Part shown: positions 1 to 24,220 of the stretch, piece after piece | Layout of the letters: every line of letters begins with the position of its first letter | Position numbering within the stretch: position 1 is the first letter of the stretch | From: a virus | DNA length: 24,220 nt | IMG/VR virus record: IMGVR_UViG_3300004012_000014 | Coordinates: 1 to 24,220 of that record | Direction: 5' to 3' (one strand) | The notes under the pieces: model-generated | What the model saw: the letters and a program-made list of their open reading frames with translations, nothing else | Databases searched by the model: none | What the model was told of the DNA's origin: nothing | Program-made: the position numbers and the translations under genes

Positions 1-164
1 CAGGCAAAAGCAGACTTTAAAGAACCACGTCCACCCTTCATTAAATAATGCATATATCTATCATTTTTAATATGATGGTACATTTCATAATAATCATGAC
101 CAATACAGTTAGTTAATTTTACTTTAGTTTTAGTTTTTTTCTTCGCTGTTTTTACTGCAATCAT
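1..164 (-). CDS. terL: Terminase large subunit, N-terminal fragment (cut by window edge)
   Basis: This is the first 54 residues of the ATPase/nuclease that packages phage DNA into the prohead. The reading starts at the ATG at 164, which has a strong GGAGGTG ribosome binding site at about 172-178. After a Lys/Thr-rich start the protein reads YLMKGGRGSLKSAFA. This fits the Walker A loop seen at this position in terminase_3/PBSX-type large subunits, with Leu where Gly or Thr is usual (GGRGSxKS). The start lies inside the last codons of the small subunit gene, a normal arrangement for translational coupling. Only the N-terminus is present, so Walker B and the nuclease domain cannot be judged. Confidence 0.88.
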   Translation of the reverse strand, partial: MIAVKTAKKKTKTKVKLTNCIGHDYYEMYHHIKNDRYMHYLMKGGRGSLKSAFA

Positions 165-786
165 TAGAATTCACCTCCGGGATATCATCAATAAATTCAA
201 TCTCTGGTGGATTCTCTTCGTAATTGTTATTCTTTTTAAGAATATCCAACTTAGCTTCCTCAATCTTACGTTTCCATTCCTCGGTAAACATATCGAAATG
301 TTTAACGAGATAATCAATTGCCCATTTAGTATCTTTCAATTTAATTTTTATCCCGTCTTTTCCTTGACTAATTTCTTGAATTAAAGAAGTATCAACAAAT
401 TTACTGTCTTTTAATTCAACATAACTTTTAATTTGAGTCAAGAATTCTTTTGTTTCCGGGTCTTTTATCGGTCCGAATTCTCCAATAACATATTCCTCTT
501 TTGAACCCCATTCGACAAAATCGCCCAAATCAGAAAATGCAATCTTTATTATTTGATCTAAAATGTCATTTGAATTAACGAATAATTTTTTATTTTTTTC
601 TCTTTTTAATCGAGTAATTTCTTTTTTTATGTTAGGGTTTGATAGGGTCCTAGAACCTTCGACATGTGCAGTCGAATACTGGCATTGATAAGCTTTTATA
701 TATGCCTGAGTCGCATTAAAATTCTTTATATAAAATTGGCAGAATAACTTTTGTTTTTCAGTTAATTTATTGTCTTTTTTTGTCAT
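130..786 (-). CDS. terS: Terminase small subunit
   Basis: This 218-residue protein recognises phage DNA for packaging and delivers it to the large subunit. Residues 8-58 match the terminase_2 family: LTEKQKLFCQFYIKNFNATQ, then AYIKAY, then SRTLSNPNIKKEI, a helix-turn-helix DNA-binding region. The rest is an oligomerisation/C-terminal region with an acidic tail rich in Glu, Asn and Asp. The start is set by AAGGAGGTATTGAC directly before the ATG at 786. The 3' end overlaps the large subunit by 35 bases. A weak hairpin followed by a T-tract lies between this gene and the upstream ERCC4 gene. Confidence 0.93.
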   Translation of the reverse strand: MTKKDNKLTEKQKLFCQFYIKNFNATQAYIKAYQCQYSTAHVEGSRTLSNPNIKKEITRLKREKNKKLFVNSNDILDQIIKIAFSDLGDFVEWGSKEEYVIGEFGPIKDPETKEFLTQIKSYVELKDSKFVDTSLIQEISQGKDGIKIKLKDTKWAIDYLVKHFDMFTEEWKRKIEEAKLDILKKNNNYEENPPEIEFIDDIPEVNSNDCSKNSEEKN

Positions 787-805
787 GTCAATACCTCCTT
801 TACTT

Positions 806-846
806 AAATTATATCATAAAAAAAGAAGTAAGAGCTTTACGCCCCT
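806..846 (-). terminator. Possible weak terminator before the packaging genes
   Basis: On the minus strand GTAA-AGCTC-TTAC is followed closely by a run of seven T residues, between the stop of the ERCC4 gene (852) and terS. The stem is only 4 bp, so this may be a partial attenuator or chance. A TATAAT sits just downstream at about 807-812 but has no convincing -35. Confidence 0.28.
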
Positions 847-851
847 ACCTA

Positions 852-1400
852 TTAATCATTCGAGTTGTCTCTCCAATTATTTACATCAATTACATCTTTT
901 ACAAATCCTTTCATAATTTCATAATAATGATAATAAAATAATTTTAAAATCCACAACCCCATATTATATCTATTGATAAAAAATAACTGTATATTATATC
1001 GTTTCAATAATAATATTAAATTTGCTGTATAACTATTCTGATTAAATCCTGTTCCATATGTACCAGATATCAAATTATCAATATTATCATTTTCAACCAA
1101 TAAATACTTTTCACAATTTTTTATTTTATCAAATTCCTTATAAAATCTGTCTCTATTATTTTTACCAGGTTTTAAATTGCCCGACAATTCATTTAAAGAA
1201 TTTTTTCTCTCAATATAAACTTCATATGGAAAACCAAATAATTTAAATGTATAATCCCCAGCATCTAAATGTATTTTTGAAGTTTTTATATTATTTTTCT
1301 CAAAAAAATCAGTTATCCAAAAATTATTTTTTTCTTGAGTATCTATATTAACTTCTATTTCAAAAAGAAATTCTTCAAATCTTAATATATCAGAGTTCAT
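852..1400 (-). CDS. ERCC4-type (XPF/MUS81-like) nuclease domain protein
   Basis: This 182-residue protein is likely a structure-specific DNA endonuclease acting on branched or flapped phage DNA. It carries the ERCC4 core: LDAGDYTF (about 46-52), IERKNSLNELSGNL (63-76) and a following RDRFYKEFDKI helix (83-93). GDY...ERK is the metal-binding active-site signature of the family. LLVENDNIDNLI follows as the next core strand. Stand-alone ERCC4 proteins are common in phages, often near recombination genes, as here (ERF lies upstream in the same direction). Its ATG overlaps the 3' end of the preceding gene by 11 bases, implying coupled translation. Function is inferred from the family. Confidence 0.85.
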   Translation of the reverse strand: MNSDILRFEEFLFEIEVNIDTQEKNNFWITDFFEKNNIKTSKIHLDAGDYTFKLFGFPYEVYIERKNSLNELSGNLKPGKNNRDRFYKEFDKIKNCEKYLLVENDNIDNLISGTYGTGFNQNSYTANLILLLKRYNIQLFFINRYNMGLWILKLFYYHYYEIMKGFVKDVIDVNNWRDNSND

Positions 1401-1635
1401 TGTTTAATTCCTTTCTGTGTCTTTTTTGGATTTCTAACTGTATTAATCTCATTACCTTATACAATTGTTCGTTATCATACATTTCTATAAATTCATTTAT
1501 AAATTGTTTAGTATATTTTGAATAATCTATCCTTTTTAAAATATTTTCTTGTACTTTTTTCAATTGTCTTTCTATTTTTACGTTTTTCATGTCTTTAGTT
1601 TCATAAAGAAAAAATAAATCAATTATATTTTTCAT
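1390..1635 (-). CDS. Small hypothetical protein
   Basis: This 81-residue protein is not recognised. I chose the ATG at 1635 over the upstream GTG at 1644. AAGGCGGTG sits 7-9 bases before the ATG, whereas the GTG would be part of that ribosome binding site. The sequence is mostly charged and helical (KIERQLKKVQENILKR, then EFIEMYDNEQLYKVMRLIQL), without cysteines or membrane segments. It overlaps the ERCC4 gene start, so the two are probably co-translated and may work together. Confidence 0.7.
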   Translation of the reverse strand: MKNIIDLFFLYETKDMKNVKIERQLKKVQENILKRIDYSKYTKQFINEFIEMYDNEQLYKVMRLIQLEIQKRHRKELNNEL

Positions 1636-1653
1636 GTAATACACCGCCTTTTT

Positions 1654-1950
1654 TTAATAAATTCTGACTCTTTCTTTGCTATTTATCCATATAACACTTG
1701 TAATTGTTACTGGAATATTAAAAACTAAATCATCCGATTCAATAACTACAGAATCCTTAAATACTCTAATATAGTCTATATTTTTATTAATTAATTCATT
1801 TAATTCATATAAACGACAACTTAATGCACCGTCATAATTCAATCTAATTTTTTCCCTATATTCTTTGTTAAAATGTATAATTATTCTATCATCTTCATTA
1901 TTCATTACAGTTGTTATTGATGTACATTTTTTATTTATATATTTTTTCAT
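1654..1950 (-). CDS. Small hypothetical protein
   Basis: This 98-residue protein is of unrecognised family. It is beta-rich by eye (alternating hydrophobic stretches such as IDYIRVFKDSVVIES and FNIPVTITSVIWI). The GGGAGGT ribosome binding site before the ATG at 1950 directly follows a G-run hairpin at 1964-1977. It lies in the run of small minus-strand early genes. No function is assigned. Confidence 0.7.
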   Translation of the reverse strand: MKKYINKKCTSITTVMNNEDDRIIIHFNKEYREKIRLNYDGALSCRLYELNELINKNIDYIRVFKDSVVIESDDLVFNIPVTITSVIWINSKERVRIY

Positions 1951-1963
1951 AATATACCTCCCG

Positions 1964-1977
1964 GGGGAATTATCCCC
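1964..1977 (-). promoter_or_regulatory. Intergenic G-run hairpin next to the ribosome binding site
   Basis: GGGG-6 nt-CCCC lies between the stop of the upstream gene (1983) and the GGGAGGT ribosome binding site of the gene starting at 1950. It is one of several similar gaps in this early block (also 2341-2358, 3371-3388, 4249-4266, 5932-5947 and 8074-8093). No T-tract follows, so it is not a typical terminator. It could act in mRNA processing, stability or translation control. Confidence 0.55.
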
Positions 1978-1982
1978 AAAAT

Positions 1983-2327
1983 TTATTTATTTTTTGATAT
2001 TATTACTGGTAACCAATGAGGTATTTTATATTGTTCTTTTTTTGTTGCTATGGGAAATTTTAATAATTTCCCACTTAGAAAATATATACTACTCGGGCAA
2101 CCTGTAAATGTTATTATTTTTTCGTTTTTTAAATCAATTATGCTATCAGCAAAATCAATTGATATATTTATCCAATGATAAATATTTTTATAATTTATAG
2201 GGTTTATAACTTCAGACCCTTCAAAATTAATATTATTTTTTTCTAATTCATTTTCAATATCTACAAAATTTACAAATTTGTTTCTTTCTAATAAATCTAA
2301 TATTATTTCTTTTATTTTATTTTTCAT
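1983..2327 (-). CDS. Small hypothetical protein
   Basis: This 114-residue protein is not recognised. The N-terminal 40 residues (MKNKIKEIILDLLERNKFVN onward) look like an amphipathic helical or winged-helix-like start. The C-terminal half contains FTGCPSSIYFLSGKLLKFPI, reminiscent of a small beta domain. The start at 2327 has AAGGAG eight bases upstream. The gene is flanked on both sides by G-run hairpins. Confidence 0.68.
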   Translation of the reverse strand: MKNKIKEIILDLLERNKFVNFVDIENELEKNNINFEGSEVINPINYKNIYHWINISIDFADSIIDLKNEKIITFTGCPSSIYFLSGKLLKFPIATKKEQYKIPHWLPVIISKNK

Positions 2328-2340
2328 TTTATCTCCTTAC

Positions 2341-2358
2341 TGGGGGATTATTCCCCCA
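2341..2358 (-). promoter_or_regulatory. Intergenic G-run hairpin
   Basis: TGGGGG-ATTATT-CCCCCA (plus strand) forms a 6-bp stem in the gap between two minus-strand genes, just before the ribosome binding site of the gene starting at 2327. It is the same design as the hairpins at 1964 and 4249. Confidence 0.6.
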
Positions 2359-2362
2359 TTTA

Positions 2363-2638
2363 TTATTTATTATATTCTTCTAATTCTTTTATATATCTTC
2401 TTTCATACCTTATTAAAGAATCTAATTCTTTTTCGATTTTTTTTAATCTTACATTAAGTCCTTTTTTTGTAAATTCATATTCCCCATTATCAGATTCAAT
2501 AAGTTCTTCATTTTCGATCATTTCTTTAAAACATTCGTTACAAATAGGGAATTCGTCATCATTTGTAAATTTTTGATAATCGCAAATACTTTCTACTAAT
2601 ACTTCTTTGCAAATTTCACATTTATAAGAATCCATCAT
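2363..2638 (-). CDS. Small zinc-binding (CxxC...CxxC) protein
   Basis: This 91-residue protein carries two Cys pairs, CEIC (8-11) and CNEC (33-36), about 21 residues apart, as in a treble-clef or zinc-ribbon knuckle. A charged, likely coiled-coil C-terminus follows (KKGLNVRLKKIEKELDSLI). GAAGGAG precedes two adjacent ATG codons; either could be used. It is probably a small nucleic-acid or protein-binding early protein. It is the first of several cysteine-knuckle proteins in this block, and the exact family is not recognised. Confidence 0.72.
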   Translation of the reverse strand: MMDSYKCEICKEVLVESICDYQKFTNDDEFPICNECFKEMIENEELIESDNGEYEFTKKGLNVRLKKIEKELDSLIRYERRYIKELEEYNK

Positions 2639-2659
2639 AATTTTTTCTCCTTCAAGTTA

Positions 2660-2779
2660 TTATTTCTTTTTCTTACAGTCTGAACATAGTTCGCTGTCAA
2701 TTAATTCTTTTATGGTTGTAATTACCAAACAACCACAAGACTTGCAAGTAAATGTTTTTGATGCACCTGAATTCTCCAT
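2660..2779 (-). CDS. Tiny zinc-ribbon protein (39 aa)
   Basis: This short reading frame starts at the ATG at 2779 with AAGGGGTG upstream. It encodes 39 residues with CKSCGC (12-17) and CSDC (32-35), a complete four-cysteine zinc ribbon, and ends in a Lys tail before two stop codons. The core CKSCGC...TTIKELIDSELCSDC resembles the C-terminus of the neighbouring gene at 2821-3180 (CKNCSC...TMTKELIDSGLCSTC). The two are therefore tandem paralogues of one domain, once alone and once fused to a coiled coil. Confidence 0.75.
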   Translation of the reverse strand: MENSGASKTFTCKSCGCLVITTIKELIDSELCSDCKKKK

Positions 2780-2820
2780 TATTTCACCCCTTCCTTAGGT
2801 TATTTCCATTATATACCATT

Positions 2821-3180
2821 TTAAATATTTAATTTCTTATAACAAGTCGAGCATAGCCCAGAATCAATTAATTCTTTTGTCATTGTAACTTCTTTGCAAC
2901 TACAATTTTTGCATGTAACTATTTTTAATGTTGTAGTATTGCTTTTAACCCCTTCTACAAAAGCTTTTTTTAATAAATCTAGTTTTTCAGCTCTTTTAAA
3001 TTCTTTGATTTCATTTTCAAACTGTTCTACAAGTTCCATATATTCGTTTCTTTGATCTAATAAAATTTTATTATTTTCTCTTAATGCTTCATTATCAGCC
3101 ATTAAAATTTTAACTCTTTTCTTTTGTACTGCTAAACTTTCTTTTAAAATTTCATTTTCATTTTTCTTATCATTAATCAT
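2821..3180 (-). CDS. Coiled-coil protein with C-terminal zinc ribbon
   Basis: This 119-residue protein is a long coiled coil in residues 1-78 (for example VKILMADNEALRENNKIL). A zinc ribbon follows at the C-terminus: CKNCSC, then CSTC at about 110-113. The ribbon is closely similar to the stand-alone 39-residue protein encoded just downstream. A role as a dimeric nucleic-acid-binding or adaptor protein is an inference. The ribosome binding site is AAAGGGAATGAT before the ATG at 3180. Confidence 0.75.
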   Translation of the reverse strand: MINDKKNENEILKESLAVQKKRVKILMADNEALRENNKILLDQRNEYMELVEQFENEIKEFKRAEKLDLLKKAFVEGVKSNTTTLKIVTCKNCSCKEVTMTKELIDSGLCSTCYKKLNI

Positions 3181-3236
3181 TATTTATCATTCCCTTTATC
3201 AAATATTTTAGAAAAAGAATATCTAATTGAATCAAA

Positions 3237-3356
3237 TTATCTAGTCTCTTTTTCATCTTTTTCAAACATTTCTTTTACTATTAATCTTAATTCTTTTAAA
3301 TCCTTTCTTATTTCATTTATAATTTTTATTACTTCTTTATTATCTTCCTTATACAT
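3237..3356 (-). CDS. Small charged helical peptide (39 aa)
   Basis: The ATG at 3356 is preceded by AAAGGAGGAAAT, a strong ribosome binding site. The 39-residue product is almost wholly Lys/Glu/Ile helix (KIINEIRKDLKELRLIVKEM), consistent with a short coiled coil. It sits between the RyR-domain gene and the coiled-coil/zinc-ribbon gene. No family is recognised. The strong ribosome binding site and fit in the operon are the main support. Confidence 0.62.
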   Translation of the reverse strand: MYKEDNKEVIKIINEIRKDLKELRLIVKEMFEKDEKETR

Positions 3357-3370
3357 ATTTCCTCCTTTAT

Positions 3371-3388
3371 GGTGCTTTAAATAGCCCC
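3371..3388 (-). promoter_or_regulatory. Intergenic hairpin (imperfect)
   Basis: GGTGCT-TTAAAT-AGCCCC (plus strand) can pair with one mismatch, in the gap between the RyR-domain gene stop (3395) and the ribosome binding site of the gene starting at 3356. It occupies the same place as the better G-run hairpins elsewhere in this block. Confidence 0.4.
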
Positions 3389-3394
3389 TAAACA

Positions 3395-4042
3395 TTAATT
3401 ATTATTCAGCTCGTTAACCTCTAAGCTTATTAATTGTTTTACAGTTTCAATAAATATATCGTCCTTCATTTTTTGAAAAATATTTAATGCTTCAAATGGT
3501 ACTAAACAGCTATGAAGTTTTTTTGATCTGTCTGTAACAGGTGCATATTTCCAGCCATTATCTAATTTAGCTTTTTCCCATTCGTCGTGCATATCATAAG
3601 CGGTTATTTTAGGATTATTAAAAACCGCTTCAACCGTTTTTAAAACCTGGTTTTTTCTTTCTTGATTTAAATCGTTCCAGTTTTCTATTTGATCTTCATT
3701 ATTATATTTTCTTACTATTTGTAATACATTAAATGCCACTTTTCCAATAAATTCTTTTTTATTCATAATTTTTAATTCTCCTTTATTTTTTTCTTCAATA
3801 AAATGTTGATTTAATTTTTTATTCATATTTTTAAATACTGTATAATGAGCTTTCAAGTTGAATTCTGCATTTTCTACAGTTCCCAAGTAAACAAAAACAT
3901 GATTTATTCTGTTTGTTCCTTTATATTCAAAATCGCTTTTTGTTTTTAAATACTCTATAAATTTATATGGATAATAAGATTTTGCTATTCTTACATTTGT
4001 TTTATCTCTTCCAGGTCCTAATCTAAAAGTTATTTTTGCCAT
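3395..4042 (-). CDS. RyR-domain protein
   Basis: This is a 215-residue protein. Residues about 130-205 (AYDMHDEWEKAKLDNGWKY, then KLHSCLVPFEAL and DDIFIETVKQLI) match the RyR domain, first described in ryanodine receptors and widespread in phage and bacterial proteins. The family pattern is H..W......GW.Y.......K.H.CLVP....L. The N-terminal half (1-110) is not recognised. Phage RyR domains have been proposed to bind nucleotide-type ligands or act in conflict systems, but no role is proven. The ribosome binding site is AAAGGAGAATGA before the ATG at 4042. Confidence 0.8.
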   Translation of the reverse strand: MAKITFRLGPGRDKTNVRIAKSYYPYKFIEYLKTKSDFEYKGTNRINHVFVYLGTVENAEFNLKAHYTVFKNMNKKLNQHFIEEKNKGELKIMNKKEFIGKVAFNVLQIVRKYNNEDQIENWNDLNQERKNQVLKTVEAVFNNPKITAYDMHDEWEKAKLDNGWKYAPVTDRSKKLHSCLVPFEALNIFQKMKDDIFIETVKQLISLEVNELNNN

Positions 4043-4058
4043 TATTTTTCATTCTCCT

Positions 4059-4235
4059 TTATATTTTTTTTACAGATAATTTATACCAAATTTTATTTTC
4101 GGTATCATAAAATCTATATTCCAATCTGAAATTATCGTCTATTTCATTCACTTCCTTTAATTTTGTTAAAGGTATTATTTTCTTAATATTTATATTTTCT
4201 TCATTTTCAGAAACTAAACATATTGCTTCATTCAT
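4059..4235 (-). CDS. Small hypothetical protein (58 aa)
   Basis: The ATG at 4235 has CAGGAGGT ten bases upstream and follows the G-run hairpin at 4249-4266. The 58-residue product (ends DTENKIWYKLSVKKI) looks like a small beta-rich protein, perhaps an SH3/OB-like fold, by its regular alternation of Ile/Tyr and charged residues. No family is recognised. It stops just before the RyR gene's ribosome binding site. Confidence 0.65.
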   Translation of the reverse strand: MNEAICLVSENEENINIKKIIPLTKLKEVNEIDDNFRLEYRFYDTENKIWYKLSVKKI

Positions 4236-4248
4236 TTTAATTACCTCC

Positions 4249-4266
4249 TGGGGGAATTAACCCCCA
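4249..4266 (-). promoter_or_regulatory. Intergenic G-run hairpin
   Basis: TGGGGG-AATTAA-CCCCCA is a perfect 6-bp stem between the stop at 4273 and the ribosome binding site of the gene starting at 4235. The AGGAGG on the minus strand begins only a few bases after the hairpin, so the structure could affect ribosome access. Confidence 0.6.
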
Positions 4267-4272
4267 ATTTTT

Positions 4273-4509
4273 TTATGCTTCATATATTTCTTTTAATCTA
4301 ATATGCTTTCTAGTAGTATTTTTAAATTCTACTAAAAATTCTTTTGCTCCTATTTCTTTTATTCTTTTAGCTCTCCAATCTGTTTTTATCTCATTTGTAC
4401 CAGATTTTCTTTTCATTTTGTTTCTTGCTAAACTTCTTGAATATATAGGGATTATTTCGCTTTTAACAACATTTTTTCTATTAATCTTTCTTTTAATCGA
4501 TCTTTTCAT
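4273..4509 (-). CDS. Small basic hypothetical protein
   Basis: This 78-residue protein is strongly basic (opens MKRSIKRKINRKN, later NKMKRKSG and DWRAKRIKEIGAKEFLVEF). This suggests nucleic-acid binding, but no known fold can be named. The ribosome binding site AAAGGAGAAT precedes the ATG at 4509. It lies in the early gene run downstream of the ERF gene. Confidence 0.68.
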   Translation of the reverse strand: MKRSIKRKINRKNVVKSEIIPIYSRSLARNKMKRKSGTNEIKTDWRAKRIKEIGAKEFLVEFKNTTRKHIRLKEIYEA

Positions 4510-4531
4510 AAGATTTTATTCTCCTTTATTT

Positions 4532-4759
4532 TTATTTTATTATTCTAATTAAATATATATTTTCTATAATAGCCCCTTGAATATAAATTTCATAAAGTCC
4601 AGGACCTTTTAAACCACCTGCAACTCTTATATATCCAGGTAAAAATATAAAGCCTACATCAATATCAAACTTTTCCTGTATTTTATTAAATCCTTCTTTA
4701 TTAGTGTATAATTCCATTTTTAATTCTTTATTTTCAGATATTTTTATTAAATTATTCAT
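4532..4759 (-). CDS. Small hypothetical protein
   Basis: This 75-residue protein has a Gly/Pro-rich middle (FIFLPGYIRVAGGLKGPGLY) and a hydrophobic end. It is not recognised. GAGGTG upstream of the ATG at 4759 overlaps the end of the zinc-ribbon frame that extends the ERF protein. Translation of the two may therefore be coupled. Confidence 0.66.
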   Translation of the reverse strand: MNNLIKISENKELKMELYTNKEGFNKIQEKFDIDVGFIFLPGYIRVAGGLKGPGLYEIYIQGAIIENIYLIRIIK

Positions 4760-4761
4760 TT

Positions 4762-4926
4762 TTACACCTCACAAATATAATTTTTATCATAATCTTTTAA
4801 CCAATAGCTTATGGCATAAGAGGGTAAAACTATATTTTTTAAACAGGTTTCACAAATTCCATGTGAAGTAATACCATTAACAATCATAATATGAATTTTA
4901 CCCCCACATTCACAATAACTTACTAC
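4762..4926 (-). CDS. Zinc-ribbon extension in the -1 frame of the ERF gene (probable frameshift product)
   Basis: This 54-residue frame (opens VVSYCECGGKIHI, then GITSHGICETC) has a complete CxC...CxxC zinc-binding motif. No ATG, GTG or TTG lies in frame before its cysteines. It begins exactly where a -1 shift at the ERF gene's A-AAA-AAG run (4926-4932) would place a ribosome, giving a 305-residue ERF-zinc-ribbon fusion. An internal ATG after CECGGKIHI would lose the first Cys pair and leave a 41-residue stub. A sequencing error in the A8 run is the main alternative to programmed frameshifting. Confidence 0.6.
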   Translation of the reverse strand, partial: VVSYCECGGKIHIMIVNGITSHGICETCLKNIVLPSYAISYWLKDYDKNYICEV

Positions 4927-5678
4927 TTTTTTTTAGAATTATCTTTTTTTATTAACATACTTATAGTTTCTTCGTTGCTATGACCTTTAACATTTTTTTT
5001 CTGGTCTCCATCATAATATTCCATAAATTTTGAGTAATCCGACATTAACCAATTTTCCTTTTTATCAAGATTAAATGCTTTTTTGATTAATTCATCCATA
5101 TAATTAACATCAATTTTTCTTTTCATTGAAATAGCATAAAGCCTTTTCAATTGTGCCTCAGAAACTTTTTTGTCACCTGTATTATTTGTTCTAGTCTTTC
5201 CAGTTCCTTTGTTGTCATTGCTGGTATTTGATTCTTGATTTGTTTTAGAATTGTCACGAAAATTATTATTATCTGTATTATTATGAGAATCCGGGTCGTC
5301 ATCCTCATTGATTAATAATAAATCTTCGAGCAATGATTTTTTTAAGAAAGTTTTAGCCGATAAAACCATCTGCGACAAATCCATTTTCTTTTTATTTCTA
5401 TCAATGTAAATTTCGCCTGTAGCTGTGTAATCGTGCATATTTTCAGATTTGAAGTCAATTAAATCTAAAGTTAGTGTGTATTTGTCACCTTCGAGCTTTC
5501 CAGCTCCAAAGGTAATTACTAAATTTAATTCCTTTAATAGTGGTTTTAGTTCGCTAAAAATATCTTGAATAGTTCTGTAATTGAAATCAGCAAAAGTATT
5601 TCTACTTGATTTATTAACTTTAATCCTATCTTGCATAATCGATATTTTTTCGTAAATACTTAAATTTTTTTCAGCCAT
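4923..5678 (-). CDS. ERF-family single-strand annealing protein
   Basis: This 251-residue recombinase anneals single-stranded DNA during phage recombination. Residues 5-125 match the ERF superfamily: KISIMQDRIKVNKSSRNTFA, FNYRTIQDIFSELKPLLKEL, then SQMVLSAKTFLKKSLLEDL followed by INEDDDPDS, the usual end of the core. An Asn/Thr/Asp-rich linker (about 130-165) leads to a helical C-terminal domain (SEAQLKRLYAISMKRKIDVN), as in many ERF and RecT proteins. The ATG at 5678 follows AAAAAGGAGAATGAT. The gene ends TCT AAA AAA AAG TAG, which contains the classic slippery heptamer A AAA AAG. Reading -1 there adds a zinc ribbon (4762-4926). Confidence 0.85.
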   Translation of the reverse strand: MAEKNLSIYEKISIMQDRIKVNKSSRNTFADFNYRTIQDIFSELKPLLKELNLVITFGAGKLEGDKYTLTLDLIDFKSENMHDYTATGEIYIDRNKKKMDLSQMVLSAKTFLKKSLLEDLLLINEDDDPDSHNNTDNNNFRDNSKTNQESNTSNDNKGTGKTRTNNTGDKKVSEAQLKRLYAISMKRKIDVNYMDELIKKAFNLDKKENWLMSDYSKFMEYYDGDQKKNVKGHSNEETISMLIKKDNSKKK

Positions 5679-5697
5679 TTTTTATCATTCTCCTTTT

Positions 5698-5910
5698 TTA
5701 TTGATATAATTTATCAAGCAAATTATTTATTTTTGTTTCCTTCATATTTAAATATTCATCTGGAATATTTAGGTCTAAATATTCTTTATCTAATTGATTT
5801 TTTAAGTTTTGTATTTCTGATCTGATTTCCATTTCTTTTGATTTTGAAATAGTTATAATTGTTTTTTTCTTATTACAATAATGAAATCTTTTAAAATTTT
5901 CTCCTGTCAT
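5698..5910 (-). CDS. Small coiled-coil hypothetical protein
   Basis: This 70-residue protein is basic at the N-terminus (ENFKRFHYCNKKKT), then mainly coiled coil (EIRSEIQNLKNQLDKEYLDL). The ribosome binding site AAAAAGGAGAATGAT precedes the ATG at 5910. It lies directly upstream of the ERF gene in the same direction, so a recombination-accessory role is possible but unproven. Confidence 0.66.
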   Translation of the reverse strand: MTGENFKRFHYCNKKKTIITISKSKEMEIRSEIQNLKNQLDKEYLDLNIPDEYLNMKETKINNLLDKLYQ

Positions 5911-5931
5911 TTTTTATCATTCTCCTTTTTA

Positions 5932-5947
5932 GTGGGACTAAGCCCAC
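5932..5947 (-). promoter_or_regulatory. Intergenic hairpin overlapping a stop codon
   Basis: GTGGG-6 nt-CCCAC pairs across the TAG stop of the gene at 5938-6318. The AAAAAGGAG site of the next gene follows a few bases later. It is placed like the other G-run hairpins of the early block. Confidence 0.5.
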
Positions 5948-6318
5948 AGTTTTATATTTCTTCTATAATGGCAAACTAGACTATTAGCTAAATGCCATTT
6001 ATTATAACTTTGTCCCCAATAGAAATGTCTTATGTTTAAATCATAATTCATTTTATTTAATAAATTTTTCATTTCTTCACTATGGATGTTTCTACCATGC
6101 TTAACATATTGTTCAACCCAATTTAAAGCTTTCTGTCTTAATAATTTATTTTCTTGATTTATTTTCCAACTTTCTTTCTCTACTTGTAAAAAATATTTTA
6201 TATTGATTGATAACTGTAATCTATAATCTATAGTATTATCAACCTTAATCATATCTTTAGTTAGTTTGTGAGCTTTTTTCATTATTAGGCTAGTTATAAC
6301 ACTTTTATATTTATTCAT
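5938..6318 (-). CDS. Hypothetical early protein
   Basis: This 126-residue protein is the first gene after the promoter at 6362-6390. It is Lys/Asn/Trp-rich and mostly helical, with KALNWVEQYVKHGRNIHSEE and a conserved-looking end (HFYWGQSYNKWHLANSLV). I do not recognise the family. AAAGGAGACGATACC gives a good ribosome binding site before the ATG at 6318. Confidence 0.68.
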   Translation of the reverse strand: MNKYKSVITSLIMKKAHKLTKDMIKVDNTIDYRLQLSINIKYFLQVEKESWKINQENKLLRQKALNWVEQYVKHGRNIHSEEMKNLLNKMNYDLNIRHFYWGQSYNKWHLANSLVCHYRRNIKLWA

Positions 6319-6361
6319 GGTATCGTCTCCTTTAAATTAATCATTGATTGACTATGATTAT

Positions 6362-6390
6362 ATTATATAGGATTATTAATCCAAAGTCAA
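6362..6390 (-). promoter_or_regulatory. Early promoter copy 1 with palindromic operator
   Basis: On the minus strand TTGACT (6385-6390) and TATAAT (6362-6367) are separated by exactly 17 bases, a near-perfect sigma-A promoter. The spacer holds the 13-bp palindrome GGATTAATAATCC (6370-6382), ideally placed for a repressor. The -35 and operator also encode the last residues and stop of the upstream zinc-finger gene. A 40-bp stretch (6353-6392) is identical to 8299-8338. It should drive 6318 leftwards. Confidence 0.85.
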
Positions 6391-6792
6391 GTCATTTTTT
6401 GATTTATTTAAAATATTTTCCGCATATGGTTTACATATTTTGATTACAGTTTTACACTGATCAATGTTAAAATATCCTATGTGTGTATCTGGAACGGATA
6501 TATTCATTTTTTCAGATAACCATTTATATGCTTTTATTCTGGTTCCTGATTTTTTATTTTTCCATAATGTATCAAAATACAAATGTGCTATACCTCTATA
6601 TTTTCTTAGTTCTTTATTTGCTAGTGTACCCAATGGCACACAAGTATTTTTATGAACCCCAACGTAAGAATCACATTTAGGATATTTACTGCAAATATAT
6701 ATCATTCCATGGCTTTTACCATATACCATCTTACTATCTGCAAATATGACTTTTGCCCCACAATAGGGGCAAATATCAGTATTTAGATTCAT
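6376..6792 (-). CDS. Zinc-finger protein of the DUF3268 type
   Basis: This 138-residue protein (from the ATG at 6792) opens with CPYCGAK, then YGKSHGMIYICSKYPKCDSY, giving CxxC...CxxxxxC metal ligands. It continues VGVHKNTCVPLGTLANKELR, and ends with a helical region (AYKWLSEKMNI...HIGYFNIDQC). This matches the zinc-finger-containing DUF3268 family, common in phages and of unproven role. I prefer the ATG at 6792, because the upstream ATG pair (6831) has only AAAGGTG directly abutting it. AAAGGAG lies 13 bases before 6792, which is somewhat long. The final codons carry the -35 and operator of the next promoter. Confidence 0.82.
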   Translation of the reverse strand: MNLNTDICPYCGAKVIFADSKMVYGKSHGMIYICSKYPKCDSYVGVHKNTCVPLGTLANKELRKYRGIAHLYFDTLWKNKKSGTRIKAYKWLSEKMNISVPDTHIGYFNIDQCKTVIKICKPYAENILNKSKNDLTLD

Positions 6793-6811
6793 ATTTTTTT
6801 TATTTCTCCTT

Positions 6812-7060
6812 TCAATTAATAAAATCATCACCTTTAATAATAAATTTAATATCTGAAAAAATCATTAAAAATACTATTAATTCAGGTACTAAAAAGAACA
6901 TATAAATATTTAATAAAGTCATTCTTTTTTCTCCAAAAATTTCTTTTATTTTTTTTGCCTTTTGCCTGGTTTCTTCTGAATCCCTTATAATTCCATTTAT
7001 TATGATAAATAACCAAGCTACAACTAAACTTATAAATCTATAAAAAATTATTCTTAACAT
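6812..7060 (-). CDS. Small membrane protein with two transmembrane segments
   Basis: This 82-residue protein has hydrophobic segments at about 3-22 (IIFYRFISLVVAWLFIIING) and 51-69 (IYMFFLVPELIVFLMIFSD). A charged loop separates them (RDSEETRQKAKKIKEIFGEK). It is probably an inner-membrane early protein; superinfection exclusion or host takeover are possible but unsupported. The AGGAGG ribosome binding site lies in the last codons of the upstream gene, so they are translationally linked. Confidence 0.7.
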   Translation of the reverse strand: MLRIIFYRFISLVVAWLFIIINGIIRDSEETRQKAKKIKEIFGEKRMTLLNIYMFFLVPELIVFLMIFSDIKFIIKGDDFIN

Positions 7061-7231
7061 TTATTTTCCTCCTATTTTATTCCAAATTTTATTCTTAACT
7101 TTATTTTTAATTTTTCTTTTTCCAGGATTTAAATTTCCATTTACTGCTTCATTAACTGCATTAACATCTGATACTATTTTAGTTATTTTTGATACTTTTT
7201 GACCTAAAGAGTTTATTTTTTTTAAATTCAT
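7061..7231 (-). CDS. Small basic hypothetical protein (56 aa)
   Basis: The ATG at 7231 follows GGAGGAGGTGAAATC, a very strong ribosome binding site. The 56-residue product begins NLKKINSLGQKVSKITKIVS and ends NPGKRKIKNKVKNKIWNKIG. The Lys-rich C-terminus with a GKR turn resembles short phage proteins of unknown role that I have no family name for. It ends one base before the next start. Confidence 0.72.
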   Translation of the reverse strand: MNLKKINSLGQKVSKITKIVSDVNAVNEAVNGNLNPGKRKIKNKVKNKIWNKIGGK

Positions 7232-7295
7232 GATTTCACCTCCTCCACAAAATAATTAAAATAAAACATTCGTTTTTCCTTCGAGCTTTGAACAT

Positions 7296-7556
7296 TTAAC
7301 ATTTCTTCATTTCCCCATAAGTATTATTGAAGACATAAATTTTGCCTATAACTTCAGAATCTTCTATTAAGAAAAAATTATTTATTCCAATTTTTTTAAT
7401 AGTTCCTTTTAATTCATCATCCCAGAATCTACAATAATTTACTTTATATCCAAAGTTATGTATTAATGCCTCGTCAGTATCGAAGTTATGTATTCCAGCT
7501 ATTAATTCGTCTTCTTTGGCAGTAATAACCACCTTATCATTAACCTTAAATTTCAT
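7296..7556 (-). CDS. Small hypothetical protein, SH3/KOW-like by eye
   Basis: This 86-residue protein begins MKFKVNDKVVITAKEDEL. It has alternating beta segments and a central WDDELKGTIKKIG, a pattern typical of small SH3-barrel domains (for example, a conserved FKVGDKV start). No definite family. AAAAAGGAGACT precedes the ATG at 7556. Confidence 0.66.
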   Translation of the reverse strand: MKFKVNDKVVITAKEDELIAGIHNFDTDEALIHNFGYKVNYCRFWDDELKGTIKKIGINNFFLIEDSEVIGKIYVFNNTYGEMKKC

Positions 7557-7588
7557 AATTTTTTAGTCTCCTTTTTTAAAAATTTATT

Positions 7589-7849
7589 TTATATCTCTTT
7601 TCCTGTCATATCATAATATCCTAAACTCACTATTTTATACTTTTTATTTATTTTTGCTTTTTTTTGTGTATCTTTTGAAACATACCCAATTTTTTGTTTA
7701 TCAATATATACTGCAATTGCATTTTTATCAAATTTATTATTTGGTTCTTTTTTTAGTTTTACTGTTGATTCAAATAAATTCCAATGTGATGTACAGCCTT
7801 CCCAATTATTTACATTATGTCTCATACCTACTATTGTTATTCTATCCAT
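7589..7849 (-). CDS. HIRAN-domain protein
   Basis: This 86-residue protein consists of one HIRAN domain. The diagnostic stretch is VKLKKEPNNKFDKNAIAVYI, then KQKIGYVSKDTQKKA, matching the family pattern L.rEp.N..D.nAI.V......iGyv. HIRAN domains bind DNA 3' ends or stalled-fork structures in helicase-like factors. Stand-alone copies occur in phages. The N-terminus (ITIVGMRHN) is the first strand of the fold. It sits in the early block, consistent with a DNA-transaction role. The ribosome binding site is AAAAAGGAGAG before the ATG at 7849. Confidence 0.87.
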   Translation of the reverse strand: MDRITIVGMRHNVNNWEGCTSHWNLFESTVKLKKEPNNKFDKNAIAVYIDKQKIGYVSKDTQKKAKINKKYKIVSLGYYDMTGKEI

Positions 7850-7864
7850 AAAAAACTCTCCTTT

Positions 7865-8056
7865 TTAAATAAAAATTTCTTCAAATTTCTTATCTAATAA
7901 TTCCATAATTTTTTTACAATCTTTTTCTGAGAATCCATTTCTCCCATTCATTTTTTTATACAAACTATTTGTTTGTATATTTAATTCTTTGGCTATATCT
8001 TCGACAGTATACCCTCTCAGGATAAATTGTCTCACAAACCATTGTGTTCTATTCAT
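7865..8056 (-). CDS. Cro-like helix-turn-helix regulator
   Basis: This 63-residue DNA-binding protein has the HTH GYTVEDIAKELNIQTNSLYK (15-34), followed by KMNGRNGFSEKDCKKIMELL. This matches small phage Cro/DUF739-type regulators of the XRE class. It is the second gene behind the operator-bearing promoter at 8308-8336, the expected position for an autoregulating Cro. The palindrome GGATTAATAATCC is therefore a plausible target, which is an inference. AAGGAGAAATT precedes the ATG at 8056. Confidence 0.82.
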   Translation of the reverse strand: MNRTQWFVRQFILRGYTVEDIAKELNIQTNSLYKKMNGRNGFSEKDCKKIMELLDKKFEEIFI

Positions 8057-8073
8057 AATTTCTCCTTATATTT

Positions 8074-8093
8074 TAGGGGCTATGTAGCCCCTA
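8074..8093 (-). promoter_or_regulatory. Intergenic G-run hairpin
   Basis: TAGGGGCT-ATGT-AGCCCCTA is a perfect 8-bp stem, the longest of the intergenic hairpins. It lies between the stop of the gene at 8097 and the ribosome binding site of the Cro-like gene. AAATA precedes and TATAAGG follows on the minus strand, so no terminator-type U-tract is present. Confidence 0.6.
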
Positions 8094-8096
8094 TTT

Positions 8097-8267
8097 TTAC
8101 AACCATTTAGATTTTTTTTCCGGTGTTATAACTATTTTGTCAACTTTGCTATTTTCGTTTTTTATCTTTGGTATTTTAGATACAGGTCTTATGTTTGGTT
8201 GTTCTTTTTCTGTCTTATAATCCGATTCTAGCGGACCCCCACCAACGGGCTTGTACTTATCACACAT
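8097..8267 (-). CDS. Small hypothetical early protein (56 aa)
   Basis: This is the first gene after the promoter at 8308-8336. The ATG at 8267 has AAAGGAGGATTAAT upstream. The 56-residue product begins MCDKYKPVGGGPLESDY and is Lys/Pro-rich to the end (ITPEKKSKWL), looking mostly unstructured. No family is recognised. The excellent ribosome binding site and promoter-proximal place argue it is real. Confidence 0.72.
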   Translation of the reverse strand: MCDKYKPVGGGPLESDYKTEKEQPNIRPVSKIPKIKNENSKVDKIVITPEKKSKWL

Positions 8268-8307
8268 ATTAATCCTCCTTTCGTAATACTTGTTAAGATA
8301 TGATTAT

Positions 8308-8336
8308 ATTATATAGGATTATTAATCCAAAGTCAA
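8308..8336 (-). promoter_or_regulatory. Early promoter copy 2 with palindromic operator
   Basis: The minus strand carries TTGACT (8331-8336), a 17-base spacer and TATAAT (8308-8313), with GGATTAATAATCC at 8316-8328 inside the spacer. The surrounding 40 bp (8299-8338) is identical to the promoter at 6353-6392. It sits alone in the gap between the lysis terminator and the early genes and should start the early operon at about 8301. Confidence 0.87.
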
Positions 8337-8338
8337 GT

Positions 8339-8504
8339 TATTTTTAAATAAATCTGTATTTACATTTATGGTAAAATAAGTCATGCACACTAATTTTTAA
8401 TAATTAACTTATTAGCTGGTTTCAGAAAAAAAATACGCTTCAGATAGACTTTTTAATTTATGATCCGAGGCATCAAAGGGATGATTTTTTTCCAATTAAT
8501 AAGC
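8339..8504. other. Gap without a recognised gene between promoter and terminator
   Basis: Between the early promoter and the lysis terminator I see no reading frame with a ribosome binding site. A weak CATC/GATG hairpin followed by A and seven T residues (8471-8490, plus strand) is the only notable element. TTAGCTGGTTT at about 8412 partly repeats the terminator stem. An operator or packaging-site role cannot be judged. Confidence 0.4.
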
Positions 8505-8541
8505 AATAAAAAAACCAGCTAAAATTTTTAGCTAGTTTTTT
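8505..8541 (-). terminator. Intrinsic terminator after the lysis genes
   Basis: A 12-bp stem (AACTAGCTAAAA pairs with TTTTAGCTGGTT, one G-T pair, one-base centre) is followed on the minus strand by seven T residues. It lies just after the amidase stop (8590). A T-run also follows on the plus strand, so it may work in both directions. Confidence 0.85.
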
Positions 8542-8589
8542 ACGGTATATTACAAAGAACAAAAAAGACAATATCAAAATTATATCATA

Positions 8590-9438
8590 TTACCCCTTAA
8601 CATCTGTATATAATCTTTTTAGAATAATTGCGATCTGTTCGCAATTAAAATAACTCAAATCCTTAGTTGTCATATACTTAGTACCTGTAATAAACTTCTT
8701 ATCATATAACCACTGTAAAAATTCATTTTTATAAATTTTACCTTTTGGCGGGTCCTGTACATTTTGTTTTAAATCTGTATAGACACGTTTTAAAATAGTT
8801 GCAATCTGTTCACAATTGAATTGTTTACTAGAATTATAATTAGTACCTGTAATAAACTTCTTATCGTGCAACCATTTTAAACTATCAGGATAATCAAAAA
8901 TATCTTTAGCCACTGGCTTTACCTCCTTCGCAAAAACGTTATTTCTAAAGTCTGTATATGCTTTGTTATTCCCGGATATTGTCAAATCAACAAACATTAT
9001 AGGACACAATTTCCTCGAAGCGTCATAATGTCTAATTAATTCTTTTGTATAACCTTCAGAATGCAAATGTCTAATGTATTTTATAGTATTTTCAACGGTC
9101 TTTGCAAAGTTACCGTCTTTATTAACACACATTTCTATACTTATTGTATTTGAATTTGTATAACCGTACTTACCTTTTCCGTCACCTATAGCCCAGCTAT
9201 AATATTTTGTCCAGTCGTTGATTTTCCATATTGAATTATCATCAATGAATACATCAGCCGAACTATTACGATTAGCACTATTGAAATATTCAAAATGTTT
9301 AGCACCATTAGCACCATTGTTATAATTGGCGGTATAGTGAACAACAATCGCTTTAATATCCTTTTTATTTCTTGTTTTTGGTGTCCTATTATATTTTATC
9401 TGTTTAGAATGATACAATATACCATTTATACTACCCAT
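8590..9438 (-). CDS. N-acetylmuramoyl-L-alanine amidase (endolysin)
   Basis: This 282-residue lytic enzyme cuts the lactyl-peptide amide bond of peptidoglycan. Residues 28-150 are an amidase_2 domain: AIVVHYTAN (His34), NTISIEMCV (Glu102), RHYDASRKLCP (His137, Cys145), the expected zinc ligands. The C-terminus holds two similar repeats of about 45 residues (SLKWLHDKKFITGTNYNSSK...FNCEQIATILKR and FLQWLYDKKFITGTKYMTTK...FNCEQIAIILKR), probably wall-binding modules. There is no signal peptide, so export would depend on the holin encoded upstream. The start at 9438 has AAAGGG in the leader. It is the last gene of the lysis cassette. Confidence 0.93.
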   Translation of the reverse strand: MGSINGILYHSKQIKYNRTPKTRNKKDIKAIVVHYTANYNNGANGAKHFEYFNSANRNSSADVFIDDNSIWKINDWTKYYSWAIGDGKGKYGYTNSNTISIEMCVNKDGNFAKTVENTIKYIRHLHSEGYTKELIRHYDASRKLCPIMFVDLTISGNNKAYTDFRNNVFAKEVKPVAKDIFDYPDSLKWLHDKKFITGTNYNSSKQFNCEQIATILKRVYTDLKQNVQDPPKGKIYKNEFLQWLYDKKFITGTKYMTTKDLSYFNCEQIAIILKRLYTDVKG

Positions 9439-9464
9439 AATATCAACCCTTTCTTTATAAATTC

Positions 9465-9662
9465 TTAAAATTTATCTGGTGTTTTAGGATTGTTTAAAAT
9501 ACCAAAAACAACTAAAGCAGATAAAACAACATCTGTTGCATTTTTTAATGTTTCTAACTGTAAATTATCAAGTATTCCAAATTGATTAAATAATAATAAT
9601 ACAGTTGATATAATACTAATCCATACAATTTTACTTTTAAGTCTGTTTTGCAAATTACTCAT
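9465..9662 (-). CDS. Holin, phi LC3 type
   Basis: This 65-residue membrane protein forms the lysis lesion that releases the amidase. It has a basic start (NLQNRLKSKIVW), a hydrophobic segment at about 11-30 (WISIISTVLLLFNQFGI), a short loop and a second hydrophobic segment ending VVFGILNNPKTPDKF. That end matches the GIVNDPTTKG-type end of the phi LC3 holin family. It lies between the XhlA-like gene and the amidase, the normal order. Confidence 0.88.
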   Translation of the reverse strand: MSNLQNRLKSKIVWISIISTVLLLFNQFGILDNLQLETLKNATDVVLSALVVFGILNNPKTPDKF

Positions 9663-9687
9663 TTAAATTCCCTCCTAATTCTTATTT

Positions 9688-9951
9688 TTACCCTATATAA
9701 CCAAAAATTTTAGCTATAATTAAAATTAACGTTCCCGAGGCGGTCAAAATTCCAGTTATCGCCCCACTTACGGCGGTAATTCTTTTTATTGACCATTCAG
9801 CTTTTTTATTACAATTATTTCTATTTGATTGGCATTGTTCTTTACTAACCATATCATCAAGCTTTTTGTTTACCTGTTTGAATCCTTCCATGGTTTCAGC
9901 TCTCAGATTTTCAATATTTTTATTAATCATGTTTATAATTTGGTTATCCAT
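9688..9951 (-). CDS. XhlA-like haemolysin/holin accessory protein
   Basis: This 87-residue protein has an N-terminal amphipathic coiled coil (IINMINKNIENLRAETMEGF, KQVNKKLDDM), a Cys-containing middle (CQSNRNNC) and one C-terminal membrane segment (about 61-85: VSGAITGILTASGTLILIIA). This layout fits XhlA-type proteins that accompany holins. Its ATG at 9951 lies inside the last codons of the upstream 48-residue gene, so translation is coupled. Confidence 0.78.
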   Translation of the reverse strand: MDNQIINMINKNIENLRAETMEGFKQVNKKLDDMVSKEQCQSNRNNCNKKAEWSIKRITAVSGAITGILTASGTLILIIAKIFGYIG

Positions 9952-10090
9952 AATTTTCAGATGCTAATCTTGTATAAAATCTTAATAATTGTTCAGGATC
10001 ACCAGAATACCAAGCTCCCCATTCCTCATATTTTAAAAACCAATAGTCGCATTGATTTGGTGGAAAATTATCTTTTTCATTCAAAAACAT
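9944..10090 (-). CDS. Short portal-like peptide (48 aa)
   Basis: The ATG at 10090 follows AAGGAGTGAATTAA. The product contains PPNQCDYWFLKYEEWGAWYS and continues GDPEQLLRFYT. The motif W.(A/S)WYSGD...L..FY resembles the very N-terminus of many phage portal proteins, where it precedes the stem domain, but the gene stops right after it. It could be a small lysis or accessory protein that shares this motif, or a displaced portal fragment. The stop overlaps the next start. Confidence 0.65.
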   Translation of the reverse strand: MFLNEKDNFPPNQCDYWFLKYEEWGAWYSGDPEQLLRFYTRLASENYG

Positions 10091-10108
10091 TTAATTCACT
10101 CCTTAATC

Positions 10109-10306
10109 TCAATCTAAATCTAATATAATTGATTTAATAGCCCACATTAAAGTTAATTCTAAATTTCTTTTTGCTAATGTTTTATATTCTCCATCTGGAC
10201 ATAAAGCAACTATTTCTTTTGAAAAATCTATACATGATTTTCTTAATTCTTTAATTCTTCCTAATTGCTTCATAGTTGGTGATTGATTCGTTAAACTTCT
10301 TTCCAT
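10109..10306 (-). CDS. Acb2/Tad1-like hairpin protein (putative cyclic-nucleotide sponge)
   Basis: This 65-residue protein (ATG at 10306, with GAAAGG about 11 bases upstream) has two helices: LGRIKELRKSCIDFSKEIVA, then LCPDGEYKTLAKRNLELTLM followed by WAIKSIILD. Helix, CP(D/S)..E turn, A...LE..(M/L)W..KSI is the pattern of the Acb2/Tad1 hairpin family (DUF7681-type). Those phage proteins sequester cyclic oligonucleotides or gcADPR and block CBASS and Thoeris. Function here is inferred from this pattern alone. It overlaps or abuts the DUF4406 gene upstream. A related protein is encoded at 15739-16005. Confidence 0.75.
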   Translation of the reverse strand: MERSLTNQSPTMKQLGRIKELRKSCIDFSKEIVALCPDGEYKTLAKRNLELTLMWAIKSIILDLD

Positions 10307-10310
10307 TTCT

Positions 10311-10637
10311 TCAAGACCTTTCATATAATATTTCTAATCCGTATTCTTTCACAACGTTGTGTTCTATTTTACAGCCTCTAGCATTTTCCCAACCTTTACA
10401 GAAATAAACTGCATTACATAAACTCATATTTTCAAGGCTTTTTGCCAAAAAACATAAAGGTATTTGAATAACTCCTCTTTCCTTCATTTTTTCATTAGAA
10501 TACCATTCGTCAGTAAATAAAGTATTTATAAATTCATACCCTTTTTCTTTGAATAATTTAATTGCCTTTTCTCTAGTTTCCTTTATTTCTGCTTCTGTCT
10601 TTCCTGCCATTGGTTGGCTTATCATTATTTTTTTCAT
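10311..10637 (-). CDS. DUF4406 nucleoside deoxyribosyltransferase-like protein
   Basis: This 108-residue protein matches the DUF4406 family, a Rossmann-like fold related to nucleoside 2-deoxyribosyltransferases. The start MKKIMISQPMAGKTEAEI gives the ISQPM(A/S)GK motif, then R..A...L...G, LAKSLENMSLCNAVYFCKGW, and ENARGCKIEHNVVKEYGL. The motifs expected of the family are intact. A role in nucleotide or NAD-type metabolism during infection is likely but unproven. AAAGGAGAATTG lies before the ATG at 10637. Placement directly next to an Acb2-like gene is suggestive. Confidence 0.85.
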   Translation of the reverse strand: MKKIMISQPMAGKTEAEIKETREKAIKLFKEKGYEFINTLFTDEWYSNEKMKERGVIQIPLCFLAKSLENMSLCNAVYFCKGWENARGCKIEHNVVKEYGLEILYERS

Positions 10638-10677
10638 AATTTTTCAATTCTCCTTTGATTTTATATATAAAATATAA

Positions 10678-10711
10678 CCTATGATAAATTTATTTATTTA
10701 TTTATCATAGG
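10678..10711. terminator. Strong hairpin, terminator-like on the plus strand
   Basis: CCTATGATAAAT pairs perfectly with ATTTATCATAGG around a 10-base loop, followed on the plus strand by five T residues. On the minus strand the following bases are TTATATTTTATA, so it is at best a weak terminator for leftward RNA. It may mark the 3' border of the tRNA-like RNA. No plus-strand gene precedes it. Confidence 0.5.
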
Positions 10712-10819
10712 TTTTTGGCAACACTGCATCATTTCAATAAAAGGATTTACTCAGGAATCAAACCTAAGACCGCCACCAGCTTTCAATTTATTTTTTCCCA
10801 TAACCCAGGGATTTTTTTA

Positions 10820-10833
10820 ATTAATTTACTAAC
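10820..10833. repeat. 14-bp direct repeat, copy 1
   Basis: ATTAATTTACTAAC also occurs at 10894-10907. The two copies bracket the three 15-bp tandem repeats, as if the segment between them had been inserted or expanded within the tRNA-like element. Confidence 0.75.
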
Positions 10834-10877
10834 ATTTACATTCCAATCATTTATATTCCAATAATTTACATTCCAAT
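10833..10877. repeat. Three tandem 15-bp repeats
   Basis: CATTTACATTCCAAT, CATTTATATTCCAAT and AATTTACATTCCAAT follow one another without gaps (10833-10847, 10848-10862, 10863-10877), differing at one or two positions. They sit in the insert of the tRNA-like element and could be iterons, protein-binding sites or repeated RNA motifs. Confidence 0.85.
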
Positions 10878-10893
10878 ATGGTCTTATTAAAAC

Positions 10894-10907
10894 ATTAATT
10901 TACTAAC
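10894..10907. repeat. 14-bp direct repeat, copy 2
   Basis: This is an identical copy of the repeat at 10820-10833, ending at the stem that replaces the anticodon arm of the tRNA-like element. Confidence 0.75.
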
Positions 10908-10957
10908 TGGTAGAGTTCTTCCATTAAACTATAAATCATATTGCAGTATTGGATTTT

Positions 10958-10985
10958 ATTATAATATTAATTAGAATAAATCCAA
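10958..10985 (-). promoter_or_regulatory. Possible promoter for the tRNA-like RNA
   Basis: A perfect TATAAT (10958-10963) with TTGGAT (10980-10985) 16 bases upstream on the minus strand lies just before the 5' end of the tRNA-like element at 10937. It also lies inside the hairpin GTATTGGATTT/AAATCCAATAC. The -35 matches consensus at only 4 of 6 positions. Confidence 0.4.
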
Positions 10986-11021
10986 TACCACTATCTATAT
11001 AAACCTATACAGGATAGGAAC

Positions 11022-11438
11022 CTACATTTTACCTTTTACCTGTTTCAGCTTATCTACATTAAGAGAATATTTTTTATTATTATCAATTATATCATTGTTA
11101 ACAGCTTTTCTAAATTCTGTTTCTTTCATACTTAATTCATTTTTCTTATTAATAAGAAATCCATAAAATTTATTATAATCATCTTTACCTTTATTATATA
11201 TATTTTGATTTTCCGCAACAAGTTTTTTAGTATCTTTTTTTAATTTTTCGATATCTTCTATAGACATTTTATTTATAACAATTTTTTCTATCAATTCTAT
11301 TGCCCTTAAATCGATATTATTTAAAGTAATTTCATTTATAGCTTTTTGCCCCTTCTCATTAATAGAATTAAGCAAAGCCGCAATACTTTCAACTTCATTT
11401 TTTAATTTTTCAATCTCACTTTGTAATTTTTCTATCAT
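11022..11438 (-). CDS. Coiled-coil protein paired with a ribbon-helix-helix gene
   Basis: This 138-residue protein is almost entirely coiled coil (IEKLQSEIEKLKNEVESIAA through KKDTKKLVAENQNIY), ending in a basic tail (KYSLNVDKLKQVKGKM). There are no cysteines, membrane segments or catalytic motifs. Its ATG overlaps the stop of the ribbon-helix-helix gene by 4 bases (ATGA), typical of a co-regulated pair. Partition-like, toxin-antitoxin-like or RNA-associated roles are all conceivable; the sequence does not decide. Confidence 0.72.
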   Translation of the reverse strand: MIEKLQSEIEKLKNEVESIAALLNSINEKGQKAINEITLNNIDLRAIELIEKIVINKMSIEDIEKLKKDTKKLVAENQNIYNKGKDDYNKFYGFLINKKNELSMKETEFRKAVNNDIIDNNKKYSLNVDKLKQVKGKM

Positions 11439-11602
11439 AATAACTCCTTTTTGATATTTATTTTTTTTAATAATAATTTGATAATTAAATCTTTCATAGT
11501 CGTATTATTATCTATGCAAAATTTTTTGACCTCATTTTTAAGTTTTCTTGATATTTCTATTGTTATCCTATCATCAAATTTATTATTATTTTTATCATTC
11601 AT
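11435..11602 (-). CDS. Ribbon-helix-helix DNA-binding protein (55 aa)
   Basis: The ATG at 11602 follows GAGGCGGTAAT. The 55-residue product has the RHH layout: strand DRITIEISRKL (11-21), helix KNEVKKFCIDNN (22-33), turn TTMKDL, and helix IIKLLLKKI. This is an Arc/CopG-type dimeric repressor fold. It lies directly downstream of the long structured region (11640-12145), whose 3' arm falls in this gene's leader, so the RNA could control its translation. It overlaps the following coiled-coil gene by 4 bases. Confidence 0.8.
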   Translation of the reverse strand: MNDKNNNKFDDRITIEISRKLKNEVKKFCIDNNTTMKDLIIKLLLKKINIKKELL

Positions 11603-11639
11603 ATTACCGCCTCATTTAATATCTTATGAAATATTTATT

Positions 11640-11662
11640 ATCAGTATATACAAACAGTGTAA
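11640..11662. repeat. Left arm of a 23-bp inverted repeat
   Basis: This arm pairs with 11790-11812 at 21 of 23 positions (two central mismatches). It closes a domain of about 175 nt that forms the 3' part of the structured RNA region, and ends 38 bases before the start of the ribbon-helix-helix gene. Confidence 0.85.
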
Positions 11663-11789
11663 GCTGAGCGATGCAATAATTTTCAAACTTTTTCATTTAC
11701 TATGCATTCTTGAATTCGTCAATTCTATTTACGCTGTATTAACTAGTATCTAGCATGTAAGCTCTATCTTAACCAAATTGTTAAGACCT

Positions 11790-11812
11790 TTACACCATTT
11801 GTATATACTGAT
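11790..11812. repeat. Right arm of a 23-bp inverted repeat
   Basis: This arm pairs with 11640-11662. Its outer end touches the AAGACCTT helix (11783-11790), so the two helices compete or form a pseudoknot. Confidence 0.85.
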
Positions 11813-11899
11813 TAAAAGTTGAGGGGATGACTACCCCTCTATTTGTTAAGGTCTTATGTTAACAAGTTTTCGCAACTTGTACTAACTGCCTTGCAAGTA

Positions 11900-11979
11900 A
11901 AGGACCGCCGGGAATCGAACCCGGATATATAAATATATTGGATAGCTAATCCATGGATAATTCCAACATCCCAAATCCT
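11900..11979 (-). ncRNA. tRNA-like domain with perfect T-arm and odd anticodon arm
   Basis: Minus strand: AGGATT (11974-11979) can pair with GGTCCT (11901-11906, two G-T pairs). Then come T8-G9, D-arm GGAT-GTTGGAATT-ATCC, a short anticodon arm TGGA-TTAGCTA-TCCA, an A/T variable arm of about 14 nt that can fold on itself (class II-like), and an ideal T-arm CCGGG-TTCGATT-CCCGG (11908-11924). The 5' acceptor strand is one base short, the anticodon stem is only 4 bp, and position 37 is T rather than a purine. A normal decoding tRNA is therefore doubtful. No CCA is encoded. A nominal AGC anticodon should not be trusted. Confidence 0.6.
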
Positions 11980-12151
11980 AACACAACCAACTTTACCCTC
12001 CGCCAACCATAACATTTTATATTTACTTAGGGCGTTTTAAAACGTTATTAAAATCTTTGCCCTCGTGGAATAGTTTTCTTTAAAGTCTGTAACTATTCTA
12101 AAAAAGACTAAAAATCTAATTAATAAAATTACTAAGCATAATCATATTATA

Positions 12152-12180
12152 ATTTTAACATTTTAACATTCAATTGTCAA
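12152..12180 (-). promoter_or_regulatory. Promoter of the structured RNA region
   Basis: On the minus strand consensus TTGACA (12175-12180) is followed after 17 bases by TAAAAT (12152-12157). The -35 lies in the last codons of the preceding coiled-coil gene. Transcription would begin near 12145 and run into the structured region rather than into a gene. Confidence 0.75.
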
Positions 12181-12565
12181 CTTTAATAATTTTAAAATCT
12201 TTTACATGTTCAAATAAATTTATTCCATATATATAAAAATTGGCATCTTGTTTTAATTTAAATTTTTCCTCTAATTCTACAGCAATTTTACTGTATTTAT
12301 CATATAAATCAAATATAGCATTTAAAAATTCTTCTTTTTTATCTTCTAATTCTTTTAATTTTGCTTTTTTTACTATAATTTTAGTATCTTTTTCATTATT
12401 AAATAAACTTTTTTGCCCTAAATCATTTTTTAAATATTTAATTTCTAAGTCATTATTATTAAAAGCCTTTTCACCTCTTTTAATATCAGATACTATTTTA
12501 TTTAAATTTATAATTAAATTCATTTTATTTTTTTCGTTTGAATCACAATAAAATTCATATTTCAT
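12170..12565 (-). CDS. Coiled-coil hypothetical protein of the replication operon
   Basis: This protein is 131 residues from the ATG at 12565 (GGAGG eight bases upstream; the TTG one codon earlier is less likely). It is mostly helical, with NLNKIVSDIKRGEKAFNNND and AKLKELEDKKEEFLNAIFDL segments forming coiled coils, and a short beta-like end (FYIYGINLFEHVKDFKIIKV). No family is recognised. It lies directly after the primase-helicase, so a replication accessory role is possible. Its last codons contain the -35 of the RNA promoter. Confidence 0.72.
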   Translation of the reverse strand: MKYEFYCDSNEKNKMNLIINLNKIVSDIKRGEKAFNNNDLEIKYLKNDLGQKSLFNNEKDTKIIVKKAKLKELEDKKEEFLNAIFDLYDKYSKIAVELEEKFKLKQDANFYIYGINLFEHVKDFKIIKVDN

Positions 12566-12577
12566 CAATATTTCCTC

Positions 12578-14404
12578 CTATTCCCAAGGTAAATTATTTT
12601 CAATTTCTAAATTTTTAATGTCTGCTTCTGGTTCTTTTTCTGGAATGTTTTCCAGGTTAATATATGTTTTTGGAAATTTATTAGGCTCAACAAATTGTTT
12701 ACATTTTGATATAAAGTCAAATTTTAAATGTGCTAAATCTCCAAACAATCTGTTTTTATTTATATGTATAAGTGTTTTACAACCAGCTTTGTCTAAATCT
12801 TCTTCGTCTACTCTTTGAATATTTAAAACTACATCGGGTCGGTCTGTATTCTCAGAACTCCCGGCAACATCATCATTTTTAAAATCTGCAACATTGTCTG
12901 TCTTTTTTGGGTGAGCCACAAAGATTACAGTAACTCCAAAATCATTAGCAAATTGTTTAAATTTCCCTATAAATTCACCTTGTGATTTATAGTAATTATT
13001 TTGTCCGTCAAATTGATTTCTGGCTGTCATTAAGTTATCAACCAAAAATAATCTACAGTTATTCCGCTTGTAAGCATATTCAAATATTTTCAATATTGAC
13101 CCCTCATCTAATCCCTTACGCTCTAGAACTGTATTATCATATAGAAATAATTTGTTATCTATCATATTATTTAATTGTTCCCAATATTCATCTGGCACAA
13201 TTTCAACTTTTTTTCCTCTGAATTCGTCATATTCCATCCCTACATTTTCGCCTAAAATTTGAAAAAACAGCCAGTTTTTAACCTGTTCAGGACTTAGTTC
13301 TCCTGAATACATACAGGCATTAAATCCAGATGTCACAGCTTCTACTATTGTTTGACTTGCAAAGGTACTTTTTCCGTTACCTCTTTTACCTGTAAGAAGA
13401 ACAAATTGCCCAGGTAGCCAACCACCAATTACTTTATTTATTGATTGGAAGCCAGTATCAATTCTATTTTCTTTATCTATTTTAAATTTTCCTATTTCTT
13501 TTACATTTATAAGTCCATCGATTGGAGGTAATTCAGCATTATCAATTAATTCTTTTAAATTTTTTTCGTTTTCTCGATATAAAAATTCATTTATATCATT
13601 GTAAGGATTTTTAACAGTTTTTACTCTATTTACCCCTAATTTTGATATGCTTTCATTTATAAACTTTTCCCCAGCTTCATCATTATCACCAAGTATTACA
13701 AAGTAAGGTACTTTTTCTAAGTCGTCCCAATGGTTGTCAATCCAAGCCCAGTCATTAGTTCCAAATGGTACACTGGTAACATTTTCATATCCTGACTGAT
13801 ATGCACACATACAGTCAATTTCCCCCTCAGTTATAATAAGTGGTTTACTAAAATCTAAATTATCATAATTAAAAAGTATTTCTTTGCCACCTTTTTCTTG
13901 CCAGGTTTTTATTTGACCTTTTCCCGGTTTTTGTGGTATTCTATATTTTATACACGTAAGTTTGTTTTTTTGATAGAAAGGGAAGACTATATTTCCTTTT
14001 CTATCTTCTTTTATGTTAAAATGTTTGATTGTTTCTTGCTTTAATTTTCTTAACTGTAAATATTTAAATCCTTTACTATTTTCTTTTATCAATTCATAAT
14101 TATCATTAAATACTTTATATTCTTTATGCTTTTTATTTTCCATTTTTGCCCCTTTAAACTCATTTTTTTTATTATAGTTGTTATTATTGTCTTTTTTATA
14201 TTCTACTCCATAATGGGCATATAATTGCGAAATATGACCATACTCATTACATTTACCTCTTTGACAATAATATGTTTCCTTGTCGACATTGAGAAAAAAT
14301 TTCCATTTATCATTATTTTTCCCACCTTTGCAAAATGGGCAAGTTTCAAACATAAGTTCAGAACCTTTTTTCTTATAATTCCCTAAATAATCTATTATTT
14401 GCAT
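12578..14404 (-). CDS. Replicative primase-helicase (zinc finger, TOPRIM, DnaB-like helicase)
   Basis: This 608-residue bifunctional replication enzyme resembles T7 gp4/Twinkle-type proteins. The N-terminal primase zinc finger has Cys22-x2-Cys25 and Cys47-x4-Cys52. A TOPRIM domain at about 188-260 has ITEGEID (191-197) and LGDNDEAG (238-245), the acidic metal sites. The RecA-like helicase has Walker A GKRGNGKST (339-347), Walker B RLFLVDN (451-457), VIFVAHPKK (493-501) and DVAGSSENTDRPD. It unwinds and primes the phage fork. GGAGGAAAACAC precedes the ATG at 14404. It sits directly after the replisome organizer, which would load it at the origin. Confidence 0.92.
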   Translation of the reverse strand: MQIIDYLGNYKKKGSELMFETCPFCKGGKNNDKWKFFLNVDKETYYCQRGKCNEYGHISQLYAHYGVEYKKDNNNNYNKKNEFKGAKMENKKHKEYKVFNDNYELIKENSKGFKYLQLRKLKQETIKHFNIKEDRKGNIVFPFYQKNKLTCIKYRIPQKPGKGQIKTWQEKGGKEILFNYDNLDFSKPLIITEGEIDCMCAYQSGYENVTSVPFGTNDWAWIDNHWDDLEKVPYFVILGDNDEAGEKFINESISKLGVNRVKTVKNPYNDINEFLYRENEKNLKELIDNAELPPIDGLINVKEIGKFKIDKENRIDTGFQSINKVIGGWLPGQFVLLTGKRGNGKSTFASQTIVEAVTSGFNACMYSGELSPEQVKNWLFFQILGENVGMEYDEFRGKKVEIVPDEYWEQLNNMIDNKLFLYDNTVLERKGLDEGSILKIFEYAYKRNNCRLFLVDNLMTARNQFDGQNNYYKSQGEFIGKFKQFANDFGVTVIFVAHPKKTDNVADFKNDDVAGSSENTDRPDVVLNIQRVDEEDLDKAGCKTLIHINKNRLFGDLAHLKFDFISKCKQFVEPNKFPKTYINLENIPEKEPEADIKNLEIENNLPWE

Positions 14405-14415
14405 GTGTTTTCCTC

Positions 14416-15207
14416 CTATATACCGTATTTTTTCTTTAAATATTCGTTTTGATCGTCTTGCTTAATAAAATCTATATAATCACCATTATAAAAAGTCGAG
14501 CCTAATTTTATAAACTGTTTTTCAGTATTTTTTACTTTGTTAGCATAATTAATTGTTGCGGACTTGACATTTTCTTTATCTTCATAGAGTTCTTTTAATT
14601 TTGCTTTGCTTCTAAGTATTTTATGTTTTCCTTCTTTGCGAGGGTATAACTTCCAAACTGTATCAAACCATTCTAATTGAATATCATAGTCATATTTAAT
14701 ACAGTTATTTTCTTTATTTATATCTTTCTCTTTTTCTTTCTCTTTCTCTTTCTCTTTCTCTATGTGACATTTTGTGACCTCTTGTGACTTTGTCACATTT
14801 AGTTGTGACTTTGTCACGTTTGGTTGTGACAATGTAACAATATTTTTTGCCCTACTTTTTCTTTTTCTTCTTGCGGCATCTGTCTCGCTTCCTATCATTT
14901 CGGCAACTCTAGTCATATAATAAGTATATTCGTCTAATTGTTCTATTAAATTATTTTTATGTAAAAATCCTAGAGCTATTTGCATATCTTCGATTGTTTC
15001 ATCTAATTCAAGACTCATTTCCTCTATAAATGATTCTTCAACATTTTCAAAAAATATTTTTCCTTCATTTTCAAGACTTAGCAATAATAATTTTTGATAA
15101 ATTAATATATAAGTAGCTCCACCTGATAATTTCATTAATTTTTTTAATGTTCTATCTTTAAAAAAATCAAAGGGTAATTTTAACCAATAATATTTTTTTT
15201 CTGCCAT
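14416..15207 (-). CDS. Phage replisome organizer (phage_rep_org_N family)
   Basis: This 263-residue protein should bind the phage origin and recruit the helicase. Residues 3-115 match the phage replisome organizer N-terminal winged helix: KKYYWLKLPFDFFKDRTLKK, SGGATYILIYQKLLLLSLEN, then a helical region ending DAARRKRKSRAK. The middle (about 120-155) is low-complexity: three NVTKSQ-like repeats followed by a run of alternating Lys-Glu, encoded by the iterons and a CT-rich repeat. The C-terminal part (WKLYPRKEGKHKILRSKAKL, then FYNGDYIDF) is the usual C-terminal domain of such proteins. The start at 15207 has AAAAGGAAGTGC upstream. Confidence 0.9.
   Translation of the reverse strand: MAEKKYYWLKLPFDFFKDRTLKKLMKLSGGATYILIYQKLLLLSLENEGKIFFENVEESFIEEMSLELDETIEDMQIALGFLHKNNLIEQLDEYTYYMTRVAEMIGSETDAARRKRKSRAKNIVTLSQPNVTKSQLNVTKSQEVTKCHIEKEKEKEKEKEKDINKENNCIKYDYDIQLEWFDTVWKLYPRKEGKHKILRSKAKLKELYEDKENVKSATINYANKVKNTEKQFIKLGSTFYNGDYIDFIKQDDQNEYLKKKYGI
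14726..14760. repeat. CT/GA tandem repeat coding for Lys-Glu
   Basis: A run of CTTTCT-type units (GAGAAA on the coding strand) encodes alternating Lys-Glu in the replisome organizer. This pure pyrimidine/purine tract borders the iterons and could vary in length by slippage or help local strand opening. Confidence 0.8.
14762..14844. other. Probable phage replication origin: phased iterons within the rep gene
   Basis: Five TGTGAC sites start at 14763, 14773, 14783, 14804 and 14825, spaced 10, 10, 21 and 21 bases, so all face one side of the helix. Three 21-bp direct repeats (14782-14802, 14803-14823, 14824-14844) hold the palindrome TTGTGAC-TTT-GTCACA, decayed in the third. Iterons inside the initiator gene are the arrangement of lambda O and several Gram-positive phage rep genes. 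An A/T-rich stretch and a CT tract flank them. Confidence 0.82.
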
Positions 15208-15363
15208 TTAAAGCACTTCCTTTTTTTCATTGAATAATTTGTGTATTGCTATATCAATAACTCGACTATCAGATAATTTATATTTTTCTGATAATTTTTT
15301 TAAAATTTCTTCTGTACTTGGATAAATAGTAATATTTTTTTTCTTAGTTAATTCTTTAGACAT
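15208..15363 (-). CDS. CopG-like ribbon-helix-helix regulator (51 aa)
   Basis: The true start is the ATG at 15363, preceded by GGAGGTTACAAA. The longer upstream frame lies in the promoter region. The 51-residue product has the RHH pattern: strand KKNITIYPS, helix TEEILKKLSEKYKL, turn SDS, and helix RVIDIAIHKLFNEKK. It is the first gene of the replication operon, behind a perfect promoter (15394-15422), so it probably represses its own operon. AGTATTAATACT at 15462-15473 is a candidate target, which is an inference. Confidence 0.82.
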   Translation of the reverse strand: MSKELTKKKNITIYPSTEEILKKLSEKYKLSDSRVIDIAIHKLFNEKKEVL

Positions 15364-15393
15364 TTTGTAACCTCCATAATTTATTATATATCT

Positions 15394-15422
15394 ATTATAC
15401 GCACAAAAGATATATAAGTCAA
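15394..15422 (-). promoter_or_regulatory. Promoter of the replication operon
   Basis: TTGACT (15417-15422) and TATAAT (15394-15399) are separated by 17 bases on the minus strand, 30 bases upstream of the ribbon-helix-helix gene. It reads away from the plus-strand promoter at 15477-15505. Confidence 0.87.
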
Positions 15423-15451
15423 TATTTATTTTATTAACAGTTTCCACAGAT

Positions 15452-15460
15452 TTATCCACA
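15452..15460 (+). promoter_or_regulatory. DnaA-box-like site
   Basis: TTATCCACA is a perfect match to the bacterial DnaA box consensus, with TTTCCACAG just before it (15441-15449). It lies midway between the two divergent promoters, a place where host DnaA binding could influence transcription or initiation. A single 9-mer may also be chance. Confidence 0.45.
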
Positions 15461-15461
15461 A

Positions 15462-15473
15462 AGTATTAATACT
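15462..15473. promoter_or_regulatory. 12-bp palindrome between divergent promoters (putative operator)
   Basis: AGTATTAATACT is a perfect palindrome placed four bases before the -35 of the plus promoter. It is a plausible site for the ribbon-helix-helix or AbrB-like regulators encoded on either side. Confidence 0.5.
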
Positions 15474-15476
15474 CGA

Positions 15477-15505
15477 TTGACTATGATTAATAATAATGAT
15501 ATACT
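15477..15505 (+). promoter_or_regulatory. Promoter of the plus-strand operon with degenerate operator
   Basis: TTGACT (15477-15482), 17-base spacer, TATACT (15500-15505). The spacer contains TGATTAATAATAA (15484-15496), which keeps the core of the early operator GGATTAATAATCC but has lost the outer bases. Also, GATTGACTATGATTA (15475-15489) is repeated exactly at 6346-6360. Confidence 0.85.
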
Positions 15506-15537
15506 AATTTTATTAAATAAGTTTGGAGGTAAAATCA

Positions 15538-15735
15538 ATGAAATTGCTTAGAAAAAATTATAAAGGTTTTGTAATAAGAAAATTATATCAAGGGAAAAAA
15601 AGTTCCCAATCATTAATATGTAATATTCCTTTTAAATTTGCGGAAAATTTAAAAATGAATCCTGGAAATTATGTAAAAATAATTGAAACAACCGAAGGAT
15701 TATTATTAAAAAAAATTAATATGGAGGATGATTAA
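15538..15735 (+). CDS. AbrB/MazE-like swapped-hairpin DNA-binding protein
   Basis: This protein has 65 residues from the ATG at 15538 (TTTGGAGGTAAAATCA upstream; the in-frame TTG at 15523 is part of that site). The segment SLICNIPFKFAENLKMNPGN, then YVKIIETTEGLLLKKI, follows the AbrB/MazE pattern (siP..fa..L.l..GdyV.i....dgL.l.ki). It is the first gene of the plus operon and probably its regulator. Confidence 0.78.
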   Translation: MKLLRKNYKGFVIRKLYQGKKSSQSLICNIPFKFAENLKMNPGNYVKIIETTEGLLLKKINMEDD

Positions 15736-15738
15736 AAA

Positions 15739-16005
15739 ATGGCTGATAAAGAAAAATATAACAAAGCAAATTTGTTATTTAAAACAATGAAAAGTTTAAC
15801 CAATATTAAACCTGACAACGATCAGGTTATAAAGATTGAAGATATAAGGATGGATTTTAAAAATCTATCAGCAAAAATAATTAATTATGGTTTGGACGAA
15901 TCATATTTAGAAGAAGCAATAAAAGCAATGGAATTAAGTCTATTTTGGACTTTAAAATCAATATTAGTTGTTGAATATGAAGATATGGGGAATGAAAATG
16001 AATAA
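15739..16005 (+). CDS. Acb2/Tad1-like hairpin protein, second copy
   Basis: This 88-residue protein has an N-terminal extension of about 30 residues, then two helices: IKIEDIRMDFKNLSAKIINY, a GLDES turn, and YLEEAIKAMELSLFWTLKSI. The order A...(L/M)E.(S/T)L.W..KSI is the same as in the protein at 10109-10306 (LELTLMWAIKSII). This suggests a second, divergent cyclic-nucleotide sponge of the Acb2/Tad1 hairpin class. The Pro of the usual CP(D/S)..E turn is missing, so ligand binding may differ. ATGGAGGATGATT serves as ribosome binding site across the end of the AbrB-like gene. Confidence 0.62.
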   Translation: MADKEKYNKANLLFKTMKSLTNIKPDNDQVIKIEDIRMDFKNLSAKIINYGLDESYLEEAIKAMELSLFWTLKSILVVEYEDMGNENE

Positions 16006-16034
16006 TAAAAATTTAGACTTGGAGGATAAGGCAA

Positions 16035-16484
16035 TTGAAATATGAAAGGACTTTAGAGTATTTTTTTGATAAGTATTTAGGTAGTCATATATCAATAGGA
16101 AAATTAACAATACATGGTCATAACGCCATGCACTGGGGAATAAATATCAGAACAAAAAAATACGGTTATATATGTTTTAGATTGCCATTCCCTAGCTTTT
16201 CAATTAATAAACCATTTTTTAGACCGCTTTATTTATATTTCAGTCCAAATGGTACGCCATGGGCTTCTACGTTTGCAATTGGGAAGGAACATAACAGACA
16301 CAATCACGATTTTACTAAAGCGAAGCTAAGAAAATTATATTTAGGTCATAATTTTGATACTGATAAATATTATGGTAAATTAAAGCAAATAAATAATTTT
16401 TATCCTGATAGCAAATTAACTCGAGACGAATATTTTAGAAAGGAAGCTAAGAAAATATATAATAGTTGCGATGATTATTATTAA
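16035..16484 (+). CDS. Hypothetical phage protein with a TTG start
   Basis: This 149-residue protein starts at the TTG at 16035, nine bases after GGAGGATAAGG; the nearby ATG at 16042 is out of frame. Aromatic- and His-rich segments include IHGHNAMHWGINIRTKKYGY, FRLPFPSFS, and LYFSPNGTPWASTFAIGKEH. The SPNGTPWAxTF stretch looks conserved and may be a beta-rich core. I do not recognise the family. Unlike most of its neighbours it is rich in Trp, His and Pro, which suggests an enzyme or structured binding domain. Confidence 0.7.
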   Translation: MKYERTLEYFFDKYLGSHISIGKLTIHGHNAMHWGINIRTKKYGYICFRLPFPSFSINKPFFRPLYLYFSPNGTPWASTFAIGKEHNRHNHDFTKAKLRKLYLGHNFDTDKYYGKLKQINNFYPDSKLTRDEYFRKEAKKIYNSCDDYY

Positions 16485-16507
16485 ACTTAAAAAGGAGAAT
16501 AAACAAT

Positions 16508-16945
16508 ATGGACCAAAAAGTAAATCCAACATTAGAAATAGAATTAATAAATGATTTTTTTGCTGGTCATGGATTTAAAAATGTATATGATTTTATGATG
16601 TTAGCAAAAAAAGGCAAGATTGTAATTTCTAATTTAGAAAAAGAAATACCTTCGTCTTGGTTTTATCAAAATCTAGTAAATTTTTTTGGGGATGAATACC
16701 AAATAAAAAAATCTATTGAAGAATTATTAGAATTAAGTTTAAATTTAACTATGATAATATCTAAAAATCTTGATAATAATAAAGAAAGAATAGGTATTAT
16801 TGAAGAAATGGCACATGTTTTAATGGTTTTTGAATCCTTAAAAATAGTTTTTGATATAAAAGAAAATGAATTAATAAAAGAAATTGAATCCAAAAAGGAA
16901 ATTTTAAAAGAAAAATTTCCAATTTTAAAAAGTGAGGGATATTAA
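16508..16945 (+). CDS. MazG-like all-alpha NTP pyrophosphohydrolase, altered metal motif
   Basis: This is a 145-residue protein. Residues 60-140 follow the MazG-like all-alpha NTP-PPase pattern: GDEYQIKKSIEELLELSLNL (Glu71/72/75), then RIGIIEEMAHVLMVFESLKI (Glu99/100), then ENELIKEIESKKEILKEKF. In the family the second motif is normally EE(I/M)AD(V), but here the Asp that binds metal is His103. Activity may be reduced or changed. The first 55 residues are an unrelated extension. AAAAAGGAGAAT precedes the ATG at 16508. Family members hydrolyse (d)NTPs or ppGpp-like nucleotides; the exact substrate is unknown. Confidence 0.75.
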   Translation: MDQKVNPTLEIELINDFFAGHGFKNVYDFMMLAKKGKIVISNLEKEIPSSWFYQNLVNFFGDEYQIKKSIEELLELSLNLTMIISKNLDNNKERIGIIEEMAHVLMVFESLKIVFDIKENELIKEIESKKEILKEKFPILKSEGY

Positions 16946-17154
16946 TGAATCAAAGAGAAATGACACATGAAGAATTAAAAATTTGTCATGACGAAATTAT
17001 ACAAGAAAATGAAAGTTTAAAACTAATAAATCAAATATTAGTAAAAACTATATTAGATTTAAAAAGAGAAAAAAAACATATTTTAGGTGAACTATTAAAG
17101 ATAGAAAAAGAAAATAAAACGCCTATTTCACACGCAAAGGATGGTATACGATAA
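16945..17154 (+). CDS. Small coiled-coil hypothetical protein
   Basis: This 69-residue protein is a single coiled coil (EELKICHDEIIQENESLKLI through LLKIEKENK). Its ATG overlaps the stop of the MazG-like gene (TAATG), so it is translated by coupling. The next gene overlaps it the same way. No function is recognised. Confidence 0.7.
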   Translation: MNQREMTHEELKICHDEIIQENESLKLINQILVKTILDLKREKKHILGELLKIEKENKTPISHAKDGIR

Positions 17155-17462
17155 TGAAAAAAGATGTTTATTTATATGTAAGTTATCAAGAAAGTTTGCA
17201 AAAAGACATGTTTAATACATATCAACAAATAGAAGATTTTGAAAAGGAAGTAAAATGTTTAGAAGCACACAAATATAATATTGAAAATATAGATTTTGAT
17301 CTATACAAAGTTATATTAAAAATTAAAATCGATAAACATGAAGACATTAACAAATATTACAAAAAAATTGATTTGGTTCCATATATTAAAGCTAGACCAT
17401 TTATGGCTATTTCTGAAAAAAGAGGTAAAGATTGGAAGATTACAAATTTAGTAATTTATTAA
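17154..17462 (+). CDS. Hypothetical protein, last gene of the plus operon
   Basis: This 102-residue protein begins MKKDVYLYVSYQESLQKDMF and ends RGKDWKITNLVIY. Alternating beta and helical segments suggest a small alpha/beta domain, but no family is recognised. It is coupled to the preceding gene by a TAATG overlap and followed 20 bases later by a strong terminator. Confidence 0.68.
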   Translation: MKKDVYLYVSYQESLQKDMFNTYQQIEDFEKEVKCLEAHKYNIENIDFDLYKVILKIKIDKHEDINKYYKKIDLVPYIKARPFMAISEKRGKDWKITNLVIY

Positions 17463-17776
17463 TTGCTAAATACAAATATTTATACCTAGCAAAATTTTTA
17501 ATATCTTTGCTAGGTATATTTTTTTGCTAATTACAAATTGCTAATTACAAATTGCTAAGTAAAAATTCTTGCCAGGTATAACATTGCTAAGTACAAATTA
17601 AATACAGTAAATTATAATTTCTTTTTAACCTTGCTAATTAAAAATATTGTTCCTAGCAATAATACAAAACTGCCACTAACTAGCATAAAAGTAGGTTTTT
17701 CTTCTCCTGTTTGTGGCAAAGTTTTATTATTAGCAATTGACTTGCTAGATTTATTTTTAATATTGCTAAGTACAAA
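17463..17776. repeat. Family of 14-bp repeats (TTGCTAANTACAAA)
   Basis: Copies start at 17463, 17524, 17538, 17552, 17584, 17631 and 17763 (with a weaker one at about 17940 and a degenerate one at 17569). Those at 17524, 17538 and 17552 are in tandem with a 14-base period. They run from the gap between convergent operons into the 3' end of the LPXTG gene, where they encode F(V/L)xS(N/K/R). No secondary structure or known element explains them. Confidence 0.8.
17481..17525 (+). terminator. Intrinsic terminator of the plus operon
   Basis: TATACCTAGCAAA pairs perfectly with TTTGCTAGGTATA (13 bp), followed by seven T residues at 17519-17525. It ends transcription of the plus operon and faces the oncoming tail operon. 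Confidence 0.9.
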
Positions 17777-18319
17777 ATTGCTAGATTCATTGCTAGGTAA
17801 TATTGGGGAAATAGTAGGATTTAAAATAGGTGTTATAATTGTTTCTGTGGGTTCTGGTGGTGTAACTGGTAAAGTAATTATTGGTGTTATAGTTGGTTTA
17901 TCTGTAATAGTTGGTGTTGGTGTAGATATTATTTCATATCTGCTAACTACAAAATAAAACCAATAATATAAATTATCATAGTCTCCAAGTTCATTTTGTT
18001 TTTCAACTTTTATAAATAATATCTTTAATCCTTTTTTTAAGAATTTTTCACTGTAACCAGAATAAACTAAAATATCATTTTCATAACTTTTCATATCGAT
18101 TATACAATATGGATTTAATGTAGTTATTGAATCACCTACATTAATTTTATTTCCATCAATTGTAACATTTGTATCATATTTTGGTTGATTATCTATTTGG
18201 TCAATAGGTGTTATTTTCTTAAAAAATACCTTATATTCATATTTTGTATCGGCATAAGACAAAGTTATGAATGAAAATAAAAAGACTATTATAAGTATAA
18301 AACTAATTAATTTTTTCAT
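17612..18319 (-). CDS. LPXTG cell-wall-anchored surface protein (moron)
   Basis: This 235-residue secreted protein has an N-terminal signal peptide (MKKLISFILIIVFLFSFITL, cleavage near SYAD). A beta-rich domain (25-130: YEYKVFFKKITP through YYWFYFVVSRYEI) is followed by a Pro/Thr-rich wall spacer (133-175). The sortase signal is complete: LPQTG at 201-205, a hydrophobic segment (FMLVSGSFVLLLGTIFLIS) and a basic tail KVKKKL. Host sortase should couple it to peptidoglycan. It is the last gene of the tail operon and is not a known virion component, so lysogenic conversion, receptor masking or adhesion are plausible. Its C-terminal codons carry copies of the 14-bp repeat family. Confidence 0.88.
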   Translation of the reverse strand: MKKLISFILIIVFLFSFITLSYADTKYEYKVFFKKITPIDQIDNQPKYDTNVTIDGNKINVGDSITTLNPYCIIDMKSYENDILVYSGYSEKFLKKGLKILFIKVEKQNELGDYDNLYYWFYFVVSRYEIISTPTPTITDKPTITPIITLPVTPPEPTETIITPILNPTISPILPSNESSNFVLSNIKNKSSKSIANNKTLPQTGEEKPTFMLVSGSFVLLLGTIFLISKVKKKL

Positions 18320-18347
18320 ATTATTTTTATCTCCTTTTATAATTTAT

Positions 18348-19004
18348 TTATATTTTTATTGGTACAACACTAAAATATGTATTACCATATGAAGAAGTAT
18401 GAGGACCAACATTGATAGCACTGCCTGTTGCATGGTATACACGAATTTGTATATAATCATCTGTAGATAAATTTAAGTTTAAACTTAAATTTACTCCATA
18501 ACGACCATTTGCATCTGGTCTCCCGGCAATGGTATATATTACATTACCATTTAAAAGAAATTCTGTAATTCGTATTGTTGATGTCGTTGAGTCTTGCCAT
18601 CTATATCCGACATTAACATTATAGACTCCATTAACCGGTATTATAATTTTATTAGTTCCATCAAACATGCTTTCTGGGTCTTCGCTAGTAGTTCCAGAAC
18701 TAAAATCTAAATATGTATAACTAGCACTAGGGATACTTTGAGTTGTACTTCTAGTTAATAAACAATATGACTGTATTACATAACCAATAACACCAATAAT
18801 AACAAACTTATTGAGATATTTTATCATTAATACATTTGAGCCTATTTTTAAACCATTAATATTTAATGATCTAACTTTAATCGGGTCGTCAGAAGGAATA
18901 AATTTAATCTGTAACGGGTCTAAACTATATACAGTACCAGTAAATAATATTTCTTCTACTTTTTTATTAACTAAATATTTTAATGTATCTAATATATCAG
19001 ACAT
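18348..19004 (-). CDS. Tail/baseplate protein with C1q-like tip domain
   Basis: This protein has 218 residues from the ATG at 19004 (GGAGGGTTAAACTAT upstream; the longer frame starts inside the upstream gene). Residues 10-75 form a beta-rich OB-like domain (EEILFTGTVYSLDPLQIKFI onward), as in baseplate-attached phage proteins. The C-terminal 130 residues (SYTYLDFSSG, IIIPVNGVYNVNVGYRW, ITEFLLNGNVIYTIAG, YFSVVPIKI) look like a C1q/TNF-type jelly roll, common at receptor-binding fibre tips. It overlaps the hub-like gene by 8 bases. A role in host recognition is inferred. Confidence 0.75.
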   Translation of the reverse strand: MSDILDTLKYLVNKKVEEILFTGTVYSLDPLQIKFIPSDDPIKVRSLNINGLKIGSNVLMIKYLNKFVIIGVIGYVIQSYCLLTRSTTQSIPSASYTYLDFSSGTTSEDPESMFDGTNKIIIPVNGVYNVNVGYRWQDSTTSTIRITEFLLNGNVIYTIAGRPDANGRYGVNLSLNLNLSTDDYIQIRVYHATGSAINVGPHTSSYGNTYFSVVPIKI

Positions 19005-20100
19005 ATAGTTTAACCCTCCTAATGATTGATTTGACACTAACACCTGTTTCTAATTTATAAGATTGTTTTATAATCTTATAAATATAATCTAACCCTAAGT
19101 TTGTATTTTTAAATCTGTATGCATCTCCTTGCCAAGGTATTCCATCGTTTAATCTTGGAGTAACATAAGCATGTTTATAATTAATAGCTTCCTCTAGTTC
19201 TAACATTTTTCTCAATTCTCGTCTAGCACGTAAATCAACATAATCTTGGCTTACTGCTTCAGATTGAAATATTTTAGTCACATATCTTCCAATACTTGTA
19301 TAACTAAATGGATGATTTTGTAATCCTTCGTCTTCCATAGATAAAGTAGCTTCCAATGGTTCTGTATCTTCTTGAAGCTGGTTTACTATAATTTTAACAA
19401 TATTGTATCCATCACTATAATCAACATCTAAATCTATATCATCTTCGTATAATGATCTATTATTATCTTGAAAAATATGGGCTATATTTGGAGTTGGACT
19501 CCAAGGAATACCTTTAAACACCCCATTTCCAGTAACCCACAAGGGATAATAGTTAATCATATTAAGTAAACTATTTATTATAAATAGTTTTGATCTTCCC
19601 AACTCATAACTTACATCTTCTGATAACGTCTCGTTACTGGGTTCTATATTATATATAACCCAAGTACCAACTGAAGATAATAACGATTCTATTGCCGAAA
19701 CTACATTAGTTCCTTCTGAAAAAGTTTGACTAACCAATGTTTTATCCTGTTCTAGTGCCATCAATAAATCATATCCGCTTATTGATCTACTTATCTCACC
19801 TGTATTGAGATTTTTTGTTGGTGATAGCAACATATAATTACCTAATGGAATTTCGTAAGTAAATCCATTAACAGTTAAACAATACCAGGGTTTTATTAAA
19901 TCTTTTAAATAATTTATTTCTGATAAGTGCTTAATTTCAAAATCAGCACCAGTAATAATATTTTGTTCAAAATCGATTTTTATGTTTGCTGTTTCAACAT
20001 AGTCAGTTATAAACTGACTATGTTTATATATGCCATCCTGTAAAGTTAATAATGAAAATTTAAACGTTTCTAATCCTCCATTATCAAATATATTACTCAT
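18997..20100 (-). CDS. Baseplate hub-like / tail protein
   Basis: This is a 367-residue protein. Its features fit siphovirus tail hub proteins of the ReqiPepy6 Gp37-like/prophage tail type: FKFSLLTLQDGIYKHSQFIT at the start, YEIPLGNYMLLSPTKNLNTG, SRSISGYDLLMALEQDKTLV, a central region with SLLNMINYYPLWVTGNGVFK, and a helical SQDYVDLRARRELRKMLELE followed by KSIIRRVKL. It follows the large FN3 tail protein and precedes the fibre tip, the usual order after the tape measure. No enzymatic motif is seen. Confidence 0.78.
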   Translation of the reverse strand: MSNIFDNGGLETFKFSLLTLQDGIYKHSQFITDYVETANIKIDFEQNIITGADFEIKHLSEINYLKDLIKPWYCLTVNGFTYEIPLGNYMLLSPTKNLNTGEISRSISGYDLLMALEQDKTLVSQTFSEGTNVVSAIESLLSSVGTWVIYNIEPSNETLSEDVSYELGRSKLFIINSLLNMINYYPLWVTGNGVFKGIPWSPTPNIAHIFQDNNRSLYEDDIDLDVDYSDGYNIVKIIVNQLQEDTEPLEATLSMEDEGLQNHPFSYTSIGRYVTKIFQSEAVSQDYVDLRARRELRKMLELEEAINYKHAYVTPRLNDGIPWQGDAYRFKNTNLGLDYIYKIIKQSYKLETGVSVKSIIRRVKLYV

Positions 20101-20106
20101 ATAAAA

Positions 20107-23100
20107 TCACTCTGCCTTTTCTACTCTTATCATGGTTGTACTAAATATATATGCTTGTGGGTCTTTTATTGTGAATTTAGTACCATTAAGCATAATATAA
20201 CACCAATTACTCCGCCAATCCCTATAAAATATATCACCAATAGATTCTATTATATCAATTAAATCTGATCTTTTTGAGTCAATACAATAAGCACTAAAAT
20301 TAAAAGAATGGTTTATATTATCACCTTGATATTTTACAGGATAAGTCCTGCCTAAATACTGTTTGGCTTTTTCTTCCCTATTTCTATTTTCGGTTAATGA
20401 AACATCACCATCTAGTTTTACATAAGATTCAAAATTATTACCACCATTTATAAAAAATGCACCTGTTAATAATACATCTAAATTGACTTCGTCACTATTA
20501 TTACTTGATGGTGTACTACTTATGGATTGTACATAATAATTATTGTTTCCTCCTACCGTTGGTATATGATCTCTAACAATCGTATTTATTGGGACTTCAT
20601 CTTCTACTAATAACCATTCACCACCATCAATACTTCTATAAACACGATTATAATCAGTTTCAGCATTTAGCGGAGAAATTTCAATAGTTATTACAGGCTC
20701 ACTGCCTTCAATAGTACTATCATAGAATTCATCAACACTTCCGTCTGTAGTCGTTGGAACTATTGCAATTCCTTGAAAATCTGTAATTGTTTCGTCTGCA
20801 ATATCATCTAATAATAATTTTAAATCCCACATTTCAATTTCTCCGGTTATATGGCTATGATCGTCATAATCTGTTGTATCTAACGTCGGTACTGTTCCAT
20901 ATGTAACTAAGGTTTCATCAAAACTGGTTTTTATATAATTAACTTTGCTACTTATACCTGGTGTTAATGTTGTTTTTCTAAATAATTGTAAGTCAGCGGA
21001 AACTATAGTTTTTCCAACAAAGAAAGATAAATCAAAATCTAATAATATCATTTTTACTGTTGTACCGACAGATGTATCATCTTCTAGTTGTAATTGCCCA
21101 TTATCATTATAATTTACCCCTGAATTATCAGAATCAATATAAGTATCTTGAGTACTATTATTATTGTATTCTGTAATTATTTCAGGATTTGTAATATCTA
21201 TGTCAATAGAACCAGTATTTCTATCTAACGACAAAGAAAAACTTGGTTTTGTTGGTTGTAAAAATTCAGTTGTAAATTCTGTTTCGGTTTCTTCACTCCA
21301 AAATTCATTCTCACTTTGAACTTGCAAAGTAACTCTATAAGTTTGTTCATTTTCTAAAGTATAAGGAAACGTGTAGCTATCACTGCCACCATTAGCAACA
21401 TTACTTGATTCGTAATAACTTTCTAATAGCGCACCAGTTGAGTCATATAAAGTTACTAAAAATTGTATTTGTGATTCGCCTTCTACTTGTGTATAATTCC
21501 AATCAATTGTTAATTGCGAGAATCCATAATTAGAAGAATCTGTAGGTGAAGTTATAACAGCTATTGGTCGTGATACTGCAAAATATGTTGCTGTATTACT
21601 CCAATCTGAACTTGTACCATATTCACCCCAAGTCTTTACTTGCCAATCATAGGTATTTCCATTTTTAAAACTATTTGCAACAATATTTAATGCTTCTGTT
21701 TCCGATTCTATTTCATTATATTGTATAAAATATTCACCAGCATAATTACTAAAATCAGTTATTTTTATCAATTGTAGATATTGCGAAACAATATAACTGT
21801 TATATGCACTATTATCAAGTGCGTATAATTCAATTCTTATATATGTTATGTCGTCCCAGCCGCTTGGGCTACCAGCAGTCGTAAATGCCGATTTTGCAAC
21901 TGATATCTGATTCCATCCATTTACTAAGTCAACTGAAGGATCAACTTCTGTATAAAAACAATTTGAATTATCATCCCCTAATTTAATTGATAAATTAGTA
22001 TAGTAAGTTACATCAAAAATGTATACAGTAAAAACTATTAAATCCGCTGTAGTTGATGCACTTGCATCGTCAAATTGTGTTAAATCAATTGATGATATAT
22101 TTTTATACATACCAACATATGACTCTGTATCGTCTGCATCAGCCATATAAATTCCTTGATTTGGGAATGGTCCTTGGATTAAATCGGCTATATCTGAACC
22201 AGTTAATGACCAATCATTATAATCTTTGAAAGATTCTATTTCTTTAGGATAAAGTCCCCCTGAGACTTTTATCCTAAGACTAAATTTAGTTTGTGCTGTA
22301 TTATCAGTTGGATTATGATTCCAACTAAATAATTTATCTTCTTCTCCTATTCCAATATCAGCAGATAAACCAGTTGGCGCATCTGGTTGCGATAATGTTA
22401 CAACATCTCCTGATTCATTATATCCAGAGTATAAAGTACTTTGATATGTACCCTCTTCCGCTTGTACTCTATATTGTCCATATGCATATGGTGACAAATC
22501 GCTATACTCTGTTATACCAGTTCCAACAGTATCAAGGTTTGTCCAACTTCCCCAAGTTTCACCGCCATCGGTTGATTCTCTTCTCTGTATTCTAAATAAA
22601 TCTTCTTGGTATGAATTATCAGTCCATGTTATTTTTACACTTGAACCAATACGAGCCGCCGATACATTTGTCGGTTTTGATGGAGTGGTATGTATATAAT
22701 TTGTATAATCATAGTCAGAATAACCAGCATCATTATATGATCTCATTCTATAGCGATATTGTCTATTGGATACTGTTGTATTATCAGTATAACTATGAGT
22801 TCCATTAACAAAATAATCTGTTGTTACAGTCTTTACGGTATACCAATTATTACTTACATTATCCCATCTTTGTAAATATTGAGTGTAAACTGGTCTATCA
22901 TCACTTGCTGGTCGAGTCCAATTTATTGTGTGGCTTGTATCTGAATTTCTTATTACAGTTGCTCCTGTTGGGTCATTTGGAACAGCTATCATAAAAACGC
23001 CAACATATGGCTCACTGTTTGAATCTGTGTTGTATCCTGACATTGATAAGACAGACGGAAAACTATTAGTATTAGTTTTTCTATATCCATTACCGCTTCC

Positions 23101-23448
23101 AGAAGTAACCCCCATTACATGAGAACCAGAAGGATTACGATAAACACCAACCCAAACAGTATCACCTTGCATTATATGAGCGGATACACTTTTCTCATAT
23201 GTGTATTGTACCGATGAACTACCATCAGCCATTGTAAACGTGCTAGATTGTGTTACAGCTACATTGCCAGGTCCCCAAGCTACTAATCGAGTTTGAACTG
23301 CGCCAGTGTATCCGGCGGCTCTTACTTTCAATTTTATTATAGCTGTTCCAGGTGTTAAACCACCTATAGCGGCACAATGTTGGTTATAAGTATTTAATAA
23401 ACTGTATGTATATGTAGTTGCCCCACCGTTTGAATAATGCCAACCCAT
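20107..23448 (-). CDS. Large tail protein with fibronectin type III repeats and a DNRLRE domain
   Basis: This is a 1113-residue structural protein. It has an N-terminal beta domain (1-155), then several fibronectin III-like domains (from PNDPTGATVIRNSDTSHTIN; TPSKPTNVSAARIGSSVKIT; SQPDAPTGLSADIG; AVITSPTDSSNYGFSQLTID). Next is a DNRLRE-type module at about 755-925 (TQDTYIDSDNSGVNYNDNGQ, MILLDFDLSFFVGKTIVSAD, ITGEIEMWDLKLLLDDI), normally found in wall or surface proteins. The last 110 residues (LTENRNREEKAKQYLGRTYP, FNFSAYCID, FYRDWRSNWCYIML) resemble a distal-tail attachment domain. It probably binds glycans on the host surface. AGGAGGTGATAAA precedes the ATG at 23448. Confidence 0.85.
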   Translation of the reverse strand: MGWHYSNGGATTYTYSLLNTYNQHCAAIGGLTPGTAIIKLKVRAAGYTGAVQTRLVAWGPGNVAVTQSSTFTMADGSSSVQYTYEKSVSAHIMQGDTVWVGVYRNPSGSHVMGVTSGSGNGYRKTNTNSFPSVLSMSGYNTDSNSEPYVGVFMIAVPNDPTGATVIRNSDTSHTINWTRPASDDRPVYTQYLQRWDNVSNNWYTVKTVTTDYFVNGTHSYTDNTTVSNRQYRYRMRSYNDAGYSDYDYTNYIHTTPSKPTNVSAARIGSSVKITWTDNSYQEDLFRIQRRESTDGGETWGSWTNLDTVGTGITEYSDLSPYAYGQYRVQAEEGTYQSTLYSGYNESGDVVTLSQPDAPTGLSADIGIGEEDKLFSWNHNPTDNTAQTKFSLRIKVSGGLYPKEIESFKDYNDWSLTGSDIADLIQGPFPNQGIYMADADDTESYVGMYKNISSIDLTQFDDASASTTADLIVFTVYIFDVTYYTNLSIKLGDDNSNCFYTEVDPSVDLVNGWNQISVAKSAFTTAGSPSGWDDITYIRIELYALDNSAYNSYIVSQYLQLIKITDFSNYAGEYFIQYNEIESETEALNIVANSFKNGNTYDWQVKTWGEYGTSSDWSNTATYFAVSRPIAVITSPTDSSNYGFSQLTIDWNYTQVEGESQIQFLVTLYDSTGALLESYYESSNVANGGSDSYTFPYTLENEQTYRVTLQVQSENEFWSEETETEFTTEFLQPTKPSFSLSLDRNTGSIDIDITNPEIITEYNNNSTQDTYIDSDNSGVNYNDNGQLQLEDDTSVGTTVKMILLDFDLSFFVGKTIVSADLQLFRKTTLTPGISSKVNYIKTSFDETLVTYGTVPTLDTTDYDDHSHITGEIEMWDLKLLLDDIADETITDFQGIAIVPTTTDGSVDEFYDSTIEGSEPVITIEISPLNAETDYNRVYRSIDGGEWLLVEDEVPINTIVRDHIPTVGGNNNYYVQSISSTPSSNNSDEVNLDVLLTGAFFINGGNNFESYVKLDGDVSLTENRNREEKAKQYLGRTYPVKYQGDNINHSFNFSAYCIDSKRSDLIDIIESIGDIFYRDWRSNWCYIMLNGTKFTIKDPQAYIFSTTMIRVEKAE

Positions 23449-23463
23449 TTTATCACCTCCTTA

Positions 23464-24220
23464 TTACATCATAGTTTGATATTTTTTTACCCCTTTTAAC
23501 ATATCTATAATAGATAAAAAGTCATTTAAATCTTTTATGTTTTTAGGGTCTATTGTCATATTTATATTAATAGTATCTTGTGTTGAGCTATTAACACTTG
23601 ATATATTATTTTTTTGTGGTGTTAGATTATTATATATTATATCACTGGCTTGTTTTATTTTTGATATTCCGCTATTATCTTTTAATCCTAAATTTAAACC
23701 TTCAACTATATTTAAACCAATACCATACATGACTTTTGATGGTGACTTTAATTTTAATTTGTCTCTTAATGCGCCCTCAACCGCTTTAGCAATTTCACCA
23801 GCTTTATTTTTTACGCTTTGTAATAAACTACCTAATCCGTTTATTAACCCCTGTACAATATTAGCCCCTATGTCATATAAATTAATAGATTTTAATTTTT
23901 TGGTAATAGTCTTTTTAAAATCTTCAAATTTTTCCCTACCTTTTGATACTAAATCTGAAAATTTATTTATTAATCCAGTTATCATATTTTTTATTGTATT
24001 TATTGCATTATCTTTTAAACTATTAAATTTATTTATTCCCTGTGATACTAAATTACTTATAAGACCTATAATTTTTCCTGGTAATTTACTAAACCAATTT
24101 ATTATTCCATTTACTAAATCTGGCACGATTGAATGACCTACTAGAGCATCATATAATTTATAAAACCAATATAATAATCCGTCTAATATAGTTTTACCTA
24201 CATGTATTAAAAAATCTGTA
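23464..24220 (-). CDS. Tail tape measure protein, C-terminal part (cut by window edge)
   Basis: The frame is open to the window end (252 residues visible), so the apparent GTG at 24126 is internal. Residues such as VPDLVNGIINWFSKLPGKII, LISNLVSQGINKFN, SLKDNAINTIKNMITGL and NIVQGLINGLGSLLQ give the hydrophobic/amphipathic repeat of tape measure proteins. Further on, KLKLKSPSKVMYGIGLNIVEG matches the (L)xIxSPS(K/R)vf..iG....eG motif near their C-termini. It sets tail length and is ejected with DNA. It is followed by the FN3 tail protein. Confidence 0.9.
   Translation of the reverse strand, partial: TDFLIHVGKTILDGLLYWFYKLYDALVGHSIVPDLVNGIINWFSKLPGKIIGLISNLVSQGINKFNSLKDNAINTIKNMITGLINKFSDLVSKGREKFEDFKKTITKKLKSINLYDIGANIVQGLINGLGSLLQSVKNKAGEIAKAVEGALRDKLKLKSPSKVMYGIGLNIVEGLNLGLKDNSGISKIKQASDIIYNNLTPQKNNISSVNSSTQDTININMTIDPKNIKDLNDFLSIIDMLKGVKKYQTMM

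Follow-up and report, generated by a model that had tools for sequence, protein, structure and literature searches.

A single phage encodes two small and divergent proteins of the Acb2/Tad1 superfamily, here called A and B, that consist of the hairpin alone; they are likely oligomeric sponges with a changed ligand pocket and, with moderate confidence, are proposed to sequester a signal other than that of canonical Acb2, such as one made by a TIR protein. Both genes lie in a 24,220-bp IMG/VR virus record (IMGVR_UViG_3300004012_000014), the whole of which is referred to below as the window; its GC content is ~25% across most of its length, and the host of the phage is a low-GC Gram-positive bacterium. 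In a longer copy of the same genome (IMGVR_UViG_3300025563_000008; 38,869 bp), which additionally encodes a terminase, an SPP1-type portal, more structural genes, and a Rep_3-type initiator, A and B are both 100% identical to those of the window. The features discussed here are listed in Table 1.

Table 1. Features of the window discussed in the text (+, strand as presented; -, complementary strand)
Feature	Coordinates	Strand	Evidence
RyR-domain protein, RyDEP-like candidate against cADPR isomers (degrading or sequestering)	3395-4042	-	PF02026, 43.3 bits (>27.4)
Endolysin amidase, downstream of A	8590-9438	-	PF01510, E 5.1e-14
Holin, downstream of A	9465-9662	-	PF04531, 23.8 bits (>22); phrog_297 (cited for 9465-9951)
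Small 87-aa protein, downstream of A	9688-9951	-	phrog_297 (cited for 9465-9951)
Gene A, 71-aa hairpin protein	10109-10324	-	PF24729; PHROG 1454; AF2 model
DUF4406/nucleoside 2-deoxyribosyltransferase-like gene	10311-10637	-	PF14359, E 3.5e-8; phrog_355, E 3.2e-20
Promoter-like site of the B operon, TTGACT-N17-TATACT	15477-15505	+	Read from sequence
70-aa unclassified protein, first gene of the B operon	15523-15735	+	ORF with Shine-Dalgarno; 61% identical ortholog in G441
Gene B, 88-aa hairpin protein, divergent subfamily	15739-16005	+	Homology to A; orthologs; AF2; Foldseek
149-aa protein, after B in the operon	16035-16484	+	phrog_32401, E 5.4e-14; orthologs adjoin B in G441 and L185
Candidate MazG-like NTP pyrophosphohydrolase, B operon	16508-16945	+	phrog_2245, E 1e-8

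Homology of the two hairpin proteins

The product of gene A matches the Pfam family PF24729 (Acb2_Tad1_hairpin) with 30.6 bits, passing the cut-off of 27, and PHROG 1454 with an E value of 2.6e-10. Gene B has no match to PF24729 and reaches 14 bits (E 0.083) against PHROG 1454. The two proteins are nevertheless homologous to each other, in line with the two-helix pattern that the preliminary description of this DNA had seen in both: BLASTP aligns them without gaps over 60 aa at 33% identity (E 9e-11 for a single comparison), and phmmer scores the pair at 25.3 bits, versus 8.1 bits or less for 2000 shuffles of B, with an E value of 5e-6 to 8e-6 among 8635 ORFs. A family HMM that included A and excluded B assigned 20.0 bits to B (E 2e-4 among the 8635 ORFs); without A, the score of B fell to 12.0 bits, barely over the best shuffle (10.4), indicating that the sequence link of B to the family runs mainly via A. 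Membership in the Acb2/Tad1 hairpin superfamily, also put forward in the preliminary description, is thus supported for A by its Pfam match and for B by homology to A together with a predicted fold. That B is a chance look-alike was ruled out by the shuffles, by its orthologs, and by this fold.

Among the closest known relatives are the hairpin-only genes of PHROG 1454/PF24729 from phages of Bacillota and from actinobacterial phages; A is a member of this group, at ~30% identity. Nearly all of the genes sampled retain the motifs FxYH and SREKS; A and B do not. In a phylogenetic tree, A, B, and the B ortholog of a related phage (G441, described below) form one group apart from the remaining family members, with 98/95 support but on long branches that were flagged by a warning; the grouping is supported, and A is not claimed to be a duplicate of B.

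Genomic context and distribution

As described previously, A and B are located on opposite strands and in different operons. Gene A may start at ATG 10324 or at ATG 10306, the latter being the start adopted in the preliminary description, giving a 65-aa product and having AAAGG 10 nt upstream. The start of A overlaps the end of the DUF4406 gene, and the holin and amidase genes follow downstream. A was found in the window phage only, and neither A nor its DUF4406 neighbor has a match in the corresponding region of G441, so the two genes look like an accessory cassette. Among ordinary family members, a phmmer survey of the fetched loci found no conserved linkage to DUF4406 or lysis genes.

Gene B comes second in its operon on the plus strand, is preceded by GGAGG, and has orthologs in four other phages. 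The ortholog in IMGVR_UViG_3300036647_000025 (G441), a phage whose terminase and helicase are 94% and 80% identical to those of the window phage, is 57% identical and occupies the same operon; gene B is under purifying selection (dN/dS of 0.37 for this pair). The B-type genes of 3300033291_000004 and 3300035211_000046 are located immediately upstream of holin and endolysin genes, and the fourth ortholog, in 3300035128_000027, is 71% identical. Searches with B (tblastn) found nothing in INPHARED phages or PLSDB plasmids, the G441 ortholog had no match in the phages searched, and peptide patterns of B had none across GTDB genomes. An A/B-type profile run over 391 Clostridia genomes returned just weak matches, either to ordinary family members or located within long frames.

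Among 44 virus records chosen for carrying a hairpin gene, a second copy was clear in one (IMGVR_UViG_2627853777_000004) and one further record matched weakly within a frame of 442 aa, while each matching record of the phage database had a single hairpin place (69 of 69, and 229 of 229); these counts of two-hairpin phages are lower bounds, because divergent copies such as B would escape detection.

Predicted structures and relation to Acb2 and Tad1

AF2 models, built from alignments that included family members and hence pulled towards the family fold, predict three helices and no strands for both A (pLDDT 87; helices 4-11, 18-41, and 46-68) and B (pLDDT 84; helices 2-20, 27-49, and 54-83). 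This arrangement, in which a first helix is followed by a pair of long antiparallel ones, matches the architecture described for the Acb2 protomer, while Tad1 consists of a beta-sheet and two helices (PMC12043709). In Foldseek searches, the top PDB match of A was T4 Acb2 with cGAMP (probability 0.99; VIA Z 6.4, a score that helical proteins with no relation to it share), and the best BFVD matches of B were mostly annotated "Acb2/Tad1 hairpin domain," with probabilities near 1 and a modest best E value (4e-3). For B, VIA ranked Acb2 homolog 43 with 3'cADPR first (rmsd 1.5 over 61 residues; Z 7.8). Since unrelated helical proteins reach the same range of Z values (6 to 8), which is weak for proteins of this type, the fold alone would not decide the family.

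Among known systems, the Acb2 proteins of phages PaP2 (p26; PDB 8H2J) and T4 (Vs.4; PDB 7UQ2) resemble A and B in size, in their hairpin-only build, and in the leading helix. Acb2 homolog 43 (PDB 9PTQ, with 3'cADPR) is likewise hairpin-only, and its sequence is, of those with solved structures, the closest to the family profile (E 2.6e-7); it retains the Arg of a "GREKS" motif that is absent from A and B, and its identity to B is ~10% where the two structures align. Tad1 of Clostridium botulinum (PDB 7UAV and 8SMD) has the two-helix hairpin in common with A and B, as shown by the alignment of SRENACALTHVEEALMW with family helix 2. However, its gcADPR pocket is completed by an N-terminal beta-sheet, which A and B do not have. 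Membership of A and B in Tad1 was ruled out by the absence of this beta-domain: as modeled, they are not Tad1. By analogy with the 3'cADPR complex of homolog 43, it is possible in principle that a hairpin-only protein takes gcADPR.

Pocket residues and the candidate ligand

Ungapped alignment equates T4 Y8 and PaP2 Y11 with the Tyr in FxYH, a family motif. In T4 Acb2, the substitution Y8A disrupts binding of cyclic dinucleotides, and a further residue, F82, makes a stacking contact with the ligand (PMC12657218). The stacking Tyr is replaced by Asn in A (N13), in B (N22), and in all four B orthologs, and the position of F82 is occupied by Ile or Leu in A and B. The Arg of the SREKS motif, located at the turn and equivalent to Tad1 R90 and to PaP2 R67, to which trinucleotide binding is assigned, is E46 in A and S55 in B; across these two proteins and the four B orthologs, the position holds Glu, Ser, Asn, or Thr. 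Both residues were conserved in 41 of 41 sampled family members, a figure biased by the fact that the sampled loci were found with family motifs; when the set was widened, exceptions appeared, namely Ala for the Arg in Brevibacillus phage Jenst and Phe for the Tyr in the Streptomyces members. In common with Acb2, A and B keep a basic residue in helix 1 (R28 and R37, respectively) at the position of PaP2 K26 and T4 K23, presumably a pocket residue of Acb2. They also have a Lys near the end of helix 2 (K64 and K73) at the position of T4 R79 and PaP2 R85, which is Ala in most of the sampled family. A signature comprising S-x-T-N, R37, and K73-S74 (B numbering) is common to B, three of its orthologs, and A, and is discernible by eye in the fourth ortholog. 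The preliminary description had regarded a lack of ligand-pocket residues in both proteins as evidence against its proposal; this turned out to be partly the case, in that the stacking Tyr and the turn Arg are lost from both, whereas the K26-type basic residue is kept.

Because the Tyr, a tested defining residue, is missing, A and B are not safely called Acb2. They may well work as sponges, in which case the bound ligand is most likely not one of the usual cyclic dinucleotides. As envisaged here, the two proteins would be made during infection as small oligomeric sponges that capture an immune signal of the nucleotide type and retain it. With the stacking Tyr and turn Arg gone, and with the basic helix-1 residue retained and a Lys near the end of helix 2, the pocket would have moved off the canonical Acb2 ligands, and the most plausible target would be some other signal, of which an ADP-ribose derivative made by a TIR protein is one example.

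Alternatively, A and B could be ordinary anti-CBASS sponges in which other residues stand in for the lost Tyr and Arg, so that cyclic di- and trinucleotides are still bound. We consider this unlikely, in view of the Asn found in A, B, and all four orthologs in place of a Tyr needed for cyclic dinucleotide binding by T4 Acb2, and of the varied residues at the turn Arg position; the shared superfamily, the retained R28 and R37, the Lys residues at the T4 R79 position, and the match of A to the cGAMP-bound T4 protein speak for it nonetheless.

Loss of two conserved pocket residues would look equally like loss of nucleotide binding. The hairpins might therefore no longer bind immune signals and instead have another role, such as that of a regulatory or scaffolding helper acting in an early operon or near the lysis genes. 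The proximity of A, and of the B-type genes of two other phages, to holin and endolysin genes is consistent with such a role, as is the good conservation of helix 1 in the closest B orthologs. It is opposed by the retained basic helix-1 residue and by the comings and goings of A, which resemble those of accessory cargo, the manner in which anti-defense genes come and go; moreover, all characterized hairpin members known to us are nucleotide sponges. A noncanonical role of this kind is similarly doubtful.

Finally, the division of labor suggested in the preliminary description, with one hairpin for CBASS nucleotides and the other for Thoeris gcADPR, found no support and is improbable: the turns do differ as described (LCPDGEY in A versus YGLDESY in B) and the top solved matches contain cGAMP for A and 3'cADPR for B, but those matches sit among tied helical proteins, the two proteins group together in the tree (on long branches), and both carry the same key substitutions, so the evidence does not split them by ligand. 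Nor is such a division needed, since single Tad1 proteins bind both classes of signal (PMC12043709).

A RyR-domain protein in the same phage

The proposal of a TIR-made ADP-ribose derivative as an example target of A and B draws on a RyDEP-like protein, a candidate for action against such molecules, that is encoded by the same phage. RyDEP (gp78 of phage DyoEdafos) is a phage protein that acts on cADPR made by TIR proteins, either as an enzyme or as a sponge, and most of its homologs that were tested are sponges, not enzymes (PMC13232231). The window protein shares the RyR domain with RyDEP, and its residues H152, W155, H177, and D194 correspond with exact spacing to RyDEP H75, W78, H100, and D117, as is also the case in G441; it differs in having an extra N-terminal region. 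Roughly 6 kb separate the RyR gene from A and 12 kb separate it from B, and no RyR match was obtained in two of the other B-carrying phages, which makes the link between the hairpins and a TIR signal circumstantial. RyR and hairpin genes occur together in 2 of 49 other records (virus record G023 and Gordonia phage UBSmoodge), a count that stands without a base rate. The presence of the RyR protein is, as a pointer to the hairpin ligand, suggestive only.

A more far-reaching version of the proposed switch in ligand is rather less likely: A, B, and the B orthologs may constitute an unrecognized subfamily, marked by SxTN, the Arg, and Lys-Ser and lacking the Tyr and the turn Arg, that has switched to a signal outside the range of known Acb2 proteins. 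Two sponges and a RyDEP-like protein would then form layered protection against TIR immunity, perhaps escaping Panoptes, which guards cyclic dinucleotides.

Implications

If A and B bind a signal, they would represent a subfamily of hairpin sponges that lacks the two residues by which the known ligands of the family are recognized, an illustration of the extent to which such a small fold can be adapted and perhaps a lead to an uncharacterized bacterial alarm molecule; the RyDEP-like gene in the same phage gives a concrete, testable guess at the ligand. If they do not bind, the annotation "Acb2/Tad1 hairpin" would be insufficient for calling an anti-CBASS gene.

Gene content around the hairpin genes

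The RyR-domain protein carries all four of the ligand and catalytic residues of RyDEP, the phage RyR-domain enzyme or sponge for TIR-made cADPR, with exact spacing. It is encoded by a single ORF in the window, whereas in the related phage G441 the RyR domain and the N-terminal part are split into two genes. The minus-strand hairpin gene and the DUF4406 gene overlapping its start are absent as a pair from G441, and possibly constitute a two-gene accessory cassette.

Features of the phage and its longer copy, G001
Feature	Position	Strand	Remarks
RyR-domain protein	3395-4042	-
DUF4406/nucleoside deoxyribosyltransferase-like gene	10311-10637	-
MazG-like NTP pyrophosphohydrolase candidate	16508-16945	+	operon of the plus-strand hairpin gene; phrog_2245, E 1e-8
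235-aa protein	17612-18319	-	adjoins tail genes
Rep_3 family replication initiator	L156:10410-11240 (G001, outside window)		PF01051, PF21205

Hairpin genes in other records

In a Clostridia genome, a 61-aa Tad1-like hairpin lacking the beta-domain (L147:1477-1662) is flanked by an amidase gene and a probable holin gene, one more lysis-cassette-adjacent gene of the hairpin-only type. The second hairpin copy within one phage record (L035:16257-16562) has a Cys-rich, zinc-finger-like N-terminus ahead of the hairpin, and similar extensions occur at loci L073 and L074. In phages that infect Paenibacillus and Brevibacillus (MH460826, KT151955, and other phage records), hairpin genes carry the product name "phosphomannomutase," with or without "putative," which is probably erroneous.

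Life style and host surface

The Rep_3 initiator in G001 hints at a phage-plasmid life style for this phage. Given its signal-peptide-like start and C-terminal LPQTGE sortase-type anchor, the 235-aa product, only 56% conserved in G441 (dN/dS 0.56), is predicted to be a phage-encoded surface-anchored protein of a Gram-positive host.

Follow-up and report, generated by a model that had tools for sequence, protein, structure and literature searches.

A tRNA-like element of a phage with its anticodon loop replaced by a 127-nt, repeat-bearing insert

The usual explanations for the transfer RNA genes of phages are codon usage and the replacement of tRNAs that host nucleases have cleaved. Neither fits a tRNA body in which the folding elements are preserved and the anticodon loop is replaced, and it is such a body that we describe here from a stretch of viral DNA of 24,220 nucleotides, analysed as a whole and referred to as the window. 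The closest published kind is that of the "enigmatic" introns in the tRNAs of Lak megaphages; to the knowledge of the authors who reported them, phage tRNA introns had previously been unreported (Devoto et al., 2019; PMC6784885). As in the Lak type, the insertion in the window is situated in the anticodon loop of a tRNA. A comparable setting is provided by ROOL and GOLLD, ornate phage RNAs found near tRNA islands (PMC12286853). In the openly licensed literature we found no account of a tRNA body whose anticodon loop has been replaced, and since our search was limited to such papers, the novelty of the element is provisional.

Read 5' to 3' on the minus strand, the element consists of acceptor, one base, D-arm GTTTAATGGAAGAAC, T, CTACCAG, 127 nt, CTGGTGG, CGGTC, T-arm, GTAAATC and C (Table 1). 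The original prediction, which named no strand, had paired the acceptor strands, a GG-bearing D-arm, a T-arm and a 7-bp stem in the anticodon position across a 127-nt interruption; all of these pairings are present, and the 7-bp strands enclose exactly 127 nt. The four stems are fully paired, with 7 pairs in the acceptor, 4 in the D-stem, 5 in the anticodon stem (extendable to 7-9) and 5 in the T-stem, and these lengths are those of a canonical cloverleaf (acceptor 7, D 3-4, anticodon 5 and T 5 bp); the anticodon-position stem grows from 7 to 9 bp via two T pairs (CTACCAGTT/AGCTGGTGG). With the acceptor counted as 7 bp, a single base precedes the D-arm and U8 is absent, a loss that is avoided when the acceptor is read as 6 bp. 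Where a canonical tRNA has a 7-nt anticodon loop with U33, the element has, in the canonical register, a loop of 127 nt. In this register (one base at position 26 and a 5-nt variable loop), A32-G33 are paired with C37-U38, so that the arm is lengthened and lacks a normal anticodon loop. A register shifted by two, which is the form drawn by ARAGORN, offers the loop TTAGTAA with U33, A37 and the anticodon AGU, and only here does removal of the insert give a normal-looking loop; the cost of this shift is that the linker measures 3 nt and the variable loop 7 nt and that the stem is longer. As its anticodon loop is replaced by a 127-nt insert on a lengthened stem, the element is unable to decode as it stands.

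Table 1. Positions of the features discussed in the text; positions refer to the window unless another locus is named.
Feature	Position	Strand	Remarks
tRNA-like element, 195 nt including a C at the discriminator position (10743); no encoded CCA	10743-10937	minus	
Acceptor stem, 5' strand GATTTAT	10931-10937	minus	7/7 pairs with 10744-10750
D-arm GTTTAATGGAAGAAC	10915-10929	minus	A14, A15, G18 G19 and A21 present
Anticodon-position stem, 5' strand CTACCAG	10907-10913	minus	7 pairs with 10773-10779, P 0.99 each
Insert replacing the anticodon loop, 127 nt	10780-10906	minus	
14-nt repeat, copy 1, GTTAGTAAATTAAT	10894-10907	minus	begins with the base that ends the stem strand
Three 15-nt tandem units ATTGGAATRTAAATN	10833-10878 (10833/4-10877/8)	minus	
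14-nt repeat, copy 2, GTTAGTAAATTAAT	10820-10833	minus	identical to copy 1
Anticodon-position stem, 3' strand CTGGTGG	10773-10779	minus	
Variable loop CGGTC, 5 nt	10768-10772	minus	
T-arm TTAGG TTTGATT CCTGA	10751-10767	minus	T, not C, at position 56
Acceptor stem, 3' strand GTAAATC	10744-10750	minus	
Perfect 14-bp hairpin followed by ATATTTTAT, likely a terminator, could serve both strands	10676-10713	minus	inverted repeat, consensus match
Hairpin GTATTGGATTTATT..AATAAAATCCAATAC just upstream of the element	10947-10993	minus	
Structured RNA region, ~480 nt	11630-12110	minus	z -4.0 against shuffles; contains the second tRNA-like
Second, degenerate tRNA-like	11900-11979	minus	ARAGORN at 95% threshold; RF00005 13.4 bits, below cut-off
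Promoter-like site, best match in the region, TTGACA-17-TAAAAT, extended -10	12152-12180	minus	11/12 matches, consensus match only
Enlarged tRNA of Streptococcus suis phages	L192:2501-2611, L193:2501-2613		phi5218, Javan577/584

The insert is AU-rich, with 21% GC, and its own fold is no better than that of shuffles (z -0.64). Its layout is as originally described, with two identical 14-bp repeats enclosing three 15-bp tandem repeats, and a GGA is contained in each of the 15-nt units. The loop sequence TTAGTAA is duplicated within the insert. The rest of the window shows no enrichment of the 15-nt unit, and the matches to it in a scan of IMG/VR were unrelated coding or AT-rich DNA. Neither structure nor similarity of the insert pointed to a cargo.

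The cloverleaf at 10743-10937 is not accidental. In a generic two-part tRNA search, which required a T-loop, a D-loop with A14, R15, GG and A21, four stems and an insert of at most 300 nt, the element scores 23, a value reached or exceeded in 3 of 13,540 dinucleotide shuffles (whole window, both strands); this figure is approximate, since the finder had been loosened to admit the element (by accepting a single spacer base ahead of the D-stem, a T at position 56 and G-T pairs) and is thereby lenient exactly where the element departs from the canonical form. The element was called neither by ARAGORN with default settings nor by Rfam at gathering scores, and an RF00005 search of the longer record of this virus (see below) up to E=10 did not list it. 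With introns allowed and a threshold of 90%, ARAGORN finds the element plus four other candidates in the window; ARAGORN by itself hence proves nothing, and its intron-mode match was rejected as sole evidence for being too permissive. The free fold of the element is not unusual when compared with shuffles (z -0.94), the D and T arms make up only a small part of the ensemble, and the minimum-energy fold prefers an alternative pairing of these two arms, with the forced cloverleaf placed 1 kcal/mol above the optimum. As folding programs ignore tRNA tertiary contacts, the free-fold result is weak evidence in both directions.

With regard to known RNA classes, no Rfam family was found for the element at gathering or at permissive thresholds. 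The original prediction had set the insert apart from group I introns, and rightly so: across 10600-11050 Rfam returned no hit up to E=10, and the insert measures just 120-127 nt; the same holds for tmRNA, the models of which were unmatched at gathering score and at E<=10 over this interval, and the element possesses a full D-stem. The proposed link to Y-RNA-like (YrlA) RNAs found no support, as Rfam gave no match, also at E<=10 over 10600-11050. We are highly confident that the anatomy of the element is as given here and that it derives from a tRNA; with its loop replaced by 127 nt, a non-decoding tRNA-like or scaffold RNA, as had been suggested, is a sensible reading.

The window, an IMG/VR virus record, is 100% identical over more than 8 kb to a longer one of 38,869 bases, IMGVR_UViG_3300025563_000008, and the single other copy found of the element is 100% identical and apparently stems from the same virus. 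No diverged homologue was found by blastn against phages, by pattern scans of IMG/VR or among 391 Clostridia genomes. Searches by blastn with the element against phages and with the region against plasmids and the 391 Clostridia genomes gave AT-rich chance matches only, and an exact-pattern scan of IMG/VR with the D-half retrieved the same virus only. The matches of a further IMG/VR scan, with a Gly-like D-arm pattern and a long gap, were read as tandem tRNAs and discarded. The primase-helicase, used as a route to close relatives, led to none in genome contigs and to the same virus only in viral contigs; among 291 genomes, the best identity was 36%. A pair of related genomes carrying the same tRNA with and without the insert was not found for the window element, and no intact tRNA was detected in the record of 24-39 kb.

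The predicted gene products of the record include a phage replisome organiser, a DnaB-type primase/helicase, an amidase, a holin and the small subunit of a terminase; this is the repertoire of a tailed phage that infects a low-GC Gram-positive host. Upstream of the element, on the same strand, are a 138-aa ORF of coiled-coil-like character and, at a distance of ~0.5 kb, a 55-aa ORF, which by our own reading looks like a small ribbon-helix-helix DNA-binding protein; Pfam did not confirm this. The second tRNA-like sequence has a perfect T-arm (CCGGG-TTCGATT-CCCGG), a hairpin-like variable arm, and either a 5-bp stem with a 5-nt loop or ATGGA TTAGCTA TCCAA. The structured region that contains it includes a 28-nt inverted repeat (11635-11662/11790-11817, 86% complementary) and has no Rfam family, the ROOL and GOLLD models both being unmatched; it is possibly an undescribed large phage RNA. 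No promoter directly adjoins the element. The simplest reading of these features is a single leftward transcription unit of ~1.5 kb, an unannotated RNA region that would extend from the promoter-like site at 12180 to the putative terminator at 10713-10676.

Elsewhere in the window, two 47-bp copies (6353-6399 and 8299-8345, 98% identical) contain a promoter-like minus-strand TTGACT-17-TATAAT with the palindrome GGATTAATAATCC in the spacer, and they probably represent a pair of promoters controlled by a single operator. Three 14-bp tandem repeats TTGCTAATTACAAA (17524-17567) are found in a gap between convergent gene blocks, and the minus-strand gene at 17612-18319 encodes a product with a signal peptide-like start, a Pro/Thr-rich region and an LPXTG anchor (Pfam Gram_pos_anchor).

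Comparison with other phages, which the original prediction had named as a check, revealed swapped or enlarged anticodon regions on other tRNA bodies. The downstream neighbour of the element is a 108-aa DUF4406-type gene with at least 80 relatives in IMG/VR; in several of these, a tRNA island precedes the gene on the same strand, and a ROOL RNA (359-389 bits) is present as well in five. The clearest case of an abnormal island tRNA is L013:2088-2236, a tRNA-Arg in which skipping-rope RNA (RF02924, 64.8 bits) takes the place of the anticodon loop; the acceptor, D-arm and T-arm of this tRNA align with the normal tRNA-Arg(ACG) genes of six relatives. Further altered anticodon regions among the island tRNAs are a stem AACTCAG/CTGAGTT around 36 nt (L013:1572-1682), a stem GTCAG/CTGAC with an 18-nt loop (L009:338-420 and L033:2172-2254) and an enlarged region at L008:1982-2060. 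In a scan of IMG/VR, the chimera of skipping-rope RNA and tRNA was confined to the L013 phage, and skipping-rope as a general tRNA insert was rejected, as the four chromosomal copies inspected are stand-alone. Neither the window insert nor the longer record matches RF02924.

A scan of IMG/VR, in which some of the viruses may infect non-bacterial hosts, for a common D-arm followed by a T-arm 52-82 nt on (usually ~26 nt, and ~40 nt in tRNAs with a long variable arm) returned 49 places. Once tandem tRNAs and duplicates had been discarded, there remained 26 distinct bodies in which the region from anticodon to T-arm is enlarged, each with at least 6/7 acceptor and at least 4/5 T-stem pairs. The anticodon stem is completely paired (5/5) in 10 of the 26, two of the ten (L121 and L148) being near-identical, compared with 9.8% of shuffles, and most of the bodies submitted to Rfam exceed its tRNA cut-off despite the insert. 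This comparison set is mixed, since it includes both intron-like elements and altered variable arms. At L110:5005-5158 (59.7 bits to RF00005), a tRNA consistent with Lys(UUU) seems to carry an intron, an insert of ~82 nt closed by the clean stem CCTGA/TCAGG; this insert contains CAGATGAAAGTCC, which is faintly like a group I core. Other enlarged bodies have lengthened stems or extra hairpins. The inserts at L138:270-512 and 676-798, L153:1233-1348 and L111:5987-6110 seemingly have in common a small hairpin followed by YNCAGCAA and possibly form one family of small tRNA inserts or introns.

One of the 26 bodies, 111 nt in length, recurs in Streptococcus suis phages, and in phi5218 it looks like an altered variable arm. 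It is present in identical form in phi5218 and with 82% identity in Javan577/584, unannotated in all three; the two forms score 43.5 and 41.8 bits to the tRNA model. In Javan577 it directly follows a GOLLD RNA (253.8 bits), and in Javan565, the GOLLD RNA of which is ~98% identical, an ordinary tRNA-Phe with matching ends follows. On visual inspection, phi5218 and Javan577 share the 7-bp anticodon-position stem of the enlarged form although its sequence differs, with one bulge in Javan577.

We tentatively favor the view that the element is a derived phage tRNA gene whose anticodon loop gave way to the insert, which is retained as a tRNA-scaffolded loop. RNase P and tRNase Z recognize chiefly the acceptor/T-arm stack, and laboratory tRNA scaffolds, in which RNAs are grafted onto the anticodon stem, exploit this recognition. 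It is the intact acceptor/T-arm stack, together with the laboratory precedent, that makes us rank a retained loop above a decaying gene and an excised intron. Moreover, four paired stems and the loss of tertiary and decoding positions (U8 in one register, C56, and U33 of the canonical register) are to be expected if structure was kept and decoding was not. In its favor, we also count the rarity of such a cloverleaf in shuffles, the altered anticodon arms near ROOL/tRNA islands, the 26 enlarged bodies and the conservation at 82% in the S. suis phages. Against it, we count a free fold no better than that of shuffles, the missing U8, the U56 and the lack of CCA, which also fit decay, as well as the absence of a diverged homologue (and with it of covariation), of a cargo-like insert and of an adjoining promoter; the promoter and terminator are consensus matches. 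The mixed nature of the comparison set, with its intron-like elements and altered variable arms, likewise counts against it.

According to this retained-loop model, the element would be transcribed leftward together with the adjacent structured RNA and the second tRNA-like sequence, and its ends would be trimmed by host tRNA-processing enzymes at the acceptor/T-arm stack. The insert would remain in place and be displayed as a long single-stranded loop with its three GGA-containing 15-nt repeats. The product would be a naturally tRNA-scaffolded RNA, the repeats of which might engage a binding partner; that the GGA units are a protein-binding array could be the case but is speculation.

A possible, though less probable, history is one of decay, in which a former decoding tRNA of an island had its anticodon loop filled by the expansion of AT-rich repeats and is now functionless. 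The loss of U8 and C56 and the lack of CCA would suit such a pseudogene, as would low-complexity repeats that are able to expand by slippage, the intact tRNAs that relatives have at a comparable position and the degenerate state of the second tRNA-like sequence. However, random decay should have broken some of the stems, and all four are still paired, with 23-25 pairs; alterations of the anticodon region are also seen repeatedly, one of them being conserved among S. suis phages.

The ambiguity of the anticodon register, canonical or shifted by two, keeps in play the reading of the insert as a small, Lak-like intron, which we consider unlikely. Excision of the 120 nt between TTAGTAA and CTGGT, in the register ACCAG-TTAGTAA-[120]-CTGGT, would yield a 7-nt loop with U33 and A37 and leave the anticodon AGU, and phage tRNAs with clean inserts in the anticodon loop exist, for instance L110:5005-5158; tRNA introns in phages were reported by Devoto et al. 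(2019; PMC6784885). The resulting tRNA, however, would have the 3-nt linker and 7-nt variable loop noted above, and two further pairs would extend its anticodon stem to 7 bp, which is unusual for decoding; the loop sequence TTAGTAA is duplicated inside the insert, there is no group I match, for which 120 nt would be short, and neither an RNA ligase nor a tRNA endonuclease was present among the proteins scanned. It is very improbable that the repeats act at the DNA level, as operator, partition or replication iteron sites with incidental tRNA-like flanks: 15-bp direct repeats flanked by 14-bp repeats and the putative ribbon-helix-helix ORF (which Pfam did not confirm) ~0.5 kb upstream would be in line with this, but the repeats are placed exactly inside the loop of a cloverleaf that is rare among shuffles, and the remainder of the window is not enriched for the unit. 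A tmRNA-like or Y-RNA-like RNA is scarcely credible, for although the tRNA-like ends are split by an insert and the tmRNA mode of ARAGORN reports candidates at a 50% threshold, the element has a full D-stem, no recognised tag and no match at E<=10 over 10600-11050.

Retention of the insert would mean that phages make use of natural tRNA scaffolds, and its excision that they have small tRNA introns without a known splicing mechanism, a question standing since the Lak report. In the S. suis phages, where one tRNA exists in an enlarged form (phi5218, Javan577) and in a normal form (Javan565), these alternatives are directly testable in a named system. As a broader and rather doubtful conjecture, phages, often those with ROOL or GOLLD, might repeatedly turn decoding tRNAs into non-decoding RNAs on a tRNA scaffold by exchanging the anticodon loop for skipping-rope RNA in L013, for hairpins elsewhere and for an unstructured repeat array in the window. 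The body would then serve processing and stability as in laboratory scaffolds, and the window repeats would be an exposed binding array, for example for a GGA-recognising RNA-binding protein.

Viewed against the known systems, the window shares with the Lak megaphages (PMC6784885) the interruption of phage tRNA genes without a recognised splicing mechanism. The Lak phages, however, are Prevotella megaphages of more than 540 kb with dozens of tRNAs, whereas the window record comprises 24-39 kb without a detected intact tRNA, and its insert is longer than the Lak introns, repeat-bearing and placed on a lengthened stem. The setting, tRNAs together with a large structured RNA, resembles that of the ROOL and GOLLD systems (PMC12286853), but the structured RNA at 11630-12110 matches neither of the two. 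The L013 chimera, like the window element, has kept its tRNA body, swapped its anticodon loop and has a DUF4406 gene downstream, the latter being the route of its discovery; its cargo is a known structured RNA family, whereas the window insert consists of AU-rich repeats. The enlarged S. suis tRNA likewise combines a tRNA body and a 7-bp anticodon-position stem with the lack of a normal anticodon loop, and it adjoins a large ornate RNA, GOLLD, in Javan577; unlike in the window, its extra sequence is mainly situated between anticodon stem and T-arm, with T-arm-like and other hairpins. We file the element as a variant of a poorly understood kind, phage tRNA genes with insertions in the anticodon region.

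Follow-up and report, generated by a model that had tools for sequence, protein, structure and literature searches.

Among the closest described counterparts of the locus analysed here are ROOL and GOLLD, large structured phage RNAs of unknown function that are often found near tRNA genes (PMC12286853). A further point of comparison is the bacterial Y RNA YrlA, a non-coding RNA built of modules, one of them tRNA-like (PMC8394870). The kind of element is known, structured phage RNA with tRNA mimicry, and the modules that we describe are themselves undescribed in Rfam and unmatched in phage and plasmid collections. On comparison with related phages, the locus is a row of three separately inherited structured RNA modules, here named A, B and C, rather than one ROOL/GOLLD-like RNA.

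The window, meaning the whole stretch of DNA that was analysed, is a 24,220-base IMG/VR virus record with a GC content of 26.6%, and it is identical, over the compared stretch, to part of the 38.9-kb record IMGVR_UViG_3300025563_000008. Its genes encode a Toprim/DnaB-type primase-helicase, a DnaD-like replisome organizer, an amidase, a holin, tail proteins and an LPXTG surface protein, and the host is thus probably Gram-positive. Five related phage records, G001-G005 (G001 is 3300036647_000025, G002 is 3300035128_000027 and G003 is 3300031371_000009), plus shorter pieces, were recovered with the tail protein and the amidase as queries; the primase and the DnaD-like protein as queries led to no records but the near-identical one and those of distant phages. 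The relatives are mosaic; G001 retains the full order of primase, 132-aa gene, RNA gap, ribbon-helix-helix gene and coiled-coil gene. In the window the gap spans 11603-12169, bounded by the 132-aa gene (end 12170) and the ribbon-helix-helix gene (start 11602), with the minus strand being the coding strand of the flanking genes on both sides. From right to left, the features are:

12152-12180, minus strand: promoter TTGACA-17-TAAAAT, 11/12 matches, with TG before the -10; an equivalent TTGACA promoter lies in G001 at L011:19001
12144-12170, minus strand: operator-like AT repeat AATGTTAAAATGTTAAAATTATAATAT overlapping the promoter, differing at 4/27 positions from the G001 27-mer AATGTTAATATTATAATATTATAATAT
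11980-12109, minus strand: 5' domain of module A, with a hairpin 12098-12091/12075-12068 and an AGGGC/GCCCT region at 12063-12029; compensatory changes in the consensus fold
11901-11979, minus strand: tRNA-like cloverleaf of module A, from the minimum-energy structure of the window sequence and a full-length RF00005 alignment at 11900-11979
11818-11899, minus strand: module B, GCAAGGCAGTTAGTAC to TAAGACCTTAACAAATAGAGGGGTAGTCATCCCCTC, with a 6-bp hairpin at its end; 94% identical in G003, core also in G002
11638-11814, minus strand: module C, a multi-branched domain closed by a 23-bp helix 11812-11790/11662-11640, with inner hairpins at 11788-11766, 11762-11727 and 11725-11712
11435-11602, minus strand: ribbon-helix-helix (Arc-like) repressor gene (PHROG 582, E 6e-5), with a ribosome site GAGGCGG at 11613-11607
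11022-11438, minus strand: coiled-coil-like gene after the repressor gene, in the same operon, with a 33% identical homologue in G001

The sequence-only reading had described a gene-free, structured gap behind a good promoter, and this description holds. No credible gene was found in the gap: the 53-aa open reading frame at 11854-12015, which runs across the tRNA-like domain, was rejected, as in the comparison with G001 12 of its codon changes are nonsynonymous, 3 are synonymous and the start codon is lost. The full stretch folds better than shuffled sequences (z -3.8), and the plus strand does so as well (z -4.0); since both strands fold about equally well, strand polarity must come from covariation and not from folding energy alone. 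Consensus folds are stronger on the RNA strand than on the other strand for modules A (-36.4 vs -23.5 kcal/mol) and C (-38.1 vs -25.7 kcal/mol). The promoter aimed at the gap was likewise recovered with 11 of 12 matches; promoter-like sites in general are not above chance (13 vs 9.1 +/- 2.7), and thus the support for this one rests on its conservation in G001. Conservation and compensatory changes together support the earlier proposal of a non-coding RNA that is structured, has a promoter of its own and includes a tRNA-like domain.

No Rfam family matches the stretch at gathering cut-offs, and weaker matches (E<=10) to snoRNA, mascRNA and ST7 models were judged to be chance or confined to the T arm. 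ROOL and GOLLD had been named as families to check: neither model (RF03087, RF02032) gave a match at E<=10, including when the virus record itself was searched with each family, and for ROOL this negative result is to be read alongside control genomes that also lacked any match. BLASTN of the stretch and of the relatives' modules against phage and plasmid collections returned no real match. A gapped-pattern search in bacterial genomes gave two matches, both judged to be chance.

Along the RNA, bases 62-270 make up module A, 278-353 module B and 358-531 module C. G001 has only module A, and G003 has B and C, 2.8 kb apart; thus, as judged by this distribution, the A-B-C fusion is particular to the window phage within the set of records compared. 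The gap had been proposed to encode one RNA of about 500 nt, perhaps of a new class, and this RNA dissolves here into three modules that the relatives place independently. The comparison shows A, B and C to be conserved elements that exist apart, A and C with conserved secondary structure, on the strength of two sequences for A, two for C and three for B, numbers of rows with which shuffle controls are weak. The structures are well supported, and the functions are what we infer. A pairing of AAGACCTT with AAGGTCTT, put forward earlier as one half of a mutually exclusive switch, exists in the window, where it joins module B to module C. It is not conserved: in G003, with B and C far apart, the partner sequence is different, module C has another helix there and the pairing cannot form, so that a conserved switch was rejected.

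Module B consists, across its three phages, of a long invariant run that closes with the 6-bp hairpin, the latter with one two-sided change, and its AAGG/CCUU pairing is internal and invariant. In G003 it occurs alone, directly behind a TTGACA-17-TATACT promoter and upstream of a gene for an Enc34-type ssDNA-binding protein. A 17-base core of B was also detected in two other phage contigs, inside a protein gene where it encodes LTLTNR, and these occurrences were discarded. In G002, a highly structured gap of ~570 nt (L044:6010-5441, minus strand; -132.9 kcal/mol) has module B inside as well as two GGTGCAAGTCC hairpins, and may be another composite RNA locus.

Beyond module C lies the repressor gene, whose homologue occupies the same place in G001 with no match at the DNA level and whose product has no Pfam match at E<=0.01; for the coiled-coil-like gene no family match was found. 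In G001 the 27-nt AATGTTAATATTATAATATTATAATAT is present in two identical copies, one in the RNA A promoter region and one in that of the ribbon-helix-helix gene, and its nearest equivalents among the six phages are at the RNA promoter of the window, plus one weaker match in G003. With an identical repeat at both G001 promoters and an Arc-like repressor encoded alongside, it is a natural inference that the repressor would bind this shared operator repeat and control its own gene together with the RNA. Elsewhere in the window, at 6390-6362 and 8336-8308 (minus strand), two identical promoters TTGACTTTGGATTAATAATCCTATATAAT carry the palindrome GGATTAATAATCC, and other phages of the group have repeated operator-like promoters of their own, which suggests phage-specific repressors.

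The reading that we tentatively favour, and hold at somewhat less than even confidence, is that of a phage non-coding RNA locus, expressed in infected cells, whose processed transcript would stand under the ribbon-helix-helix repressor, with RNA A serving as a trans-acting tRNA mimic. A possible but less probable explanation is a long structured 5' leader that acts in cis on the repressor operon, through translation, stability or antitermination, with the modules as interchangeable leader elements. Action in cis on the ribbon-helix-helix gene had also been suggested from the sequence, and in the window it may occur, since the RNA enters the repressor leader with no clear terminator between RNA and gene. 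Apart from the RNA promoter, none is evident there for the repressor gene. The case is weaker in G001, where a promoter of its own precedes module A and a terminator-like hairpin with UUUUAAUU behind it comes after (seen in the fold, although the terminator search filter did not list it) and the repressor gene downstream has a separate promoter. The arrangement in G003 is congruent with leader function, B being directly behind a promoter and ahead of a gene, and C preceding another gene within a leader in which a promoter, a tRNA-Met at the leader's start and further structured sequence all come before C; a promoter-proximal element repeated in different operons would moreover fit an antitermination signal. 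Against this, different genes lie downstream of the same module in different phages, and a full cloverleaf is unexpected as a leader element. The cis-leader explanation is weakened for A by the arrangement in G001, and it stays plausible for B and C, which both lie upstream of genes in G003.

Returning to RNA A as a tRNA mimic, the cloverleaf is predicted from the window sequence alone, as the last 79 nt of module A in the minimum-energy structure. It comprises an acceptor stem AGGATT/GGTCCT, a D arm with GG, an arm at the anticodon position with the loop UAGCU, a variable arm, and a T arm CCGGG-TTCGATT-CCCGG. At the corresponding position, G001 has a counterpart of module A (about 12109-11901) with 81% identity over 212 nt, and the similarity ends directly after the 3' end of the cloverleaf; the DNA of the primase gene is also 81% identical to G001, with its fourfold-degenerate sites only 50.5% identical (107 sites). 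All 21 cloverleaf pairs are kept in G001 despite 10 substitutions at paired sites, for which random placement of substitutions gives a chance of about 3e-5. Four pairs are changed on both sides, two in the anticodon-position stem and two in the T stem, where slid controls gave none. No substitution falls in the GG of the D loop, the T loop TTCGATT or the loop UAGCU. The tRNA-like domain anticipated by the sequence-only reading is therefore confirmed at 11979-11901, by the minimum-energy fold, the kept pairs and the alignment to the tRNA model. Module A by itself folds no better than shuffles (z 0.0), so that its support is evolutionary.

The Rfam tRNA model RF00005 aligns with the same end-to-end borders in both phages, at 13.4 bits in the window and 15.2 bits in G001. 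The cut-off is 29 bits and the true tRNAs of these phages reach 50-60 bits; ARAGORN called no tRNA or tmRNA in the stretch. Thus, the cloverleaf is tRNA-like, by descent or by mimicry, and on the tests run is not a working tRNA. It shares with tRNA the cloverleaf itself, the T loop TTCGATT, the D-loop GG, a 6-pair acceptor and a long class II-type variable arm, but departs from it in lacking a U at position 8 and a CCA, and in forming the 3' end of a longer conserved RNA. At the anticodon position the arm has five pairs and a five-base loop in both phages, which reaches seven bases only if one pair opens. A functionless degenerate tRNA gene amid AT-rich debris would fit the low score and the ARAGORN result, the unremarkable folding energy of module A alone and the true tRNA-Met still present nearby in G001. 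We nevertheless regard it as improbable, since the same degenerate form persists in two phages whose fourfold sites are about 50% identical, with pairs kept by double changes and both the D and T loops unchanged.

Other RNAs with tRNA-like parts resemble module A to differing degrees. Like YrlA, it belongs to a modular non-coding RNA carrying a tRNA-like domain; in the folds of A, no terminal stem was seen that would join its 5' and 3' ends as the long stem of YrlA does, the anticodon-position and variable arms are retained in the tRNA-like part, no rsr/Ro60 gene was recognised next to it, and there is no Rfam match at E<=10. The likeness to tmRNA lies in a T arm that matches at 14 bits and in an RNA exceeding tRNA size with a tRNA-like end, although here the cloverleaf is contiguous at the 3' side, with no tag reading frame (ARAGORN) and no further tmRNA domains. 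In RNA plant viruses, tRNA-like structures form the 3' terminus of a larger viral RNA and mimic tRNA there; module A is alike in this general respect and differs in belonging to a DNA phage. The loop UAGCU also holds the palindrome AGCU, and palindromic loops form homomeric kissing contacts in OLE (PMC12286853); dimerisation of RNA A via this loop would, by analogy, be a testable idea only.

In both phages that carry it, module C folds into the multi-branched domain with its 23-bp closing helix, at z -5.9 in the window and -7.7 in G003. The 23-bp inverted repeat reported earlier was recovered at 11640-11662/11790-11812; of its 23 pairs, two are G-U when read on the minus strand. In the comparison with G003 all 23 closing pairs are kept, and every departure from Watson-Crick pairing is a G-U on the minus strand in both phages. 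An inner hairpin of 8 pairs is found at the same place with wholly different sequence (GUCUUAAC/GUUAAGAU in the window, UGCCAGAG/CUCUGGUA in G003), and the GACG-capped hairpin has a two-sided change. For helices P1, P3 and P4 together, 36 of 38 testable pairs are kept (chance 0.001); hairpin P5 gained no support in the window/G003 comparison. A second domain adjoins C in G003, between the tRNA-Met and module C (L046:7332-7565), and is closed by a long helix AAGTTATTTAAAAT/ATTTTAAATAACTT.

The inverted repeat, the adjoining replication genes and the different positions of module C in two phages could also be explained by a DNA element, namely a replication origin beside the primase gene or, for module C, a mobile inverted-repeat element. 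This seems just as improbable as the degenerate tRNA gene: no iterons were found in the stretch, wherever the repeat pairs imperfectly both phages have G-U on the RNA strand, the interior of C is conserved with compensatory changes, and related sequence totalling about 287 kb contains just two copies of C, a search with a model of the module having found no further one. Weakest of all is a divergent ROOL or GOLLD, a large ornate phage RNA, which the phage origin, the size, the tRNA genes nearby in relatives and a palindromic AGCU loop comparable to the kissing loops of OLE and GOLLD (PMC12286853) might recall, but which is scarcely credible given that neither model matches at E 10 and that the stretch breaks into separately exchanged modules.

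Under the favoured reading of a processed, repressor-controlled transcript, leftward transcription from 12180-12152 would run through the three independently exchanged modules and then the repressor gene. By analogy with tRNA maturation, RNase P and 3' trimming may cut at the cloverleaf of module A, near 11979 and 11901, and by analogy with rRNA maturation, RNase III may cut the 23-bp stem of module C, such that host enzymes would release separate RNAs. RNA A, of about 210 nt with a tRNA-like 3' end, could then act in trans as a tRNA mimic, for instance by offering a tRNA-binding host protein a decoy or a scaffold, and the ribbon-helix-helix protein would act at the shared operator repeat to repress the RNA along with its own gene.

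Further tRNA-like and repeat elements occur in the phage group. A second tRNA-like element in the window, at 10937-10744 (minus strand), has a 6-bp acceptor GATTTA/TAAATC (10937-10932/10749-10744), a T-arm loop TTTGATT and, at the anticodon place, a 7-bp stem CTACCAG/CTGGTGG with a long insertion of ~130 nt that contains repeats like TTGGAATGTAAAT; its fold is no better than shuffles, and at its place G001 has a canonical tRNA-Met (L042:14655-14580). In G003, another tRNA-like element (L046:11095-11215), with an acceptor CCTCTAT/ATAGGGG and an insertion of about 50-60 nt in the anticodon loop, adjoins a true tRNA-Thr and is followed by a stretch with repeated TGGAAACA. Between tail-region genes of G004 (L049:8857-8895) and G005 (L052:2233-2271) lies a T-arm minihelix (GGGTA..GATAG TTCGATT CTATC A TACCC), resembling a tRNA without its other arms. 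Finally, a 609-nt gap in G003 (G003:C1:36906-37514, L048:6906-7514) is full of inverted repeats GTTGTAACCCT / AGGGTTACAAC and is possibly a replication origin or a repressor binding array.

A wider proposal, which we consider speculative and rather unlikely in its entirety, is that these phages share an exchangeable set of undescribed RNAs, comprising a tRNA-ended RNA, a multi-branched RNA closed by 23 bp, a short leader element and aberrant tRNA-like RNAs, and that these RNAs, cut out of shared transcripts by host enzymes of tRNA and rRNA processing and controlled by a ribbon-helix-helix repressor, would act as tRNA mimics against host tRNA-directed processes or defences. Large structured phage RNAs have so far been found mostly singly. 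Here, within a group of phages, structured RNA modules are exchanged between loci, and one of these modules ends in a degenerate but maintained tRNA cloverleaf; this modular exchange, together with the aberrant tRNA-like elements in the same phages, is the more surprising part. The RNA with the cloverleaf apparently shares its repressor with the gene that follows, and the locus offers a concrete system for asking what phage tRNA mimics do.
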